DNA of 64,000 nucleotides, from positions 372,001-436,000 of the forward strand of contig NZ_UYYD01000002.1 of assembly GCF_900625105.1 (NCBI RefSeq). Direction: 5' to 3'. Under the pieces are notes generated by a model. That model was not told where the DNA came from, did not search any database, and worked only from the letters and a program-made list of their open reading frames with translations. Source of the stretch: Agathobaculum sp. Marseille-P7918 (GTDB lineage: Bacteria > Bacillota > Clostridia > Oscillospirales > Butyricicoccaceae). The first letter of the stretch is position 1. The number at the start of each line of letters is the position of its first letter. Shown piece by piece: positions 1 to 64,000 of this stretch. The position numbers and the translations under genes were made by a program.

Positions 1-394
1 GAATGCCGGAAAGCGTCTCGGTGGTGATGCGGATGACATTCACCAGCTTGTTGCCGCGGGATGCGTACTCATTCAGGTACACCGCGGTGAACAGGCCGAG
101 CGGCACCGCCAGCAGCAGTGACAGCAGCGTCATCTCCACGGTCGTGATGATGGCCGGCATCATGGACACGTTGTCCGAATTGTAAGTCCACTCAAACAGC
201 GACGGCTTGAGATGCGGCACGCCGTTGATGAGGATGTACGCGATCAGGAACAGCAACACGGCAAATGTGATGATCGCCGCGCCGTAAACCAGGCCCTTTT
301 GCAGGCGGGCCTTGCCGCGGCCATAGACGCGCGGCTGCTTTTCCGACGCCCGGACCGCCGTTTTCTTGGCGGCAGAAGTCGCTTCGGTTGTCAT
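1..394 (-). CDS. pstA: Phosphate ABC transporter permease PstA (3' end outside the window)
   Basis: Inner-membrane permease subunit of the high-affinity phosphate importer PstSCAB. Only the first ~131 codons lie in the window. They give a polar N-terminus rich in Lys, Ala and Arg, one long hydrophobic segment (about residues 35-57), and the start of the binding-protein-dependent permease domain, including the conserved stretch VYLNEYA near residue 106. The ATG overlaps the pstC stop codon (ATGA), which indicates translational coupling. pstB should follow to the left of the window. The identification rests on the domain plus its position directly after pstS and pstC. Confidence 0.93.
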   Translation of the reverse strand, partial: MTTEATSAAKKTAVRASEKQPRVYGRGKARLQKGLVYGAAIITFAVLLFLIAYILINGVPHLKPSLFEWTYNSDNVSMMPAIITTVEMTLLSLLLAVPLGLFTAVYLNEYASRGNKLVNVIRITTETLSGI

Positions 395-1293
395 GCGTCC
401 TTCCTCCTTTTGAGCACCGAGAAGGTCAGATTGATCAGCAGAATGAACACGAACAAAACCACACCCGTGGCGATCAGCGCCTCGCGGTGCAGGCCGGTCG
501 CGTAGCCCATTTCAATGACGATGTTTGCCGTCATCGTGCGGATGCCCTTGAGCAGACTGCCCGTCAGACGCGGCTGGTTGCCCGCAACCATGATGACCGC
601 CATGGTCTCGCCGATCGCGCGGCCGATGCCCAGCACGATGCCGGCGAGCACGCCGGATTTGGCCGCCGGCAGCATGACCGAGAAGATCGCGCGCTCGTGG
701 GTTGCGCCCATGGCGACCGCACCTTCATAGTAGGCGTTCGGCACCGCGCGCAGCGCGGCTTCGGACACGCCGATGATGGTCGGCAGGATCATGATGCCCA
801 GCAGGATGGAAGCGGACAGGATGGTCGAACCGGAAGAGATCTTCGAGCCGAAGAACTTGGCCACATCGAGCACCACCGGCGCGATGACCACCATGCCGAA
901 AAAGCCGTATACGATCGACGGGATGCCGGCCAGCAGCTCGGTGCAGGGCTTGAGCACGCCGTAGATGCGCTTCGGGCAATAGAATGCCATAAAGATCGCG
1001 GTCAGCAGGCCGATCGGCACGCCGATGACAATGGCGCCGGCCGTGATGTAAATGCTGCCGACGATCATCGGCAGGATGCCGTAGATATCATTGCCCGGCT
1101 TCCAGGTCGTGCCGGTCAGAAAGTCCAGCACGCCGATCTCGCGGATGGCGGGGATGCCGTTGGCAAACAGGAAAACGCAGATCAGAGCTACCGCAAGAAT
1201 GGACGCAAGCGCGCAGACAAAAAACACGCCGTGCATCACAATTTCGAGCAGGTTTTTCATGTCGCTCTTCTGCCTGGTTGCGGATTCGTTCAT
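391..1293 (-). CDS. pstC: Phosphate ABC transporter permease PstC
   Basis: Second membrane permease of the Pst phosphate importer; it pairs with PstA in the membrane. The 300-aa product is the usual family length. It has an N-terminal cytoplasmic stretch, a first membrane span near residues 15-45, and the permease core with the EAA-loop region around SEAALRAVPNAYYEGAVAMG followed by GIGRAIGETMAV, typical of PstC. It lies 70 bp downstream of pstS and overlaps pstA by 4 bp. A stem-loop in the pstS-pstC gap may reduce its expression relative to PstS. Confidence 0.96.
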   Translation of the reverse strand: MNESATRQKSDMKNLLEIVMHGVFFVCALASILAVALICVFLFANGIPAIREIGVLDFLTGTTWKPGNDIYGILPMIVGSIYITAGAIVIGVPIGLLTAIFMAFYCPKRIYGVLKPCTELLAGIPSIVYGFFGMVVIAPVVLDVAKFFGSKISSGSTILSASILLGIMILPTIIGVSEAALRAVPNAYYEGAVAMGATHERAIFSVMLPAAKSGVLAGIVLGIGRAIGETMAVIMVAGNQPRLTGSLLKGIRTMTANIVIEMGYATGLHREALIATGVVLFVFILLINLTFSVLKRRKDA

Positions 1294-1317
1294 GTTTTCA
1301 CCCCATAGACAGTGGGA

Positions 1318-1341
1318 AAGGGCGAAACGGATTTCGCCCTG
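1318..1341 (-). terminator. Stem-loop between pstS and pstC
   Basis: A perfect 8-bp stem (GGGCGAAA / TTTCGCCC) with a 4-base loop at 1320-1339 lies between pstS and pstC. On the minus strand it is followed by a short T/C-rich stretch, not a full T run. It is therefore more likely a leaky terminator or mRNA-stabilising hairpin that favours the binding protein over the permeases. That role is known from other ABC operons and is inferred here. Confidence 0.55.
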
Positions 1342-1363
1342 CTTTCCCTTGTTCGGTTATTTG

Positions 1364-2254
1364 TTACGCAGCGACGTCGGCCCAGTCGGTGGTCTCACCG
1401 GTGTAGATGCTCTTGATCTGGTCCATCGTCAGGTTGGTGATCGTGTTGGCCGGGTTGACAACAACCGCGATGCCGTCCAGTGCGATCGAGGTGGGCGTCA
1501 GTTCCGCCTTCTCCTCGTCCTTGAGCTCACGGGAAGCCATGCCGATGGCGAAGGTGCCGTCCATTGCGCCGGTCATACCGGAAGTGGAGTCCGAAGTCTG
1601 CAGGTCGATCTGCGCATTCGGGTTAACTGCCTTGTAAGCTTCGATCAGCTTTTCCATGACCGGGGATACCGAAGAGGAACCGCCTACCGCGATCTGGCCG
1701 GAAGAACCGTCCGAAGTGAACGCAGCAGCTTCGTCGTTTACCTTGATGTAGCCTTCTTCTTCCACGATCGCCTGACCGTCAGCGCTCAGGATGAAGTTGA
1801 TGAAGTCCTTGGCAACGCCGGTCGGCTCGCCCTTGGTGGCAATGTTAAACGGACGGGACAGCGTGTAGTCACCGCTCTTGACATTCTCGACGGTCGCGTC
1901 TACGCCGTCAACCTGAACCGCCTTGACGGTGTCGTTCAGGGAGCCGAGCGAAACATAGCCGATTGCGCTCTCGTTGCCGGCAACGCTGGTCAGAACCACA
2001 TCGGTCTTGTTTGCGATTTCCGCTTCTGCGGTGGTGTTGTCGCCGTTGTCATCTTCTACGCCGGTCAGTTCAACGAACGCGCTGCGCGTGCCCGAACCGT
2101 CCTCACGGGAGATGACGGTGATCGCGCCGGAAGTACCGGAGGACGCGCTGTCGTCCGTGCTGGAATCACTGGTGGTTGCATCGTTGCTGCCGCAGCCAGC
2201 CAGGGCGCCGCACAGCATCAGGCCTGCCAGAAGCAGGGATACACTCTTTTTCAT
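1364..2254 (-). CDS. pstS: Phosphate-binding lipoprotein PstS
   Basis: Extracytoplasmic phosphate receptor that delivers phosphate to PstC/PstA. The 296-aa protein starts with a lipoprotein signal: a basic N-terminus, a hydrophobic core, and lipobox L18-A19-G20-C21, so C21 should be lipidated by Lgt (encoded at 59167). A low-complexity Asp/Ser/Thr linker follows. The mature PBP-like domain contains ISREDGSGTRSAF and VGGSSSVSPVMEKLIEAY. The segment order looks permuted relative to E. coli PstS, as is common in Clostridia. It is the first gene of the pst operon, with a clear AGGAG-type ribosome binding site and Pho-box-like repeats upstream. Confidence 0.96.
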   Translation of the reverse strand: MKKSVSLLLAGLMLCGALAGCGSNDATTSDSSTDDSASSGTSGAITVISREDGSGTRSAFVELTGVEDDNGDNTTAEAEIANKTDVVLTSVAGNESAIGYVSLGSLNDTVKAVQVDGVDATVENVKSGDYTLSRPFNIATKGEPTGVAKDFINFILSADGQAIVEEEGYIKVNDEAAAFTSDGSSGQIAVGGSSSVSPVMEKLIEAYKAVNPNAQIDLQTSDSTSGMTGAMDGTFAIGMASRELKDEEKAELTPTSIALDGIAVVVNPANTITNLTMDQIKSIYTGETTDWADVAA

Positions 2255-2318
2255 GGTTTAGATTTCTCCTTTTCATTCAGATCTTGTTTTCGTTACAAGC
2301 ATTATCTTACGGATTCAA

Positions 2319-2377
2319 TGTAAAATCCAAAAGCCCGTGTTTGTAAAATCCATGTAAAGCGAAAAACCTTGTGTAAA
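2319..2377 (-). promoter_or_regulatory. Pho-box-like TTTACA repeats upstream of pstS
   Basis: On the minus strand, TTTACA occurs four times in the same orientation; the plus-strand TGTAAA copies start at 2319, 2342, 2353 and 2372. The 11-bp spacing of the middle pair, and spacings of about two turns on either side, resemble the direct-repeat sites bound by PhoP-type response regulators upstream of pst operons. The match to a regulator is inferred. WalR (43394) and the regulator at 14309 are the only OmpR-family proteins in this window. Confidence 0.55.
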
Positions 2378-2385
2378 GTGTGCAA

Positions 2386-2426
2386 AAAAGGACGGCAAAA
2401 CCGATGTTTTGTCGTCCTTTTTGATA
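2386..2426 (-). terminator. Intrinsic terminator after the O-antigen-ligase-like gene
   Basis: A 12-bp stem with one G-T pair (GGACGGCAAAAC / GTTTTGTCGTCC) is flanked by A-rich and T-rich runs on both sides, so it could work in either direction. It lies 40 bp past the stop of the gene at 2466-4070 and just upstream of the pst regulatory repeats, where it would insulate pstS. Confidence 0.8.
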
Positions 2427-2465
2427 GATTATTCCATTTTTATTGCATGTGGATTGTAAAGCCGG

Positions 2466-4070
2466 TCAGGGCTTGCCGCCCGGCGCCGCTTTCTTTTTCC
2501 GGAAATAACCCAGATACATCACCGCCGCCGCCATGCTCCAGAAGTAGGCCATCATGTACGGCACCTCGAAGATATTTTCGAAATAGCAGTGCACCAGCAC
2601 GCCGCACATGCCCGCAAACATGGAAACCGCAAGCACGCGGGTGCGGTCGGTCTGGTTGTAGTTCGTGCGGCCGATCGCGCGCAGGCACCAGATCACCATG
2701 CCGATCAGCAGAATGATGAAGAAGATCAGACCGATATAGCCCATTTCCACCAGCGTTTTCAGATAGTAGTTATCCATATAGAAATACTGGAAGGTGTCGG
2801 TCTCCTCGATGATCTTGTTCTGCATGGCGACCGCGCCGCCGAAGCGGCCCAAACCGAAGCCCAGCCACGGGTTGGACTCATGCAGCAGATTGAGGCCGGT
2901 TTCCCAGCGCACCATACGGCCCGCCCGCTGGCTGGCCTCCATATAGTCCGCGGTGAACATATAGGTGATACGGCTCGCGATCGACGGGATCGCCAGCAGC
3001 GCGCCTGCGCCGGCCACGCCCATCAGCGCGATCAGACGGCGGTCGAGGAAGATCGCGAACACGATCACCGCCACCACCAGACCGCCCCAGGCGCCCTTGG
3101 AGAAGGTGAAGATGCAGCACAGGCACATCATGCCGGTCACGCAGATGGCCAGCACCTTGACCCACATCTTTTTGCAGTAATACGCAAGGCCCGCCGCCAT
3201 GGGCGCGAACAGCACGAGCAGGCTGCCCATGATGTTCGGGCTGCCGGTCAGCGAATACACGCGCGTGCGCACGCTCTCCTCGGTCTGGGAGACCCAGCCC
3301 GCCGGGATGGGCGCGGCGACGATATACTGATAGATGCCGTGCAGCGCGATCGGGATCGCCATGGCAAGCAGTGCGCCATAAAAGATGGCGAAGTCGTGAT
3401 CATCCTCGATCAGACGCGTGACGAGGAAGAACCAGAACAGGTACTGCACGACCGCGCGGTAGCCGTCGAGCGCAATGGACGGATAGGGCGAAACCGCGCA
3501 CATCAGGAAAAAGCCCACGCCGATGAACAGCAGCAGATAAGCGTCCACCGGTGTTGCGCGCGACTGAAGCGGCGCGCGGCGCATCGCCGTATGCCACAGA
3601 ATATAGGCAAACGCCGCGAGCATCAGACATTCGTCCCACACCGAGCCGAGAAAGGCGATCGGAATGAAGTTGCGGATGAAATAGTCAAGCGGCAGATACA
3701 TCGCCAGACACACGAGCAACAGCCCGCGCACGCCGAAAAACCGGAACACCCGACCGACTACACCGCCGCCGAGGAAGGTCGAAACCGGCTTCCAGATCGC
3801 AAGACAGATCCGATAGATCAGGCTTTGCGATGCCGCGTCGCCCAAACGCTCGACAAAGCGCCGCAGCGCGGCAAGGATGCGCGCATAGCGGCTATTGGCC
3901 GCCGTGCAGATGGGCGTGGCGCAAAAGCCGTCCCACAACCGACGGAAGCGGGAATCCGGATAGGCGTCCGCGACTTTCCGGAAAAATCCCGCGATCGCGC
4001 CCTCGTGATACCACTCACGCAGGCGCAGCACTGCCCGCACCAGCAGGCTGTTTTGAAAAATCGCTTTCAT
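2466..4070 (-). CDS. O-antigen ligase / polymerase family membrane protein (Wzy_C-like)
   Basis: Polytopic membrane protein of 534 aa. The first ~110 residues are a basic cytoplasmic region. About ten to twelve hydrophobic spans follow. The Wzy_C-type core holds YSLTGSPNIMGSLLV near residue 275 and a large loop with GRMVRWETGLNL and NPWLGFGLGRFGG, features typical of the O-antigen ligase/polymerase superfamily. In a Gram-positive cell such proteins are thought to polymerise or transfer exported polysaccharide. The substrate cannot be told from sequence. It follows the DUF4330 gene with a 5-bp gap and is probably cotranscribed with it. No glycosyltransferases flank it, which is unusual for a polysaccharide gene. 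Confidence 0.82.
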   Translation of the reverse strand: MKAIFQNSLLVRAVLRLREWYHEGAIAGFFRKVADAYPDSRFRRLWDGFCATPICTAANSRYARILAALRRFVERLGDAASQSLIYRICLAIWKPVSTFLGGGVVGRVFRFFGVRGLLLVCLAMYLPLDYFIRNFIPIAFLGSVWDECLMLAAFAYILWHTAMRRAPLQSRATPVDAYLLLFIGVGFFLMCAVSPYPSIALDGYRAVVQYLFWFFLVTRLIEDDHDFAIFYGALLAMAIPIALHGIYQYIVAAPIPAGWVSQTEESVRTRVYSLTGSPNIMGSLLVLFAPMAAGLAYYCKKMWVKVLAICVTGMMCLCCIFTFSKGAWGGLVVAVIVFAIFLDRRLIALMGVAGAGALLAIPSIASRITYMFTADYMEASQRAGRMVRWETGLNLLHESNPWLGFGLGRFGGAVAMQNKIIEETDTFQYFYMDNYYLKTLVEMGYIGLIFFIILLIGMVIWCLRAIGRTNYNQTDRTRVLAVSMFAGMCGVLVHCYFENIFEVPYMMAYFWSMAAAVMYLGYFRKKKAAPGGKP

Positions 4071-4075
4071 AGGCC

Positions 4076-4579
4076 TTACTCGCCGATCTGTACCGAATCA
4101 ATGTTGCCGGTCGTCTCAAAATCGTTGGTCTTGACGATGAAGGTGCGGCCCGCGCGCACTTCCTGCGTGCCGATCGAAGGCGCCGCCGTACCCTCGGCCA
4201 CGGTGGTCTCGATCGTAAAGACCAGGTCGCGCTTGTCCGGATCGCGCGCGGTGACGATCTGGCCGTCCGCCGTGGTTACCTGCTGGTCATACGGCTCGAT
4301 CTGCATGTCGGTGATCGTAGCGCTGGTATACGAGCTGCCGCTGACGATCTTCTTGCCAACCTGGCTGTTGCGCTCAACCTCTTCCACCAGGAAAGGCGTT
4401 GCGCCGCGCACGCGCACGACCACGGTCATCGGGACCTGCTTGGATGTCGCTTCCGCAATCTGCGGGGCAAACAGCTTATAGCCCACGCCCGCAATGACGG
4501 CGATCGCCGCCACCAGCACGAGCAGATCGACGATGTTGATCACGCCGAACAGCTTGCCCTTTTCGTTGATGATTTTCAT
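4076..4579 (-). CDS. DUF4330 domain-containing membrane-anchored protein
   Basis: 167-aa protein with one N-terminal membrane span (about residues 14-35, preceded by the short motif GKLFGVINIVDLLV) and a ~130-aa extracytoplasmic beta-rich domain. This arrangement matches the DUF4330 family of clostridial and cyanobacterial proteins, whose function is unknown. It is paired with the Wzy_C-like protein downstream and has its own promoter, so the two may act together at the cell surface; that is inference. Confidence 0.75.
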   Translation of the reverse strand: MKIINEKGKLFGVINIVDLLVLVAAIAVIAGVGYKLFAPQIAEATSKQVPMTVVVRVRGATPFLVEEVERNSQVGKKIVSGSSYTSATITDMQIEPYDQQVTTADGQIVTARDPDKRDLVFTIETTVAEGTAAPSIGTQEVRAGRTFIVKTNDFETTGNIDSVQIGE

Positions 4580-4646
4580 GTTTTTCCTCCGTTGGTAGGT
4601 TTGCGGCCGGTTTTCCGCTCAGAAACAGCAGTGCCGCTTTGCGGCT

Positions 4647-4675
4647 ATTATACCACAGAGGGACAGGCGCGGCAA
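4647..4675 (-). promoter_or_regulatory. Sigma-A-type promoter for the DUF4330 / O-antigen-ligase-like pair
   Basis: On the minus strand, TTGCCG (4675-4670) and TATAAT (4652-4647) are separated by 17 bp. The -10 matches consensus exactly. Transcription would start about 60 bp before the DUF4330 ATG, in a leader that contains the small hairpin AGCCGCAAAGCGGC. Confidence 0.72.
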
Positions 4676-4678
4676 GTT

Positions 4679-4891
4679 TTATCCCATGATCTCGCGCCAC
4701 CAATCGACCAATTTGCACCGAAATGTAACCGTTTCGCCATGTTCCGCCGGCGCCGCCGCCTCATCGCAGGTGACTGCAAACGCCGTGCACCACCACGCGC
4801 CTTTGGGCTGCTGCGGCGCGAACGCCCCGGTCAGCAGCACGCTGCACGCGGTCGCTGCCGCGATGACCGCCCGTTTGCTCTGTTCTGTCAT
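4679..4891 (-). CDS. Small secreted or membrane-anchored protein of unknown function
   Basis: 70-aa frame with an N-terminal hydrophobic segment (about residues 7-25) after a polar start, then a short polar domain with two Cys and four Trp residues. A GGAAGG-type ribosome binding site stands ahead of the ATG. It lies 56 bp after ispE on the same strand and before the DUF4330 promoter, so it may be the last gene of the ispE transcript. I do not recognise a family. Confidence 0.5.
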   Translation of the reverse strand: MTEQSKRAVIAAATACSVLLTGAFAPQQPKGAWWCTAFAVTCDEAAAPAEHGETVTFRCKLVDWWREIMG

Positions 4892-4947
4892 AAAAAATAC
4901 CGCCTTCCGTCATCTGGTGACCCCAGTATGCCCGGAAGGCGGCCCAA

Positions 4948-5847
4948 TTATACGGTTTCGGTCAGGAATGTGTCCGCAAAGCGGCGGGAGAGCATTTTGG
5001 CCGCGGTTTTGGCGCGCCCCTCATCCGAAAACAGACCATATACGGTCGGCCCGGAGCCGCTCATCAGCGCGCCGTCCGCGCCGTTTTCCACGAGGAAGGA
5101 CTTGATCTCGCTGATCTGGCGGCGCTTGGAGGCGGTCACCGCTTCCATCACGTTGCACAGGCGCTTGGTCACGCCCGCGTAGTCCGTCTGCTCGAGCGCG
5201 CGGATCATGCCCGCCGTGTCCGGCCGGTTTTTCAGCTCGATCGCGTCGATCTCGGTGTACACCTCCTTGGTGGATACCCCAAACGGCGGCTTGCACAGCA
5301 CCACCCAGCAATGCGGCATGGGCGGCAGGGCGGTCAGCTCCTCGCCGATGCCCTCGGCCAGCATTGTGCCGCCGCGCAGGCAATACGGCACGTCCGCGCC
5401 GAGTTTCAGCCCCATTGCGCACAGCTCGTCGTCGGTCAGGCCCGTGGCGTGCAGCGCGCTCAGCGCGCGCAGCACCGCCGCCGCGTCGGTCGAGCCGCCG
5501 GCCAGCCCCGCCGCGATCGGGATGCGCTTTTCGATATGGATCTCGCACGTTTCCAGCAGCGTGCCCGTCGTTTCATAGAACAGCTCCGCCGCGCGATAGG
5601 CCAGATTGCGCTCGTCCAGCGGCAGATAGGGCAGGTTGCAGCTGAGCAGGATGCCGCGCGGCTTTTTCTCGCCGTGCGTCACGACGACCTTGATCTCGTC
5701 GTGCAGCGTGACCGACTGCATCACCATTTTGACCGTATGATAGCCGTCGTCCCGGCGGCCGGTCACATCCAGCGTCAAATTGATCTTCGCGCGCGCCTGC
5801 ACCGTGGTTTCGGCGTGCGTGATTTCGGTTTTGTTATGAAATAACAT
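4948..5847 (-). CDS. ispE: 4-diphosphocytidyl-2-C-methyl-D-erythritol kinase IspE
   Basis: Phosphorylates CDP-methylerythritol with ATP, the fourth step of the MEP pathway to isoprenoid precursors. The 299-aa protein has the GHMP-kinase layout: ARAKINLTLDV near residue 18, the glycine-rich ATP loop PIAAGLAGGSTDAAAVLR near residue 110, and a C-terminal MSGSGPTVYGLF motif. The start has a GGGAGAAA ribosome binding site. It sits 13 bp downstream of the PHP phosphatase gene in a minus-strand operon. Confidence 0.96.
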   Translation of the reverse strand: MLFHNKTEITHAETTVQARAKINLTLDVTGRRDDGYHTVKMVMQSVTLHDEIKVVVTHGEKKPRGILLSCNLPYLPLDERNLAYRAAELFYETTGTLLETCEIHIEKRIPIAAGLAGGSTDAAAVLRALSALHATGLTDDELCAMGLKLGADVPYCLRGGTMLAEGIGEELTALPPMPHCWVVLCKPPFGVSTKEVYTEIDAIELKNRPDTAGMIRALEQTDYAGVTKRLCNVMEAVTASKRRQISEIKSFLVENGADGALMSGSGPTVYGLFSDEGRAKTAAKMLSRRFADTFLTETV

Positions 5848-5860
5848 GATTTCTCCCTGC

Positions 5861-6661
5861 TTATTTTGTTAATGGCACCTGTTCCGGCCGGCGGCCGCGG
5901 AACACGGTGACGGTCGTAAAGCCCGCGTCCAGCGCATTGGCCGCGCAGTCCCGCACGCCGCGGCCGACCGTGTCCAGCGTGTGCGAATCCGAGCCGATCG
6001 AGATGCGCTCGCCGCCCATGCGGCGGTATTCATACAGGATGTTCTGCGGCGGGCCGACCCGTTTCTGCCAGCCGGCCAGACCCGCGGCGTTCAGCTCGAG
6101 GGCGTAGCCGTGGTCGATGCACGCGCGCAGCACCTGCTCGACGCGGTCCATATACTGGTCAAAGGACGGCACATAGTCGCCGTGCTTCATCACACGCAGC
6201 GGATAGTCGATGTGCGCCAGCACGTCAAACCCGCCGTGCGCCTCCATTTGGAGCACCTGATCGAAGTATTCCTGCAAAAACGCATCGCAGTCCAGATGCT
6301 CATAGTCGTGGAAATAGATGTCCAGATCGTTGGGCATCGCGTGCAGCGAACCGATCACCATGTCCAGCTCGTGCCCGCGCACAAAGTCGTCCGCCGCGGG
6401 ATCGGCATGGATCTGGCCGATCTCGATGCCGACCAGCACCTCGATCCCTTCGGCCGCGTCCTTGGCCGCCCGCGCATCGCGCAGGCAGGCTTCCGCATCC
6501 CGGTTTTCCGCCGGGCCGCGGGTGCGGTAAAAATCCAGATGGTCGGTGATGCCGATGATGTCCAGCCCCGCCGCGCGGCAGGCGCGCACCTTGTCTTCCA
6601 CCGTCTGCGGGTATGCGGCGTCCGCCGAATACCCGGTATGCATATGCAGATCCACTTGCAT
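5861..6661 (-). CDS. PHP-domain phosphatase, histidinol-phosphatase (HisJ/HisK) family
   Basis: 266-aa PHP-fold metal-dependent phosphoesterase. It starts MQVDLHMHTGYS, giving the first metal-binding motif HxH, and ITDHLDF near residue 39 gives a second. Later conserved metal residues include a Glu in GIEIGQI, a His in GSLHAM, LAHIDYP, and the C-terminal GSDSHT. An upstream ATG at 6772 is open, but the internal ATG at 6661 has the ribosome binding site and begins directly at the domain. The family includes histidine-pathway histidinol-phosphatase. No other his gene is nearby, so the substrate remains uncertain. Confidence 0.85.
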   Translation of the reverse strand: MQVDLHMHTGYSADAAYPQTVEDKVRACRAAGLDIIGITDHLDFYRTRGPAENRDAEACLRDARAAKDAAEGIEVLVGIEIGQIHADPAADDFVRGHELDMVIGSLHAMPNDLDIYFHDYEHLDCDAFLQEYFDQVLQMEAHGGFDVLAHIDYPLRVMKHGDYVPSFDQYMDRVEQVLRACIDHGYALELNAAGLAGWQKRVGPPQNILYEYRRMGGERISIGSDSHTLDTVGRGVRDCAANALDAGFTTVTVFRGRRPEQVPLTK

Positions 6662-6678
6662 TTCCTGTTTCCGCCTTT

Positions 6679-7569
6679 CTAAATATACATGGCCGCCGTC
6701 TGCACAAAGCACAGGATGATCGCCACGGTCATGCCGATGTTGCCGAACACCACTTGCATGGACGGCTCGCACGGGCCGTGCGACCAGAACTGCCAGCTTC
6801 TGCCGCGCACCAGCAGCACCACGCCCGCAATGGTCAGCACCGGCCAGCTCAGCCAGTACAAAACAGGCAGCACGCCTGTTTCGGGCAGGATGAACACAAC
6901 AAACGACCCGTAAAAATTAAACAGCATGTGCAGAATCACCGGGGCTTTGAGCGAGCCGGTGTAGAAATACGCATAGGCCAGCAGCAGACCAAGCGCAAAC
7001 GCATAGAAAAACTGCGACAGATTGGCGTGATACAGCCCGAACAGCAGCGCGGAGACCAGCGCCGCGGGCTTTTGCCCGTACCGCGCGAGCCGCCCGGCCA
7101 GCAGGCCGCGGAACAGCAGCTCCTCACACAGCGGGCCGAGCACGCATGCGCCCAGCAGCACGGCTGCCAGCGGCATTTCGTTGAACGCCTCGGTCACCAG
7201 ATCCACCGTCTCCAGATGTGCCACCCGATAAACCAGATCGTTCAGCCACGAGCCGACCAGCGACCCGATCCACATGAGGCCGATGCCGATGACAAACCAG
7301 CGTCCCATCCGGCGCACGGTCATGGGCCGCCGGATCTTATCGGGCACGGGCATGCGGCGGCACAGCCAGTACGACAGCGGCAGCGCGAGCACATAATACC
7401 CCACCAGCGCCAGCAGCATATAGGTGGTTTGGTCCGCGTTCAGCCTGCCGGCATAGGAAAGGCCGAGCAGCGCTATCTGCCAGACAAACGCGCACACTAT
7501 GGTCAGCGTCATCGCCCAGCCCAGGTGCGAACAGTATTTTTTCTCCTGACGGAGGTCGGTTTCCTGCAT
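6679..7569 (-). CDS. CPBP family intramembrane glutamic endopeptidase
   Basis: 296-aa integral membrane protein with about eight hydrophobic spans. It has the CPBP (Abi, Rce1-like) signature: E149-E150 in CEELLFRG, then YHANLSQF and LHMLFN further on, which supply the catalytic Glu and the conserved His/Asn residues. Such proteases cleave membrane or prenylated substrates, or process bacteriocin-related peptides; the target here is unknown. The start at 7569 is chosen for its GGGGGAA ribosome binding site. The upstream ATG at 7602 overlaps the ackA terminator. It lies 17 bp upstream of the PHP gene. Confidence 0.87.
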   Translation of the reverse strand: MQETDLRQEKKYCSHLGWAMTLTIVCAFVWQIALLGLSYAGRLNADQTTYMLLALVGYYVLALPLSYWLCRRMPVPDKIRRPMTVRRMGRWFVIGIGLMWIGSLVGSWLNDLVYRVAHLETVDLVTEAFNEMPLAAVLLGACVLGPLCEELLFRGLLAGRLARYGQKPAALVSALLFGLYHANLSQFFYAFALGLLLAYAYFYTGSLKAPVILHMLFNFYGSFVVFILPETGVLPVLYWLSWPVLTIAGVVLLVRGRSWQFWSHGPCEPSMQVVFGNIGMTVAIILCFVQTAAMYI

Positions 7570-7586
7570 ATGGTTCCCCCTGACGG

Positions 7587-7617
7587 CAGAAAAACAGGGC
7601 AAAGCCTTGTTGCCCCG
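7587..7617 (-). terminator. Intrinsic terminator after ackA
   Basis: On the minus strand the stem GGGCAA / TTGCCC with a 7-base loop is followed by TGTTTTT. It lies just past the ackA stop and before the CPBP gene start, separating the two. Confidence 0.75.
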
Positions 7618-7639
7618 CCCCGTTTTTCCGATCTCTTTG

Positions 7640-8851
7640 TTACTTTGCCTTTGCTTCGTTGACCAGACGCTCGGTGTCCTTGGCGATCATCAGTTCCTCG
7701 TTGGTGGGGATGACCAGCACGCGCACACGCGCCCAGTCGATGGAGATATCCATCTGCTTGCCACGGTACTTGTTCTTCTCCGGGTCGATCTTGATGCCGA
7801 GATATTCCATATGCTCGCATACATCCCAGCGGACCGAGCGGTCGTTCTCGCCGACGCCCGCGGTGAAGATGATGGCGTCCACGCCGCCCATCTCCGCGAT
7901 GTACGAGCCGATGATCTTCTTGACCGACAGGTTGAACATTTCCTTGGCCAGCGCTGCACGCGCATTGCCGTCGGCAATGGCAGCGTCCAGATCGCGGAAG
8001 TCGGACGAAACGCCCGAAATGCCCAGCATACCGGACTTCTTGTTCAGGATGTTGATGACCTCGGCCGCCGAGATATTCTCATGCTCGGACAGGAACTCGA
8101 TGATGGCCGGGTCCAGGTTGCCGGCGCGGGTGCCCATCGGCAGGCCGTCCAGCGGGGTGAAGCCCATCGAGGTATCGTAGCTCTTGCCGCGGTTGATCGC
8201 GCAGATGGAAGAGCCGTTGCCCAGATGGCAGGTGATCAGGCGCAGTTCCTCGAGCGGACGGCCGAGCATTTCGGCAGCCTGCTGGGAAACATACTTATGG
8301 CTGGTGCCGTGGAAGCCGTAGCGGCGGATCTTGTACTTCTCATAGTACTCGTACGGGATCGCGTACATATAGTGCGACTGCGGCATGGTCTGATGGAACG
8401 CGGTGTCGAACACGGCAACCATCGGAACGTCCGGACCCATAACGTCGCGGCAAGCCTCGATGCCGATCAGGTTGGGCGGATTGTGCAGCGGTGCGAGCGG
8501 AACGCAGTCCTCGATCGCCTTGAGCACCTTCTCGGTGATGATGACGCTGTCCGAGAAGAACTCGCCGCCATGTACCACGCGATGGCCGACCGCGTCGATC
8601 TCGCTCATCGAGGAGATAACGCCCTTTTCGGGGTCGAGCAGCACGTTGATGACCGACTGGATTGCTTCCTTATGGGTCGGCATCGCAATATCAAACTTAA
8701 ACTTCTCATCCGACTTGTTGCCGGTGTGGGTGAGCACGCCGTCGATGCCGATGCGCTCGCACAGGCCCTTGGCCATGACCTCGCCGGACTCGGTGTCGAG
8801 CAGCTGATACTTGAGCGAAGAGCTGCCGGCATTGATAACCAGAACTTTCAT
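7640..8851 (-). CDS. ackA: Acetate kinase
   Basis: Converts acetyl phosphate and ADP to acetate and ATP, the substrate-level step of fermentative acetate production, or the reverse. The 403-aa protein has the ASKHA signatures: [17 protein letters not shown] at the N-terminus, HRVVHGGE, the catalytic Arg/His region, and [22 protein letters not shown] 8851 has GGGAG 8 bases upstream and is preferred to a TTG two codons earlier. No pta gene is adjacent. It has its own promoter and terminator, so it is transcribed alone, divergently from tmcAL. Confidence 0.97.
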
Positions 8852-8926
8852 TTGCAAAACTCCCTTGTGCCGTATTTGGCGGCTTGCACAAAGCCGCGGA
8901 AGCCGATATAATAATGTTACATTACT

Positions 8927-8955
8927 ATATTACACGATTTATCGCAAATGTACAA
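8927..8955 (-). promoter_or_regulatory. Promoter of ackA
   Basis: On the minus strand, TTGTAC (8955-8950) and TAATAT (8932-8927) are separated by 17 bp, in an AT-rich gap between the divergent genes ackA and tmcAL. Confidence 0.65.
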
Positions 8956-9007
8956 GCCAAATTTTAGGCCGTGCCCTTGTTCATTTGCAATTTGAAGGAG
9001 CCTGTTT

Positions 9008-10213
9008 ATGACCGTCTGCGGCGTTGTTGCCGAATACAATCCCTTCCACGCGGGACACGCGCACCATCTGGCCGAAACCCGCCGCGCGCTGGGCGCGGAC
9101 ACGGCTATTGTGTGCGCCATGAGCGGCAATTTCGTCCAGCGCGGCGACCTTGCCATTTTGGAAAAGTACCGCCGGGCTGCGGCCGCGGTGCAAAGCGGCG
9201 CCGACCTTGTGCTGGAAACGCCGCTGTCCGCCTGCCTGTGGTCGGCGTCCGGCTTTGCATTCGGCGCGGTGCACCTGCTGGACGCGCTCGGATGCGTCAC
9301 ACACCTGTCTTTCGGCGCGGAACACGCCGACCTTGCGCTGCTGCGCCGCGCGGCCGACCTGTCGCGCGCACAGGGCGTGCACGCAGACACGCTCAAGCAG
9401 GCTCTCGCGGCCGGTCTGCCCTATGCCGCGGCCGTGCAGCAGGCGGTCGCCTGCACCGACCCGGAGGCCGGCGCGCTGCTTCAAAGCCCGAACAACACGC
9501 TTGCGGTCGAATATCTGTGCGCGCTGGACACGCTGCAAAGCGCCATACAGCCGCTTGCCATCCCACGCGCGGGCGGCGCGCATGACAGCGATCTGCCCGC
9601 GGACGGCCTGCCCTCCGCCTCCTATCTGCGCAAGCGAATCGCGCAAGGGGAAATCGACGCCTGTCGCCCACTCATGCCGGAAGCGTCGTTTGCCGTGCTC
9701 CGGCAGGCCATCGACGACCGGGAAGCCCCGGTCACGCGGCAAACAGTCGATCAAGCGATTCTGGCGCACCTGCGGCGGCTCCGTCCGGACGACCTTGCCC
9801 GCTATTGCGGCGGCGACGGGCTGGAAAACCGCCTGTGGGAAGCGATCCGCGACAATACGAATGTTGCGGCCGTTTGTTCCGCCGCGCAGACCCGCCGTTA
9901 CCCGCTCGCGCGGGTGCGCCGCGCGCTCCTGCGCGCGTGGCTCGACCTGCCGAACACCGTCCCGCCGACGGCGGACTATGTCCGCGTTCTGGCGGTTGGC
10001 GCGCGCGGCCGCGACGTCCTGCGGCGCATGAAGGATACCTGCGCGCTGCCGGTCATCGTCAAACCGGTCACCGAGCGCACACTGCCGGACGCATTGCAGC
10101 CCGCCCTTGCGCACGATGCGCTCGCGGACGATCTGTACGCCCTCGCCTACCTCGATCCCGCGCTGCGCGTGGGCGGCGGGCGATACCGCAAAACCCCGTT
10201 CTGTCTGGAATGA
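9008..10213 (+). CDS. tmcAL: tRNA(Met) cytidine acetate ligase TmcAL
   Basis: Activates acetate with ATP and acetylates the wobble cytidine (C34) of elongator tRNA-Met, which protects decoding of AUG. The 401-aa protein is the usual length. It carries the nucleotidyltransferase-fold signature AEYNPFHAGH near residue 8, then GNFVQRGD and QSPNNTLAVEY, the conserved family motifs. A GAAGGAG ribosome binding site precedes the ATG. It is divergent from ackA, whose product acetate is its substrate. Confidence 0.93.
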   Translation: MTVCGVVAEYNPFHAGHAHHLAETRRALGADTAIVCAMSGNFVQRGDLAILEKYRRAAAAVQSGADLVLETPLSACLWSASGFAFGAVHLLDALGCVTHLSFGAEHADLALLRRAADLSRAQGVHADTLKQALAAGLPYAAAVQQAVACTDPEAGALLQSPNNTLAVEYLCALDTLQSAIQPLAIPRAGGAHDSDLPADGLPSASYLRKRIAQGEIDACRPLMPEASFAVLRQAIDDREAPVTRQTVDQAILAHLRRLRPDDLARYCGGDGLENRLWEAIRDNTNVAAVCSAAQTRRYPLARVRRALLRAWLDLPNTVPPTADYVRVLAVGARGRDVLRRMKDTCALPVIVKPVTERTLPDALQPALAHDALADDLYALAYLDPALRVGGGRYRKTPFCLE

Positions 10214-10252
10214 CTCATACCAATAGAAAAATGATTTTGGGAGGGGAAAACG

Positions 10253-10474
10253 ATGATGCAATGTCCTTACTGCGGAAAAGAAATGCTCGACGGCAAGCTG
10301 CTGGGCGACCACAAGGCGCTGCGATGGCAGCCGCACGACAAAAAAATGCTGTTCGGCCTGTGGGCCTGCGGAGGACTGACCGTCGGCTCCCATACCCCCA
10401 CGCAGCGCGCCGAAGCGCGTGCGTGGCATTGCTCCTACTGCAAAAAGCTGGTCATTGATCTGGAAAACTGCTGA
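10253..10474 (+). CDS. Small zinc-ribbon protein (PF20097 / DUF6487-like)
   Basis: 73-aa protein with two CxxC knuckles (CPYC at the N-terminus, CSYC near residue 61), which should bind one zinc. The central part resembles small clostridial proteins annotated PF20097. Function unknown. A GGGAGGGG ribosome binding site is present. Two consecutive ATG codons leave the start ambiguous by one residue. A short GC hairpin (GACGGC AAA GCCGTC, 10483-10497) follows, with only a weak T tail. Confidence 0.72.
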   Translation: MMQCPYCGKEMLDGKLLGDHKALRWQPHDKKMLFGLWACGGLTVGSHTPTQRAEARAWHCSYCKKLVIDLENC

Positions 10475-10516
10475 CAACCCAGACGGCAAAGCCGTCATTT
10501 ACTAGCACAAAAATAT

Positions 10517-10545
10517 TTGACTTTACCCCGAATTTGCCGTACAAT
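10517..10545 (+). promoter_or_regulatory. Promoter of the DUF554 gene
   Basis: TTGACT (10517-10522) and TACAAT (10540-10545) with a 17-bp spacer, a near-consensus sigma-A promoter 43 bp upstream of the ATG of the next gene. Confidence 0.8.
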
Positions 10546-10587
10546 AAATTTTAGTACACTAAAGTATCAAGAGGGGTAATACACAAC

Positions 10588-11334
10588 ATGATCGGACTTG
10601 GCACCATTGTCAACTGCGCCACCATCGCGGCCGGCACGACGCTCGGCGTTTTCCTCAAGGGCGGCCTGCCGCGGCGCTTTGAAACCACCATCATGCAGGC
10701 GCTCGGCCTGTGCACATTCTTCATCGGCATCGGCGGCGCGGTCAGCGGCCTGGTGACCGTCGAGGACGGCGCGCTTGCCACCCAGCACACCATGCTGCTC
10801 GTGCTCAGTCTGGTGCTGGGCGCGGTGGTCGGCGAGGCGCTCGACATCGAAACGCGGCTCAACGACTTCGGCTCGTGGTGCCAGACCCGTTTTTCCGGCA
10901 GCAGCGAGGACGGCAAGTTCGTGCAGGGCTTTGTTGCCGCGTCCCTGCTGTTCTGCGTGGGCGCGATGGCGATCGTCGGCGCGCTCGAGGACGGCCTGAA
11001 CGGCGACCCGTCCATCCTGATCGCAAAAGCCGTGCTCGACGGCGTTTCGTCCGTGATTTTCGCCGCCTCGCTCGGCAAGGGCGTTTACCTGTCCATCCTG
11101 CCGCTGCTTATCTATCAGGGCGGCATCACGCTGCTGGCGCGGTTCATCCGCCCGTGGCTGACCGATGCGCTGATCTCGCAGGTGTCCTGCATCGGCTCGG
11201 TGCTGATCTTCGCGATCGGCTTTAACCTAATGTTCGACAAAAAGGTCAAGGTCGGCAACCTGCTGCCCGCCGTGCTCTTCCCGATCATCTTCTTTTTCCT
11301 TGCGCGGATCTTCCCCGCGCTGGGCACACTATAA
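10588..11334 (+). CDS. DUF554 family membrane protein (YdfK/YqgA-like)
   Basis: 248-aa polytopic membrane protein with about seven spans. It begins MIGLGTIVNCATIAAGTTLG, the family's characteristic N-terminus, followed by a conserved loop GEALDIE. DUF554 proteins are widespread inner-membrane proteins without an established function; transport has been suggested. It has its own promoter and a GAGGGG ribosome binding site, and ends at a shared bidirectional terminator. Confidence 0.85.
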   Translation: MIGLGTIVNCATIAAGTTLGVFLKGGLPRRFETTIMQALGLCTFFIGIGGAVSGLVTVEDGALATQHTMLLVLSLVLGAVVGEALDIETRLNDFGSWCQTRFSGSSEDGKFVQGFVAASLLFCVGAMAIVGALEDGLNGDPSILIAKAVLDGVSSVIFAASLGKGVYLSILPLLIYQGGITLLARFIRPWLTDALISQVSCIGSVLIFAIGFNLMFDKKVKVGNLLPAVLFPIIFFFLARIFPALGTL

Positions 11335-11382
11335 AAATCGCGCCCTTGCGCGCATCAATCCGCAGCTCTGTGAGCGGCATCG

Positions 11383-11446
11383 CAAAGTCGAGCTTTGCCC
11401 GACTTTGTGATACCATCAGTCTCGATGGAAACTGTAGTTTTCATCG
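11383..11446. repeat. Two tandem inverted repeats in a convergent gap
   Basis: Two back-to-back palindromes lie between the DUF554 gene and the terminator. The first is CAAAGTCG / CGACTTTG with a 9-base loop (11383-11407). The second is CGATGGAAACT / AGTTTTCATCG with a 2-base loop and one G-T pair (11423-11446). Neither has a T tail of its own. They may be an intergenic repeat or fold with the adjoining terminator. Confidence 0.5.
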
Positions 11447-11480
11447 AAAAAAAGAGGAGGCTTTTGCCTCCTCTTTTTTT
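11447..11480. terminator. Bidirectional terminator
   Basis: The perfect stem GAGGAGGC / GCCTCCTC with loop TTTT is flanked by seven A on one side and seven T on the other. It serves the DUF554 gene (plus) and, because the T run overlaps its stop, the PTS-like permease gene (minus). Confidence 0.9.
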
Positions 11481-12567
11481 ATAGTGTCATGTCGCCGTCC
11501 TTGACCCAGCCGATACGGCGCAGCACCATGTTGATCAGCGGGCACAGCACCGCGGGCAGCACAAACGAGATCAGCACCAGCCCGATCCAGTCCTGTGCGG
11601 TGACCGCCGCCTTGACGCCGGCCGCCACATCGTCCAGCCAGCCGGTATACACGCCGATCTGGCCGACCAGACCGCAAGTGCCCATGCCGGAGGACACCGG
11701 CGGGCCGTTCATCTCCAGCCGGAACAGGCAGGTCGCGATCGGCCCGGTGATGGCCGAAGTGAGGATTGGCGCGATCCAGATGCGCGGATTTTTGACGATA
11801 TTGCCCATTTGCAGCATGGACGTGCCGATGCCCTGCGACACCAGACCGCCCCAACGGTTTTCGCGGAAGGACATAACCGCAAAGCCGACCATCTGCGCGC
11901 AGCAGCCCGCGACCGCCGCGCCGCCGGCCAAACCGGTCAGACCGAGCGCCGCGCAGATCGCCGCCGAGGAAATCGGCAGCGTCAGCGCGATGCCGACCAG
12001 CACGGATACCAGAATGCCCATCAGGAAGGGCTGCAAATTGGTCGCCCACATGATGAGCGCGCCCACCTGCATGGCCGCGGCGCCAAGCGCGGGCGCCCAC
12101 CAGGCCGCCAGCGCCACACCCACGCCGATGGTCACAAGCGGCGTCACGAGGATGTCGATGCGCGTCTCCCCGGCGACCGCCTTGCCGACCTCGGCCGCGA
12201 TGATCGCCACAAACAGCACCGCGAGCGGTCCGCCCGCGCCACCCAGCGCGTTGGACGCAAAGCCCACGGAAATCAGCGAAAACAGCACGAGCGGCGGACA
12301 GTGCAGCGCATATCCGATCGCGACCGCCATCGCCGGGCCGCTCATCGCGGAGGCCAGTCCGCCCACCGTGTACGCCACGTCGTTGACCGTCGCCACCGAC
12401 ATGGTCAAAAACGGGATGCCCAACTGCTTGCCCACCGTGTCAATGATCGTGCCGATCAGCAGCGAACAGAACAGGCCCTGCGCCATTGCGCCGAGCGCGT
12501 CAATGCCGTACCGCTTAACCGAAATCACGATATCCTTTCGTTTGAGAAATTCTTTTACCTTGTCCAT
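11479..12567 (-). CDS. PTS transporter subunit IIC-like membrane protein (PTS_EIIC_2 family)
   Basis: 362-aa very hydrophobic protein with about ten spans, rich in Gly and Ala. It opens with a short basic cytoplasmic segment, then FLTMSVATVNDVAYTVGGLASAM and a series of Gly-rich loops including SNALGGAGGP and NGPPVSSGMGTCGLVGQ. These match the PTS_EIIC_2 group, which resembles sugar PTS IIC domains but is usually encoded without IIA or IIB partners. None is found nearby. The transported compound is unknown and phosphorylating transport is not shown. Confidence 0.78.
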   Translation of the reverse strand: MDKVKEFLKRKDIVISVKRYGIDALGAMAQGLFCSLLIGTIIDTVGKQLGIPFLTMSVATVNDVAYTVGGLASAMSGPAMAVAIGYALHCPPLVLFSLISVGFASNALGGAGGPLAVLFVAIIAAEVGKAVAGETRIDILVTPLVTIGVGVALAAWWAPALGAAAMQVGALIMWATNLQPFLMGILVSVLVGIALTLPISSAAICAALGLTGLAGGAAVAGCCAQMVGFAVMSFRENRWGGLVSQGIGTSMLQMGNIVKNPRIWIAPILTSAITGPIATCLFRLEMNGPPVSSGMGTCGLVGQIGVYTGWLDDVAAGVKAAVTAQDWIGLVLISFVLPAVLCPLINMVLRRIGWVKDGDMTL

Positions 12568-12633
12568 AAAACCCCTTCTTTGCCGCGTGGCGCGGCCATC
12601 TGTCTATTTTGCTGTCAAGACAACTTATGCCCC

Positions 12634-12663
12634 ATTATATCATAAATTTGCCGTCGCGCACAA
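12634..12663 (-). promoter_or_regulatory. Promoter of the PTS_EIIC_2-like gene
   Basis: On the minus strand, TATAAT (12639-12634) stands 18 bp downstream of TTGTGC (12663-12658). The -10 is perfect, the -35 weak. Confidence 0.55.
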
Positions 12664-12700
12664 CTTTTTTGTCCGATCCGGCCCTTTCCACCGCACAAAG

Positions 12701-12741
12701 AAAAGCGCGCACAAACCCAAACGGTTTGTGCGCGCTTTTTT
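12701..12741. terminator. Terminator after the MATE transporter gene
   Basis: A long stem (AAAAGCGCGCACAAACC pairing with GGTTTGTGCGCGCTTTT around a 5-base loop) lies 10 bp past the stop of the minus-strand MATE gene. A and T runs at both ends allow termination in both directions. Confidence 0.88.
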
Positions 12742-12750
12742 CCGGCCGGA

Positions 12751-14118
12751 TCAGGCGGTTTGCTCCGCCGCTTTGGGGAACACCCGCCGCCGCACCACAA
12801 AATAGCACACCAGATGCGCGCAGATGGTCAGTGCCCACGAGATCGGATAGGACACATAGAGCGAAAACAGCGTGTGCTGCCACTGGAACACGGTGAAAAT
12901 CCAGATGATTCGGAACACGCACGCGCCCGCCAGCGACACCAGCATCGGCAGGATGGAATACCCAAGGCCGCGCACGCTGCCCGCGACCACGTCCATCATG
13001 CCGCACAGGCAATAGGTGACGCTGACCACGCCCAGACGCATCATGCCGTAGGAGATGACCTCCGCGTCGGTCGAGTAAATGCCCAGCAGTGTCTGGCCGA
13101 GCAGGTGCGCGCCGTTGCCCAGCACCAAGCCGATCAGCATGACCAGCACAAAACAGCGCACGAGCACCTGATCAATGCGGTGATACTGCTTCGCGCCGAG
13201 GTTCTGGCTGGTGAAGCTGAGCGAGGTCTGGTACAGTGCGTTCATCGAGGTGTAGACAAAGCCCTCGATATTGCTGGCCGCCGTGTTGCCCGCGACCACG
13301 ATCGCGCCGAACGAGTTGATTGACGACTGAATCAGCACGTTGGAGATGTTGAAGATCACGCTTTGCAGGCCCGCAGGCAGGCCGACCTGCATGATGCGCA
13401 CAAACTTTTCCCGATGAAACCGCAGCCGCTTGAGGTTGACATGGCACATGCCGTCCATCCGCGTCAGGCACAGCACGATCAGCACCGCCGAGATCACCTG
13501 CGCGATCACGGTCGCCGTGGCGACGCCCGCCACGCCCATGTGCAGCACGATCACGAAAAACAGGTTGCACACCACGTTGACCGCGCCCGAAAACAGCAGA
13601 AAATACAGCGGTCGCCGGGTGTCGCCCACCGCGCGCAGAATCGCTGCGCCGAAGTTATACAGCATGGTCGCCGGCATGCCGACAAAATAGATGCGCATGT
13701 ACAGCACGGCCTGATCGAGCACCTCGGTCGGCGTTGCCATCCATTCCAGCATGGGCCGCGCCAGACCGATACCCGCGACGATCAGGATGATGCCGCCGCC
13801 CACCGCGGTGATCAGCGCGGTCTGCACGGTTTCCTGCGCATCGTCAAAGTCGTTTGCGCCGCAAAAGCGCGCCACCAGCACGTTCGCGCCCACCGAAATG
13901 CCGATGAAAAAGTTGACCAGCAGGTTGATCAGCGAACTGGTCGAGCCGACCGCCGCCATCGCGTGGCTGCCCGCGTACCGTCCGACCACGATGATGTCCG
14001 CCGCGTTGAACAACAGCTGCAGCACGCCCGAGCAGATCAGTGGGAACGCGAACAGCAGGATGCGGCTGAGCAGCGGCCCGCGCGTCATGTCGATCTCGTA
14101 CGATTTCCTCATTTCCAT
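12751..14118 (-). CDS. MATE family efflux transporter
   Basis: 455-aa protein with twelve hydrophobic spans in two MatE domains. It begins with the family's N-terminal motif DMTRGPLLSRILLFAFPLI and has AADIIVVGRYAG in the second span. MATE proteins export cationic drugs, metabolites or lipid-linked compounds in exchange for Na+ or H+. Two ATGs lie in frame (14118 and 14112); the ribosome binding sequence GGGAAAGGA suits either. It is divergent from the two-component system at 14309, so that system may control it. Confidence 0.88.
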   Translation of the reverse strand: MEMRKSYEIDMTRGPLLSRILLFAFPLICSGVLQLLFNAADIIVVGRYAGSHAMAAVGSTSSLINLLVNFFIGISVGANVLVARFCGANDFDDAQETVQTALITAVGGGIILIVAGIGLARPMLEWMATPTEVLDQAVLYMRIYFVGMPATMLYNFGAAILRAVGDTRRPLYFLLFSGAVNVVCNLFFVIVLHMGVAGVATATVIAQVISAVLIVLCLTRMDGMCHVNLKRLRFHREKFVRIMQVGLPAGLQSVIFNISNVLIQSSINSFGAIVVAGNTAASNIEGFVYTSMNALYQTSLSFTSQNLGAKQYHRIDQVLVRCFVLVMLIGLVLGNGAHLLGQTLLGIYSTDAEVISYGMMRLGVVSVTYCLCGMMDVVAGSVRGLGYSILPMLVSLAGACVFRIIWIFTVFQWQHTLFSLYVSYPISWALTICAHLVCYFVVRRRVFPKAAEQTA

Positions 14119-14138
14119 TCATCCTTTCCCTTGCAACA

Positions 14139-14167
14139 TCTTAATCCCTGCCGAAAGGCTCTGTCAA
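14139..14167 (-). promoter_or_regulatory. Promoter of the MATE gene
   Basis: On the minus strand, a perfect TTGACA (14167-14162) and a poor -10 TTAAGA (14144-14139) are separated by 17 bp. The weak -10 suggests activator dependence. Confidence 0.5.
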
Positions 14168-14186
14168 TCCTTTTCCAACAACGCTC

Positions 14187-14215
14187 TTGCCATCGGCAGA
14201 AGAATATAGTAGTAT
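14187..14215 (+). promoter_or_regulatory. Promoter of the two-component system
   Basis: TTGCCA (14187-14192) and TAGTAT (14210-14215) with a 17-bp spacer, about 95 bp upstream of the regulator start, back-to-back with the MATE promoter. Confidence 0.6.
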
Positions 14216-14308
14216 TAAAAAAAGTGCGCCTGCGCGCCTTACAATAAAAGGATTATGGGATTTTTCCGGCATCTCACCCTGCCGGGCCGCAGAAACGGAG
14301 AGAAAAAA

Positions 14309-15007
14309 TTGAAGCATACCATTCTGATCGCAGAGGACGACCGCGACATCATCGAGCTGCTGACCCTGTATCTGAGCAGCGAATTTACCGTGCAGTCGGT
14401 CACGGACGGCGCCGAGGCGCTCGAAGCCATCCGCGCGGGCGGGGTCTCGCTGGCGCTGGTGGACATCATGATGCCCGGTCTGAACGGCTATGAGCTGATC
14501 CAGCGCGTGCGCGAGTTCAGCAACCTGCCCATCATCATCCTGTCCGCCAAGAGCATGGAAACCGACAAAGTGCTCGGGCTCAACATCGGCGCGGACGCCT
14601 ACATCACCAAACCGTTCAACGCGCTCGAGGTGGTGGCCTATGTCAAGTCCGCGCTGCGGCGGTACTATCAACTGGGGGCGGACAGCGCGCCGACCGCCGC
14701 GCCGCGCGTCATCACGGTGGGCGAGCTGGAGCTGGACACGGACAAATTCGTGCTGCGCAAAAACGGCCTGATCGTGCCGCTGACCTCGACCGAGCTCAAG
14801 ATCCTCGCGGAAATGATGCGCTGCCCCGGCCGGGTGTTCACGCGCGCGCAGCTGTATGAATGTGTGGGCGGCACCTTTTACGAGAGCGACGACAACACCA
14901 TGATGGTACATATCTCCAACCTGCGCGCCAAGATCGAACACGATCCGGCATCCCCGCGCTATATCAAAACAGTCAGGGGGTTGGGCTACAAAATTGAAGA
15001 CCAATAA
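14309..15007 (+). CDS. OmpR-family response regulator
   Basis: 232-aa two-component regulator. The N-terminal receiver has the acidic pair in IAEDDRD, the phospho-acceptor D52 in LVDIMMPG, and a conserved Lys in YITKPF. The C-terminal winged-helix DNA-binding domain ends with VRGLGYKIE. I place the start at TTG 14309, because GGAGAG stands 5 bases upstream and the domain begins at once; the ATG at 14255 would add 18 unrelated residues. It overlaps the kinase gene by 14 bp. Its probable targets are the adjoining lipoprotein and dlt-like genes (inference). Confidence 0.92.
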   Translation: MKHTILIAEDDRDIIELLTLYLSSEFTVQSVTDGAEALEAIRAGGVSLALVDIMMPGLNGYELIQRVREFSNLPIIILSAKSMETDKVLGLNIGADAYITKPFNALEVVAYVKSALRRYYQLGADSAPTAAPRVITVGELELDTDKFVLRKNGLIVPLTSTELKILAEMMRCPGRVFTRAQLYECVGGTFYESDDNTMMVHISNLRAKIEHDPASPRYIKTVRGLGYKIEDQ

Positions 15008-16589
15008 ACTGCTGCTGGGCAAAAGTTTCCTGCGCACCTGCATCAGCTACTTTGTCCTGTGCTCGCTGCTGGTGTTTTTTATCAACGCCCTGCTCAACAC
15101 CTGGATCTCCGCACGGCTGGACAACGCCTTCCCCTCGCTGGGCAACATGCTGCAATACGGGGAAGCGCTCGCGCAGGACGATTTTGCCGCCATCCCCATG
15201 CGCCGCTTTAACGACTGCGCCTATATGGTGTTCGACGCGGACAGCCGTGTCCTTTATGCCTCGGACAACGAGTTCAAAGAGCATTTTCAGTCGGATGACC
15301 TGTGGATGATCAACGAATACGACTCCGATCTGTACTATACCGTGCAGGAAATGGCCGACATGCCGCGCGAAGGCTACTATTATATTGCGCTGCACCGTTT
15401 TGACGCCGAGACCGGCGAAGCGGAATTCCTCGACTACTGCATCATCGACGAAAACTACAACATCCTCGAAGGCGACCTGTTCCCCTGGCTCGATCAGCTG
15501 TCCGAACGGGAATTTGAGCTGCTGCAAGGCATTTACCAAAGCCAGTGGGAAATCTCCAAGGCCGTGTATTACACCACCGCCGGCGAGGAACGCACGCTGG
15601 TCTTTGTCTGCCCGCGTTTCACCGAAACCGCCTATCTCAACGCGCTGGAAAACGCCAACCGGCTGCTGCTGCTTTCCATCCCGATCATTCTGGCGGCCAT
15701 CCTGATGCTGGCCGTTCTGTTCCGCCGCCAGATCCGCCGCTCAATCCTGCCGCTGCACAAGGCCATCGTTGCCTACGGCGCGGGCCGACGAGTCGAAGTC
15801 AACACGGACGCGCTGCCTATCGAATTCCGGCAGGTGACCGACAGCTTCACCCATCTGCTCGACCGGCTCGAGCAGGTCAGTGCGGAAAAGCAGGCGGCCG
15901 ACGCGGACAAGCAGCGCATGCTTGCCGACCTGTCGCACGACCTGAAAACCCCGCTGACCGTCATTCAGGGCTATGCGCAGGCGCTGGTGGACGGCGTAGT
16001 GCCGCCGGACAAGCAGCGGCAATACCTTGAGACCATCTGCCGCAAGGCGTCGGACAGCACGGTGCTGATGAACTCGCTGTTCGACTACGTCCGTCTCGAG
16101 CATCCGGACTATGTGCTGCAAGCGGAGCGCGCCGACCTGTGCGAATTTTGCAAAAGCTATCTGGCGGAAAAATACCCCGAGATCGAGTCGCGCAGCTTTG
16201 TTTTGTCGCTTGACCTGCCCGAAACGCCGGTCATGGCGGCGTTCGATCCGCGCCTGCTCCGGCGGCTGCTGGAAAACCTGACCGCGAACGCGCTGCAATA
16301 CAACCCCGCCGGCACGACGCTGTTTTTCGGCCTCAAGGACGAGGCGGACCACATCTATCTGACCATTGCGGACAACGGCGTCGGCATTCCGGACGAGCTG
16401 GCCGATACGCTGTTCGAGCCGTTTGTCACCGGCAACCGCGCCCGCACCTCGGGCGGCGGCACCGGGCTGGGCATGGCGATCGTCAAAAAGGTGGCCGAAC
16501 TGCACGGCGGCTCGATCCGGCTGGTGCGGCCGCCACAGAACGGCTGGCACACCCAGTTCGAGCTGGTGCTGCCGCGATGCATCTTATAA
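14994..16589 (+). CDS. Sensor histidine kinase
   Basis: 531-aa membrane sensor kinase. A first span near residues 14-34 and a second near 220-240 bracket a ~180-residue extracytoplasmic sensor domain rich in acidic and aromatic residues. A HAMP-like linker and the HisKA helix follow, with H315 in LSHDLKTPL. The ATPase domain has LLENLTANALQYN, DNGVGIP and GGGTGLGMAI. The start is TTG 14994 inside the regulator gene, so the two are coupled. The signal is unknown. The neighbouring genes suggest cell-envelope stress or cationic peptides, an inference from context only. Confidence 0.9.
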   Translation: MKTNKLLLGKSFLRTCISYFVLCSLLVFFINALLNTWISARLDNAFPSLGNMLQYGEALAQDDFAAIPMRRFNDCAYMVFDADSRVLYASDNEFKEHFQSDDLWMINEYDSDLYYTVQEMADMPREGYYYIALHRFDAETGEAEFLDYCIIDENYNILEGDLFPWLDQLSEREFELLQGIYQSQWEISKAVYYTTAGEERTLVFVCPRFTETAYLNALENANRLLLLSIPIILAAILMLAVLFRRQIRRSILPLHKAIVAYGAGRRVEVNTDALPIEFRQVTDSFTHLLDRLEQVSAEKQAADADKQRMLADLSHDLKTPLTVIQGYAQALVDGVVPPDKQRQYLETICRKASDSTVLMNSLFDYVRLEHPDYVLQAERADLCEFCKSYLAEKYPEIESRSFVLSLDLPETPVMAAFDPRLLRRLLENLTANALQYNPAGTTLFFGLKDEADHIYLTIADNGVGIPDELADTLFEPFVTGNRARTSGGGTGLGMAIVKKVAELHGGSIRLVRPPQNGWHTQFELVLPRCIL

Positions 16590-16610
16590 AATTCCTCCGT
16601 TTGCCAAACG

Positions 16611-16646
16611 GGACAGACCCTTTTCCGGGTCTGTCCTGTTTTTTTG
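16611..16646 (+). terminator. Terminator after the histidine kinase gene
   Basis: The perfect 10-bp stem GGACAGACCC / GGGTCTGTCC with a 6-base loop is followed by TGTTTTTTTG, 21 bp past the kinase stop. It separates the two-component system from the lipoprotein gene. Confidence 0.9.
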
Positions 16647-16756
16647 TTTTCTTTAGATTTTTTAAGGTTTGCTGAAGATTGTATGAATACTGCGATAGTA
16701 TCTTAACATCAGCAAGAACAAAAGCCCCCCAAACCAACACAAAGGAGATCTTACAC

Positions 16757-17152
16757 ATGAAAACGATCAACCATAAAGCCGCAAAAGGCGTCGCTGCATT
16801 CTCTCTGGCCATGCTGATGGCACTGCCCGCACTGGCCGGCTGCTCGATGGAAAAGCCCAAGGCCGATGATGCCAAGCAGACCACCTCGCAGTCCCAGAGC
16901 ACAACGAGCAGCACCGCCAAGAGCAAGACCAGCACCCAGAAGAAGGCCGCGGTCAAGCAGTCCGGCGGCACGGCCGCTTCCAAGAAGAAGGCCACCAAGA
17001 AGGCTGCCAAGTCCACCGACAAGGCTTCTTCCACCCAGAAGGCTGCCAAGTCCACCGACAAGGCCGCTTCCACCCAGAAGTCCACGCAGTCTTCCAGCAA
17101 GACCGCTTCCACCCAGAAGGCAGCTTCCACCCAGAAGTCCGCCAGCAAGTAA
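16757..17152 (+). CDS. Lys/Ala/Ser/Thr-rich repeat lipoprotein
   Basis: 131-aa predicted lipoprotein. The signal sequence has a basic start, a hydrophobic core and lipobox L26-A27-G28-C29. The whole mature part (~100 aa) is low-complexity, made of Lys, Ala, Ser, Thr and Gln, with near-identical 13-residue repeats of the type AAKSTDKAxSTQK; it carries a large positive charge and almost no hydrophobic residues. It would be an extended, unstructured cationic chain on the outer face of the membrane. ATG 16757 has AAAGGAG upstream. It sits 42 bp before the dlt-like operon. No family recognised. Confidence 0.8.
   Translation: MKTINHKAAKGVAAFSLAMLMALPALAGCSMEKPKADDAKQTTSQSQSTTSSTAKSKTSTQKKAAVKQSGGTAASKKKATKKAAKSTDKASSTQKAAKSTDKAASTQKSTQSSSKTASTQKAASTQKSASK
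17002..17079 (+). repeat. 39-bp direct repeat (two full copies) inside the lipoprotein gene
   Basis: Near-identical 39-bp units begin at 17002 and 17041 (each starting GGCTGCCAAGTCCACCGAC) and encode the 13-residue lysine-rich repeat. Shorter partial copies (TCCACCCAGAAG) recur to 17143. Such arrays can change length by slippage. Confidence 0.85.
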
Positions 17153-17194
17153 TTTTTTCCGCCGAAACCCGGCACGGAGCAAAACGAGGTAGTT

Positions 17195-18712
17195 ATGAAC
17201 AACATTCTGGAACTTTTAGAGCATACCACCGCCGTGCGGCCGGATAAAACCGCCGTCATCGACGAAAACGGCATCGACCGCTTTGAGACCCTGCTTTTCC
17301 GCAGCCGCTGCTGCGGCACGGCACTGGCCGCACATCTCTCCCCCACCACCCCGGTCCCGGTGCTGCTGGAAAAGGGCCGCGAAGCCCTGTATGCCTTTTT
17401 CGGTGCGGCGTACGCCGGCTGCTTTTATGTTCCGCTCTCGCCCGCGCTGCCGCAGCCACGGCTGGCACAAATCCTTTCAGTGCTCAACGCCCCTTGTCTC
17501 GTGACCGATCACGAACACGCAGCACTGGCCGCACAGCTGCCCGGCGTGGGACGCGTCCTGCTGGTCGAAGAGCTGCTGCAAACGCAGCCCGACGACGCGC
17601 TGTTGGCGCGTATCCGCAAAAACGCGATCGACGGCGACCCTCTGTACTGCAATTTCACCTCCGGCTCGACCGGCACGCCCAAGGGCGTGGTCGTCAGCCA
17701 CCGCTCCGTGCTGGATTTCATCCCTCCCTTCACCGAACTGTTCCGGATCGGTCCGGACGATATCATCGGCAATCAGGCGCCGCTTGATTTCGACGTTTCG
17801 GTCAAGGACATTTATTCCGCTATGCACACCGGTGCGACCCTCGTCCTGCTGCCGCGGCGGCTGTTCTCCCAGCCGTCCGCGCTGATGGACGCTCTGTGTA
17901 CGTACCGTGTCACCACGCTCATCTGGGCTGTTTCCGCGCTGTGCCTGGTGTCCTCCTTCCACGGTCTGGACTACCGCACGCCGGAAACGGTGAACAAGGT
18001 GCTGTTCAGCGGCGAAGTGATGCCGCCCAAGCACCTGAAAAGCTGGATGGAGCATTTGCCGCACGCGGATTTCGTCAACCTGTACGGCCCCACCGAGATC
18101 ACGTGCAACTGCACGTACCATAGGATAGAGAGTGGTCGGGATTATACAGCGGGCATCCCGCTCGGGACAGCGTTCCCGAACGAGCGGGTCTTCCTGCTGG
18201 ACGCGGTGGGACAGGAAATCCATCAGCCCGATCAGGAAGGCGAAATCTGTGTCAGCGGCGCCGCGCTCGCGCTCGGCTATTACAACAACCCCGAGCAGAC
18301 CCGCGCCGTATTCACCCAACACCCCGGCAACTCCCGCTATTTACAGCCGGTCTACCGCACGGGCGACCTCGGGCGCTGGAATGCCCGCGGCGAGCTGTGC
18401 TTCCTCGGCCGGAAGGATTTTCAGATCAAGCACATGGGCCACCGCATCGAGCTGGAAGAGATCGAGCGCGCGGTGCAGGAGGTCGAAGGCGTCAGCCGGT
18501 GCTGCTGCGTCTATGACGCGAACAAGGAACGGCTGCACGGTTTTTACACCGGCACGGCGGACAAGGCTGCGGTGCGCACCGCGCTCATGCAGCGGCTGCC
18601 CGTCTTTATGCTGCCGCGCACCCTCGAGCGGCTGGACAGCCTGCCGCTGACCGAAAACGGCAAAACCAACCGCAAGCTTCTGCTTGCACTGGCAAGAAAG
18701 GAGATCGTATGA
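17195..18712 (+). CDS. dltA: DltA-type amino acid--carrier protein ligase
   Basis: Adenylates an amino acid, D-alanine in the canonical enzyme, and loads it onto the phosphopantetheine arm of the DltC carrier. At 505 aa it matches DltA length. It has the adenylation core motif TSGSTGTPKGV near residue 155, NLYGPTE near residue 297, YRTGDLG near 389, the DltA-type FQIKHMGHRIELEEIE near 410, and the C-terminal catalytic Lys in ENGKTNRK. The substrate is not proven by these motifs. It is first in a five-gene set (ligase, PLP enzyme, carrier, MBOAT, SGNH). Its stop overlaps the next start (ATGA). Confidence 0.88.
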   Translation: MNNILELLEHTTAVRPDKTAVIDENGIDRFETLLFRSRCCGTALAAHLSPTTPVPVLLEKGREALYAFFGAAYAGCFYVPLSPALPQPRLAQILSVLNAPCLVTDHEHAALAAQLPGVGRVLLVEELLQTQPDDALLARIRKNAIDGDPLYCNFTSGSTGTPKGVVVSHRSVLDFIPPFTELFRIGPDDIIGNQAPLDFDVSVKDIYSAMHTGATLVLLPRRLFSQPSALMDALCTYRVTTLIWAVSALCLVSSFHGLDYRTPETVNKVLFSGEVMPPKHLKSWMEHLPHADFVNLYGPTEITCNCTYHRIESGRDYTAGIPLGTAFPNERVFLLDAVGQEIHQPDQEGEICVSGAALALGYYNNPEQTRAVFTQHPGNSRYLQPVYRTGDLGRWNARGELCFLGRKDFQIKHMGHRIELEEIERAVQEVEGVSRCCCVYDANKERLHGFYTGTADKAAVRTALMQRLPVFMLPRTLERLDSLPLTENGKTNRKLLLALARKEIV

Positions 18713-20034
18713 CCGAACAGCAAATGGAAACCCTGACCGCACAATACGGCTCGCCGCTGTATGTGTTCGATGTGCAGGTCCTGCGGCAGCGCATCGCGTT
18801 TTTGCGGCGCAATCTGCCGTACGGCGTCGGCCTGTGCTATGCCATCAAGGCCAATCCCTTTCTGCTGCGCGAGCTGTGCGGACAGGTGGAGCGTTTTGAA
18901 GTCTGCTCGCCCGGCGAGGCCGCAATCTGCCGCCGTTTGCAGATCCCGGCCGGGCAGCAGGTGATCTCGGGCGTCTATAAGACCCCGGCGGACATCGAGC
19001 GCATGATCGCGCAGAAAAACGGTCCGCGCCTGTTCACCGTGGAATCCCTGCGTCAGTTTGCGCTGCTCAGCCGACTGGCCGCGCGCTACCGCGTGACCAT
19101 CCATGTGCTGCTGCGCCTGACCAGCGGCAGCCAGTTCGGTCTGGAGCAGGAGGAGATCATCCAGATCATCCGCGGCCGCGCCGACCATCCCAACATCAAC
19201 ATCCGCGGCCTGCAATACTTTTCCGGCACGCAGAAGGCATCGCTCAAGCGCTTGCAGCGCGAACTGACCGCGCTGGACGATTTCGCCGTTTCGCTCGAGG
19301 AAAAACTGGGCTTTCCCGTGCACGAACTGGAGTTCGGCCCGGGCTTCCCGGTGCAGTATTTCTCGCCCGACAGCTTTGACGAAACCGAATTTCTCGCAGG
19401 TTTTTCCGCGATGCTCAAAAACCTGCGCTGCAAGGGGCATGTGACGCTCGAACTCGGGCGCAGCATCGCCGCCAGCTGCGGCACCTATCTGACCCGCGTG
19501 GTCGATGTCAAACGCAACAAAGGGCAGAATTACGCCATTCTCGACGGCGGCATCCACCATCTGGTGTATTACGGCCAGCACATGGCCATGCAGCTGCCGC
19601 CCCATCAGATGTACCCGCCCCGCACGGGCGAGACGCAGCCGTGGAACCTGTGCGGCTCGCTGTGCACCGTCAACGACATTCTGGTCAAGCAGCTGCCCGT
19701 GGCCGACCTCAAATGCGGCGACCTATTCGCCTTTTTGCAGACCGGCGCCTACTGCATGACCGAAGGCATCTCGCTTTTCCTCAGCCGCGCGCTGCCGCGC
19801 ATCGTGCTGCTGCAACAGGACGGCCGTCCGCTGCTGGTGCGCGACGCGCTGCCCACCGATGAAATCAACTCACCCAACTATGAAAGGACGGACAATTATG
19901 GAACAACTGCTTGCTATTCTGGAGGAACTTCAGCCCGGCGTGGATTACGCCACCTGCCGCAATCTGATCGATGCGCACTATCTGGACTCGCTGACCATTC
20001 TCGCGCTGGTCGCCGAGCTGGAAGACGCGTTTGA
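18709..20034 (+). CDS. PLP-dependent fold-III decarboxylase-like enzyme in the dlt-like operon
   Basis: Resembles the diaminopimelate/ornithine decarboxylase family. The alanine-racemase-like TIM barrel begins PLYVFDV, K47 in YAIKANP should bind PLP, and FGPGFPV and the C-terminal beta domain follow. C319 in GSLCTVND corresponds to the catalytic Cys of CESxD in DAP decarboxylase, but the Glu is Thr here; GAYCMTEG matches the usual GAY motif. Substrate unknown; decarboxylation or racemisation of an amino acid is possible. The frame overlaps the carrier gene by 137 bp, and its last ~50 residues look non-homologous and Arg-rich. A one-base shift near 19870 would end it at TGA 19880, where such a gene would be expected to stop. 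Confidence 0.8.
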   Translation: MTEQQMETLTAQYGSPLYVFDVQVLRQRIAFLRRNLPYGVGLCYAIKANPFLLRELCGQVERFEVCSPGEAAICRRLQIPAGQQVISGVYKTPADIERMIAQKNGPRLFTVESLRQFALLSRLAARYRVTIHVLLRLTSGSQFGLEQEEIIQIIRGRADHPNINIRGLQYFSGTQKASLKRLQRELTALDDFAVSLEEKLGFPVHELEFGPGFPVQYFSPDSFDETEFLAGFSAMLKNLRCKGHVTLELGRSIAASCGTYLTRVVDVKRNKGQNYAILDGGIHHLVYYGQHMAMQLPPHQMYPPRTGETQPWNLCGSLCTVNDILVKQLPVADLKCGDLFAFLQTGAYCMTEGISLFLSRALPRIVLLQQDGRPLLVRDALPTDEINSPNYERTDNYGTTACYSGGTSARRGLRHLPQSDRCALSGLADHSRAGRRAGRRV

Positions 20035-20128
20035 CATCACCATCCCGACCGTTGAGATCATTCCGGCCAACTTCAATTCCGCCGAGGATATGTGGGCCAT
20101 GATCGTCCGTTTACAGGAGGAAGGCTAA
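19898..20128 (+). CDS. dltC: DltC-like carrier protein
   Basis: 76-aa acidic acyl-carrier-type protein that would hold the activated amino acid on a 4'-phosphopantetheine arm. The attachment Ser is S31 in YLDSLTIL, and the following helix VAELEDAFDI is typical of DltC. GAAAGGACGG precedes ATG 19898. The longer in-frame start at 19859 adds residues with no family resemblance. It is followed after 3 bp by the MBOAT gene. Confidence 0.9.
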   Translation: MEQLLAILEELQPGVDYATCRNLIDAHYLDSLTILALVAELEDAFDITIPTVEIIPANFNSAEDMWAMIVRLQEEG

Positions 20129-20131
20129 TCC

Positions 20132-21724
20132 ATGACATCCTACTGCTCGCTGCTGTATCTGGCCGTTTTTCTGCCGGCGGCGGTGCTCGCTTACAAGTTC
20201 CTGCCCCAGCGCCTGCGCTGGGCGGCGCTTCTGGCAGCAAGTTATATCTTTTTCTGGTCGGTCAGCGGCAAGCTGTTGGTGTTTTTGCTGTTTTCCACTG
20301 TTTCCATTCACCATTTCGGCCTTTGGCTGACCGCCGAACAGCAGGACCGTGACCAGCGGCTGATCGCCGCTGCGCCGGCCGAACGCAAAGCGATCCGCAA
20401 GCGTTTCACCACGCGGCAGCGGCGCATTCTGGCGCTGGCCGTGCTGGTGCACGTCGGCACCCTGCTGACGCTCAAATACGCGGTCTTTTTCAGCACGAAC
20501 CTGAACACGCTGCTGCATTCGCTTCGTCTTCCGGTTTCGCTGCCCGTTCCCTCGTTTTTACTGCCCATCGGCATCTCGTTTTACACTTTGCAGGCCCTTT
20601 CCTATCTGCTCGATGTCTACCGCGGCACGATCCGCGCCGACCGCAATCTGGCGCGCCTCGCACTCTTCCTCGGCTTTTTCCCGCAGATCATGGAAGGGCC
20701 GATCTGCCGCTATGGGCAGACCGCGCAGCAGCTGTGGGAAGGCCGCCCGGTCACCTGGCAGGGCCTGACCTTCGGCATGCAGCGCATCCTGTTCGGCCTG
20801 ATTAAGAAAATCGTCATCGCCGACCGACTCAACCTGCTCATCAAAACCGTTTTCAACGATTACACCACCTACAACGGCGGCGTGATCGCACTGGCCATGG
20901 TGTGCTACACCTGCCAGCTTTACATGGACTTCTCCGGCACGATGGATGTGGTCATCGGCAGTGCCGAAATGTTCGGCGTGCGCATGCCTGAAAACTTCCG
21001 TCAGCCGTTTTTCTCCCGCAGCATTTCCGAGTTCTGGATGCGCTGGCACATCACGCTGGGCACCTGGTTTAAGGACTATGTGTTCTACCCGCTTTCCATG
21101 TCCGGCCCGCTGAAAAAGCTGACCGGCGCGGCGCGTCCCCGCTTGGGCAACCACTACGGTCCGCTGGTCTCCGGCTCGATCGCGCTGGGCGTGGTCTGGC
21201 TGTTCAACGGCCTGTGGCACGGCGCGGGCTGGCACTACATCTTTTTCGGCCTGTACCACTTCGCGCTCATCCTGACGGGCAACCTGATCGACCCGCTGGC
21301 GCAGCGCGTGACCAAGTTCCTGCACATCGACCGCAGCTGCATGCCCTACCGCATCTTCCAGATCGTGCGCACCGCGCTGCTGGTGTGCGTGGGCGAGCTG
21401 TTCTTCCGCGCCAACGGCCTGCGCGCGGGTCTGGCGATGTTCCGCACGATGGTGACGGATTTCTCGCTGAGCTCCTTCCTCGACCGCAGCTTCCTGTCGC
21501 TCGGCATGGATAAGATGGACTTTGCGATCGTTTTGATCGCGGTCGGCATTGTGCTGCTGGTCGGCATCCTGCGCGAGCGCGGCGTGCCGCTGCGCGAGTC
21601 GATCGCGCGCCGCCCACTTGCCTTGCGCTGGTCGATTTATTACGCTGCTTTCTTCTTTCTCGTCATTTTCGGCGCATACGGCGTCGGCTATGTGCCGGTC
21701 GATCCGATTTACGCCGCATTTTAA
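20132..21724 (+). CDS. dltB: MBOAT family O-acyltransferase (DltB-like)
   Basis: 530-aa membrane-bound O-acyltransferase with about eleven spans. In the Dlt pathway DltB moves the carrier-bound D-alanine across the membrane toward teichoic acid. The catalytic His is H363 in LFNGLWHGAGWHY. Other family markers are PIGISFYTLQALSYLLDVYRG and MDFSGTMDVVIGSAEMFG. GGAGGAAGG precedes the ATG. MBOAT proteins of this group also acetylate polysaccharides. The ligase and carrier genes beside it favour aminoacylation. Confidence 0.88.
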   Translation: MTSYCSLLYLAVFLPAAVLAYKFLPQRLRWAALLAASYIFFWSVSGKLLVFLLFSTVSIHHFGLWLTAEQQDRDQRLIAAAPAERKAIRKRFTTRQRRILALAVLVHVGTLLTLKYAVFFSTNLNTLLHSLRLPVSLPVPSFLLPIGISFYTLQALSYLLDVYRGTIRADRNLARLALFLGFFPQIMEGPICRYGQTAQQLWEGRPVTWQGLTFGMQRILFGLIKKIVIADRLNLLIKTVFNDYTTYNGGVIALAMVCYTCQLYMDFSGTMDVVIGSAEMFGVRMPENFRQPFFSRSISEFWMRWHITLGTWFKDYVFYPLSMSGPLKKLTGAARPRLGNHYGPLVSGSIALGVVWLFNGLWHGAGWHYIFFGLYHFALILTGNLIDPLAQRVTKFLHIDRSCMPYRIFQIVRTALLVCVGELFFRANGLRAGLAMFRTMVTDFSLSSFLDRSFLSLGMDKMDFAIVLIAVGIVLLVGILRERGVPLRESIARRPLALRWSIYYAAFFFLVIFGAYGVGYVPVDPIYAAF

Positions 21725-21739
21725 GGAGGTGTGTCCCAT

Positions 21740-22699
21740 TTGAAAACCCGTTTTGCGCCCTTGATCAAAGGGGCCTGCTTTCTCGCGCTGCTGTGCGCGC
21801 TGATGGTGGCCGCCTCCTATCTGTTCATGCCCAAAAACAACCACAAGGCCTTCGGCGTGAGCGACGCCGAAATGCTGGCCAGCGGTATTCTGGGCGAAAA
21901 GGAGGACTCGATCGACGTGCTGGTCGTGGGCGACAGCGAGGCATACAGCTCGATCTCGCCCATGCAGATCTGGGAGGAGCGCGGCTTCCGCTCCTACCTG
22001 TGCAGCACGCCCGCACAGCCGCTCTATGACTCCTACCGCTTTCTGCGGCAGGCGCTCGAGCGGCAGAGCCCCAAAGTTGTCATACTGGAGACCAACGCGA
22101 TCTTCCGGCCGTACAAACTCAACGACTATCTGCTCTCCCGCGCGAAAAACCTGTTTTCCGTGCTGCGCTACCACGACCGCTGGAAGGCGCTCAAGGTCAA
22201 CGACTTCGGCCGTCCGGTCGAATACACCTGGACGGACGACCTCAAGGGCTTCCGCTATAACCCGGCGGTGGCCGCGGCCAGCACGCAGAACTACATGCTG
22301 CCGTCCGAGGCATCCGCGCCCATCCCGACGCTCAACGAAGCCTGTCTGGAGGACATGATCGCGCTGTGCCAGGAAAACAACGCCGAGCTGCTGCTGGTCA
22401 GCACGCCGAGCACGATCAACTGGAACAACGCGCGGCACAACAGCATCGCGGCCTTCGCCAAGGAGAACAACCTGACCTATCTGGACCTCAACACCATGAC
22501 CAAGGAAGTGCCCATCGACTGGGCGCGCGACACGCGCGACCGCGGCGACCATCTCAACTACGCCGGCGCGGTCAAGGTGTCCTCTTTCCTGGGCAAGTAC
22601 TTGCAGGATACCTATGGTCTGGCCGACCAGCGCGACGCAGCGCACGACAACAGCTGGAACGACGCGCTGGGACGCTATCGCAACATTGTTCGCGGATAA
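21740..22699 (+). CDS. SGNH-type envelope protein, DltD-like partner of the MBOAT
   Basis: 319-aa protein with one N-terminal membrane span (about residues 10-30) and an extracytoplasmic SGNH-hydrolase-like domain. The nucleophile motif is GDSEAYSS (Ser near residue 66) and the C-terminal catalytic pair lies in DRGDHLNYAG. This is the fold of DltD and AlgJ/AlgX-type proteins that work with MBOAT enzymes outside the membrane. Start: AAGGAGGT directly abuts GTG 21731, so TTG 21740, nine bases further on, is preferred. It is the last gene of the operon. Confidence 0.82.
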   Translation: MKTRFAPLIKGACFLALLCALMVAASYLFMPKNNHKAFGVSDAEMLASGILGEKEDSIDVLVVGDSEAYSSISPMQIWEERGFRSYLCSTPAQPLYDSYRFLRQALERQSPKVVILETNAIFRPYKLNDYLLSRAKNLFSVLRYHDRWKALKVNDFGRPVEYTWTDDLKGFRYNPAVAAASTQNYMLPSEASAPIPTLNEACLEDMIALCQENNAELLLVSTPSTINWNNARHNSIAAFAKENNLTYLDLNTMTKEVPIDWARDTRDRGDHLNYAGAVKVSSFLGKYLQDTYGLADQRDAAHDNSWNDALGRYRNIVRG

Positions 22700-22714
22700 T
22701 CTCCCTCCATACCG

Positions 22715-22762
22715 AAATGAGGCTGTACCCAGAAATGGGTACAGCCTCATTTGCGTCTTTTC
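22715..22762. terminator. Terminator of the dlt-like operon
   Basis: A perfect 16-bp stem (AAATGAGGCTGTACCC pairing with its complement) with a 6-base loop ends the plus-strand operon. A T-rich tail follows, and the minus-strand EFR1 gene ends at 22763, so it may serve both. Confidence 0.9.
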
Positions 22763-23524
22763 TTATAAGTACAGCTCGTTTTCCGGCCGTTTTTCCATAA
22801 ACGGCGCAAGCTTTTGCCCCAGCATCCCCTGCACCTGCGCGGGCAGGGCGCGTGCCTGCGCCGGGCAGACCGCTACGCACCGCATGCAGGTGATGCACCG
22901 CGCTTCGTCGGTCTGACGCGGATCTGCCGGGTCGATCGCCTGCGCGGGGCAGCTTTTGGCGCACGTTCCGCAGCCCGTGCAGGCGTCGTTCGCCGCCGGG
23001 GTGACCGGCATGCCCGCCCAGTCGCGATAGGGCCGGTTGCCTGGCGTCTGCGGCGCGCTTTTCTCGCCCCTGCCGAGCTTTTCCGCAATGCGCGCGCCGA
23101 ACGCGGCCAGCTGTGCCTCGTCCTGTGCGTCCGGCCGCCCGGCCGCGAGCTTGCGCACGATCGAATGCTCGGCCAGCAGCGCGGCTGCTGCCGCAACTGC
23201 AAAGCCCTGCGCCTCCAGCAGGTCGTCCAACTCGACCAGCGCGTCCTCATAGGCGCGGCCGCCATACACTGCCGCAGATACCGCGCGTGCCCCGCCGCCG
23301 GTCAGCCGGCGCAGCCGTTCGGTCATCAGCGCGGGCAGCCGCCCGCCGTACACCGGCCCGGCCACCAGCACCACGTCCTGCGGTCCAAAGCTTTTCTCCT
23401 GCACCTGCGGCAGCGTCAGGTCAATCTCCTCCACCTGTTTGGCGATGCCGCCGGCCAGCAGCAGCGCGGCGCGGCGCGTGCCGCCCGTCGGGCTGAAATG
23501 GATGGCAATGATCCTCTCGAGCAT
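22763..23524 (-). CDS. EFR1 family ferredoxin (flavodoxin-fold + 2[4Fe-4S])
   Basis: 253-aa soluble electron-transfer protein. The N-terminal ~160 residues form a flavodoxin-like domain with the phosphate-loop motif SPTGGTRR and VAGPVYGGR. The C-terminal part has two [4Fe-4S] motifs: CTGCGTCAKSCP near residue 185 and CITCMRCVAVCP near 214. This fusion is common in anaerobic Firmicutes. Redox partners are unknown. Transcribed alone. Confidence 0.9.
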   Translation of the reverse strand: MLERIIAIHFSPTGGTRRAALLLAGGIAKQVEEIDLTLPQVQEKSFGPQDVVLVAGPVYGGRLPALMTERLRRLTGGGARAVSAAVYGGRAYEDALVELDDLLEAQGFAVAAAAALLAEHSIVRKLAAGRPDAQDEAQLAAFGARIAEKLGRGEKSAPQTPGNRPYRDWAGMPVTPAANDACTGCGTCAKSCPAQAIDPADPRQTDEARCITCMRCVAVCPAQARALPAQVQGMLGQKLAPFMEKRPENELYL

Positions 23525-23559
23525 GTCGATCCTTCCTTTTCTGTTGATTTGGAACCCTT

Positions 23560-23588
23560 ATTATACCACAGCATGCAGCACCTGTCAG
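23560..23588 (-). promoter_or_regulatory. Promoter of the EFR1 ferredoxin gene
   Basis: On the minus strand, CTGACA (23588-23583) and TATAAT (23565-23560) with a 17-bp spacer. Confidence 0.75.
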
Positions 23589-23625
23589 CCATCCGGCCGA
23601 TATCTTCGCCAAAAACCGTCCGGAT

Positions 23626-23654
23626 TTGACTTTATCCGCGCCGTGCTCTATAAT
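23626..23654 (+). promoter_or_regulatory. Promoter of the zinc alcohol dehydrogenase gene
   Basis: TTGACT (23626-23631) and TATAAT (23649-23654) with a 17-bp spacer, almost consensus, 28 bp before the start codon. Confidence 0.85.
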
Positions 23655-23682
23655 AAATGCAATCGGAAAGGGGCGGAAGATC

Positions 23683-24717
23683 ATGCTTGCATACACCTAT
23701 GTAGAACCGGGGCACTTTGCCCTGCGCGAAAAGCCCAAGCCGGTTCTGCGCGATGTGCGCGACGCCATCGTCCGCGTCACCTTGTCCAGCATCTGCACCA
23801 GCGACCTGCATATCAAGCACGGGTCGGTGCCGCGCGCCGTCCCCGGCATCACGGTCGGGCACGAAATGGTCGGCGTGGTCGAGCAGGTGGGCGAAGCCGT
23901 GCAGACCGTCAAGCCCGGCGACCGGGTGACGGTCAACGTCGAGACCTTCTGCGGGCACTGCTTTTTCTGCCAGAACGGCTTTGTCAACAACTGCGAGGAC
24001 CCGAACGGCGGCTGGGCGCTTGGCTGCCGCATCGACGGCGGGCAGGCGGAATATGTCCGCGTGCCCTATGCCGATCAGGGGCTCAACCGCATCCCCGACG
24101 GCGTTTCCGACCGGCAGGCGCTGTTCACCGGCGATATCCTCGCGACCGGCTATTGGGCGGCCCGCATTTCGGACATCCGGCCGACCGACACCGTGTTCCT
24201 CATCGGCGCGGGGCCGACCGGTATCTGCACGCTGCTGTGCACCCTGCTGCACCGGCCGCGCCGCGTCATCGTATGCGAAAGCGATCCCGCGCGGCGGCGT
24301 TTCGTGCAGGAGCACTATCCGGACGTGCTGACCGTCTCGCCCGCGCATGCGCTCGAGTTTGTGCGGCACAACAGCGGCCACGGCGGCGCGGATGTCGTGC
24401 TCGAGGTCGCGGGCACGGAAGACAGTTTCCGGCTGGCGTGGGAGTGCGCGCGTCCCAACGCGACCGTCACGATCGTGGCGCTGTATGAGCAGCCGCAGAT
24501 TCTGCCGCTGCCCGACATGTACGGCAAAAACCTGACCTTCAAGACCGGCGGCGTGGACGGCTGCGACTGCGCCGAAATCCTGCGGCTGATCGCCGCGGGC
24601 GAGCTGGACACCACCCCGCTGATCACGCACATTTTCCCGCTCAGCGAGATCGACGCCGCTTATGCGCTGTTCGAGGGCAAACGGGATAACGTGTTCAAAG
24701 TCGCCATCACCATTTGA
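23683..24717 (+). CDS. Zinc-dependent alcohol dehydrogenase (MDR superfamily)
   Basis: 344-aa NAD(P)-dependent medium-chain dehydrogenase. The catalytic zinc site is supplied by CTSDLH near residue 38 and GHEMVG near 60. A structural zinc lobe is visible as C-x2-C-x2-C-x7-C in CGHCFFCQNGFVNNC near residue 90. The Rossmann loop is GAGPTGI. Alcohol, polyol or threonine substrates are all possible. ATG 23683 carries the GGGGCGGAAG ribosome binding site, and an upstream TTG overlaps the promoter. Monocistronic, with its own terminator. Confidence 0.88.
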   Translation: MLAYTYVEPGHFALREKPKPVLRDVRDAIVRVTLSSICTSDLHIKHGSVPRAVPGITVGHEMVGVVEQVGEAVQTVKPGDRVTVNVETFCGHCFFCQNGFVNNCEDPNGGWALGCRIDGGQAEYVRVPYADQGLNRIPDGVSDRQALFTGDILATGYWAARISDIRPTDTVFLIGAGPTGICTLLCTLLHRPRRVIVCESDPARRRFVQEHYPDVLTVSPAHALEFVRHNSGHGGADVVLEVAGTEDSFRLAWECARPNATVTIVALYEQPQILPLPDMYGKNLTFKTGGVDGCDCAEILRLIAAGELDTTPLITHIFPLSEIDAAYALFEGKRDNVFKVAITI

Positions 24718-24748
24718 ACAAACGCGCCGCAAGGCGCCATAGAATAGT

Positions 24749-24777
24749 AAAACAGGCCGCTTTTGCGGCCTGTTTTT
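24749..24777 (+). terminator. Terminator after the alcohol dehydrogenase gene
   Basis: The stem AAAACAGGCCGC / GCGGCCTGTTTT around loop TTTT runs into a T tail. Confidence 0.92.
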
Positions 24778-24781
24778 CATC

Positions 24782-24809
24782 AAAAAAGCCCGGCTAAGCC
24801 GGGCTTTTT
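24782..24809 (-). terminator. Terminator of the glycogen cluster
   Basis: The perfect stem AAAGCCCGGC / GCCGGGCTTT with loop TAA has A and T runs on either side. It lies 16 bp past the glgP stop on the minus strand and back-to-back with the dehydrogenase terminator. Confidence 0.92.
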
Positions 24810-24824
24810 CCATGCCAAAAGGGT

Positions 24825-27272
24825 TTAGAATGCGAAGTTGGTCTTGACGCGCCAGATGTTCTGCGCATACTCCGCGACCGAACGGTCCGCCGCAAAGCGG
24901 CCGGAGTTTGCAATGTTCATCAGCGACATATAGTTCCAGTTCTCCGGATGACGGTACATCTCGCTGACGCGCTCCTGCGCGATCGCGTAGGACGAGAAGT
25001 CCTTCAGGCTCATATAACGGTCCGCCGGGCCGCCGTTGCCGCCGTGCAGCAGCAGGTTGGCCAGATCGGTGTAGTCCACACCGTCGCCGAAGCCGTGGAT
25101 CATGTGGTCGAGCACACGCTTGATGACCGGATCGTTCTGGTAGATCAGCATCGGCTCGTAGTTGCCGGACGCTGCCAGCGCCTCTGCCTCGGGCGTCTCC
25201 ATACCGAAGATGAAGATGTTCTCGCGGCCGACCGCCTCGCAGATTTCGACGTTTGCGCCGTCCATCGTGCCGATGGTGAGCGCGCCGTTCATCATGAACT
25301 TCATGTTGCCCGTACCGGATGCTTCCTTGCCTGCGATCGAGATCTGCTCGGAAACCTCGGCTGCCGGCATGATCATCTCAGCCAGCGACACCTTGTAGTC
25401 CTCGATAAAGACGACCTTGAGCTTATCGCCGATGTCCGGATCGTTATTGATCATGTTCGCGATGGAGTTAATCAGGCGGATGGTCTTTTTCGCCACAGCG
25501 TAGCCCGGCGCGGCCTTGGAGCCGAAGATAAAGGTACGCGGGACGAAATCCATGCCCGGATTGTCCTTGAGCTTGTGGTAGAGCGAGATGATGTGCAGGA
25601 TGTTCAGCATCTGACGCTTGTACTCGTGCAGACGCTTGACCTGTACGTCAAAGATCGAGTCCATATTGACTTCGATGCCGTTATGCTCCTTGATATAGTT
25701 GGCGAGGATCTGCTTGTTGTCGCGCTTGATCTCGCCCAGACGCTGGAGCAGCGCCTTGTCGCTGCCGTAGTTGGCGAGAACCTGCAGCTCGGACGGGTGC
25801 TTGCGGTAGCCCTTGCCGATCTTGCTCTCGATCAGTTCGGCCAGCTCCGGGTTGGCCTCGCACAGCCAGCGGCGGTGTGCAATGCCGTTGGTGACGTTGC
25901 AGAACTTGGAAGAGTAGATCTTGTAGAAATCGTTGAACACGCGGTCCTTGAGGATCTCGGAGTGCAGCGCGGAAACGCCGTTGATCGAGAACGAACCCGC
26001 GATCGCCAGATGCGCCATGCGGACCGTGTTGTCGGCGACGATGGCCAGCTTGGAGATCTTCTGGAAGTCGTTCGGGAAGTAACCCCACAGCTCCTTGCAG
26101 AAGCGCTCGTTGATTTCATAGATGATCTGCATGATGCGGGGCATCAGCTCCTGCACCAGCGATACCGGCCAGCACTCGAGTGCCTCGGGCATAACGGTGT
26201 GGTTAGTGTAAGCGACCGACTGGCTGGTGATGTTCCAGGCGTTCTCCCAGGACATGTCGTTCTCGTCCATCAGGATGCGCATGAGTTCCGGAATGACCAG
26301 CGTCGGGTGGGTATCATTGATATGCAGCACATGCTTGTGCGCAAAGTTTTCCAGCGTGCCGTACTTGGCCTTGTGCTTGGCGCAGATGTCCTGCAGGGTA
26401 GCAGAAACGAGGAAGTACTGCTGCTTCAGGCGCAGGGACTGGCCCTCGCGGTGGTTATCCTCCGGATACAGCACCATCGAAATGGTCTCGGCCATCGCGT
26501 GCTTCTCGAGCGCCTTGAGGTATTCGCCGGACGAGAACAGCTTCATATCCAGCGCGATCGGGCTCTTGGCCTCCCACAGGCGCAGGCAGGCGATGTTGTT
26601 GGTGTCATAACCCGAGATCGGCATATCATACGGAACAGCCAGAACCGGGGTATAGTCGTGATACTCGACGACCAGCTTGCCCTGATCGTTGAAGTAGGTG
26701 TTGACCGTGCCGCCGATCTTGACCTCGCGGGTGTCGTCCATCGCCGGGATGTGCCAAACGTCGCCGGATGCGAGCCAGGAGTCCGGCAGCTCGACCTGCT
26801 GGCCGTCCTCGATCTTCTGCTTGAAGATACCGTGTTCATAACGGATGGAGTAGCCGGTGCCGCGCACGCCGATGGTGGCCATGCCGTCCATATAGCAGGC
26901 TGCCAGACGGCCCAGACCGCCGTTGCCCAGACCGGGGTCGGCTTCTTCTTCGAAAATGTCGGCCATTTCATAGCCCATTTCCTTGAGCGCCTCGGTCAGC
27001 GCGGGCAGAATGCCCAGATTGTAGGCGTTGTTGCGCAGGCTGCGGCCCACAAGAAATTCCATGCACAAATAGTGCACCTGTCGCTCTCCGTATTTTTCGA
27101 CCTCGTTCTGGGTCTCGATCATATGCTCGGTGAGCGCGTCGCGCACGACGAGCGCGCAGGCCTCGTAAATCTGTTCCTTCGAGGCATCTGCAACCTCGCG
27201 GCCGAAGTGGCGCTGCAGCTTGCCCGCAATGGCCTCCTTCAGAGCCGTCTTTGTGTACTGATTCTTTGACAT
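24825..27272 (-). CDS. glgP: Glycogen/alpha-glucan phosphorylase
   Basis: Releases glucose-1-phosphate from non-reducing ends of glycogen using phosphate. The 815-aa GT35 enzyme is of usual length. The PLP-binding Lys is in EASGTGNMKFMMNGAL near residue 655. DPGLGNGGLGRLAACYMDG near residue 112 and HINDTHPTLVIPELMR near 325 are the other classical blocks. It is the last gene of the glycogen cluster, 39 bp after glgA. The cell can thus make and break down glycogen from one locus. Confidence 0.97.
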   Translation of the reverse strand: MSKNQYTKTALKEAIAGKLQRHFGREVADASKEQIYEACALVVRDALTEHMIETQNEVEKYGERQVHYLCMEFLVGRSLRNNAYNLGILPALTEALKEMGYEMADIFEEEADPGLGNGGLGRLAACYMDGMATIGVRGTGYSIRYEHGIFKQKIEDGQQVELPDSWLASGDVWHIPAMDDTREVKIGGTVNTYFNDQGKLVVEYHDYTPVLAVPYDMPISGYDTNNIACLRLWEAKSPIALDMKLFSSGEYLKALEKHAMAETISMVLYPEDNHREGQSLRLKQQYFLVSATLQDICAKHKAKYGTLENFAHKHVLHINDTHPTLVIPELMRILMDENDMSWENAWNITSQSVAYTNHTVMPEALECWPVSLVQELMPRIMQIIYEINERFCKELWGYFPNDFQKISKLAIVADNTVRMAHLAIAGSFSINGVSALHSEILKDRVFNDFYKIYSSKFCNVTNGIAHRRWLCEANPELAELIESKIGKGYRKHPSELQVLANYGSDKALLQRLGEIKRDNKQILANYIKEHNGIEVNMDSIFDVQVKRLHEYKRQMLNILHIISLYHKLKDNPGMDFVPRTFIFGSKAAPGYAVAKKTIRLINSIANMINNDPDIGDKLKVVFIEDYKVSLAEMIMPAAEVSEQISIAGKEASGTGNMKFMMNGALTIGTMDGANVEICEAVGRENIFIFGMETPEAEALAASGNYEPMLIYQNDPVIKRVLDHMIHGFGDGVDYTDLANLLLHGGNGGPADRYMSLKDFSSYAIAQERVSEMYRHPENWNYMSLMNIANSGRFAADRSVAEYAQNIWRVKTNFAF

Positions 27273-27311
27273 GGTCTCTCTTGTCTCCTCACTTAGTTTG
27301 CTTGATCGGTC

Positions 27312-28748
27312 TTACCAGCCCAGGGCAGAATGGTAAACCTCAATGTATTTATCTGCCGAGCTATCCCAGCTGAAATCGCTCTGCATGCCTTGCAGCATCA
27401 GTTTCTTCCAGGCGGGCTTGTTATAGCGGAATACGCCGCAAGCCTCACGGATGACGTGCAGCATGTCGTGCGCATTGTAGCTGGCGAAGGTAAAGCCATT
27501 GCCCGTGCCCGCGTAATCGACGAACGCCTGAACGGTGTCCTTCAGGCCGCCGGTTTCGCGTACGATCGGGATCGTGCCGTAACGCAGTGCGATCATCTGT
27601 GCCAGACCGCACGGCTCAAACTTGGACGGCATCAGGAACATATCCGCGCCCGCATAAATGCGGTTGGCCAGATCGCCCGAGAACATGATGGACGCCGAAA
27701 TGTTGTTCGGATAGCGGCGCTTGGCCTCGAGGAACATCTGCTCGTATCTCCAGTCGCCCTTGCCCAAAACGATCAGGCGCAGGTCGTCGGACAGGATATC
27801 GTGCAGCACGGCTTCGATCAGGTCAAGGCCCTTCTGATCGACAAAGCGGGTGACCATGCCGATGACCGGCGTGTTCTCGTCGCCTTCAATGCCGCAGAGC
27901 TTGAGAAGCTCGAGCTTGTTGACCTTTTTGTCGTCCGGGTTCTTCGGGCCGTAGTTCTTGAAGATCTTGGGATCGGTTTCCGGATTGAACGCATCCATGT
28001 CGATGCCGTTCAAAATGCCGTGCAGCTTATAGCTGTTCATGCGCAGCACGGAATCCAGACGGTAGCCGTAGTATTCGGTCTGGATCTCATTTGCGTAGGT
28101 GGGCGAAACTGTGGTCACCGCGGTGGAAGCCACGATCGCGGCCTTCATCAGGTTGACGTCGCCGTCCATCGCCATAAAGCCCGAGCGGAAATGCGCGTCG
28201 TCGATACCGAGCACATATTCCAGGATCTCGCGGCCGTAGCGGCCCTGATACTGGATGTTGTGAATGGTGAAAACGGTCTTGATGTTCTCATAGAACGGAC
28301 GGGAGGAGAACATCAGGTTGTAATACACCGGAACCAGCGCGGTCTGCCAGTCGTTGCAGTTGATGACGTCCGGACGCCAGTCCAGATCGGGCAGCACTTC
28401 GAGCACTGCCTTGGAGTAGTAGGCGAAGCGCTCCGCGTCGTCATACTCGCCGTAAACCTGACCGCGGGCAAAGTAATACTCATTGTCGATGAAATAGTAA
28501 GTCACGCCGTCCGCTTCATAGCGGAAGATGCCGCAATACTGGTTGCGCCAGCCCAGACGGACATAAGCGTTCTTCAGATAATAGAACTTTTCGCGCCAGT
28601 CCTGTCCGATCGCGGAATACAGCGGGCAGAATACGCGCACGTCGTGTCCCTTTGCAGCAAGGGCCTTGGGCAGCGAGCCGGCAACGTCACCCAGACCGCC
28701 GGTTTTGACGAACGGGGCACATTCGCTGGTAACGTACATAATTTTCAT
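27312..28748 (-). CDS. glgA: Glycogen synthase (ADP-glucose, GT5)
   Basis: Transfers glucose from ADP-glucose to the growing glucan. The 478-aa protein has the GT5 N-terminal motif YVTSECAPFVKTGGLGDV (the KTGGL loop binds ADP) and the C-terminal SKFEPCGLAQMIALRYGT and ETGGLKDTV. I start it at ATG 28748, 18 codons inside the open frame, since the protein family begins there and GGAGG lies 10 bases upstream. That ribosome binding site is buried in a hairpin. It has a separate upstream promoter besides readthrough from glgD. Confidence 0.96.
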   Translation of the reverse strand: MKIMYVTSECAPFVKTGGLGDVAGSLPKALAAKGHDVRVFCPLYSAIGQDWREKFYYLKNAYVRLGWRNQYCGIFRYEADGVTYYFIDNEYYFARGQVYGEYDDAERFAYYSKAVLEVLPDLDWRPDVINCNDWQTALVPVYYNLMFSSRPFYENIKTVFTIHNIQYQGRYGREILEYVLGIDDAHFRSGFMAMDGDVNLMKAAIVASTAVTTVSPTYANEIQTEYYGYRLDSVLRMNSYKLHGILNGIDMDAFNPETDPKIFKNYGPKNPDDKKVNKLELLKLCGIEGDENTPVIGMVTRFVDQKGLDLIEAVLHDILSDDLRLIVLGKGDWRYEQMFLEAKRRYPNNISASIMFSGDLANRIYAGADMFLMPSKFEPCGLAQMIALRYGTIPIVRETGGLKDTVQAFVDYAGTGNGFTFASYNAHDMLHVIREACGVFRYNKPAWKKLMLQGMQSDFSWDSSADKYIEVYHSALGW

Positions 28749-28757
28749 AAGAACCGA

Positions 28758-28800
28758 GCCTCCCCAATAGGAGGCGCGGAAACAGAGTCTCCGCTTCCGC
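28758..28800 (-). promoter_or_regulatory. Leader hairpins that mask the glgA ribosome binding site
   Basis: In the minus-strand leader two stem-loops adjoin. GCGGAA / TTCCGC lies at about 28800-28776. GCCTCC / GGAGGC (28775-28758) follows, with a 6-base loop, and its right arm is the Shine-Dalgarno sequence of glgA. Pairing would block ribosome access. No known riboswitch class is recognised. Confidence 0.5.
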
Positions 28801-28822
28801 ACCTGCTATCTTGCATATCTTT

Positions 28823-28850
28823 ATTATACTAGATTCTTCCTTCCTGCAAA
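28823..28850 (-). promoter_or_regulatory. Promoter upstream of glgA
   Basis: On the minus strand, TTTGCA (28850-28845) and TATAAT (28828-28823) with a 16-bp spacer, in the 179-bp glgD-glgA gap. Confidence 0.6.
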
Positions 28851-28927
28851 ATAGGGAATTTCCACGAACATTTCACACTTTCAGCCCGTGTTTTTCGCTC
28901 ATTTGCAGCGAATTTAACGTGTTTTTA

Positions 28928-30055
28928 TCAGACGGTTGCGTTCTTTGCGATCGTAATGGGGTAGTTCTCGTGTCCCATCATGGTGCGCCCGTCGCGGATG
29001 ACGACGTTGCGGTCGGTGATGACATGGCGCAGGCTGGCGTCCGACTGGATGCGGCCGCCCTCCATGATGATGCAGTCGCAGATCTCCGCGCCCTTTTCGA
29101 CGACCACGTCACGGAACAGCACGCAGTTCTTGACCGTGCCTTCGATGCGGCAGCCGTCCGCGATCAGGCTGTCCTCAACCAGCGCCTTGTCGCCGTAGTA
29201 CGCGGGCGCTTCGTCCTTGATGCGGGTCAGGATCGGACGATTGCGCAGGAACACTTCGTCGCGCACGTCCTTGTCCAGCAGGTCCATATTGGAGCGGAAG
29301 TAATCGAAGGTATCCTCGATCTTGACCGCGTACTCGTTGAACAGGTAGCCGGCTACCGTGCCGTCGATCAGCGCACGGGTCAGGAACTCACGCTCGAAGT
29401 GGATGCAGTTATGGGTGACGCAGTCCGACAGCATATGGATGAGGTACTGACGGCTCATGACATACACGCCCAGCGCGATGTGCTTGCACTTGCCCTCGTT
29501 GGAGTCGCCCACGCGGATATCAACCGCTTCCTTCTTGCGGTTGAGCTCTACATAGGTGGTGAACGGGGAGTCCTTCTGCTTCTTGGTGCAGACCATGGTC
29601 AGGTCGGCGCCCGACTTGATGTGACGCTCGATAACGTCGTCGAGCGGGATGTTGGCGACGATATCGCCGTCGGCCACGACCACATAATCCGCCTTGTTCT
29701 TCTGCAGGAAATCAACCGCGCCGGCCAGCGCGTCGATCTTGCCGCGGTATTCGCCGGTCACGAGCGGCGAAGCCTTCTTGGAATAGGAGTACGGCGGCAG
29801 CAGGGTCACGCCCGAGTTCTTACGGGACAGGTCCCAGTCCTTGGCGTTGCCGATATGGTCGATGAGGGACTGGTATTTGTCCTTCATCAGCACGCCGACG
29901 CGGTAAATGCCGCTGTTTACCATGTTGGACAGCATAAAGTCGATGATGCGGTAGCGTCCGCCCCACTGCACCGCGCCGACCGTACGGTGCTCGGTGATCT
30001 CACGGAGATCGTTATCGTTATCAAATGCAATGATGATGCCTAAAACACTGTTCAT
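28928..30055 (-). CDS. glgD: Glucose-1-phosphate adenylyltransferase subunit GlgD
   Basis: Non-identical partner of GlgC in the Firmicutes-type ADP-glucose pyrophosphorylase; in known cases it is regulatory or weakly active and boosts GlgC. The 375-aa protein has a nucleotidyltransferase domain in which the catalytic loop GGxGxRL is degraded (IIIAFDNDNDLREIT replaces it), and a left-handed beta-helix C-terminus. The lost loop supports the GlgD assignment. Two ATGs stand in tandem; 30055 has better spacing from GGGGGCGG. It follows glgC with a 13-bp gap. Confidence 0.95.
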   Translation of the reverse strand: MNSVLGIIIAFDNDNDLREITEHRTVGAVQWGGRYRIIDFMLSNMVNSGIYRVGVLMKDKYQSLIDHIGNAKDWDLSRKNSGVTLLPPYSYSKKASPLVTGEYRGKIDALAGAVDFLQKNKADYVVVADGDIVANIPLDDVIERHIKSGADLTMVCTKKQKDSPFTTYVELNRKKEAVDIRVGDSNEGKCKHIALGVYVMSRQYLIHMLSDCVTHNCIHFEREFLTRALIDGTVAGYLFNEYAVKIEDTFDYFRSNMDLLDKDVRDEVFLRNRPILTRIKDEAPAYYGDKALVEDSLIADGCRIEGTVKNCVLFRDVVVEKGAEICDCIIMEGGRIQSDASLRHVITDRNVVIRDGRTMMGHENYPITIAKNATV

Positions 30056-30068
30056 CATTTCCGCCCCC

Positions 30069-31280
30069 TTACTTTACGTCCGGCAGATCTTCGTCTGCCA
30101 TTTCTTTCGCCGCCAGCGTTGCGCCGCGGCCGATGCGCACGCCTTCCGCAACGACGGCCACGCCCCATTTATCCACGTCGCCGTCCGACGGGCTGCCGCC
30201 GACAACGGCGTCCTTGGCAATGACGGCCTTTTCCGCGATGATCGAGTAGCGCACGGTTGCGCCTTCCTCGATGACGGCGCCCGGCATCAGGATGGAGTAT
30301 TCCACCTTGGCGCCCTTGCCGATCTTGACGTCCGAGAACAGGACGGACTCGGAAACATCGCCCGCGATCTCGCAGCCCTCGGAGAGCAGGGTGTGCTTGA
30401 CCGACGCGTTCTTGTAGGTGAAGTGCGGGGGCGAACCGGTGGTGCGGCCGTAAATCTTCCAGCTGTCATCCGACAGGTTCAGGCCGGAATTCGGGCTGAG
30501 CAGGTCCATATTGGCCTCCCACAGGCTTTCGATCGTGCCGACGTCCTTCCAGTAGCCTTCAAAGCGGTAGGAGACCAGCTTCTCGCCGTTGGCGAGCATG
30601 GCCGGGATGATGTCCTTGCCGAAGTCGTTGGAAGATTTCGGGTTGTTTTCATCGTCCACCAGATACTGGCGCAGCTTCTTGTACGAGAAGATGTAGATAC
30701 CCATGGAAGCGAGCGTGGACTTGGGCTGCTTGGGCTTCTCTTCGAACTCGTAAATCGTGCCGTCCGGCTTGCAGTTCATGATGCCGAAACGGGATGCCTC
30801 GGACAGCGGCACGTCGAGCACGGCGATGGTCGCATCCGCGCCGGTCTCCTTGTGCTGCTGGAGCATCTTGTTGTAGTTCATCTTGTAGATATGGTCGCCC
30901 GACAGGATCAGGACATACTCGGGATCGTAATCGTCGATGAACTGGATGTTCTGATAAATGGCGTTGGCCGTGCCCTTGTACCACTCAGAGGTCTTGCCCT
31001 TCTGGTACGGCGGCAGGACATAGACGCCGCCGCGCAGGCGGTCGAGGTCCCAAGTCTGGCCGGAGCCGATGTAAGCGTTGAGCACGTGCGGCTCATACTG
31101 GGTCAGTACGCCGACCGTGTCAATGCCGGAGTTGACGCAGTTGGAAAGCGGGAAGTCGATGATGCGGTACTTGCCGCCGAACGGCACCGCGGGTTTGGCG
31201 ACCTTTTTGGTCAGTACGTAGAGGCGGCTGCCCTGACCGCCTGCGAGCAGCATGGCTACGCATTCTTTTTTCCGATACAT
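30069..31280 (-). CDS. glgC: Glucose-1-phosphate adenylyltransferase GlgC
   Basis: Makes ADP-glucose from glucose-1-phosphate and ATP, the committed step of glycogen synthesis. The 403-aa protein has an intact catalytic loop, [20 protein letters not shown] near residue 9, then [19 protein letters not shown], and [12 protein letters not shown]. The C-terminus is a left-handed beta helix. It is 60 bp downstream of glgB and directly ahead of its partner glgD. Confidence 0.97.
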
Positions 31281-31340
31281 TGATGAACTCTCCTTTTTGC
31301 GGTTTACGTTTATTTCACGCCGGTTTCGGCGCGTCCCCTT

Positions 31341-33506
31341 TTAAGAATCCTGCTTGCCGGCATCGTTTGCCTGCACCACCGCCTTTTCTCCGGTCTTGGT
31401 GACTGCTTTTGTGCCGGTTTTCGCGACCGCTTTCTCCCCGGTTTTTGCTACCGCTTTTTCTCCGGTTTTGGCCACCGCTTTGGAGCCGGTCTTGGCTACC
31501 GCGCGCGTCCCCGTCTTGGCAACGGACTTGGTGGAAGCGTGGGCGCCCTTGGCGGCTTTTGCGGCCGCAGCCTTTTTGGCTGCTTCGATTTCGGCCTTGG
31601 TGCGGCGCTTGGCTCGCGGCTTACCCTTGAAGAACAACACGCCGAAGCGCGGAATATGGATGCTGATGGACTGTTCCTGCCCGTGCATGGGCTTTTTGCT
31701 GTCGGTCTTTACCTTGCCGTTGGAGATACCGCTGCCGCCGAACTCGGTCTTGTCCGAGGTGAAGATCTCCTCGTATGTGCCGGCAATCGGCACGCCGATG
31801 CGGTAATTTTCCTGAATCTCCGGCGAGAAGTTGACCACGATGACGATATCGCTGCCGTCCTTGGCGATACGGCGGAAAGCGATGATGTTGTTGCGGTTAT
31901 CCTCGTGGCTGATCCACTCAAAGCCGCGCCAGTCGGTATCCTGCTCCCACAGCTGCGGGGTTTCCAGATAGAAGTGGTTGAGCGCCTTGACGTAGGTCTG
32001 CATCTGCTTGTGGGCCGGATAGTCGAGCAGCATCCAGTCCAGTCCGCGCTGGTACGCCCATTCGGAGAACTGCGCGAACTCGCCGCCCATAAACAGCATC
32101 TTTTTGCCCGGATGGGCGGTCATGTAGCCGTACAGGGCGCGCAGGCCGCCGAACTGGTTTTCGTACGGAGGCGGCATCTTGGCGATCAGCGAGCACTTGC
32201 CGTGCACGACCTCGTCGTGCGAAAGCGGCAGAATGTAATTTTCCGAGAATGCATACATGAACGAGAAGGTGATCTTGTCATGCATGTCCTTGCGGAAGAA
32301 CGGGTCGGCCGAGCAGTAGCACAGCATATCGTTCATCCAGCCCATGTTCCACTTGAAGTTGAAGCCGAGGCCGCCGTCATAGCCGGGCTTGGTCACCATC
32401 GGCCACGCGGTGGATTCCTCCGCGATCATCATGACGTCCGGATGGTCGGTCAGGATGAACTCATTGAGCAGGCGCAAAAAGTCGATTGCCTCGAGGTTCT
32501 CGCGTCCGCCGTGGATATTGGGCCGCCACTCGTTCTGGCGGTTATAGTCGAGGTAGAGCATGGAAGCGACCGCGTCCACGCGCAGGCCGTCCATGTGGAA
32601 CTTTTCGATCCAGAACATCGCCGACGAGAACAGCAGGTTGCGGGTCGAGGTCTTGCCGTAGTCAAATACGCGCGTGCCCCATTCCTTGTGCTCCATCTTG
32701 AGCGGGTCGGCGTATTCATAGAGGTAAGAGCCGTCGAACTCGACCAGGCCGCAGCCGTCCTTGGGGAAGTGCGCGGGCACCCAGTCCATGATGACGCCGA
32801 GGCCGGCCTGATGCGCCTTGTCGATGAAGTACATCAGATCCTTGGGCGTGCCGTAGCGGCTGGTCGCGGCGAAGTAACCGATGACCTGATAGCCCCACGA
32901 GCCGTCGAACGGATACTCGGTCAGCGGCATGACTTCGATGTGGGTGTAGCCCATTTCCTTGACATAGGGGACAAGCTCTTCCGCGAGCTGGCGATAGGAG
33001 TAGAAATTGCCGTCCTCATGTACCTTCCACGAGCCGAGGTGGCACTCGTAGATGTTGACCGGGCTGGAATAGGGCAGGTTGTTCTTGCGCCATTCGATCC
33101 AGGACGCGTCGTTCCATTCGTAGCCCTCGATATCGTACACCTTGGAGGCGTTGCCCGGGCGGGTCTCGGAATGGAAGCCGTACGGGTCGGACTTGTCGAA
33201 CACATCGCCCGATTTTGCCCATACGCTATACTTATATGCCGCGTATTCGGAAACATGCGGAATGAATTTTTCCCAGATGCCCTGTTCGTCGCGTATCATG
33301 TAATCCACGTCGCGGTTCCAGCCGTTGAACTCACCCATGACCGAAACTTTTTCCGCTTCGGGGGCGTAAACGCGGAACAGATAACCGCTCTCGCCATCCT
33401 GTTCAAAGGGATGGGCGCCCATGTAGTCAAAGGCGCGGCAGTCCCTGCCTGAGTAGAAAAGCTGGCTTCGCTTCTCGCAGGCCGGTGCTGCGGGTGTTTT
33501 CTTCAT
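31341..33506 (-). CDS. glgB: 1,4-alpha-glucan branching enzyme with C-terminal repeat tail
   Basis: Introduces alpha-1,6 branches into glycogen (GH13). The 721-aa protein has an N-terminal CBM48-like domain (LFRVYAPEAEKVSVMGEFNGW), a catalytic barrel with the nucleophile Asp in DGLRVDAVASMLYLDY and the acid Glu in MIAEESTAWP, and the all-beta C-terminal domain ending near residue 626. A 95-residue Lys/Ala-rich tail follows. It contains seven octapeptide units of the type KAVAKTGE (residues ~660-715), which branching enzymes normally lack. ATG 33506 has GGGAGAG upstream. It is first in the glycogen cluster. Confidence 0.96.
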   Translation of the reverse strand: MKKTPAAPACEKRSQLFYSGRDCRAFDYMGAHPFEQDGESGYLFRVYAPEAEKVSVMGEFNGWNRDVDYMIRDEQGIWEKFIPHVSEYAAYKYSVWAKSGDVFDKSDPYGFHSETRPGNASKVYDIEGYEWNDASWIEWRKNNLPYSSPVNIYECHLGSWKVHEDGNFYSYRQLAEELVPYVKEMGYTHIEVMPLTEYPFDGSWGYQVIGYFAATSRYGTPKDLMYFIDKAHQAGLGVIMDWVPAHFPKDGCGLVEFDGSYLYEYADPLKMEHKEWGTRVFDYGKTSTRNLLFSSAMFWIEKFHMDGLRVDAVASMLYLDYNRQNEWRPNIHGGRENLEAIDFLRLLNEFILTDHPDVMMIAEESTAWPMVTKPGYDGGLGFNFKWNMGWMNDMLCYCSADPFFRKDMHDKITFSFMYAFSENYILPLSHDEVVHGKCSLIAKMPPPYENQFGGLRALYGYMTAHPGKKMLFMGGEFAQFSEWAYQRGLDWMLLDYPAHKQMQTYVKALNHFYLETPQLWEQDTDWRGFEWISHEDNRNNIIAFRRIAKDGSDIVIVVNFSPEIQENYRIGVPIAGTYEEIFTSDKTEFGGSGISNGKVKTDSKKPMHGQEQSISIHIPRFGVLFFKGKPRAKRRTKAEIEAAKKAAAAKAAKGAHASTKSVAKTGTRAVAKTGSKAVAKTGEKAVAKTGEKAVAKTGTKAVTKTGEKAVVQANDAGKQDS
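31362..31529 (-). repeat. Seven 24-bp tandem repeats at the 3' end of glgB
   Basis: Seven in-frame 24-bp units encode KSVAKTGT, RAVAKTGS, KAVAKTGE twice, KAVAKTGT, KAVTKTGE and the degenerate KAVVQAND. Copies differ mainly at third codon positions, so the protein sequence seems to be kept while the DNA drifts. Confidence 0.92.
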
Positions 33507-33629
33507 ATCGCATCTCTCCCTCTTTATACTTCTCATCCTGCCAAAATCCAGCGTCTTTGCGAATTTTTTCCATACAATTTGTACAATTCGCCCTGATTCA
33601 GGCAGACACCTCTCACTTTAGTTAGGTAT

Positions 33630-33658
33630 AGTATACATCAAGGCAAAATAAAAGTCCA
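33630..33658 (-). promoter_or_regulatory. Promoter of the glycogen cluster
   Basis: On the minus strand, TGGACT (33658-33653) and TATACT (33635-33630) with a 17-bp spacer. The -35 lies inside the left arm of the cinA terminator. A leader of about 120 bp precedes glgB, and I saw no further gene in it. Confidence 0.65.
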
Positions 33659-33686
33659 GCAATTTTACACAATTGCTGGACTATTT
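33651..33686 (-). terminator. Terminator after cinA
   Basis: The perfect 12-bp stem AGTCCAGCAATT / AATTGCTGGACT with a 6-base loop is followed on the minus strand by TTTTATTTT. It overlaps the -35 box of the glycogen promoter. Confidence 0.85.
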
Positions 33687-33762
33687 TACTAAAAATTTTG
33701 TTTGGTTTCCACAGGCAATGACTGGAAATGTCGAGAAAACACACAAAAATACGCTGTTTTGT

Positions 33763-34992
33763 TCAGAAAATGTTGCGGCGAATTAAATCCAGTGCGGTGG
33801 ACGCTGCCTGCATGCGCACGCGGTCGCGTCCGTTGGTGGACTTCATCTTGCGGGTGTAGTGTTTTCCCTTGCACCAGATGCTGATGTACACCAGTCCGAC
33901 CGGCTTGTCATCCGTGCCGCCGCCCGGTCCTGCAACGCCCGTGATGCCCACGCCGACGTCCGCGCCGAGCGCTTTGGCCACGCCCTCGGCCATCTGCTCG
34001 GCCACCTCGGGCGATACCGCGCCGACCGTGTCGAGCGTCTCCTTTTTGACGCCGAGCACCTTCATCTTCACCTCGTTGGCATACGAGCACACGCCGCCGA
34101 GGTAGTAATCCGAACAGCCGGGCACATCGGTGATGCGCTTGGAAAGCAGACCGCCCGTGCAGCTTTCCGCGACCGCAAGCGTCATGCCGCGCTCGCGCAG
34201 CCCGTCGCCCACGACCTGTTCGAGCGAATCCACGTCCACACCGTACACATCGTCGCCCAGCAGGTCGCAGATCTTCTCAACCACCGGCTCGAGCAGCTTT
34301 TCGCATGCTTCCGGGGTGTCCGCCTTGGCGGTCACACGCGCGAAGCACTCCGAGGTCTTGGCGTACGGCGCGATGGTCGGGTTAGTGCTGGTCTCCATCA
34401 TGTCGTGCAGAATGGTCTCCATGTTGCTCTCGCCCAGACCGAACACGCGCACGTTGCGCGACACGATGCAGCCGCCCGCGAGCTTGTAGAGGTACGGCAT
34501 CGCGCATTCCTTCCACATGGGATTGCACTCGCGCGGCGGACCGGGCAGCATGAGCACATGCTTGCCGTAGGCTTCAAACGCGCAGCCGGGCGCGGTGCCC
34601 CATTCGTTGACGAACACCGTGCAGCCCTCGGGCAGCCACGCCTGCTTTTCGTTGTTCGGGGTCATTTCGCGGCCGATGGTCTGGAAAAAGCCCTTGATGC
34701 GGTCGAGCGAGGGCTGGTGCAGCGCCATCTTGCGGCCGAACACGGTCGCAAGCGTCTCCTTGGTCAGGTCGTCGAGCGTGGGCCCGAGGCCGCCGGTCGT
34801 GATGATGATGTCTGCGCGGTCACGCGCGGTCTCGATGACGTGGCGCAGACGCGCCGGGTTGTCGCCCACGACCGTCTGGTAAAATACGTTGATGCCAAGC
34901 TCGCTCAGGCCCTGCGAGATGACCTGCGCGTCCGTGTTGACAATGTCGCCCAGCAGGATTTCCGTGCCGACGGCGATCAGTTCTGCATTCAT
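33763..34992 (-). CDS. cinA: CinA-family protein (NMN amidohydrolase / competence-damage protein A)
   Basis: 409-aa two-domain protein. The N-terminal MoCF-like domain (MNAELIAVGTEILLGDIVNTD, then TTGGLGPTLDDLTKE) is an ADP-ribose pyrophosphatase in characterised homologues. The C-terminal PncC-type domain deamidates nicotinamide mononucleotide for NAD recycling, with the active-site Ser in AVAESCTGGLLSKRI and GIAGPGG-like VGITGVAGPGGGT. A GGGAGGAACG ribosome binding site precedes the ATG. It appears monocistronic, with its own terminator. Confidence 0.94.
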   Translation of the reverse strand: MNAELIAVGTEILLGDIVNTDAQVISQGLSELGINVFYQTVVGDNPARLRHVIETARDRADIIITTGGLGPTLDDLTKETLATVFGRKMALHQPSLDRIKGFFQTIGREMTPNNEKQAWLPEGCTVFVNEWGTAPGCAFEAYGKHVLMLPGPPRECNPMWKECAMPYLYKLAGGCIVSRNVRVFGLGESNMETILHDMMETSTNPTIAPYAKTSECFARVTAKADTPEACEKLLEPVVEKICDLLGDDVYGVDVDSLEQVVGDGLRERGMTLAVAESCTGGLLSKRITDVPGCSDYYLGGVCSYANEVKMKVLGVKKETLDTVGAVSPEVAEQMAEGVAKALGADVGVGITGVAGPGGGTDDKPVGLVYISIWCKGKHYTRKMKSTNGRDRVRMQAASTALDLIRRNIF

Positions 34993-35299
34993 TTTGCGTT
35001 CCTCCCAATGGTATCATGGTTCGGCTGCCTTTGCCCCCTTGGGGTGGCAGTCATTTTTGCTTGTTCGCTGCCGCAGCCGGGCGGCTCGCAGAAAGCGTCA
35101 CCGACCTTTGCGCGCGCAGCGCGCCCTTATTTGCGGCAGCAAATTGGGCGTTTTGGTTCACCTGCAAAGCGGCAGCAACTGTCCCGCAGGAAAGGGGAAG
35201 ATTCGCAAGAAGGGGAAAACCGCAGGTTGTCTCCTTCTTGTGCGCCTGCCGCGCGCAGCGGCGCCGTTCCCGCCGCCCGCAGGCGGCGTTATCTCGTGC
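34993..35299. other. 307-bp gene-free, palindrome-rich gap between thiI and cinA
   Basis: No credible gene is seen. The stretch is rich in short GC palindromes: GCGCGC-x3-GCGCGC near 35110, CGCCG / CGGCG arms near 35270-35290, and runs pairing CCCCTT with AAGGGG. Its composition is unlike nearby gaps. It has no clear promoter for cinA and no clean T-tailed terminator for thiI. It may be a dispersed intergenic repeat or a structured RNA; neither can be shown here. Confidence 0.4.
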
Positions 35300-36469
35300 T
35301 TACGGCAGATGGATGATTTCCACGCCTTCAACCGCTTCGTTGACGAGACTTTCCACATCCAGATGGCTTTCCGCCTCGAGGATCTTGGGCATCTTGGGCT
35401 TGGTGTTCGGGTGTTTGGGGGTGAACACCGTGCAGCAGTCCTCATAGGGCAGGATGGAGGTCTCAAACGTGTCGATATGCCGCGCAATGCGCACGATCTC
35501 TTCCTTGTCCATGCCGATGCACGGACGGAAGATGGGCAGCTCGCACACGGCGCCGGTCACGCCCATGGCGGGCATGGTCTGGCTCGCGACCTGACCGAGC
35601 GACTCGCCCGTGATCAGCGCGCCGCAGCCGTACTGGATGGCGACTTTTTCGGCAATGCGCATCATAAAGCGCCGCATGATGAGCGTGAACAGCTCTTCGT
35701 GGCACTTTTCGCGGATTTCCTCCTGAATCTTGGTGAACGGCACGACCATAACGCTCATGCGGCCGCACCACACGGTCAGCTTGCGGCCCAGCTCGAGCAC
35801 CTTCTCCTTGGCGCGCTCCGAGGTGTAGGGATAGCTGAAGAAGTGCACGCCGACCAGCTCCAGACCGCGCTTGGCCATCATCCAGCCCGCGACCGGGCTG
35901 TCGATACCGCCCGAGAGCAGCAGCGCCGCACGGCCGTTCGTGCCGACCGGCATGCCGCCCGCGCCCGGCTCGGGGCCCGCGTGCACAAAGGCGTACTTTT
36001 CGCGGATCTCGACGTGTACGGTCAGATCCGGGCCGTGCATGTACGGACGCACGTTCGGGAACCGGTCGGCCAGCTCGCCGCCGACGTGCTGGCTGATCTC
36101 GGTCGAGGTCATCGGGAACTTCTTGTCGCCGCGCTTGGTTTCGACCTTGAAGGTCTTTGCCTGCGCAAAGCGGTCGGCCAGATAGCTTTGCGCGGTGTCG
36201 ATGACGCTCTCGAGCGTCTTTTCCGGGCAGACCGCCGCGCGCGAGATGGTCGCAAAGCCGAACACATGGCGCGCGCAGTCCATCACGGCGTCGGCGTCCG
36301 CCTCCTCGGGCACTTCGACATACACGACCGACTGACGCATGGAAATCTCGCAGTCCGCCACATGCTTCATGCGGCGCGACAGGTTTTTCAGCAGGCGGTC
36401 TTCAAAGGTTTTGCGGTTGAGGCCTTTCAGGACGATCTCCCCGCACTTGAGCAGCAATACTTCTTTCAT
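35300..36469 (-). CDS. thiI: tRNA 4-thiouridine synthase ThiI (no rhodanese domain)
   Basis: Adenylates U8 of tRNA and inserts sulfur to form 4-thiouridine. The 389-aa protein has an N-terminal ferredoxin-like + THUMP region, the PP-loop SGGIDSPVAGWMM near residue 180, and a conserved Cys in YEDCCTVFTPKHP near residue 345. It lacks the C-terminal rhodanese domain of E. coli ThiI, as in Bacillus, where the paired NifS-type desulfurase supplies sulfur directly. Such a desulfurase gene lies 22 bp upstream, supporting the same arrangement. Confidence 0.96.
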   Translation of the reverse strand: MKEVLLLKCGEIVLKGLNRKTFEDRLLKNLSRRMKHVADCEISMRQSVVYVEVPEEADADAVMDCARHVFGFATISRAAVCPEKTLESVIDTAQSYLADRFAQAKTFKVETKRGDKKFPMTSTEISQHVGGELADRFPNVRPYMHGPDLTVHVEIREKYAFVHAGPEPGAGGMPVGTNGRAALLLSGGIDSPVAGWMMAKRGLELVGVHFFSYPYTSERAKEKVLELGRKLTVWCGRMSVMVVPFTKIQEEIREKCHEELFTLIMRRFMMRIAEKVAIQYGCGALITGESLGQVASQTMPAMGVTGAVCELPIFRPCIGMDKEEIVRIARHIDTFETSILPYEDCCTVFTPKHPNTKPKMPKILEAESHLDVESLVNEAVEGVEIIHLP

Positions 36470-36490
36470 AACGTCTCCTTTATAATAAGG

Positions 36491-37618
36491 TTATCGAACC
36501 AACATTTTCCGGCCCTTCTGCGCGGCCGCAAGCAATGCATCCACGTCGTCCGTCGTGTTCGACGGGCAGAAGGATACGCGCAGCGCGCTGTCCGTGCGCG
36601 TTTTGGGCAGACCGAGCGCCTTGAGCACCCCGCTCTGCTTGCCCTTGGAGCAGGCCGACCCGCTCGAGACATAGACCTCGTCGCTCTCGAGCACACGCAG
36701 CATGACCTCGCTCTTGCAGCCGGGCAGCGACAGGTTGACCACATGCGGGATATCGCCCACGCCGTTGAACGCCGCGTCCCGCAAAAGCGCCGCCACCTGC
36801 TGGTGCAGATAATCGGCAAGCGCCTGCACATGCTGATAATCCTCGTCAAAATGCGCCATGCGGATCTCGCACGCCTTGGCGAAAGCCGCGATGTTCGGCA
36901 GCGGCTCGGTGCCCGGGCGCATGCCTTTTTCCTGTCCGCCGCCGAACATCAGCGGCGGCAGGCGCAGCCCTTTTTTGACATATAGTGCGCCGATGCCCTT
37001 GGGCGCGCCGATCTTGTGGCCGGACACGCTCATCAGGTCGCAGTGCCATTTTTTCGGAGTCAGCTTCACGCGCGCGAGTCCCTGCACCGCGTCGATATGA
37101 AACAGCGCACGCGGCGCTTTCGCCTTGAGCATCGCGCCGAGTTCGGCCACCGGCTGCACCGTGCCAATCTCGTTGTTGACCAGCTGGCAGGACAGCAGCA
37201 CGGTGTCCTCGGTCAGCGCTTTTTCGAGCGCGTCCGGCGTAACGTGCCCGGTCGCGTCCGGCGCGAGATAGACCACGTCAAACCCTTCGGCCGCGAGCTG
37301 CTTGCAGGTGTTGAGCGTCGCCGCGTGCTCGATCTCGGTCGTGATGATGCGCCCCTTCTGATGGCGGTTTAAGTGCGCCACCCCGCGCAGGCTGATGTTC
37401 GTGCTCTCCGTGCCGCAGGAGGTGAAATAGGTCTCCTCCGGCAGGCAGCCGAGCGCCGAGGCCACCGTTTTCCGGCTGTCCTCGAGCAAATGCGAAGCGT
37501 CTATTCCCATTTTATGCAGGCTCGACGGGTTGCCGAAGCAGGTGCGCATGGCGTGCATGGCCGCCTCCGCCGCTTCGGGCAGCACCGCCGTCGTCGCCGC
37601 ATTGTCCAGATAGTGCAT
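36491..37618 (-). CDS. Cysteine desulfurase (NifS/IscS family), partner of ThiI
   Basis: PLP enzyme that takes sulfur from cysteine to form a persulfide. The 375-aa protein begins MHYLDNAATT, has the PLP Lys in SVSGHKIGAPKGIG near residue 205, the persulfide Cys in SSGSACSKGK near residue 328, and STNISLRG. It is one operon with thiI (22-bp gap), matching the NifZ-ThiI pair of Bacillus. Start 37618 is chosen by domain start and AAGGAGAAG upstream. Confidence 0.94.
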   Translation of the reverse strand: MHYLDNAATTAVLPEAAEAAMHAMRTCFGNPSSLHKMGIDASHLLEDSRKTVASALGCLPEETYFTSCGTESTNISLRGVAHLNRHQKGRIITTEIEHAATLNTCKQLAAEGFDVVYLAPDATGHVTPDALEKALTEDTVLLSCQLVNNEIGTVQPVAELGAMLKAKAPRALFHIDAVQGLARVKLTPKKWHCDLMSVSGHKIGAPKGIGALYVKKGLRLPPLMFGGGQEKGMRPGTEPLPNIAAFAKACEIRMAHFDEDYQHVQALADYLHQQVAALLRDAAFNGVGDIPHVVNLSLPGCKSEVMLRVLESDEVYVSSGSACSKGKQSGVLKALGLPKTRTDSALRVSFCPSNTTDDVDALLAAAQKGRKMLVR

Positions 37619-37652
37619 GTCTTTTTCTTCTCCTTCCATGCTTTACACGGAT

Positions 37653-37681
37653 ATTTTACAACGGCGTATGGGCTTTTACAA
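37653..37681 (-). promoter_or_regulatory. Promoter of the desulfurase-thiI operon
   Basis: On the minus strand, TTGTAA (37681-37676) and TAAAAT (37658-37653) with a 17-bp spacer, 35 bp before the start codon. Confidence 0.6.
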
Positions 37682-37702
37682 GTCAAAAGGTGCAAAACAG
37701 GA

Positions 37703-37731
37703 TTGAAAAGCCCGGCATGCTATGCTATACT
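37703..37731 (+). promoter_or_regulatory. Promoter of purA
   Basis: TTGAAA (37703-37708) and TATACT (37726-37731) with a 17-bp spacer. It is divergent from the desulfurase promoter. Confidence 0.78.
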
Positions 37732-37785
37732 TTAGCTGTATGACATGATGAAAGCATGTCCGAGAGCAGAAAGGAAGGAAAACCT

Positions 37786-39069
37786 ATGCCAGGTAAGGTA
37801 ATTCTCGGCGCCCAGTGGGGCGACGAAGGCAAGGGCAAGTTTATCGATATTTTTGCGGGCAAGGCCGATCTGGTCGTCCGCAGTCAGGGCGGCAACAACG
37901 CCGGCCACACGGTCGTGGCAAACGGCGTCAAATACAAGCTGCAGCTCATCCCCTCGGGCATTTTGTATCCAGACTGCACCAACGTGATCGGTCCGGGCGT
38001 GGTGGTCAACCCCAAGGCCGTGCTGGGCGAGATCGACGGCCTGCACGAAAAGGGCGTTTCAACCGACAAGCTGCACATCGATGCGCGCTGCCACTGCATC
38101 CTGCCGTGGCACCTCGAGCTGGACGCTTTGAGCGAGGCGGAAAAGGCCAAGGACGGCACCGCGATCGGCACGACCAAAAAGGGCATCGGCCCGACTTACA
38201 TGGATAAATCCGAGCGCAGCGGCGTGCGCATGCACGACTTTGTCGATCCCGACCGGTTCGAGACCGTGCTGCGCGAGGCATGCGCGCACAAAAACCGCGT
38301 CATCACCGGCGTATACGGCGGCGAGGCCATCGACGCGGACGCGGTCATCGCGGAGTACCGCGAATACGCCGAGCGTCTGCGCCCCTATGTGTGCGACACC
38401 TCCATCCTGACCTGGAACGCGGTCAAGGAGGGCAAGGAAGTGCTGTTCGAAGGCGCGCAGGGCACGCTGCTCGACCTCGATATGGGTACTTACCCGTTCG
38501 TCACCTCCTCGCACCCGGTCGCGGGCGGCTGCTGCATCGGCTCGGGCGTCGGCCCGACGGCCATCGACAGCATCATGGGCATTTTCAAGTCCTACACCAC
38601 CCGCGTGGGCGAAGGCCCGTTCCCGACCGAGCTGTTTGACGAGACCGGCGACTACATCCGCAACGCCGGCGGCGAGTTCGGCACGGTCACCGGCCGCCCG
38701 CGCCGCACCGGCTGGTTCGACGCAGTCGTCGCACGCTATGCCGTGCGCGTCAACGGCCTGACCGAGGTCGTCATCAACAAGATCGACCCGCTGCGCGGCC
38801 TGCCCAAGCTCAAGGTCTGCGTGGCCTACAAGCTGAAGAACGGCGAAACCGTCACCGAGTTCCCGGCAAACTTCATGGATCTGGTGGACTGCGAGCCGGT
38901 TTATGAAGAGTTCGATGGCTTTGACGAGGACATCACGAACTGCCGCTCGTTTGGCGAACTGCCCAAGACCGTGCAGGATTACATCCGCGAGCTGGAGCGC
39001 ATCATCGAGTGTCCGATCACCATGCTGGGCGTCGGTCCGGCGCGCGATCAGGTTATGACCATCAAGTAA
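37786..39069 (+). CDS. purA: Adenylosuccinate synthase
   Basis: Joins IMP and aspartate using GTP, the first step from IMP to AMP. The 427-aa protein has the N-terminal GAQWGDEGKGKFIDIF (catalytic Asp in GDEGKGK), GGNNAGHTVV with the catalytic His, the QGTLLDLDMGTYPFVTSS block, and the C-terminal GVGPARDQVMTI. ATG 37786 follows AAGGAAGG and begins directly at the domain. It ends at a strong terminator. Confidence 0.97.
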   Translation: MPGKVILGAQWGDEGKGKFIDIFAGKADLVVRSQGGNNAGHTVVANGVKYKLQLIPSGILYPDCTNVIGPGVVVNPKAVLGEIDGLHEKGVSTDKLHIDARCHCILPWHLELDALSEAEKAKDGTAIGTTKKGIGPTYMDKSERSGVRMHDFVDPDRFETVLREACAHKNRVITGVYGGEAIDADAVIAEYREYAERLRPYVCDTSILTWNAVKEGKEVLFEGAQGTLLDLDMGTYPFVTSSHPVAGGCCIGSGVGPTAIDSIMGIFKSYTTRVGEGPFPTELFDETGDYIRNAGGEFGTVTGRPRRTGWFDAVVARYAVRVNGLTEVVINKIDPLRGLPKLKVCVAYKLKNGETVTEFPANFMDLVDCEPVYEEFDGFDEDITNCRSFGELPKTVQDYIRELERIIECPITMLGVGPARDQVMTIK

Positions 39070-39077
39070 ACGCAACG

Positions 39078-39110
39078 GGGCGCAAAGCGACATGCTTTGC
39101 GCCCTTTTTC
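39078..39110 (+). terminator. Terminator after purA
   Basis: The perfect stem GGGCGCAAAGC / GCTTTGCGCCC with a 5-base loop is followed by TTTTTC. Confidence 0.93.
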
Positions 39111-39138
39111 TCTCTTTTTACAGAAAGGAGGCGCCCCC

Positions 39139-39690
39139 ATGACGCTGACGACCAAACGACTGACCCTGCGCCCGTTCCGCGAGGACGACGTCGAGGCGCT
39201 GTATGCATATTCCAAAGACGAGGCGGTCGGCCTGGGCGCGGGCTGGAAACCGCATGAGAGCCTTTTGGAGTCGAGCGACATCCTGCATCTGGTGTTCCTC
39301 GACCAGCCGACCGTCTGGGCAGTCGAGCGGACGGCCGACCGCCGCCTGATGGGCTCGATCGGGCTGATCACCGACTCGGCGCGGCAGTACGGCTCGTCGC
39401 GCTCGCTGGGCTACGCGCTGGGCGTGGACTACTGGGGACAGGGCTACATGACCGAAGCCGCGCGGGAAACCGTGCGCTTCGGGTTTGCGCAGATGGGGCT
39501 GGACCTCATCAGCGCGACCTGTTATCCGGACAACCCCGCCTCGCGCCGCGTGCTGGAAAAATGCGGCTTCCGGTACGAGGGCATGCTGCACCGCGCAGAG
39601 CTGCTCTACAACGGCGAGGTGAAGGATCACCTGTGCTTCTATCTGCCGCACGAAGCAGCCCAAAACCTGGACTGGTATGCAGAAAAATAA
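39139..39690 (+). CDS. GNAT family N-acetyltransferase (RimJ/RimL type)
   Basis: 183-aa acetyltransferase of the RimJ/RimL group, which acetylates protein N-termini or small amines. The N-terminus is TKRLTLRPFREDDVEALY; the acetyl-CoA loop region is VDYWGQGYMTEAARETVRFGF near residue 95, and NPASRRVLEKCGF lies near 133. It has AAAGGAGG ahead of ATG 39139. The substrate is not inferable. Confidence 0.88.
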   Translation: MTLTTKRLTLRPFREDDVEALYAYSKDEAVGLGAGWKPHESLLESSDILHLVFLDQPTVWAVERTADRRLMGSIGLITDSARQYGSSRSLGYALGVDYWGQGYMTEAARETVRFGFAQMGLDLISATCYPDNPASRRVLEKCGFRYEGMLHRAELLYNGEVKDHLCFYLPHEAAQNLDWYAEK

Positions 39691-39697
39691 ATTTTTT

Positions 39698-39727
39698 CTT
39701 ACATTTTCCTATGAAATGTGCTATAAT
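39698..39727 (+). promoter_or_regulatory. Promoter of the CarD gene
   Basis: CTTACA (39698-39703) and TATAAT (39722-39727) with an 18-bp spacer. The ~75-nt leader downstream contains a strong hairpin (GGCGGCAGCGT / ACGCTGCCCGCC, about 39748-39774) without a T tail. Confidence 0.65.
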
Positions 39728-39805
39728 AATAACAAGAACAAACAGTCGGCGGCAGCGTTTTCACGCTGCCCGCCGTCGCGTTTCGGCACAGTAAGGAGGA
39801 GTACC

Positions 39806-40318
39806 ATGTATCAGACGGGGGAATATATCGTTTACGGAACCAGCGGCGTATGCCGGGTGGAGGCGATCGGTAAACCACCCTTTGATACGGAGGAGGACAA
39901 GCCGTATTACACGCTTGCGCCCGTCGCCGGTACGGAAACCATTTATGTCCCGGTCGATTCATCGGTGTTCACGCGCCCGGTGATCTCGCGCGCGCAGGCC
40001 GAAGAGCTGATCCAGACCATCCCGACCATCGAGGAGGACGGCTTCACCTCGCACAGCATGCGCATGTCGAGCGAGCACTATCAGGCGGTGCTGCAAAGCC
40101 ACGACTGCCGCGATCTGGTGCAGCTGATCAAGACGGTGTACGCCAAATCCCGCCGCAGCGGACGCCGCATCAGCCAGGTCGATCAGCGGTACCGCAAGCG
40201 GGCCGAGGACCTGCTGCACGGGGAGCTGGCGGTGGCGCTGGGCATCCCGGTGGGCGAAGTCCATTCTTATATCTCACACGCGATCGCGCAGCACAAAAAA
40301 GAAACCGCAAAGTCATAA
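39806..40318 (+). CDS. CarD-family transcriptional regulator
   Basis: 170-aa protein with an N-terminal CarD/CdnL/TRCF RNA-polymerase-interaction domain (GEYIVYGTSGVCRVEAI, then YYTLAPV and YVPVDS) and a helical C-terminal domain (residues ~80-165) that in homologues touches promoter DNA. CarD proteins stabilise the open complex at many promoters. ATG 39806 has AAGGAGGAG upstream. Earlier in-frame codons lie in the promoter region. Confidence 0.9.
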   Translation: MYQTGEYIVYGTSGVCRVEAIGKPPFDTEEDKPYYTLAPVAGTETIYVPVDSSVFTRPVISRAQAEELIQTIPTIEEDGFTSHSMRMSSEHYQAVLQSHDCRDLVQLIKTVYAKSRRSGRRISQVDQRYRKRAEDLLHGELAVALGIPVGEVHSYISHAIAQHKKETAKS

Positions 40319-40323
40319 CGAGT

Positions 40324-40353
40324 CAGGGGCGCGGCCATACGGCCGCGCCCCTG
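40324..40353. terminator. GC-rich hairpin in the convergent carD-holin gap
   Basis: The perfect 13-bp stem CAGGGGCGCGGCC with loop ATAC lies 6 bp past the carD stop. No T run adjoins on either side, so termination efficiency is doubtful. Confidence 0.6.
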
Positions 40354-40376
40354 ATCTGCGTTTCGGGCGGTTTTGG

Positions 40377-40646
40377 CTACTTTTCCAGCGGCTTTTCATA
40401 CTGCCGCGCGCGATCGGAGTCGGTCAGGCCGCTGGTGGTCGGGTCGTTGAGCGCATTCCAGACGTTGGACGCGACCAGAAACAGGCAATACGGATTGGTC
40501 AGCGCCTGCCGGGCGACGTCCCACACCGCGCCCCAGCTGGTCATATCCGCCGCGGTCAGGCCGGCATAGGCCAGCAAGGTAGCGAACACGCCCAGCAGCA
40601 GCTGCACCCAGAACACCGGGTTTTTAATGCGGACACGCAGGTTCAA
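40377..40646 (-). CDS. Phage holin, phi-LC3-like
   Basis: 89-aa membrane protein. It begins NLRVRIKNPVFWVQLLLGV, with one long hydrophobic span and a second weaker one, and then a polar C-terminus with DPTTSGLTDSDRARQYEKP. That C-terminal motif is characteristic of phi-LC3 family holins, which form membrane lesions for endolysin export. Start: AAGGAGG lies 8 bases before TTG 40646; the longer frame upstream is unlikely. No endolysin, capsid or integrase gene is nearby, so it stands alone in a chromosomal setting. Confidence 0.8.
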   Translation of the reverse strand: MNLRVRIKNPVFWVQLLLGVFATLLAYAGLTAADMTSWGAVWDVARQALTNPYCLFLVASNVWNALNDPTTSGLTDSDRARQYEKPLEK

Positions 40647-40795
40647 AGGCAAAACCTCCTTTCGGTTTGTCGGGCCGCCGGCGCGGCCTCTCATCCCAAC
40701 CGCCGAGAACCCGTTTGATTGACCGCAAACGGGCAAACCGCGCACCGGCGGCCGGTATCATTCTATGAACATGAAGGTGCGGATGCGCACACGGG

Positions 40796-40821
40796 AAACG
40801 GCTTGCAGCAGCCGTTTTTTG
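40796..40821 (+). terminator. Small terminator-like hairpin before the GH13 promoter
   Basis: The stem AACGGCT / AGCCGTT with a 6-base loop runs into a T-rich stretch and ends directly at the -35 box of the next gene. It would shield that gene from readthrough. Confidence 0.65.
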
Positions 40822-40850
40822 TTTACCTTGCGCATGGTTCGTGCTATACT
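40822..40850 (+). promoter_or_regulatory. Promoter of the GH13 gene
   Basis: TTTACC (40822-40827) and TATACT (40845-40850) with a 17-bp spacer, 33 bp before the TTG start. Confidence 0.72.
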
Positions 40851-40883
40851 ATATAAAGAGATTTTATGTTTGGGGGAAATTTC

Positions 40884-42788
40884 TTGAACACCATTCCCAG
40901 TTGTATTTTTCACTCCCGCAGCCTTGCCTGCAAAGCGCCGTACGGCGCCGTGCCCGCCGGGCAGACGGTTGAGTTTTCCACCTATCCCAAGCGGGAACGC
41001 GGCACCGAGCACATCACCCTCTGGGTGGAGGAGGACGGCAAGGAGCCCGAAGCCTTCCCGATGCGCTGGTGCGGCCTTGCCGGTGCGCGCGACCACTACA
41101 CCACCAGCTTCACGCCGTCGCATCCGGGCCTGTACTGGTATTACTTCACGCTGGACACGGCGGACGGCCCGCGCTACTGCGCGCGCGGCTACGCCGGCCG
41201 CGCTGAGATCATCGACGCACTGGGCGACAAATATCAGCTGACCGTGTACGATCCCGCCTATCAGCCGCCGCGCTGGTTTGGCCGCGGCATCACCTACAAC
41301 ATCTTCCCCGACCGCTTCTGCCGGGACAAAATGCCCGTCCAGCCCGAAGGCGAGGGCATCGCGCCGCGCGTTCTGCACGAAAACTGGGACGATATCCCGG
41401 TTTACAAGCCGGATGAGCACGGCGAGATCCTCAACAACGACTTTTTCGGCGGCACGCTGCGCGGGGTCATCAGCAAGCTGGACTATCTGGAAAGCCTGCA
41501 TGTGACCACCATCTATTTCAACCCGATGTTTCAGGCGTATTCCAACCACCGGTACGACACGGGCGACTACAAGCGCATCGACCCGCTGTTCGGCTGCGAG
41601 GAGGACTTCCGCACGCTGTGCAGCGAGGCGGAAAAGCGCGGCATGCGCGTGGTGCTGGACGGCGTGTTCAACCACACTGGCTATGACAGCCGCTATTTCA
41701 ATGCCCGCGGCCGCTACAACAGCCTGGGCGCGCACCAATCCAAGGACTCCCCCTATTACCGCTGGTACGATTTTCAGGAGTGGCCGGACAAATACGGCTC
41801 GTGGTGGGGCATCTACACCCTGCCGCAGGTGCGCGAGATGGACGAAAGCTATCTCGACTTCATCATCGAGAATGAGGACAGCGTCGTGCGCCGCTGGCTG
41901 CGGCTGGGCGCGTCCGGCTGGCGGCTGGACGTGGCAGACGAGCTGCCCGACGCCTTTATCCAGCGGTTAAACGCCGCTGCCAAGCGCGAAAAGCCGGATG
42001 CGCTCATCATCGGCGAGGTCTGGGAGGACGCCTCCAACAAGATCGCCTATTCCGAGCGCCGCAAGTATTTTCAGGGCGGCGAGCTAGACAGCGTGATGAA
42101 CTATCCGCTGCGCGACGCGATCCTCGCGTTTCTGGGCGGCGGCACGGCCGAACACTTCGCCGAAACCATGGAATGCATCCGCGAGAACTACCCGCGCGCT
42201 ATCTTTTACAACCTGATGAACGTCATCGGCACGCACGATACCGCGCGCGCACTGACCCTGCTGGGCGTCTCGGACGAGGAATGGAAAATGGACCGCGACG
42301 GGCGCGCGCATTACGAGCTGCCGCCCGACCGGCTGGCGGGTGCGCTGCGCAAGCTGCGGCTGGCGGCAATCATCCAGTTCACCATGCCCGGCTCGCCCAC
42401 CATCTACTACGGCGACGAGGCCGGCCGACAGGGCTTTGAAGACCCGTTCAACCGCCGCACCTACCCGTGGGGACAGGAGGACCGCGAGCTGCTCGCGTTC
42501 TACCGCCGCCTGTGCGCCCTGCGCGCGGACAGCCACACGCTGGCCGACGGCGAACTGCACTTCCTGCATTGCCACGGCGCGCTGCTGCAATATGAGCGCG
42601 TGAGCGATACGTCCCGCCTGATGGTGCTCGTCAACCGCGGCCATCAGACCATCCGCACCTGCGCGCAGGCTGTCTACGCGGTGGATATGCTGAGCGGGGA
42701 GAGTTTCGAGGATGCCGACAGCCACGGCGTGCACATTTCCGTGCCGCCCGAGACCGCCTATGTGCTGCGCTGCTTCGGCACGCCGTAA
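40884..42788 (+). CDS. Glycoside hydrolase family 13 (neopullulanase/alpha-amylase-like)
   Basis: 634-aa intracellular alpha-glucan hydrolase; no signal peptide is seen. An N-terminal beta domain (~residues 1-115, CBM34-like) precedes the barrel, which holds VVLDGVFNHTG, the nucleophile D349 in WRLDVADELP, the acid E378 in IIGEVWE, and D452 in IGTHDTAR. The C-terminal beta domain follows. This layout fits neopullulanase or maltogenic amylase types acting on maltodextrins, perhaps those released from the glycogen cluster. Start is TTG 40884, six bases after GGGGGA. The MBOAT-like dlt genes are far away and unrelated. Confidence 0.88.
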   Translation: MNTIPSCIFHSRSLACKAPYGAVPAGQTVEFSTYPKRERGTEHITLWVEEDGKEPEAFPMRWCGLAGARDHYTTSFTPSHPGLYWYYFTLDTADGPRYCARGYAGRAEIIDALGDKYQLTVYDPAYQPPRWFGRGITYNIFPDRFCRDKMPVQPEGEGIAPRVLHENWDDIPVYKPDEHGEILNNDFFGGTLRGVISKLDYLESLHVTTIYFNPMFQAYSNHRYDTGDYKRIDPLFGCEEDFRTLCSEAEKRGMRVVLDGVFNHTGYDSRYFNARGRYNSLGAHQSKDSPYYRWYDFQEWPDKYGSWWGIYTLPQVREMDESYLDFIIENEDSVVRRWLRLGASGWRLDVADELPDAFIQRLNAAAKREKPDALIIGEVWEDASNKIAYSERRKYFQGGELDSVMNYPLRDAILAFLGGGTAEHFAETMECIRENYPRAIFYNLMNVIGTHDTARALTLLGVSDEEWKMDRDGRAHYELPPDRLAGALRKLRLAAIIQFTMPGSPTIYYGDEAGRQGFEDPFNRRTYPWGQEDRELLAFYRRLCALRADSHTLADGELHFLHCHGALLQYERVSDTSRLMVLVNRGHQTIRTCAQAVYAVDMLSGESFEDADSHGVHISVPPETAYVLRCFGTP

Positions 42789-42806
42789 AACAAGGGGGAA
42801 AACAGC

Positions 42807-43349
42807 ATGGATATGAGGGAAAAACAGCTTTCCCATCGGTATTTTTTTGAGGGAAAGATCATGAAGGCGCGGCTCGACGAGGTCGAGCTGCCAAACGGCA
42901 AAACCGCCCCGCGCGAGGTGTGCGAGCACGTCGGCGGCGTGGGCATCCTGCCGATCGACCGGAACGGCAACATCATTCTGGTGCGGCAGTTCCGCTATCC
43001 GTATGACGCGGAGATTCTCGAGATCCCCGCGGGCAAACTCGACCACGGCGAAGCCGAAAGCGCGGCCGACTGCGGCGCGCGCGAGCTAAAGGAGGAAACC
43101 GGCTGCACGGCGGGGCGCATCGTGCCGCTCGGCTGCGTGTACCCCTCCCCCGGCTTTCTGACCGAGGTCGTGCACCTGTTTGCGGCGCTCGACCTAACCG
43201 ACGGCGAAATGCAGCCGGATGAGGACGAATTTGTCGAAGTGGTGCGGCTGCCGATTGCCGAGGTCGAAGCCATGGTTTCGCGCGACGCGATCCGCGACGC
43301 CAAGACGCTGGCCGCGCTGTACCGTGCAAAACTCAAGGGGCTGTACTGA
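42807..43349 (+). CDS. NUDIX hydrolase (ADP-ribose pyrophosphatase-like)
   Basis: 180-aa protein with a full Nudix box, in which GKLDHGEAESAADCGAREL leads into KEETG (residues ~77-100). The N-terminal beta domain with the HxGGVGILPID region and the downstream PSPGFLTEVVHLF resemble ADP-ribose pyrophosphatases of the NudF/YqkG type, which hydrolyse ADP-ribose to AMP and ribose-5-phosphate. Transcribed after the GH13 gene with an 18-bp gap and a GGGGGAAAA ribosome binding site. Confidence 0.92.
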   Translation: MDMREKQLSHRYFFEGKIMKARLDEVELPNGKTAPREVCEHVGGVGILPIDRNGNIILVRQFRYPYDAEILEIPAGKLDHGEAESAADCGARELKEETGCTAGRIVPLGCVYPSPGFLTEVVHLFAALDLTDGEMQPDEDEFVEVVRLPIAEVEAMVSRDAIRDAKTLAALYRAKLKGLY

Positions 43350-43393
43350 TTTTTTCGTAGCAGCCCGTTTCCCTTCTGTCAAAGGAGGCAAAG

Positions 43394-44086
43394 ATGGATA
43401 AGAAAAAAATTCTGGTCGTCGAGGATGAAAAGGCGATCGCGGACATTCTGGTATTCAACCTGCAGCGCGAGGGGTACGACACGCTCGTCGCCTATGACGG
43501 CGCGGAAGGCCTGCGCGCAGCGCTCGAGGACGCGCCCGATCTGGTGCTGTTGGACGTGATGCTGCCCGAGATGGACGGCTTTGAAGTGCTGCGGCACATC
43601 CGCGAAAAGCAGGACACCCCGATCATCATGCTGACCGCCCGCGAGGAGGAGACCGACAAGGTGCTCGGCCTCGAACTGGGCGCGGACGACTATATCACCA
43701 AGCCCTTTTCCATGCGCGAGCTGATGGCCCGCGTCAAGGCCAACATGCGGCGCACGCTGTCCGGCGAGGAGCGCGAAAAACCCGCGATGCCGTCCGGCGG
43801 CGGCCTGCGCATTTCGCGCGACAACGGCATGGTGTACAAAAACGGGCGGGCGCTCGAGCTGTCCGCACGCGAGTTTGACATCCTGTGCTTCCTGTCCTCG
43901 GCGCCCGGCCGCGTGTTTTCGCGCGAGGAGCTGATGGAACAGGTCTGGGGCTATGACTACTACGGCGACCTGCGCGCGGTCGATGTGGCGATCCGCCGCC
44001 TGCGCGAAAAGGTCGAGGACCAGCCCGCCAGCCCGCGCTATATCATGACCAAGCGCGGCATGGGCTATTATTTCAACGGCGAATGA
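43394..44086 (+). CDS. walR: OmpR-family response regulator WalR-like
   Basis: 230-aa regulator of cell-wall metabolism in Firmicutes. The receiver has VVEDEKAI, phospho-acceptor D54 in LLDVMLPEMDG, and YITKPFSMREL; the winged-helix domain contains REELMEQVWGYDYYGD and ends KRGMGYYF. Identification as WalR rests on the genes that follow: walK, yycH-like, yycI-like, yycJ and rlmH. CAAAGGAGG precedes the ATG. Confidence 0.92.
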   Translation: MDKKKILVVEDEKAIADILVFNLQREGYDTLVAYDGAEGLRAALEDAPDLVLLDVMLPEMDGFEVLRHIREKQDTPIIMLTAREEETDKVLGLELGADDYITKPFSMRELMARVKANMRRTLSGEEREKPAMPSGGGLRISRDNGMVYKNGRALELSAREFDILCFLSSAPGRVFSREELMEQVWGYDYYGDLRAVDVAIRRLREKVEDQPASPRYIMTKRGMGYYFNGE

Positions 44087-44155
44087 CCCCGTGCCCCCGG
44101 CACGGGAGAAAAAGAAAGTCGGCGCGGCGGCGCTGCGCACGCCGGAGGTGTTTGT

Positions 44156-45934
44156 TTGTTTCGTTCCTTACACATGAAGCTGGTGCTGATCCTGGTGCTG
44201 ATGATCGTTTCGGTCATGGCGGTGGTGGGCACTTTCCTCATCAACAGCGTCAGCACGTTTTATCTGGACAGCTTCTATGAGCAGATGCAGAACGTGTTCA
44301 ACCAGTCGAGCACGATGGATTCCCTGCGCGAAGCGGCCGCCGAACAGGGCGCGCCCGGATTGCAGACCGTCATCGCGGCACGCGAAAGCGCGCTGGGCAT
44401 CGACGATTACCGCAACTACTATATTCTGGATGCCGAAGGCCGGTATCTGGAAGGCTCCAACCCCAACATCACGCTGACCCGGACCAGCAACATCGTCGCC
44501 GCCATGGCCGGCGAGATCGGTGACCGCTCTTCCGTCTCGGACAGCATGATGGATATTGCCGTGCCCATCGATAAGGATAGTAACGGCAGCGTGGACTACA
44601 TTGTGTATATCACGGACGACAAAAGCGAGATCTCCGACCTGTCGTGGCGCTTTTTCCAGATCGTCATGCAGGCGATGATGTTCGGCCTGCTCGCGGCGAT
44701 TTTGCTGTCCTTCCTGCTCAGCAAGACCATCACCACCCCGATCGAACGCATCACCGAAGGCGCGCGCTCGGTCGCGGAGGGCAATTTCGATCAGGATCTG
44801 GGCGTGCAGTCGTCCGACGAGATCGGCGAGCTGACCCGCTCGTTCAACTACATGGCCCGGCGGCTCAAAAGCACGGTGGGCGAGGTGCAGGGCGAACGCG
44901 ACAAGCTGAGCACCCTGTTCCTGCACATGACCGACGGCGTGGCCGCGTTCACGACCGACGGCCGCCTGATCCACATGAACCCCGCCACCGAGAACCTGCT
45001 GGGCGTGCGCATGGAGGACAACCTGTCCTTCGACGAGATGTTCGCCGATCTGGACATGCCCAACTCGGATGAAACCGCCATGCGCAGCTTCCTGACCAGC
45101 GAGATCACGCGCCACGACCGCGTGCTGTCGGTCACGCTCGCGCCCTACGGCGCGCTCGACGGCGAGGGCGGTGTGATCGCGGTCATCCACGACATCACCG
45201 AGCAGCGCCGTCTGGACGACGCGCGGCGCGAATTTGTCGCCAACGTCTCGCACGAGCTGCGCACCCCGCTGACCAACATCCGCTCGTATACCGAAACCCT
45301 GCTCGACGCCGCGGGCGACATCCCGATCGACACCGAAAAGCAGTTTTTGGGCGTCATTTCGAGCGAATCCGAGCGCATGGCGCGCATCGTAACCGACCTG
45401 CTGACCCTGTCCAAGCTGGATTACGGCCGGATGGAACTGCGCATGACGCGCTTTTCGCTGTCCGACCTGCTGAAAAAGGTGGCCAACGCCATGCGCCTGA
45501 CCGTACAGGACAACGGCCACGAGATGATCGTGGACGCGCCGGACGACCTGCCGCAGATCGTGGGCGACCGCGAGCGCATCGAGCAGGTGGTCGTCAACAT
45601 CCTGTCCAACGCGGTCAAGTACACCCCGTCGGGCGGGCATATCCGCCTGTCGGCCTGCGTGCCGGCGAAAAACCGCGTGCGCATCACGGTCGAGGACGAC
45701 GGCGTCGGCATCCCGGCGGCCGATGTGCCGCGCCTGTTTGAGCGCTTTTACCGTGTGGACAAGGCGCGCAGCCGTGCCGCGGGCGGCACGGGCCTCGGCC
45801 TTGCGATCGCCAAGGAGATCGTCGAGCAGCACGAGGGCAAGATCGCGCTGGCCAGTGAATACGGCAAGGGCACGACCGTCACCATCACCCTGCCGACCGA
45901 CCTGACCCCGAACAGCGAGGAGGGTCCGGTATGA
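44156..45934 (+). CDS. walK: Sensor histidine kinase WalK-like
   Basis: 592-aa membrane kinase partner of WalR. Two spans (about residues 8-30 and 170-192) flank an extracytoplasmic domain. A HAMP domain (TITTPIERITEGARSVAEG), a PAS domain (residues ~250-350), HisKA with H366 in NVSHELRTPLTNI, and an ATPase domain (NILSNAVKYTP, DDGVGIP, GGTGLGLAI) follow. This HAMP-PAS-HisKA order is typical of WalK. The start is TTG 44156, six bases after GGAGGTG. The stop overlaps the next gene's ATG. Confidence 0.93.
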   Translation: MFRSLHMKLVLILVLMIVSVMAVVGTFLINSVSTFYLDSFYEQMQNVFNQSSTMDSLREAAAEQGAPGLQTVIAARESALGIDDYRNYYILDAEGRYLEGSNPNITLTRTSNIVAAMAGEIGDRSSVSDSMMDIAVPIDKDSNGSVDYIVYITDDKSEISDLSWRFFQIVMQAMMFGLLAAILLSFLLSKTITTPIERITEGARSVAEGNFDQDLGVQSSDEIGELTRSFNYMARRLKSTVGEVQGERDKLSTLFLHMTDGVAAFTTDGRLIHMNPATENLLGVRMEDNLSFDEMFADLDMPNSDETAMRSFLTSEITRHDRVLSVTLAPYGALDGEGGVIAVIHDITEQRRLDDARREFVANVSHELRTPLTNIRSYTETLLDAAGDIPIDTEKQFLGVISSESERMARIVTDLLTLSKLDYGRMELRMTRFSLSDLLKKVANAMRLTVQDNGHEMIVDAPDDLPQIVGDRERIEQVVVNILSNAVKYTPSGGHIRLSACVPAKNRVRITVEDDGVGIPAADVPRLFERFYRVDKARSRAAGGTGLGLAIAKEIVEQHEGKIALASEYGKGTTVTITLPTDLTPNSEEGPV

Positions 45935-47247
45935 GAGGCGCGCAGCGGTCGGTGAAAAACACGGCGAAAAATGTGTCGCTGATCGTGCTGGTGGTGCTGC
46001 TGCTGTCACTTTGCGCCGCCAACTGGCTGACCGGGCTCAACATTGCCCAGATGCCGGCGGACAACTGGCTGCGGCGCGCGCACGACCATCTGTTCGGCGG
46101 CGCGGTGGGCTATGAGCTGCGCTCGTCCGGCGTGGCCGCGGCCGACCCGGCCCAGATCGCACTGACCGTGAACGGTCAGCTGTCCGGCGTGCAGTACGAT
46201 GTAACCGAACTGGACGCCGCCGTTTCGGCCGTGCAGAGCCTGTGGGCGCAGGTGCTGGCCGGCGGCGACCTGACCACCGCCACCGAGGACGAACTGAACG
46301 CAGCACTGCGCGCGGGCGACTGTGCCGAGCTGCGCTACCACGGCGCGATCCCGCTGGGCGCGATCGCAGGCTGGATGGGCGGCAGCTGGAAGGACGGCGG
46401 CGACACCAATGTCGAAGCACTGGTCTATGCCGCAGGGGTGGAGCGCCTGTTCGTGCGCACCTCGGACGGCGCGCTGTACGCCGCTGCGGCCAAGGCGGAC
46501 AAGAGCACGCTGCAAAGCGCGCAGGACGCCTTCCGCGGGCAGCCCTGCAAGTTTTCGGGCGAGGCCTACGCGGTCTATCCGGAAACGCTGCTGTTTGACA
46601 ACGAAACCCTGTCCCTGCCGCTGCTGAACACCGAGGCGATCAACCTGTTCTCCACGCGCAGCGGCACCGGACTGGAAGACCTGCTGGAAGCCTTCGGGTT
46701 TACCGCCTATGCGGACTTTTACGCGGAACAAAACGATCAGGTGCGCGTGTTCATCGACAACGTCAGCACGCTGCGCGTGCACGCCGCGGGCCTGTTGCAA
46801 TATGCCGCCGCCGCGGAAAACACCACGGTGCGCGCCTATGACGAAGGCGAGGTCAGCGGCCAGTCCGCGCTCGACGCGCAGATGGACTGCGCCCGCCTGA
46901 TTCTGGACGCGGCGCTGCGCGCGGGCGAAACCGACACGCACGCCTCGCTCTACGCAGCCAACCAGGAGAACGGACAGACCACGCTGGTCTTTTTGCAGAT
47001 GTACGGCGGCGTGCCTGTGCTGGGCGAAAACGACTTTGCGACCTTCACCTTTGAAGGCGGCGCGCTGGTCTCCGCGACCATCCGCCTGCAGCGGTTTTCC
47101 GCGCAGGACACCAGCCGCATCATCCTGCCCGCCCGGCAGGCGGCTGCGGGCGCAATGGGCGAAGCATGCAGCCTGATGGTTGCCTACCGCGCGCAGGAGG
47201 ACGGAACCTACGTCCCCGCACGCTTCTATCTGAAAAGCGCCGCATGA
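45931..47247 (+). CDS. YycH-like regulatory protein
   Basis: 438-aa protein with one N-terminal membrane span (residues ~15-35) and a large extracytoplasmic domain. In Bacillus, YycH and YycI are bitopic proteins that bind WalK and adjust its activity. Sequence motifs are weak; the call rests on topology, size and position between walK and the YycI-like gene. It overlaps walK by 4 bp, so expression is coupled. Confidence 0.7.
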   Translation: MRGAQRSVKNTAKNVSLIVLVVLLLSLCAANWLTGLNIAQMPADNWLRRAHDHLFGGAVGYELRSSGVAAADPAQIALTVNGQLSGVQYDVTELDAAVSAVQSLWAQVLAGGDLTTATEDELNAALRAGDCAELRYHGAIPLGAIAGWMGGSWKDGGDTNVEALVYAAGVERLFVRTSDGALYAAAAKADKSTLQSAQDAFRGQPCKFSGEAYAVYPETLLFDNETLSLPLLNTEAINLFSTRSGTGLEDLLEAFGFTAYADFYAEQNDQVRVFIDNVSTLRVHAAGLLQYAAAAENTTVRAYDEGEVSGQSALDAQMDCARLILDAALRAGETDTHASLYAANQENGQTTLVFLQMYGGVPVLGENDFATFTFEGGALVSATIRLQRFSAQDTSRIILPARQAAAGAMGEACSLMVAYRAQEDGTYVPARFYLKSAA

Positions 47248-47263
47248 CGGGAGGTGAGGCCGC

Positions 47264-48088
47264 TTGCAATGGGATAAGGTAAAAAATGTGCTGATCGTCA
47301 TTCTGCTGGCGGTCAACCTGTTTCTGATCGGCAACTTCGGCGCCAAGCTGTGGCAGAACCGGCAGCGCGCGGAGGAACTGGAAGCCAATCTGCGCACGCT
47401 GACGCAGGCCTACGGCATCCAGCTGAACGGTGCGTTCCACCTGCCGCAGGACAAGGTGCTGCCCACGCTGTCCATTGACCGCAGCCGCGCGGACGAGGAG
47501 GCGGTGGCACTGGCCATGCTGGGCGAGGACGCCGAGCGCACCGAGCAGGAGGACGGTACGGTGCAGTTCACGAGCGACCGCGGCAAGGCCGAATGGCGCG
47601 CGGACGGCACGATGCGGGCGGAGTGCACGACCGGACAGGACGCGCCCGCCGATGCGTCGGCGGCGCTGCGGCAGGCAAAACAGCTGTTTTCCGACTGGGG
47701 ATTGCAGGCGGAGGACGCGTCGTTCACTTCGGACGGCCTGACCGTCACCCTGACCGGCACGGTCGCAGGCCAGCCGGTGCACAACCGCATGCTGACGCTG
47801 TCCTTTGAGAAAGACGGCAGCGTTTCCCTGACCGGCCTGTGGAGCTTCGGCACGCCGTACACCACCGTGCGCGGCAGCGGCGTTTCCTGCAACGCGGCCG
47901 ACGCGCTGCTTGAATTTGCCGCCCGCGTGCAGGATACCACAGAGATCGATTCCATGACCGCGGGCTACCGCATGGAGGTGGACAGCAACCGCCGCCTGCA
48001 GCTTACGCCGACTTGGAAGATCGAGACCGATTCGGGCGAATATTTGGTGGATTGTGCCAAAAAAACGATTGTAGACCAGGAAAATTGA
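47264..48088 (+). CDS. YycI-like regulatory protein
   Basis: 274-aa bitopic protein: MQWDKVKNVLIVILLAVNLFLIGN forms a single N-terminal span, a pattern matching YycI (WDWxRxKTIFI in Bacillus). The extracytoplasmic part ends in a domain with TPTWKIETDSGEYLVDC, like the YycI/YycH family C-terminus. TTG 47264 follows GGGAGGTGA. It probably works with the preceding protein and WalK. Confidence 0.78.
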   Translation: MQWDKVKNVLIVILLAVNLFLIGNFGAKLWQNRQRAEELEANLRTLTQAYGIQLNGAFHLPQDKVLPTLSIDRSRADEEAVALAMLGEDAERTEQEDGTVQFTSDRGKAEWRADGTMRAECTTGQDAPADASAALRQAKQLFSDWGLQAEDASFTSDGLTVTLTGTVAGQPVHNRMLTLSFEKDGSVSLTGLWSFGTPYTTVRGSGVSCNAADALLEFAARVQDTTEIDSMTAGYRMEVDSNRRLQLTPTWKIETDSGEYLVDCAKKTIVDQEN

Positions 48089-48118
48089 AAAAAAACTTTC
48101 CTTTATCAAAAATTGTGG

Positions 48119-48124
48119 TACAAT
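48119..48124 (+). promoter_or_regulatory. Extended -10 promoter of murA
   Basis: TACAAT preceded by TGG gives an extended -10; no convincing -35 is seen. It lies in the 151-bp gap before murA, which otherwise contains a GCGCGC inverted pair around 48150-48167. murA thus has a promoter within the wal operon. Confidence 0.5.
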
Positions 48125-48239
48125 AGATTGGATGAGAAATTTTACGCGCGCACCTGTCAAAGCGCGCAGTCATAGAATACAGTAGCAAGAAAGTTCACGC
48201 GACGGTTACGCGTACTGCAACAGTGAGGAGTAGGTAGGT

Positions 48240-49535
48240 TTGACCAAATATGTCATCAACGGCGGTAAAACGCTCAACGGAGAGGTCACGATCTCCGGCG
48301 CGAAGAACGCGGCGGTAGCGATCGTCCCGGCAGCTCTGCTGGCGGACGGTCCGGTCCGGATCGAGAACGTGCCCAAGATCATCGATGTGACGCTGCAGAT
48401 GGAGATCATGCGCGAGCTTGGCGCACAGATCCGTCTGATCAACTCCACCACGGTGGAGATCCAGAATACCGAACACCCCAGCCTCAAGCCGCATGAGCTG
48501 GAGCGCAAGCTGCGCGCTTCCTATTATCTGCTCGGCGTGCTGCTGGGCAAATACGGTTATGCCGAAGTCGCCATGCCGGGCGGCTGCAACTTCGGCGGCG
48601 TGCGCCCGATCGACCAGCACATCAAGGGCTTTGAAGCGCTGGGCGCCAAGGTGACGCTGCCCAAGGGCGGATACATCCGCGCCGAGGCCCCCGAGGACGG
48701 CCTGCACGGCGCACATATCTATTTCGACGTGGTCTCGGTCGGCGCAACCATGAACATCATGCTCGCGGCCGTGCTGGCCAAGGGCCAGACCATCATGGAA
48801 AACTGCGCCAAGGAGCCGCATATCGTCGATCTGGCGAACTTTTTGAACGCCATGGGCGCAAACGTCAAGGGCGCGGGCACGGACGTCATCAAGATCCGCG
48901 GCGTCGAGCGCCTGCACGGCGGCAGCTATTCCATCATCCCCGACCAGATCGAGGCCGGCACGTTTATGGCGGCGGTCGCGGCCTGCGGCGGCTCGGTGCT
49001 GGTCAAGAACGTCATCCCCAAGCACCTCGAATGCATCACCGCAAAACTCAAGGAGATGAACGTCGAGGTCACCGAGTTTGACGACGCGGTGCTCGTGCGC
49101 CGCGAGGGCAAGCTTACCAAAACCAACATCAAAACCATGCCCTATCCGGGCTTCCCGACCGATATGCAGCCGCAGATGACGACCGCGCTGTGCCTTGCCG
49201 AAGGCACGAGCATCGTCACCGAGGGCGTATGGGACAGCCGTTACCGCTACACCGAAGAGCTGGCGCGCATGGGTGCGAACATCCATGTGGACGGCAAGAT
49301 CGCGGTTGTCGAGGGCGTAAAAGAATTCAAGGGCGCACCGGTGCGCGCGCACGACCTGCGCGCGGGCGCGGCCATGGTCATCGCGGGCCTTGCGGCCAAG
49401 GGCGTGACCGAGGTCGAGCAGGTGCAGAACATCGAGCGCGGCTATGAGACGCTGGTGGAGAAATTTGTGGCGCTGGGCGCGGATATGTACCGCTCCGAGA
49501 TCCCGGATTCCATGGGCGCGGCTGAGCGCGCATAA
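48240..49535 (+). CDS. murA: UDP-N-acetylglucosamine 1-carboxyvinyltransferase MurA
   Basis: Transfers enolpyruvate from PEP to UDP-GlcNAc, the first committed step of peptidoglycan synthesis. The 431-aa protein has SGAKNAAVAIVPAALL near residue 18, the catalytic C116 in MPGGCNFGGVRPIDQH (the fosfomycin target), and PDQIEAGTFM. TTG 48240 follows GAGGAG. It is inserted between yycI and yycJ, which places cell-wall synthesis within the WalRK block. Confidence 0.97.
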   Translation: MTKYVINGGKTLNGEVTISGAKNAAVAIVPAALLADGPVRIENVPKIIDVTLQMEIMRELGAQIRLINSTTVEIQNTEHPSLKPHELERKLRASYYLLGVLLGKYGYAEVAMPGGCNFGGVRPIDQHIKGFEALGAKVTLPKGGYIRAEAPEDGLHGAHIYFDVVSVGATMNIMLAAVLAKGQTIMENCAKEPHIVDLANFLNAMGANVKGAGTDVIKIRGVERLHGGSYSIIPDQIEAGTFMAAVAACGGSVLVKNVIPKHLECITAKLKEMNVEVTEFDDAVLVRREGKLTKTNIKTMPYPGFPTDMQPQMTTALCLAEGTSIVTEGVWDSRYRYTEELARMGANIHVDGKIAVVEGVKEFKGAPVRAHDLRAGAAMVIAGLAAKGVTEVEQVQNIERGYETLVEKFVALGADMYRSEIPDSMGAAERA

Positions 49536-49551
49536 CACAAAACGAACAGAT

Positions 49552-49583
49552 ACAGCGGAGGGGGCAACCTCTCCGCTGTTTTG
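49552..49583 (+). terminator. Hairpin between murA and yycJ
   Basis: The stem ACAGCGGAG / CTCCGCTGT with a 10-base loop is followed by a TTTT run. It may attenuate transcription into yycJ. Confidence 0.65.
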
Positions 49584-49604
49584 GAAAGCAAAGGAGTTTC
49601 ATCA

Positions 49605-50414
49605 TTGGCGGAGCGGTATTATTACAGCATTGCAAGCGGCTCGACGGGCAACTGCGGGCTGTACCGAACGGACGGTGCGGCGATCCTGATCGACTTGGGC
49701 GTGTCCCTGCGCAAGATCACCACGGCGCTGGCCAGGCTGGGGCTCGGGCTCACGGACATTTCCGCCGTGCTGCTCACGCATGAGCACATCGACCATGTCA
49801 AGGGCCTGCCGATGTTCCTGAAAAAGGCGAAGGCGCCCGTGTTCGCCTCGCGCGGCACGGCCGAGGCGCTGGCGGCCAAAGACCCGTCCTGCATGGACCG
49901 CTTAAACGAGTTTGACAGCGGCGACGCTTTCTGGGTGCGCGATATTGACATTACGACCTTCGCCACGCCGCACGACGCGGCAGACAGCGTCGGTTACATA
50001 CTCGAGCACGGCAGCCACCGCTTCGGTTTTGCCACCGACCTCGGCTTTGTGCCGCGCGAGGCGGCCGAGCTGCTGCGCGGCTGCGAGACGGTCGTTTTGG
50101 AGAGCAACCACGACCCGCACATGCTGCAGGCCGGGCCGTATCCGTACCCGCTCAAGATGCGCGTGGCTGGCCCGGCGGGACACCTGTCCAACCCGGACTG
50201 CGCGGTGTTCGCGGCCGATCTGGTGCGGCACGGCACGCGTAATCTGGTGCTCGCGCACCTGAGTGAAAAGAACAACATGCCCGCGCTCGCCTTGCAGCAG
50301 ACGGTCAGCGCGCTGCACGGCCTGCCGGACTGCGCGGTGCAGGTCGCGCCGCGCGAGCGCATGGACGCACCGGTTTTGTTTGGGGAGGAAGCGCTATGCT
50401 CGCTGTCCGGCTGA
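49605..50414 (+). CDS. walJ: MBL-fold metallo-hydrolase YycJ/WalJ-like
   Basis: 269-aa metallo-beta-lactamase-fold protein. It begins SIASGSTGNCGLYRT, the YycJ signature, and has the metal motif LTHEHIDHVKGL near residue 55, later metal ligands in TPHDA, ATDLG and HLS. WalJ proteins are linked to wall metabolism and have been proposed as exonucleases. TTG 49605 is favoured, with AAAGGAG 8 bases upstream, over a TTG at 49581. It overlaps rlmH by 19 bp. Confidence 0.92.
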   Translation: MAERYYYSIASGSTGNCGLYRTDGAAILIDLGVSLRKITTALARLGLGLTDISAVLLTHEHIDHVKGLPMFLKKAKAPVFASRGTAEALAAKDPSCMDRLNEFDSGDAFWVRDIDITTFATPHDAADSVGYILEHGSHRFGFATDLGFVPREAAELLRGCETVVLESNHDPHMLQAGPYPYPLKMRVAGPAGHLSNPDCAVFAADLVRHGTRNLVLAHLSEKNNMPALALQQTVSALHGLPDCAVQVAPRERMDAPVLFGEEALCSLSG

Positions 50415-50878
50415 TCTGCGTGGGCAAACTCGGCGAAAAGTTCTGGGCCGAGGCCGTGCGCGAATATGAAAAGCGCCTTGGCGCATATTGTAAACTGGAA
50501 ATCATCGAGCTGCCCGAGCAGCGGCTGCCGCAGACGCCCTCGGCGGGCGAAATCGCGCAGGCGCTGGACAAAGAGGCGGCGCTGATCGACGCGAAGATCC
50601 CACAGGGCGCGACCGTGATCGCGCTGTGCGTCGAGGGCAAGGAGCTCTCCTCCGAGCAGCTGGCCGACTACCTCGGCCGCCTGACCGTGACCGGTACGAG
50701 CCGCCTTTGCCTCGTGATCGGCGGGTCGTGCGGCCTGTCGGACAAGATCAAGGCGCGGGCCGCGCTGCGGCTGTCCATGTCGCCCATGACCTTCCCGCAC
50801 CATCTCGCGCGCGTGATGGTGCTCGAGCAGCTGTACCGCGCGCTCAACATCGCCGCGGGCGGCAAATATCACAAATGA
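50396..50878 (+). CDS. rlmH: 23S rRNA (pseudouridine1915-N3)-methyltransferase RlmH
   Basis: 160-aa SPOUT methyltransferase that methylates pseudouridine 1915 in helix 69. It shows VRLICVGKLGEKFW, ALCVEGKELSSEQLA, IGGSCGLS and the C-terminal LARVMVLEQLYRALNI, all family markers. Its location after yycJ is the common Firmicutes order. It overlaps the neighbours on both sides. Confidence 0.96.
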   Translation: MLAVRLICVGKLGEKFWAEAVREYEKRLGAYCKLEIIELPEQRLPQTPSAGEIAQALDKEAALIDAKIPQGATVIALCVEGKELSSEQLADYLGRLTVTGTSRLCLVIGGSCGLSDKIKARAALRLSMSPMTFPHHLARVMVLEQLYRALNIAAGGKYHK

Positions 50879-51666
50879 GCGGGAAGCAGGACTGCAAAAC
50901 CCGCTATCCCCTGCTGCTGGCGCACGGTCTGGGTGTGACCGAACACGGCGGGCTGTATGTGCCGTGGGGGCGCGTGCCCGACGTGCTGCGCGCGCACGGC
51001 GCGGAAGTCTGCTTCGGCGGACAGGACGCATGGGGCAGCATCGAAACCGGCGCGGCGCAGCTGGCCGAGGCGGTGCGCAAAATCCGGCATCTGTACGGCT
51101 GCGAGCGCGTCAACATCATCGCCCACTCCAAGGGCGGGCTGGAAGCGCGCCACCTGATCTCCGCGATGGGATACGGCAAATACGTCGCCTCGCTCACCAT
51201 GCTGTCCACCCCCAACCGCGGCTCGCGCGTAGCCGAGCTGCTGCTGCATGCCCGGCCGGGCGTTGCGGTCTGGGCGCGCGGCAACGACGCCTGGTGGCGG
51301 CAGGGCGGAGACAAACACCCGGACGCGCTGCGCGCGGGCGAACAGCTGACGCCTGCTTATCTGGAAATCTTCAACCGCACCCACCCGGACGCGTGTTGCG
51401 TCTATTACCAGAGCTGGGGCGCACGGCTGGGCAAACACAACACCGACGCCGCCATGCGGCTGACGCACGGGCTGTTTTATCCCGCGCACGGCGACAGCGA
51501 CGGTCTGGTGACGCCGCAGTCCGCCCGCTGGGGCCGCTACCGCGGCACGCTCACGGGCGTCAGCCACCAGCAGCTGGTCGATGCGCAGGGCGTGGACAGC
51601 GGCGGCTTCGACGTGCGCGGGTTCTATGTCCGGCTGGTGCAGGAACTGGTGCAGATGGGATTCTGA
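50875..51666 (+). CDS. Alpha/beta hydrolase, lipase-like
   Basis: 263-aa soluble alpha/beta hydrolase. The oxyanion region is LLLAHGLGVTEHGG at the N-terminus and the nucleophile lies in IIAHSKGGLEARH near residue 95; a TPNRGS motif and a late Asp-His pair (HGDSDGLV, GVSHQQL) complete the triad. The pattern is that of bacterial triacylglycerol-lipase/esterases, but no secretion signal is present. The ATG overlaps the rlmH stop (ATGA), so it is the last gene of the wal operon here. The substrate is unknown. Confidence 0.8.
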   Translation: MSGKQDCKTRYPLLLAHGLGVTEHGGLYVPWGRVPDVLRAHGAEVCFGGQDAWGSIETGAAQLAEAVRKIRHLYGCERVNIIAHSKGGLEARHLISAMGYGKYVASLTMLSTPNRGSRVAELLLHARPGVAVWARGNDAWWRQGGDKHPDALRAGEQLTPAYLEIFNRTHPDACCVYYQSWGARLGKHNTDAAMRLTHGLFYPAHGDSDGLVTPQSARWGRYRGTLTGVSHQQLVDAQGVDSGGFDVRGFYVRLVQELVQMGF

Positions 51667-51709
51667 CCCGACGCGTCCGTACGTTTTGCACGAATCTTTA
51701 CAAAAAGCA

Positions 51710-51738
51710 TTTACATTACGCGCGCGATTGGGTAAAAT
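51710..51738 (+). promoter_or_regulatory. Promoter of the PfkB kinase gene
   Basis: TTTACA (51710-51715) and TAAAAT (51733-51738) with a 17-bp spacer, about 40 bp before the ATG. Confidence 0.68.
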
Positions 51739-51777
51739 AAAAAGTAAGAGAAAAATACGCAACAGGAGGGGCGCCCC

Positions 51778-52719
51778 ATGATTATCACGATAACGCTCAA
51801 CGCTGCGCTGGACCGCACCCAGCGGATCGAGCATCCGCTCGTGGTCGGCAAGCTCAACCGCGCGGTATCCAGCCATCTGGAACCCGGCGGCAAGGGCATC
51901 AATGTCTCCCGTGCGATCAAGGCACTGGGCGGCAACAGCGTTGCGCTCGGCTTTTGCGGAGGAACCAACGGCCGTATCCTCAAGGATATGCTGACGTCTG
52001 CCGATATCCACCATGACTTTGTCGATATCTCGGGTCAGATGCGTGTCAACACCCAGATCATCGACGCGCAGGGCGGGCATACCGAGGTCAACGAGCCGGG
52101 CAGCAAGATCGAGGACGCGGATTTCCTGCGTCTGCTCGACCGCATGGAAATGTACCTGCACGAGGGGAACATTTTCGTTCTGGCCGGTTCCACGCCGCCC
52201 GAATTCCCGCTGAAAAACTACCGCAAGCTGTGCAAGCTGATCAAAAAGCGCGGCTGCAAGCTGATCATCGACGCACAGGGCGACCTGCTGCTCGAAGCGC
52301 TGAAATGCGAGCCGGACTTCGTCAAGCCCAACATCTTCGAGCTGGCCGAGGCCGTGGGCGACAAGCCCTCCGCCGACCCCGAAGTGGTCGTGGTTTCCGC
52401 GCGCAAGATGCTCGACATGGGCGCGCGTGCGGTCTGTGTCTCGATGAGCCAGGAGGGCGCGGTGCTGGTCTCCAAGGATGAATCCGAGGCGCTCTATGTC
52501 AACACCAACCCCAAGATCTACGACGAAGGCGCAGTCGGCACGGGCGACGCGATGGTCGGTGCGATCGCCAACTCGATGAACAACAAGCTCAAGTTCGACG
52601 AGATGGCGCGCTATGCGGTCGCGACCGCGCGCGCGTGCAGCCGTCTGGCGGGCACCGAGATGGCCTCGCTCAAAAAGGTCTACGAGGTGTACGAAACCAC
52701 GCAGGTCTACATACTGTAA
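51778..52719 (+). CDS. 1-phosphofructokinase family hexose kinase (PfkB type)
   Basis: 313-aa PfkB-family kinase. It starts MIITITLNAALDRTQRI, has the sugar-binding loop PGGKGINVSRAIKALGG near residue 38, and the catalytic Asp in VGTGDAMVGAI near residue 253. This group contains 1-phosphofructokinase, tagatose-6-phosphate kinase and 6-phosphofructokinase 2. No fruA PTS gene is adjacent, so the substrate cannot be settled. It carries its own promoter, and ends at a bidirectional terminator. Confidence 0.87.
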   Translation: MIITITLNAALDRTQRIEHPLVVGKLNRAVSSHLEPGGKGINVSRAIKALGGNSVALGFCGGTNGRILKDMLTSADIHHDFVDISGQMRVNTQIIDAQGGHTEVNEPGSKIEDADFLRLLDRMEMYLHEGNIFVLAGSTPPEFPLKNYRKLCKLIKKRGCKLIIDAQGDLLLEALKCEPDFVKPNIFELAEAVGDKPSADPEVVVVSARKMLDMGARAVCVSMSQEGAVLVSKDESEALYVNTNPKIYDEGAVGTGDAMVGAIANSMNNKLKFDEMARYAVATARACSRLAGTEMASLKKVYEVYETTQVYIL

Positions 52720-52731
52720 CGACGAAAATAC

Positions 52732-52764
52732 AAAAAAGCCGGACGGTTCAGCCGTCCGGCTTTT
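52732..52764. terminator. Bidirectional terminator between the kinase gene and trmD
   Basis: The perfect stem AAAAGCCGGACGG / CCGTCCGGCTTTT with loop TTCAG. It overlaps the final codons of trmD on the minus strand and ends the kinase gene on the plus strand. Confidence 0.92.
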
Positions 52765-53482
52765 CGATTTTCTCGAGGATCTTTTTATCCTGCTTGTCAC
52801 GCGGGACAAACTGCGCGTACAGGTCGGGGCGGTCCGCCTTGGTGCGGCGCAGGCTCATCTCGCGCCGCCATGCTTCGATATTGGCGTGATGGCCGGAAAG
52901 CAGCACCTCAGGCACGGCGCGGCCGCGCCAGTTTTCCGGGCGGGTGTACTGCGGATGTTCCAAAAGCCCGTCCCAGTGGCTTTCGGCGGTGAACGCCTGC
53001 TCGTCGGGCAGCACGCCCGGCACCATGCGGCACACCGCGTCCGCGACCGCCATGGCCGGGATCTCGCCGCCGGTCAGCACAAAGTCGCCGATCGAGATTT
53101 CCTCATCCACGCACGCGTCGATGAAGCGCTGGTCGATGCCCTCGTAATGCCCGCAGACCAGAATGAAATGCTCGCGCGCGAGCAGCTCGCGGGCTTTGGC
53201 CTGGTCAAACGGCCGCCCCTGCGCGGACAGGAACACCGTATGGACGTGTTCGCCCGCGCACAGCGCCTCGTGGCACAGGTAAAGCGGCTCGGCCAGCATG
53301 ACCTGCCCGCGGCCGCCGCCATAGGGCGCGTCGTCCGCCTTATGGTGCTTGTCGAGCGCGTAGTCGCGGATGTTGGTCGCGCGCACCTCGACCAGACCCT
53401 TTTGCTGCGCGCGGCCGATGATGCTTTCCCGCATGACCGCGTCGATCATCTCGGGAAACAGCGTCATGATGTCGATTTTCAT
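52748..53482 (-). CDS. trmD: tRNA (guanine37-N1)-methyltransferase TrmD
   Basis: Methylates G37 next to the anticodon to prevent frameshifting. The 244-aa SPOUT enzyme has IDIMTLFPEM at the N-terminus, DDAPYGGGRGQVM near residue 50, and the SAM-binding knot around VCGHYEGIDQRF and IGDFVLTGGEIPAMA. Its start overlaps the rimM stop (ATGA). Last gene of the rpsP-type operon. Confidence 0.97.
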   Translation of the reverse strand: MKIDIMTLFPEMIDAVMRESIIGRAQQKGLVEVRATNIRDYALDKHHKADDAPYGGGRGQVMLAEPLYLCHEALCAGEHVHTVFLSAQGRPFDQAKARELLAREHFILVCGHYEGIDQRFIDACVDEEISIGDFVLTGGEIPAMAVADAVCRMVPGVLPDEQAFTAESHWDGLLEHPQYTRPENWRGRAVPEVLLSGHHANIEAWRREMSLRRTKADRPDLYAQFVPRDKQDKKILEKIEKPDG

Positions 53483-53985
53483 TCCAGCAGCCCCTCGATG
53501 CTCTCAATATAGATCATGCCCGCCTGCATGTCGATCTCCTGCAAAAAGGGCTTGGCGGCCGGGACATAGACCAGACGGCCGTCGGTAGTCTTGATCTCGT
53601 ACATATCGTGCGCCGGGTTGCTGGTGATCACGTCGCGCAGACGGCCGACCTCGCTGTCGGTGCGTCGGTCGAACACGACAAAGCCGAGGATATCCTGGAT
53701 GAACACCAGATCCTCCGGCAGTTCCACGTCGTCCCGGTCGAGATGCAGCACGCGGCCGCGCAGCGCCTCGGCCTGCTCGACCGTATCGACGCCTTTCAGG
53801 TGCATGAGCACCATATTTTTGTGCACCTGCGCCTTTTCCACCGAAACAGGCGTGCTTTCGTCCAGATACAGCGTGTCAAAGTCGCACAGCACCTCGGGGC
53901 TGTCGCACCAGCTCTGCACCTTGAGGTCGCCGCGCACGCCGTGCGTGCCGACGATCTTGCCGGCCTCTAAAAATTGTTTGGGCAT
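53479..53985 (-). CDS. rimM: Ribosome maturation factor RimM
   Basis: 168-aa assembly factor for the 30S head that binds S19. It has FLEAGKIVGTHGVRGDLKV at the N-terminus and the C-terminal PRC-barrel with YEIKTTDGRLVYVPA. ATG 53985 has a GGAGGAGG ribosome binding site; the longer frame begins upstream in hairpin sequence. It is coupled to trmD, but a terminator lies between it and khpA. Confidence 0.95.
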   Translation of the reverse strand: MPKQFLEAGKIVGTHGVRGDLKVQSWCDSPEVLCDFDTLYLDESTPVSVEKAQVHKNMVLMHLKGVDTVEQAEALRGRVLHLDRDDVELPEDLVFIQDILGFVVFDRRTDSEVGRLRDVITSNPAHDMYEIKTTDGRLVYVPAAKPFLQEIDMQAGMIYIESIEGLLE

Positions 53986-54009
53986 GTTGCCTCCTCCGTC
54001 TCTTGGGGG

Positions 54010-54033
54010 AATGACGCGCGTAAAAACGCGCGC
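54010..54033 (-). repeat. Small inverted repeat upstream of rimM
   Basis: The stem GACGCGCG / CGCGCG-type arms around TAAAAA lie next to the khpA terminator. It may extend the terminator structure or mark a rimM leader. Confidence 0.4.
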
Positions 54034-54040
54034 GGATAAC

Positions 54041-54068
54041 AAAAAATCGCCGCGCTGCGGCGATTTTT
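54041..54068 (-). terminator. Terminator after khpA, inside the rpsP-trmD operon
   Basis: The perfect stem AAAATCGCCGC / GCGGCGATTTT with loop AGC is followed on the minus strand by TTGTT. It would split the operon into ylxM-ffh-rpsP-khpA and rimM-trmD parts. Confidence 0.82.
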
Positions 54069-54106
54069 ATACGGCGTTTGTCGCCGGAAACCGGGTTCCC
54101 GTCGAT

Positions 54107-54337
54107 TCAGTCGAGGATATCGACTGTTACACGCTTGTTTTCGCGATTGCCTGCCGCTTTCATGAGTGTGCGGATTTCCTTTGCGATGCGGCCGTGACGA
54201 CCGATGACGCGGCCCATGTCCCCAGGCGCCACGCGCAGGGAAAAGGTGACATTATCGCCGTCGATCTCCTCGGTGATGGCAATCGCATCCGGCTCGGAAA
54301 CCAGATTTTTGACAATATAGGTCAATAACTCTTTCAT
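54107..54337 (-). CDS. khpA: KH-domain RNA-binding protein KhpA
   Basis: 76-aa single KH domain with the GxxG loop in MGRVIGRHGRIAKEIRTLM. In Firmicutes KhpA pairs with KhpB and influences RNA and cell division. ATG 54337 is at the domain start; the longer frame merely reads back into rpsP. It lies 14 bp after rpsP, the standard location. Confidence 0.95.
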   Translation of the reverse strand: MKELLTYIVKNLVSEPDAIAITEEIDGDNVTFSLRVAPGDMGRVIGRHGRIAKEIRTLMKAAGNRENKRVTVDILD

Positions 54338-54351
54338 TTCGATAGCCTCAC

Positions 54352-54594
54352 TCAATTCAGCACACCGGCCTTCTTCAGGATGCCGCGAACCGTGTCGGTC
54401 GGCTGAGCGCCCTTCTTGATCCACTCCTGAGCACGGTCAGCGTCAACATTGACGGTAGCCGGGTCGGTCAGCGGGTTGTAGGTGCCGATCTCTTCGATGA
54501 AACGGCCGTCACGCGGGTAACGGGAATCAGCGACAACGATGCGGTAGAACGGAGCCTTCTTCGCGCCCAGACGGCGCAGTCTGATCTTTACCAT
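54352..54594 (-). CDS. rpsP: 30S ribosomal protein S16
   Basis: 80-aa primary-binding ribosomal protein. It begins [24 protein letters not shown], the family signature, and has [12 protein letters not shown]. An AGAGGAGG ribosome binding site is seen. Order ffh, rpsP, khpA, rimM, trmD is conserved in Gram-positives. Confidence 0.98.
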
Positions 54595-54662
54595 GGATGA
54601 TTCACCTCCTCTGAAATAGAAATTGATCTATTGTAAATTTCTTTACAAACAAAAGTTACGGG

Positions 54663-56024
54663 TCAGAACGGCAGCTTCATGCCGCCGAAGCCCGGGAAAC
54701 CGCGGCGCTTTTTGCCTTTGCCGCCGCGGGCAAGGCCGGAAAGCTGTTTTGTCATCTTCTGCATGGCCTCAAACTGCTTGAGCAGCCGGTTGACCTGCTC
54801 GACCGACAGGCCGCAGCCCGCCGCGATGCGCTTTTTGCGCGAGAAATTGATGATGGAGGGGTTATCCCGCTCCTTGGGTGTCATGGACTGGATGATGGCT
54901 TCGGTGTGCGCCATCTGCTTTTCGTCGATTTTTGCACCGGCGAGGGCTTTTGCGTCCACGCCCGGCAGCATGCCGAGCATTTCCTCCATCGAGCCCATGT
55001 TTTTCATCTGCTGTAATTGGTCGTAAAAGTCGGTCAGCGTCAGCTTGCCGGCCATCATTTTCTTTGCGGTTTCGGCGGCCTGCTTCTGGTCGAAGGACTC
55101 CTGCGCCTTTTCGATCAGCGTCAGCACGTCGCCCATGCCGAGGATACGGCTTGCCATGCGGTCGGGGTGGAACGGCTCGATATCGCCAAGCTTTTCGCCC
55201 GTGCCGATAAACTTGATCGGCTTGCCGGTGACCGCCTTGACCGAGAGCGCTGCGCCGCCGCGGGCGTCGCCGTCCATCTTGCTCATCAGTACGCCGTCGA
55301 TGCCGAGCGCCTCGTCAAAGGTCTGCGCGACCGTGACCGCGTCCTGACCGGTCATCGCATCGACGACCAGGATGATCTCGGTGGGCTTGACCGCCGCCTT
55401 GATGTTTTTCAGCTCGTCCATCAGCTTTTCGTCGATGTGCAGACGGCCTGCGGTGTCCAGGAACACCAGATCGAAGCCGTTTTTGCGGGCGTAGTCCACG
55501 CCGTGCTTTGCAATCTCGACCGGATCGCCCTGCCCTTCGTCAAAGACCGGGATGTCCAGCTGCTTACCGACCACCTTCAACTGATCGATCGCCGCGGGGC
55601 GGTAAACGTCGCACGCGACGAGCAGCGGGCGCCGCTGCTGCTGCTTGCGCAGGAGCGCCGCGAGCTTGGCGCAGTTGGTGGTCTTGCCCGCGCCCTGAAG
55701 GCCTGCCATCATGACGATGGTGGGCGGGTTGGGCGAGATGGTCAGTCTCGTGGTCTGGCCGCCGAGCAGCGCGACCAGCTCTTCGTTTACGATTTTGATG
55801 ACCTGCTGGGTCGGGGACAGGCTTTCGAGGATCTCCGCGTCGGTCGCCTTTTCGGTGACCGCCTTGATGAAGTCCTTGGCCACCTTGAAGTTGACGTCGG
55901 CCTCCAGCAGCGCCATGCGGATTTCGCGCATCGCTTCCTTGATATCGGCCTCGGTCAGCCGTCCTTTGCTGCGCAGGTGCTTGAATGCGGATGAAATTTT
56001 TTCGGTAAGGCCTTCAAATGCCAT
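54663..56024 (-). CDS. ffh: Signal recognition particle protein Ffh
   Basis: GTPase that, with SRP RNA, targets nascent membrane proteins to FtsY and SecYEG. The 453-aa protein has the N domain, the GTPase motif GLQGAGKTTNCAKLA near residue 110, DTAGRLHIDE, and the Met-rich M domain with the RNA-binding region FSRKKRIAAGCGLSVEQVNRLL. Its start overlaps nothing; it lies 1 bp after the ylxM stop, so the pair is coupled. Confidence 0.98.
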   Translation of the reverse strand: MAFEGLTEKISSAFKHLRSKGRLTEADIKEAMREIRMALLEADVNFKVAKDFIKAVTEKATDAEILESLSPTQQVIKIVNEELVALLGGQTTRLTISPNPPTIVMMAGLQGAGKTTNCAKLAALLRKQQQRRPLLVACDVYRPAAIDQLKVVGKQLDIPVFDEGQGDPVEIAKHGVDYARKNGFDLVFLDTAGRLHIDEKLMDELKNIKAAVKPTEIILVVDAMTGQDAVTVAQTFDEALGIDGVLMSKMDGDARGGAALSVKAVTGKPIKFIGTGEKLGDIEPFHPDRMASRILGMGDVLTLIEKAQESFDQKQAAETAKKMMAGKLTLTDFYDQLQQMKNMGSMEEMLGMLPGVDAKALAGAKIDEKQMAHTEAIIQSMTPKERDNPSIINFSRKKRIAAGCGLSVEQVNRLLKQFEAMQKMTKQLSGLARGGKGKKRRGFPGFGGMKLPF

Positions 56025-56025
56025 G

Positions 56026-56397
56026 TTAAGCCTCCTGCCTGAGCTGTTCGAGCAGCGCCGCCATGCGGGAGAGGATATCCTCCGCCTCGCGGCTGTGCAG
56101 TTTGTCGGCGTTGAGCGCTAAGAGCGCTGTGACCTGCTGCGAAAGTTCCTCCGCACACCGTTCGGTGCCGCCGTAGCGGGCGACCAGACCGAGCTTTTCC
56201 TCCATCTCGCGCAGCGCGTGTTCCGCGCGCTTGATGCTGTCGCGCACCCCCTGACGGGTGATGCCCGCGTGCTCGGCAATCTCGGCCAGCGAAAGGTCTT
56301 CATTATAATACAGGTCGAACAGCTCGCGCTGTTTTTCCGTGAGCGTCTCGCCGTAAAAGTCGAACAGCAGGCTCATCTCGAGCGGTTTGCCTTTCAT
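56026..56397 (-). CDS. YlxM-type SRP-associated helix-turn-helix protein
   Basis: 123-aa protein resembling sigma-70 region 4: LTEKQRELFDLYYNEDLSLAEIA followed by GITRQGVRDSIKRAEHAL. YlxM proteins (UPF0122) are always next to ffh; in streptococci YlxM binds Ffh and SRP RNA and changes their GTPase activity. First gene of the minus-strand operon, with a strong promoter. Confidence 0.93.
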   Translation of the reverse strand: MKGKPLEMSLLFDFYGETLTEKQRELFDLYYNEDLSLAEIAEHAGITRQGVRDSIKRAEHALREMEEKLGLVARYGGTERCAEELSQQVTALLALNADKLHSREAEDILSRMAALLEQLRQEA

Positions 56398-56417
56398 CGG
56401 CGGGCCTCCCTGAATAG

Positions 56418-56441
56418 TGTAAAGTGTTTCGCCTTTACATC
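56418..56441 (-). repeat. Inverted repeat in the ylxM leader
   Basis: TGTAAAG and CTTTACA arms with an 8-9-base centre lie between the promoter and the ylxM start. It could be a leader hairpin or a dyad operator site. Confidence 0.45.
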
Positions 56442-56451
56442 GAACGTGACT

Positions 56452-56480
56452 ATTCTACCGTATATTTGCCGCCGTGTCAA
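56452..56480 (-). promoter_or_regulatory. Promoter of the ylxM-ffh-rpsP operon
   Basis: On the minus strand, perfect TTGACA (56480-56475) and TAGAAT (56457-56452) with a 17-bp spacer, one of the strongest promoters in the window. Confidence 0.88.
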
Positions 56481-56525
56481 GGGAAAAATAGCGGAGAAGC
56501 CGGATTTTGTTCACATAATCTACGT

Positions 56526-56554
56526 TTGCTTCACACCTTGAATAATGCTATAAT
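56526..56554 (+). promoter_or_regulatory. Promoter of the M16 peptidase-lgt-folD genes
   Basis: TTGCTT (56526-56531) and TATAAT (56549-56554) with a 17-bp spacer, divergent from the ylxM promoter. Confidence 0.75.
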
Positions 56555-56593
56555 ATTGCCCGTGGAAAAATCTTTCCGGAAATGAGGGAAATC

Positions 56594-57877
56594 ATGCAAC
56601 AAGTGACGCGGAAAAAGCTGGCCGCCGGGGTGAATCTCACCTGTGTGACCACGCCGAAATTCAAACGTGCGGTCATCCGGGCAGTGCTGCTGCTGCCGCT
56701 GGGCGGACCGGACGCAGCGCTGCGCGCCTGCCTGCCGCATGTGCTGCGGCGCGGCACCCGTCGCCTGCCCGACCTGCGCGCGATCGGCGCAGAGCTGGAC
56801 GAGCTGTACGGCGCGCGCATCGAAGCGGTCGTGCGCCGCGAGGGCGAGCATGTGGCGGTCGGCTTTCTGTCCGACTGCATTGACGAAAGCTGCGCGCCGG
56901 GCGCGGACGGCCTGACCGCGGGCGTCATCCGCCTGCTGGCCGAGCTGCTGTGCGACCCGTACACGCAGGACGGCGTGTTCTGCCCGGATTACACGGCGGG
57001 CGAGCGCGAAAACCTGATCGACCGCATCGCGGCGCAGAAAAACGACCCGCGTTCGTGGGCGCCGCTGCGTCTGACGCAGCTGATGTGCGCGGACGAGGCA
57101 TACGGCCAGCCGGTGTACGGCACCAAAGAACAGGCCGAGAAGATCACGGAAAACAAACTGTACGCGGCCTACCGCCGCGCGCTGGAACAGGCGCAGATCG
57201 AGCTGTTTTACTGCGGCCCGCTCGCGGCCGAGGCGGTCGAAGGGCTGTTTGCCGGCACGCCGCTGACCCAGCCGCGCACGAACGCGGGCACGCTGCCGCC
57301 CACCGTGGTGCTCGCGCAGCCGAAGGGCGACGCGCGCGAGATCATTGAGGAAGAGGCGGTCACACAGGGCAAGCTGTCGCTCGGCTTCCGCACGGGCGGG
57401 GCCAGCCTAACCGGCGGGGACGCCGCAGCCTACTGGATGTTCCAGACGCTGTACGGCGGCTCGACCAGCTCCAAGCTGTTTCTCAACGTGCGCGAAAAAC
57501 AGTCGCTCTGCTACTACGCGAGCGCGCAGTTTATCGCCTCCAAGGGCATCATGATGGTGAACTCCGGCATCGAAAACGACAAATTCGCGGTCGCGCGGGA
57601 CGAGATCCTGCGCCAGCTGGACGCCTGCCGCGCGGGCGACATCACGGACGCGGAGATTGACGGCGCGCGCCGCACGCTCATCACCAACTGGGGCGCCATG
57701 CTGGACGACCCGCTAACGCTCGAGCGGTACTGGCTCGGTCAGGCCGCCGCGGGCACGCTGATCTCGCCCGAAGAGCGCATCGCACAGGTGACGGCCGTGG
57801 ACCGCGCGCGCATCGTTGCGGCGGCGCAGACGACCGCACTCGACACGGTATACTTTATGAAGGGGGCGGGGGAATGA
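56594..57877 (+). CDS. M16 peptidase-like protein, YfmF type (inactive partner)
   Basis: 427-aa insulinase-family protein. It has the two-lobed M16 fold with the SLCYYASAQF region near residue 305, but the zinc motif HxxEH is missing from its N-terminal lobe, where RACLPHVLRRGTRR stands. This matches the YfmF/YmfF partner, which pairs with the catalytic subunit encoded next. I start it at ATG 56594, where GAGGG lies 5 bases upstream; ATG 56582 is also possible. It overlaps the next gene by 4 bp. Confidence 0.85.
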   Translation: MQQVTRKKLAAGVNLTCVTTPKFKRAVIRAVLLLPLGGPDAALRACLPHVLRRGTRRLPDLRAIGAELDELYGARIEAVVRREGEHVAVGFLSDCIDESCAPGADGLTAGVIRLLAELLCDPYTQDGVFCPDYTAGERENLIDRIAAQKNDPRSWAPLRLTQLMCADEAYGQPVYGTKEQAEKITENKLYAAYRRALEQAQIELFYCGPLAAEAVEGLFAGTPLTQPRTNAGTLPPTVVLAQPKGDAREIIEEEAVTQGKLSLGFRTGGASLTGGDAAAYWMFQTLYGGSTSSKLFLNVREKQSLCYYASAQFIASKGIMMVNSGIENDKFAVARDEILRQLDACRAGDITDAEIDGARRTLITNWGAMLDDPLTLERYWLGQAAAGTLISPEERIAQVTAVDRARIVAAAQTTALDTVYFMKGAGE

Positions 57878-59136
57878 GCAAGGTTTGGACCGCCCTGCGC
57901 GAGCGCGCGGAGGAGCGCACGCTGGACAACGGCCTGCGCGTGTGCTATCTGCCCAAGGAGGGCTTCGGCAAGACGTTCGCGATCCTCGCGACCGACTTCG
58001 GTTCGGTGGATGCGTCCTTCACGTTTGAAGGGACGCGCTATGACACGCCCGCGGGCGTGGCGCACTTCCTCGAGCACAAGATGTTTGAGGATGAGGACGG
58101 CAACGCGCTGCAAAAGTTTGCGCGCACGGGGGCAAGCCCCAACGCCTTCACCAGCCACACGATGACGGCATACCACTTTGCCTGCACCGAGCGGTTTGCG
58201 GAAAATCTGGAAATCCTGCTGAAATTCGTGTTTACGCCGTATTTCACCGAGGAAAACGTCGCCAAGGAACGCGGCATCATCGGTCAGGAGATCGGCATGA
58301 TGGACGACACGCCCGGCTGGCAGCTATTCTGCGGCGTGCTCGAGGGGCTGTACCGCAGCCATCCGGTGCGCGTGCCAATCGCGGGCAGCGTGGAAAGCAT
58401 CGCGCGCATCACGCCCGAGGTGCTGTACACCTGCCACCGCGCGTTTTACAGCCCGAAGAACATGGCGCTGATCGTGTGCGGCACGGCGGATTTCGACGAA
58501 GTCTGCCGCATGGCGGCGCGGCTTTCGCCCGCCGACGCGCCCGAGATCGGCGAGCGGCACTACGGCGCGCGCCGGGACGCGGTCAATGAGCTGACGGTCA
58601 CGCGCCACATGCCGGTGTCGCGGCCGCAGTTTATGCTGGGCTTTAAGGATACGCCGCTGGAACAGGGCGAAAGCCGCCTGCGGCGCACGTTGCTGGGCGA
58701 GCTGGCGGTGCGCATCCTGTGCGGCGACACTGCGCCGCTGTATGCGGAGCTGTACGAAAAGCGGCTGATCGGCCGCGATTTCGATACGGATTATATGCTC
58801 ATCCCCGAGGGCGCGGCGGCGATCCTCGGCGGCGAGAGCCGCGATCCGGAGGCCGCACGCGCGGCCATTGAGCGGGAAACCGCGCGCCTTGCGCGCGAAG
58901 GCGTGGAAAAAGCGCTGTTTGACCGCATGAAAAAGGCGCTTTACGGCCTGTATCTGCGGGTGCTGGACGTGCCGGAGGCATATGCGCGGCAGGAGGCGAC
59001 CGCCCTGTTCGCGGGCGAACATTACGCCGACTTTGCCGCCCTGTTCGACACCATCTCCCCGCAGGACGTGCAGGCGGTATTTGCACGCTGGGCACAGCGC
59101 GACCGATCTTCCATGTCGGTTGTTCTGCCCAAATAA
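57874..59136 (+). CDS. M16 family zinc peptidase, YfmH type
   Basis: 420-aa insulinase-family metallopeptidase with an intact zinc motif in VAHFLEHKMFED near residue 64 and the downstream Glu in a TMTAYHF-containing helix region. Bacterial YfmF/YfmH pairs are annotated as peptidases associated with elongation factor P modification or with uncharacterised peptide processing. It follows its inactive partner with overlap and precedes lgt. Confidence 0.87.
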   Translation: MSKVWTALRERAEERTLDNGLRVCYLPKEGFGKTFAILATDFGSVDASFTFEGTRYDTPAGVAHFLEHKMFEDEDGNALQKFARTGASPNAFTSHTMTAYHFACTERFAENLEILLKFVFTPYFTEENVAKERGIIGQEIGMMDDTPGWQLFCGVLEGLYRSHPVRVPIAGSVESIARITPEVLYTCHRAFYSPKNMALIVCGTADFDEVCRMAARLSPADAPEIGERHYGARRDAVNELTVTRHMPVSRPQFMLGFKDTPLEQGESRLRRTLLGELAVRILCGDTAPLYAELYEKRLIGRDFDTDYMLIPEGAAAILGGESRDPEAARAAIERETARLAREGVEKALFDRMKKALYGLYLRVLDVPEAYARQEATALFAGEHYADFAALFDTISPQDVQAVFARWAQRDRSSMSVVLPK

Positions 59137-59166
59137 AAGATTTCGACAGCAAAGGAAGCAAACATC

Positions 59167-60117
59167 ATGGAACATGCAATCTCTTTCCCGGCGCTCGGAC
59201 TGGATTTCCAGATCAGCCGCGTTGCCGCGAACGTATTCGGTAAGGATATCTACTGGTACGGCATCATCATCTGCGTCGGCTTTGTGCTGGCAGCGCTGTA
59301 TGTCAACGCACACGTCAAGGAATTCGGCTGTACGTCGGACAACCTGATGGACTGCCTGATCATCTGCGTGCCGGTGGGCATCATCTGCGCGCGCATTTAT
59401 TATGTCATCTTTGAATGGGGCTATTACAGCCAGCATCCGAGCGAAATCATCGCGGTCTGGAACGGCGGCATTGCGATCTATGGCGCGGTGATCGGCGTGG
59501 TGATCGCGCTGTATATTTACAGCCGGGTCAAAAAGGTTCCGTTTGCCAGCCTGTGCGATCTGGCGGCCCTCGGCCTGCTGATCGGCCAGTGCATCGGCCG
59601 CTGGGGCAATTTCGTCAACGGCGAGGCGCACGGCGGCCCGACCGACCTGCCCTGGGGCATGTCGATCGACGGCGCGGATGCCGTGCACCCCACCTTCCTG
59701 TACGAATCGGTCTGGAACCTGGTGGGCTTTATTGCGCTGCATTTCTATTCCAAAAAGCGCAAATTCCGGGGCGAGCTGGCGCTTTTGTATGTCGCGTGGT
59801 ACGGCCTCGGCCGCGCATGGATCGAGGGCCTGCGCACGGACAGCCTGTATATCGGCTCGCTGCGCGTTTCGCAGGTGCTTGCAGCGGTCAGCTGCATCGT
59901 GGCCATCGTGCTGCTGGTGCGCAAGTATAACCGCCTGAAGGTCGCCAAGGCGTTCTATGTGCCGCCCAAGGCCGAGCCCGTGCCGGCCGCGGACGCACCG
60001 GCCGAACAGCCGGCAGACGGCGCTGCGCAGCCCGCGCCCGCCGCAGCAGACGACGAAAAAACCGGCGACGCGGACGGACAAACGCCGCCGGCGGAACCAA
60101 AACAGACAGAAAACTAA
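59167..60117 (+). CDS. lgt: Prolipoprotein diacylglyceryl transferase Lgt
   Basis: Transfers diacylglycerol from phosphatidylglycerol to the lipobox Cys of prolipoproteins, such as PstS and the repeat lipoprotein at 16757. The 316-aa membrane protein has about seven spans and the Lgt signature IGRWGNFVNGEAHGG near residue 142. The last ~50 residues form a cytoplasmic Pro/Ala/Glu-rich low-complexity tail not required in other Lgt proteins. AAAGGAAG precedes the ATG. Confidence 0.95.
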   Translation: MEHAISFPALGLDFQISRVAANVFGKDIYWYGIIICVGFVLAALYVNAHVKEFGCTSDNLMDCLIICVPVGIICARIYYVIFEWGYYSQHPSEIIAVWNGGIAIYGAVIGVVIALYIYSRVKKVPFASLCDLAALGLLIGQCIGRWGNFVNGEAHGGPTDLPWGMSIDGADAVHPTFLYESVWNLVGFIALHFYSKKRKFRGELALLYVAWYGLGRAWIEGLRTDSLYIGSLRVSQVLAAVSCIVAIVLLVRKYNRLKVAKAFYVPPKAEPVPAADAPAEQPADGAAQPAPAAADDEKTGDADGQTPPAEPKQTEN

Positions 60118-60131
60118 GGGGGATCTTTTGA

Positions 60132-60983
60132 ATGAGTGCAGTAAGAATGGACGGTAAGGCGCTGTCGGCCAAGGTGCGCGGCAGCATTCTGGCGGAAACC
60201 GCGGAGTTGAAAAAGCAGGGCATCACACCCGGCCTCGCGGTCATCATCGTGGGCAACGACCCGGCGAGCGAAATCTACGTCCGCAACAAGGAAAAGGCGT
60301 GCGCGGAGTGCGGCATTTACAGCGAAAAGTACGCCCTGCCCGAAGAGACCACGCAGGAGGAGCTGCTCGGCCTGATCGCGCAGCTGAACGTTAGCCCCAA
60401 GATCTCGGGCATCCTGTGCCAGATGCCTGTGCCGGGGCACATCTCCGAGCAGGCGGTCATCGACGCCATCGACCCGAAAAAGGACGTTGATGCGTTCCAT
60501 CCGGTCAACGTCGGCAAGATTATGACCGGTAACTTCGACTTTGTCCCCTGCACGCCCGCGGGCGTTATGGAGCTGCTCGACGAATACGGCATCGACCCCA
60601 AGGGCAAGGAATGCGTCGTCGTCGGCCGCTCGAACATTGTCGGCAAGCCGATGAGCATGCTGCTGCTGCACCGCCACGGCACGGTGACCATGTGCCACAG
60701 CCGCACGCAGCATCTGGACGAGGTCTGCCGCCGCGCGGACATTCTGGTTGCAGCGGTCGGCAAGGCTGGCTTCATCACGCCCGATATGGTAAAGGACGGC
60801 GCGGTCGTCATCGACGTGGGCATCAACCGCAACGCGGCGGGCAAGGTCTGCGGCGACGTCGATCCGGCGGTGGCCGAAAAGGCGTCCTTTATGACGCCCG
60901 TGCCGGGCGGCGCAGGCCCCATGACCATCACCATGCTGATGAAAAACACGCTCAAGGCGGCAAAGCTTCAGCACCAAGCATAA
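60132..60983 (+). CDS. folD: Bifunctional methylene-THF dehydrogenase / methenyl-THF cyclohydrolase FolD
   Basis: Interconverts methylene-, methenyl- and formyl-tetrahydrofolate with NADP. The 283-aa protein has the substrate-binding [14 protein letters not shown] with catalytic Lys, [13 protein letters not shown], the NADP loop [14 protein letters not shown], and the C-terminal [15 protein letters not shown]. It is 14 bp after lgt and probably ends that transcript. Confidence 0.97.
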
Positions 60984-61009
60984 TCCCTAGCGCTTTTGTG
61001 CGGAAATGA

Positions 61010-61038
61010 TTGACCTTTTTTGCCAATCACTTTATAAT
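61010..61038 (+). promoter_or_regulatory. Promoter of rpiA
   Basis: TTGACC (61010-61015) and TATAAT (61033-61038) with a 17-bp spacer, 56 bp before the rpiA ATG. Confidence 0.85.
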
Positions 61039-61093
61039 AAAAGTAATAATGCTGCCGGGATCATCCGGCGCGGACGGCAGGGAGGAAATAACT

Positions 61094-61771
61094 ATGGATA
61101 TGAAAAAGCTGGCCGGCGATAAGGCCGCTACATACGTCAAGGACGGCATGGTCGTCGGTCTGGGCACCGGTTCGACCGCCTATCATATGGTCAACGCGGT
61201 GGGCGAGATGGTCAAGAACGGTCTGAAGATCCAGGCGATCCCGACCTCCAAGGCCACCGAGGCGCAGGCGCGCGAGCTGGGCATCCCGCTGCTGACGATC
61301 GATCAGGTCGATCATGTCGATCTGGACATCGACGGCGTCGACGAGATCGACCCGCAGTTCAACGCCATCAAGGGCGGCGGCGGCGCGCTGTACCGCGAAA
61401 AGGTCGTGGCGACGCTCGCCAAGGAAGTCATCTGGATCATGGACGAGAGCAAGCTCGTGGACAAGATCGGCGCGTTCCACCTGCCGGTTGAGATCGCCCA
61501 GTACGGCTCCAAGCAGGCCATGGCCAAGATGGAGGAATACGGTTTCCATCCGGTGCTGCGCGTCAAAGACGGCAAGACCTTTGTCACCGATAACGGCAAC
61601 TTCATCGCCGACCTGCATCTGGGCGCGGGCTTCGATATCGAGGACGTCCGCCAGAAGATCAGCGGCATCGTGGGCGTGCTGGAGCACGGCCTGTTCCTCA
61701 ACATGTGCAAACGCATGATCGTCGGCTGCGCTTCGGGCGAAGTCAAGGTCATCGAGAACCCCGCAAAGTGA
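61094..61771 (+). CDS. rpiA: Ribose-5-phosphate isomerase A
   Basis: Interconverts ribose-5-phosphate and ribulose-5-phosphate in the pentose phosphate pathway. The 225-aa protein has VVGLGTGSTAYHMV near residue 18, DLDIDGVDEIDPQF near 78, and KGGGGALYREKVVA with the catalytic residues. ATG 61094 has GGGAGGAAAT upstream; the longer frame reads into the promoter. Confidence 0.97.
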   Translation: MDMKKLAGDKAATYVKDGMVVGLGTGSTAYHMVNAVGEMVKNGLKIQAIPTSKATEAQARELGIPLLTIDQVDHVDLDIDGVDEIDPQFNAIKGGGGALYREKVVATLAKEVIWIMDESKLVDKIGAFHLPVEIAQYGSKQAMAKMEEYGFHPVLRVKDGKTFVTDNGNFIADLHLGAGFDIEDVRQKISGIVGVLEHGLFLNMCKRMIVGCASGEVKVIENPAK

Positions 61772-61815
61772 TGGGGGAAAGACGCACTTCGGAAAACGGG
61801 ACTGGAGGAAAGACC

Positions 61816-62418
61816 ATGGAACGAACCACGACACGCCGACGGCCATCCAAAAAGCCCGTGAAACTCAACTACCGCATGATGCTGTGCATCGCGGTGCTGG
61901 TGTTTTTCCTGCTGGCGCTGCTGTTTTTCATCCTGTTTTTGTCGCGCGGCGGCAAGATCAGCGACCTGAACAAGCAGATCGAAACGCTGAACGGCGAAAA
62001 GACCACCCTTTCCGATCAGGTCAACTCCCTGACGCAGGAAAACCAGACCCTGCTGTCCGGGCTGACCGATGCGCTGCCCGATCCGACTACCGCGCAGACC
62101 GACAGCCTGCCCGACCTGATCCCGCAGCTGACCGAGGGTGTGTACGTTGTGCACAGCACGGGTTCGCAGTACCAGTACCTCAGCATCCCGGCAGGGTATT
62201 TGCAGGATAAGCTCGCCGCGTACCGCGACGACGCCGCAGGCTACACCGTAGTCGAGGGCGACGCGCCCACCTGCACCTATTGGGTGCTGTTCTCCGACCG
62301 GGTGATCGGCCTGGCCGAGGGCGATCAGGGCTTTGTCAGCATGGACCGCGCCGCCACCGGCAGCGCAACGACCGTGCCGAGCGGCATGTATGCCTTTGTG
62401 GCAAGCTTTTTTGCCTGA
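61816..62418 (+). CDS. Membrane-anchored coiled-coil protein of unknown function
   Basis: 200-aa protein. A basic N-terminus (MERTTTRRRPSKK) is followed by one strong span (about residues 22-43) and a short coiled coil (KISDLNKQIETLNGEK onward to ~residue 80). A Pro/Thr linker leads to a ~100-aa extracytoplasmic domain with aromatic residues. Predicted topology is cytoplasm-in. It follows rpiA by 44 bp with GGAGGAAAG upstream. No family recognised. DivIC-like topology is superficial only. Confidence 0.7.
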   Translation: MERTTTRRRPSKKPVKLNYRMMLCIAVLVFFLLALLFFILFLSRGGKISDLNKQIETLNGEKTTLSDQVNSLTQENQTLLSGLTDALPDPTTAQTDSLPDLIPQLTEGVYVVHSTGSQYQYLSIPAGYLQDKLAAYRDDAAGYTVVEGDAPTCTYWVLFSDRVIGLAEGDQGFVSMDRAATGSATTVPSGMYAFVASFFA

Positions 62419-62435
62419 CAAATTCAAAAAAACGC

Positions 62436-62466
62436 GCGGCAGGGCTTGACAGAGTCCTGCCGCTTG
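62436..62466 (+). terminator. Hairpin overlapping the rplU promoter
   Basis: The stem GCGGCAGGGCTT-type arm pairs with GTCCTGCCGC across a short loop; the tail TTGTGTT is only partly T. The right arm lies in the spacer of the rplU promoter. Confidence 0.6.
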
Positions 62467-62475
62467 TGTTATGCT
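62446..62475 (+). promoter_or_regulatory. Promoter of the rplU-prp-rpmA operon
   Basis: Perfect TTGACA (62446-62451) and TATGCT (62470-62475) with an 18-bp spacer. The leader of ~95 nt follows. Confidence 0.75.
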
Positions 62476-62479
62476 ACTA

Positions 62480-62575
62480 AAAGCCGCATTGTGCATTGGC
62501 TCTTGTTAAGTGCGCCCGATTCCCGGTCGCCGCCGTGCCAAGCGTGACTCTACAACGAAAGAGAGGGAAAACCAC
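62480..62575 (+). ncRNA. Likely ribosomal protein L21 leader
   Basis: A structured-looking 5' leader of about 95 nt with GC pairs around CCGATTCCCGGTCGCC and CGCCGTGCC lies directly upstream of rplU, where L21 leader RNAs occur in Firmicutes. Position and size fit, but the conserved core was not checked against the family model. Confidence 0.45.
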
Positions 62576-62887
62576 ATGTATGCCATTTTGAAAACTGGCG
62601 GCAAGCAGTACAAGGTATCTGAGGGCGACGTGATCTACGTTGAGAAGCTCGGCGTGGAGGACGGCGCGACCGTTACGTTTGACGAGGTTCTGGCCGTAGG
62701 CGAGGGCGACGCGCTCACCGTTGGCGCTCCGTATGTTTCCGGCGCCGCTGTAACCGGCACGGTTGAAAAGACCGGCAAGGGCAAGAAGATCAACATCTTC
62801 AAGATGAAGCCCAAGAAGGGTTACCGCAAGCGTCAGGGTCATCGCCAGCCGTACACCAAGGTGACCATCGCGTCCATCAAGGCGTAA
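62576..62887 (+). CDS. rplU: 50S ribosomal protein L21
   Basis: 103-aa ribosomal protein that binds 23S rRNA. It starts [20 protein letters not shown] and ends with the [14 protein letters not shown] motif. AGAGAGGGAAAA precedes ATG 62576. The order rplU, prp, rpmA, obg is conserved in Firmicutes. Confidence 0.98.
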
Positions 62888-62891
62888 GGCA

Positions 62892-63227
62892 GTGACCAAA
62901 GTCACTTTTTCGTCGCGGGGAGGCAAGCTCCTTTCGGTGGACATCCTCGGTCACGCGGGATACGCGGACGAGGGCGAAGACATCGTTTGCGCGGCGATTT
63001 CCAGCGCGGTCATGCTGACGACAGTATTGCTTGACGACATCCAACATGTCCCAGCCGATACTATTTCGCAGGATGAAGATACTCGCATTCGTATCACATT
63101 GCAAGAAAGCGGTGTGGAGCGCGGACAAGATGCGTTGCGTGCGTTGAAGCTGTATCTTTCCGTACTGGAACAGAATTATTCGGAATTTTTGAGCGTAATG
63201 GAGGTGCACACAGATGCTGAAGATTAG
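62892..63227 (+). CDS. prp: Ribosomal-processing cysteine protease Prp
   Basis: 111-aa protease that removes the N-terminal extension of L27 so that L27 can function. The catalytic His and Cys are H21 in [15 protein letters not shown] and C33 at its end. The start is GTG 62892, 5 bp after rplU. It overlaps rpmA by 14 bp, and its target is the very next gene. Confidence 0.96.
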
Positions 63228-63492
63228 CTTACAGTTTTTCGCTCATAAAAAGGGCGTAGGTTCGACCAAGAACGGCCGTGACTCCGAGGCAAAGCGCCTT
63301 GGCGTTAAGCGCGCGGACGGCCAGACCGTTCCGGCGGGCAACATCCTCGTCCGTCAGCGCGGCACGAAGATCCATCCGGGTCTGAACGTAGGCCGCGGCA
63401 AGGACGACACTCTGTTTGCAAAGGTTGAGGGCGTTGTTCGTTTCGAGCGCCTGGGCAAGGACCGCAAGCAGGTTTCCGTTTACCCGCAGTAA
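63214..63492 (+). CDS. rpmA: 50S ribosomal protein L27 with cleavable N-terminus
   Basis: 92-aa protein. The first nine residues MLKISLQFF are the Prp-cleaved extension (cut after F9 in Staphylococcus), and the mature chain begins [22 protein letters not shown]27 lies near the peptidyl transferase centre. Ends at a clear terminator. Confidence 0.98.
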
Positions 63493-63507
63493 ACCAATAA
63501 GTATGAC

Positions 63508-63541
63508 AAAATCCCAGACGGTTGTCTGGGATTTTGTTTTA
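63508..63541 (+). terminator. Terminator after rpmA
   Basis: The perfect 12-bp stem AAAATCCCAGAC / GTCTGGGATTTT with loop GGTT is followed by GTTTT. Confidence 0.93.
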
Positions 63542-63569
63542 ACACGCATACGAAAGGAGGGCTTTCCCC

Positions 63570-64000
63570 TTGTTTATTGATATTGCCAAGATCAAGATCG
63601 TTTCCGGTAAGGGCGGCGACGGCAAGGTCGGTTTCCACCGCGAGAAGTATATCGCTTCCGGCGGCCCGGACGGCGGCGACGGCGGCCGCGGCGGCTCGGT
63701 CATCTTCAAGGTGGACGACAATCTGTCCACCCTGCTGGATTTCCGCTACAAGAAGAAATACGTCGCCGGCGCGGGCGAGAACGGCGGCAGCAAGCGCTGC
63801 AAGGGCAAGGACGGCGCGGACCTGATCATCCGCGTGCCGCGCGGCACGATCATCCGCGACCAAAAGACCGGACAGGTCATCAAGGACCTGTCGGACGACG
63901 AGCCGTTCGTCGCGGCCAAGGGCGGCAACGGCGGCTGGGGCAACACGCATTTCGCCACCCCGACCCGTCAGGCGCCGCGCTTTGCCAAGCCCGGCCAGCC
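63570..64000 (+). CDS. obg: GTPase ObgE, 5' part (continues past the window)
   Basis: Ribosome-associated GTPase involved in 50S assembly and stress control. Only the first 143 codons are inside. They show the Obg fold: [20 protein letters not shown] then the glycine-rich stretch [19 protein letters not shown]. The start is TTG 63570, ten bases after AAAGGAGG. No stop occurs before the end. Confidence 0.95.

What the first reader, a model, noticed from the sequence alone, without database searches (positions are those of the whole stretch)
17195..22699. A dlt-like operon with a PLP decarboxylase-like enzyme built in
The order is ligase, PLP fold-III enzyme, carrier, MBOAT, SGNH. Canonical dlt operons lack the PLP gene. 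It is coupled to the ligase by an ATGA overlap, so the products probably act together. The PLP enzyme keeps K47 and C319, but Thr replaces the Glu of the CESxD motif. It might make or convert the amino acid that the ligase activates, which would mean the polymer carries something other than plain D-alanine. The operon order is seen directly; the altered substrate is inference.
Basis: partly seen in the sequence, partly recalled or inferred. Interest (0 to 1): 0.72.

Follow-up and report, generated by a model that had tools for sequence, protein, structure and literature searches.

The report
Dlt-like operon with built-in decarboxylase
Many gut Clostridia carry a cousin of the D-alanine cell-surface decorating system with a decarboxylase-like enzyme built in and a ligase pocket unlike the D-alanine one, so they probably decorate their envelope with a different, as yet unidentified, amino acid.

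Summary
Five coupled genes encode an adenylating ligase, a fold-III PLP enzyme, a carrier, an MBOAT and an SGNH protein. The order is not local: 72 of the 80 best relatives, mostly Clostridia, show it exactly.

It is not a canonical dlt operon. Ligase, carrier and MBOAT score far below the DltA, DltC and DltB cut-offs. The ligase pocket code (DVKILSLCNK) is nearly invariant and its C-N-K ending occurs in none of 58 other ligases compared, 12 DltA-like ones included. No DltD match exists in the genome. The MBOAT carries its own C-terminal shuttle tyrosine, 78 of 78 copies that reach it.

The PLP enzyme is not LysA: it keeps Lys47 and Cys319 but lacks LysA's Glu and Arg, as BtrK and VinO-like enzymes do. 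Sister operons hold a GNAT acetyltransferase in the same slot.

Best reading: an acidic amino acid is loaded, decarboxylated on the carrier (as BtrK does) and esterified outside. Against it: the ligase has an alpha-amino-acid-type loop. Substrate, timing and product are inference. New variant of a known kind.

The parts
17195..18712 (+). Stand-alone adenylating ligase (DltA-like / NRPS A-domain type), pocket code D200 V201 K204 I243 L270 S272 L296 C304 N305 K490
   Evidence: TIGR01733 over cut-off (324 vs 317.4), DltA models far under cut-off; pocket code nearly invariant in the window and 80 loci
18709..20034 (+). Fold-III (alanine-racemase-fold) PLP decarboxylase-like enzyme; Lys47, Cys319, Thr320; reading frame overlaps the carrier gene
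19898..20128 (+). Aminoacyl-type carrier protein; phosphopantetheine Ser31 (codon 19988-19990, LDSLT)
   Evidence: PF00550 just over cut-off, 22.4 vs 20.8; peptidyl, aminoacyl and D-alanyl carriers among weak PDB matches
20132..21724 (+). MBOAT with its own C-terminal shuttle-like motif PIYAAF, Tyr527 (codon 21710-21712)
   Evidence: PF03062; DltB matches E about 1e-24; Tyr527 in 78 of 78 sequences that reach it, of 79 aligned
21731..22699 (+). Membrane-anchored SGNH acyltransferase-like protein (Ser69, Asp270, His274 counted from 21731); probable start TTG 21740
14255..15007 (+). OmpR-family response regulator, linked, possible regulator
   Evidence: PF00072 and PF00486; a regulator and a kinase within 6 kb upstream in 25 of 57 testable loci
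14994..16589 (+). Sensor histidine kinase, linked
   Evidence: PF00512 and PF02518; sensor part also similar in 19 of 57 testable loci

Best explanation
A carrier-protein-driven envelope aminoacylation system related to Dlt. The ligase adenylates an amino acid that is probably acidic (Asp- or Glu-like, carboxylate read by Lys204) and loads it on the carrier. The PLP enzyme, a BtrK-like fold-III decarboxylase, removes the free alpha-carboxylate while the acyl group sits on the carrier, giving an omega-aminoacyl thioester such as beta-alanyl or GABA. The MBOAT passes the group to its own C-terminal Tyr527, and the SGNH protein moves it to an extracellular polymer such as a teichoic acid. Shown: genes, order, conservation, conserved catalytic residues, non-DltA pocket, non-LysA decarboxylase pocket, C-terminal tyrosine. 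Inferred: acidic substrate, loading through the side-chain carboxylate, on-carrier timing, product and acceptor.
For: Order exact in 72 of 80 loci. The C-N-K ending of the pocket code occurs in 11 of 11 PLP-type rows and 0 of 58 others. Lys204 is in 78 of 78 readable of 81 sequences. PLP enzyme: CT (CS in 2 of 11 rows) and no LysA-type Arg; BtrK tied for best fold match and described as decarboxylating BtrI-S-glutamate (PMC7857480 passages). Of 16 plasmid neighbourhoods of PLP relatives that I chose to look at, 10 are neither LysA, siderophore nor unannotated, and 9 of these 10 have an adenylating ligase or a carrier annotated nearby (ligase; carrier: 52, 62; both: 54, 59, 63, 68; neither: 57). 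Sister operons hold a GNAT enzyme in the same slot. Tyr527 in 78 of 78, with the mechanism of PMC12148441 (abstract and passages).
Against: The ligase keeps Asp200 and a full-length beta13-14 loop, as in alpha-amino-acid enzymes, unlike the shortened loop of the VinN-like ligases. If it activates the alpha-carboxylate, alpha-decarboxylation on the carrier is impossible. Lys at this position is also found in sister ligases with no PLP enzyme, so it does not point to decarboxylation. PLP-type ligases are one clade, so code and slot may reflect one event. DAP decarboxylases match the fold as well as BtrK does, and the tree does not group our enzymes with BtrK. No substrate was tested.
Confidence: 0.45

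Rival explanations
1. The PLP enzyme works before loading: it decarboxylates a free precursor and supplies the product, which the ligase then activates and the MBOAT-SGNH pair exports.
For: Gene coupling fits either order of action: ATGA-type overlap in 35 of 55 measured loci. LysA-type enzymes of this fold act on free amino acids. The ligase loop is of alpha-amino-acid type.
Against: The LysA Glu and Arg (which read the free distal end of DAP, recalled) are missing. An invariant Lys204 in the ligase pocket suggests that a carboxylate is still present at activation.
Confidence: 0.25
2. The PLP enzyme does not alpha-decarboxylate: it racemises the amino acid or removes a side-chain carboxylate on the carrier, for example turning aspartyl into alanyl, so the polymer ends up with an ordinary or D-configured amino acid.
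For: Fits alpha-carboxylate activation and the lack of a DltA-like ligase above 303.5 bits in 26 of 26 PLP-bearing genomes. The Ala_racemase_N model also matches, at 36 bits.
Against: By title, nearly all of the 50 rows are amino-acid decarboxylases; no precedent for the other reactions in this subfamily is known to me.
Confidence: 0.18
3. It is an ordinary D-alanine dlt operon with an unrelated PLP gene inserted.
For: Gene order resembles dlt. Pocket positions vary among DltA-like ligases too.
Against: Pocket differs from 12 of 12 DltA-like ligases at four positions; the ligase is outside the DltA clade; the PLP gene is kept across the examined loci.
Confidence: 0.07

Closest known systems
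Dlt teichoic acid D-alanylation (DltABCD with DltX)
   Same: Adenylating ligase, small carrier, MBOAT and SGNH protein
   Different: Extra PLP enzyme; different ligase pocket; shuttle-like Tyr on the MBOAT instead of a DltX; no match to the DltD family; DltA, DltB and DltC models all under cut-off
PatA/PatB-type MBOAT-SGNH O-acetylation
   Same: C-terminal shuttle-like hexapeptide on the MBOAT itself; SGNH partner
   Different: Donor is presumably a carrier protein with its own ligase, whereas PMC12148441 (passages) says the other MBOAT-SGNH pathways lack a carrier; first motif residue Pro instead of Phe
BtrI/BtrK of butirosin biosynthesis
   Same: Fold-III decarboxylase with CT motif and DGG[IM]HH; a carrier in the pathway
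   Different: BtrK is in an antibiotic pathway; its loading enzyme (BtrJ, recalled) is of another fold; our enzymes form a separate clade
VinN/VinO-type ligase and decarboxylase of macrolactam clusters
   Same: Adjacent adenylating ligase and CT-type fold-III PLP enzyme
   Different: VinN-like loop is shortened; those clusters carry a methylaspartate mutase, ours does not; one of them sits beside a polyketide synthase
Exosortase-A-associated ligase and PLP decarboxylase (TIGR03098, TIGR03099)
   Same: TIGR03099 is the best NCBIfam model for our PLP enzyme; same ligase-PLP adjacency
   Different: 173.7 bits against a cut-off of 478.45; function of that pair also unknown to me; beside glycosyltransferase genes, no MBOAT or SGNH annotated

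Membership tests
Dlt system | Ligase scores as DltA (TIGR01734, PRK04813) | tested here: not met
   257.4 vs 559.85 and 259.2 vs 476 bits. The TIGR01734 cut-off is strict (2 of 291 class genomes pass; 10 more loci score 483-551), but ours is far below those too and outside their clade
Dlt system | D-Ala pocket residues L198, C269, V301 (B. cereus numbering) | tested here: not met
   V201, S272, C304 in the aligned positions. Weak test for two of them: among 12 DltA-like loci L198 is in 10, C269 in 4, V301 in 12
Dlt system | Carrier scores as DltC | tested here: not met
   28.6 vs 68 bits; the phosphopantetheine Ser is present
Dlt system | MBOAT scores as DltB (TIGR04091) | tested here: not met
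   164.9 vs 375 bits, clearly homologous
Dlt system | DltD-family SGNH protein | tested here: not met
   PF04914 finds nothing in the whole genome; the protein here has an SGNH fold, and DltD is at Foldseek rank 50
Dlt system | Separate DltX microprotein | not tested
   Not searched for; a shuttle-like motif sits on the MBOAT
Dlt system | D-alanine on the polymer | not testable with these tools
   Needs chemistry
MBOAT-SGNH acyl shuttle pathways | C-terminal FXYXXF motif with invariant Tyr | tested here: inconclusive
   Tyr in 78 of 78; first residue is Pro, not Phe; last residue Phe, in two sequences Tyr
LysA (diaminopimelate decarboxylase) | TIGR01048 cut-off; CE motif and LIRP-type Arg | tested here: not met
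   154.5 vs 297.9 bits; CT and no Arg. A better LysA candidate, 277.5 bits and also under the cut-off, lies elsewhere in the genome
BtrK-like conjugate-acting fold-III decarboxylases | PLP Lys, catalytic Cys, CT instead of CE | tested here: met
   CS instead of CT in L076 and L115
BtrK-like conjugate-acting fold-III decarboxylases | Tree grouping with BtrK | tested here: inconclusive
   Own clade 100/100; deep order unresolved
BtrK-like conjugate-acting fold-III decarboxylases | Acts on a carrier-bound substrate | not testable with these tools
   Needs an assay
Exosortase-A PLP decarboxylase TIGR03099 | Curated cut-off | tested here: not met
   173.7 vs 478.45 bits
VinN-type ligase | Shortened beta13-14 loop with Lys-Arg | tested here: not met
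   Full-length loop ITCNCTYH, against a loop three columns shorter in the two VinN-like ligases

The most novel reading that the evidence does not exclude
Clostridia of the gut and elsewhere decorate an envelope polymer with an omega-amino acid (beta-alanine, GABA or similar) that is made on the carrier by decarboxylating a loaded acidic amino acid. It is one of several Dlt-like pathways in which a tailoring enzyme (PLP decarboxylase or GNAT acyltransferase) sits between ligase and carrier and sets the chemistry of the surface charge.
Probability: 0.33. Interest if true: 0.85.

Novelty: new variant of a known kind. Interest (0 to 1): 0.68.

Why it matters
D-alanylation is the textbook way Gram-positives tune surface charge and resist cationic peptides. 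If this operon installs a different amino acid, common gut species (Ruminococcus bromii, Agathobaculum, Pseudoflavonifractor among the loci) have an undescribed surface chemistry, relevant to host peptides and immune recognition, and reading these genes as dltA and dltB would mislead. It also suggests a carrier-fed MBOAT with a built-in shuttle tyrosine, joining the Dlt and PatA designs, and a tailoring slot that predicts further chemistries. The key claim is testable with three purified proteins.

Tried and rejected
Rejected: D-alanine pathway with a stray gene (pocket and conservation). Rejected: housekeeping LysA (missing LysA residues; a better LysA candidate elsewhere in the genome). Rejected: a VinN-type beta-amino-acid ligase (loop not shortened). 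Rejected: reading the Glu-to-Thr change as special to this gene.

Led nowhere or weak: A profile search of the PDB with the SGNH alignment found nothing. DltD is not among the 50 rows, though Foldseek lists it at rank 50. Literature searches (only titles, counts and abstract starts seen) listed no paper whose title or abstract start describes a PLP decarboxylase in a dlt-like or MBOAT operon; one search listed 15 of 25 and one search listed 15 of 307, and many journals are not in the library. Searches for two recalled codes found nothing; PMC12283262 passages give DAQDLGVVDK for Glu/Gln, which resembles the GNAT-type sister ligases, not ours. Other Ser, Glu and iso-Glu codes that I compared were recalled. 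No acceptor polymer was identified: sulfatase-family proteins exist in the genome, and of two scanned one matches the LtaS model at 47.5 bits against a cut-off of 970 and the other does not. The row ownLysA was an antisense frame and is disregarded; own LysA is not in the tree. In one search, 4 of 12 DltA sequences came out empty; all 12 are. The ligase tree left out 21 near-duplicate rows.
Full report
What is there. The window lies in a 2.8 Mb genome whose nearest named relatives at this locus are Agathobaculum MAGs. At 17195-22699 five genes run on one strand: ligase, PLP enzyme, carrier, MBOAT, SGNH. Ligase and PLP genes overlap by ATGA. The PLP frame continues 137 nt into the carrier gene; in 14 of 14 genus or family genes it has no stop before the carrier start, ending about 20 to 44 codons beyond it. 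In the 80-locus set a four-base overlap between ligase and PLP gene occurs in 35 of the 55 loci that I measured. The long overlap of PLP and carrier genes shows in 11 of 63 measured loci; in the other 52 the PLP stop lies 71 nt or more before the carrier's Ser codon, so that the overlap is short or absent.

Conservation. A relative of the PLP enzyme at E 1e-40 is present in 14 of 87 family genomes, 13 of them among the 25 of the genus; among near-complete genomes of the family it is 6 of 52. All 13 relatives fetched have the five-gene order, two of them cut by a contig end. In the order, 16 of 394 genomes have a match at 1e-60. Of the 80, 72 show the exact order, 4 show LIG-PLP-MBO-SGN-ACP-MBO-SGN, 3 are cut by contig ends and 1 is rearranged. 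By record title they include Ruminococcus bromii, Pseudoflavonifractor, Faecousia, Catenibacillus scindens and Acetobacterium wieringae, and MAGs labelled Traorella and Eggerthellaceae. The gene set is therefore a conserved but patchily distributed unit.

Ligase. The closest curated model, and the only one of the 25 shown that passes its cut-off, is the general amino-acid adenylation domain; both DltA models are far below theirs. In the own genome the next DltA-like match after this gene scores 76 bits. In 26 of 26 PLP-bearing genomes nothing exceeds 303.5 bits with the DltA model. The cut-off (559.85) alone would be an unfair test: class-wide only 2 of 291 genomes pass it, but 10 more loci score 483-551. 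I used these 12 as DltA-like references by score alone. The ten specificity positions, placed by alignment motifs whose GrsA numbering I recall, read D V K I L S L C N K and hardly vary: D200, V201 and K204 in 78 of 78 readable of 81 sequences, C304 and N305 in 80 of 80. DltA contacts the D-Ala methyl with L198 and C269 and the amino group with D197, G295 and V301 (PMC11253843, passages); here the aligned residues to L198, C269 and V301 are V201, S272 and C304. Among the 12 DltA-like loci L198 is kept in 10, the Cys in only 4 and V301 in 12, and none has Lys, Leu, Cys or Asn at the positions of K204, L296, C304 and N305 respectively.

To see whether the pocket follows the operon type I took 40 regions around the stand-alone ligases (frames under 600 aa) in the capped list, leaving out four already known as PLP-type (G098, G134, G145, G160), plus 6 regions from the genus. 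Four of the 40 are PLP-type (one of them, G127, was already known). These and 7 earlier loci, 11 rows in all, end in C-N-K; none of the 58 other rows does, the 12 DltA-like included. GNAT-type operons have D-x-[KQ]-x-x-x-x-V-D-K in 7 of 7 rows, and most rows with carrier and MBOAT directly downstream read DAKCAGLGMK (17 of 20). PLP-type ligases form one clade (100/100) apart from the DltA clade (100/99) (50 rows after 21 near-duplicates were left out), so this association may come from a single event.

I looked at 16 plasmid neighbourhoods of PLP relatives, chosen by me from the lists. Four are annotated LysA, one is a siderophore cluster without a carrier, one is unannotated. Of the other 10, nine have a ligase or a carrier annotated in the stretch (ligase; carrier: 52, 62; both: 54, 59, 63, 68); one search has neither. 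Two also carry a methylaspartate mutase, as vicenistatin-type clusters do (recalled). Many other plasmid hits are named LysA.

Tailoring slot. In three genus genomes a paralogous operon has a GNAT acetyltransferase between ligase and carrier, and four of the 40 class-wide regions show the same (with a model built from two of these proteins; weakest scores 42 and 48 bits). Sister systems thus place different modifying enzymes at the same spot. This favours the idea that the PLP enzyme modifies what the ligase loads, although it does not prove that it acts on the carrier.

Regulation. A VanR/PhoB-like regulator and a kinase lie directly upstream (best models, none over cut-off). A regulator and a kinase are found within 6 kb upstream in 25 of 57 loci with enough sequence, some only weakly similar; 19 of 57 also match the sensor part.

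How it probably works, and what is weak. The economical reading is loading of an acidic amino acid, on-carrier decarboxylation, transfer to Tyr527 and then by the SGNH protein to a polymer. The weakest link is orientation: the full-length loop and Asp200 suggest that the amino group and the activated carboxylate are neighbours, as in alpha-amino acids; then an alpha-decarboxylase could not act after loading. Lys at the Lys204 position occurs in sister ligases with no PLP enzyme, so an acidic substrate is only a guess.

Verdict. A real, conserved and apparently undescribed variant of the Dlt/MBOAT-SGNH kind; papers were searched, of which listings only were seen.

Noticed in passing
L174:2761-8701, L176:5002-10996, L177:4643-8788: Sister operons in the genus: ligase, GNAT acetyltransferase, carrier, MBOAT; in L174 the next protein has a polysaccharide deacetylase domain behind an SGNH-like part (SGNH by eye).
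   Followed up: partly
L074, L085, L089, L105: One ligase, PLP gene and carrier with two MBOAT-SGNH pairs, as if two acceptors were served.
   Followed up: no
window 19898-20034: PLP frame overlaps the carrier gene out of frame by 137 nt; a long overlap is seen in all 14 genus or family genes checked and in 11 of 63 measured loci of the wider set.
   Followed up: partly
window 14255-16589: Two-component system with a related sensor part lies beside the operon in part of the loci, sometimes in the other orientation.
   Followed up: partly
window 16757-17152: Small Lys-, Ala- and Ser-rich protein with a lipobox-like signal (by eye) directly upstream of the operon; no Pfam match as read from 16679.
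   Followed up: no
L182, L191, L192, L193: Two ligases in tandem with different pocket codes followed by a small MBOAT.
   Followed up: no
L183: Ligase, PLP gene and carrier with no MBOAT or SGNH detected in the 11 kb stretch; an ABC ATPase and permease downstream (by eye).
   Followed up: partly
L115: The operon, rearranged, in a MAG labelled Eggerthellaceae: transfer across phyla or binning error.
   Followed up: no
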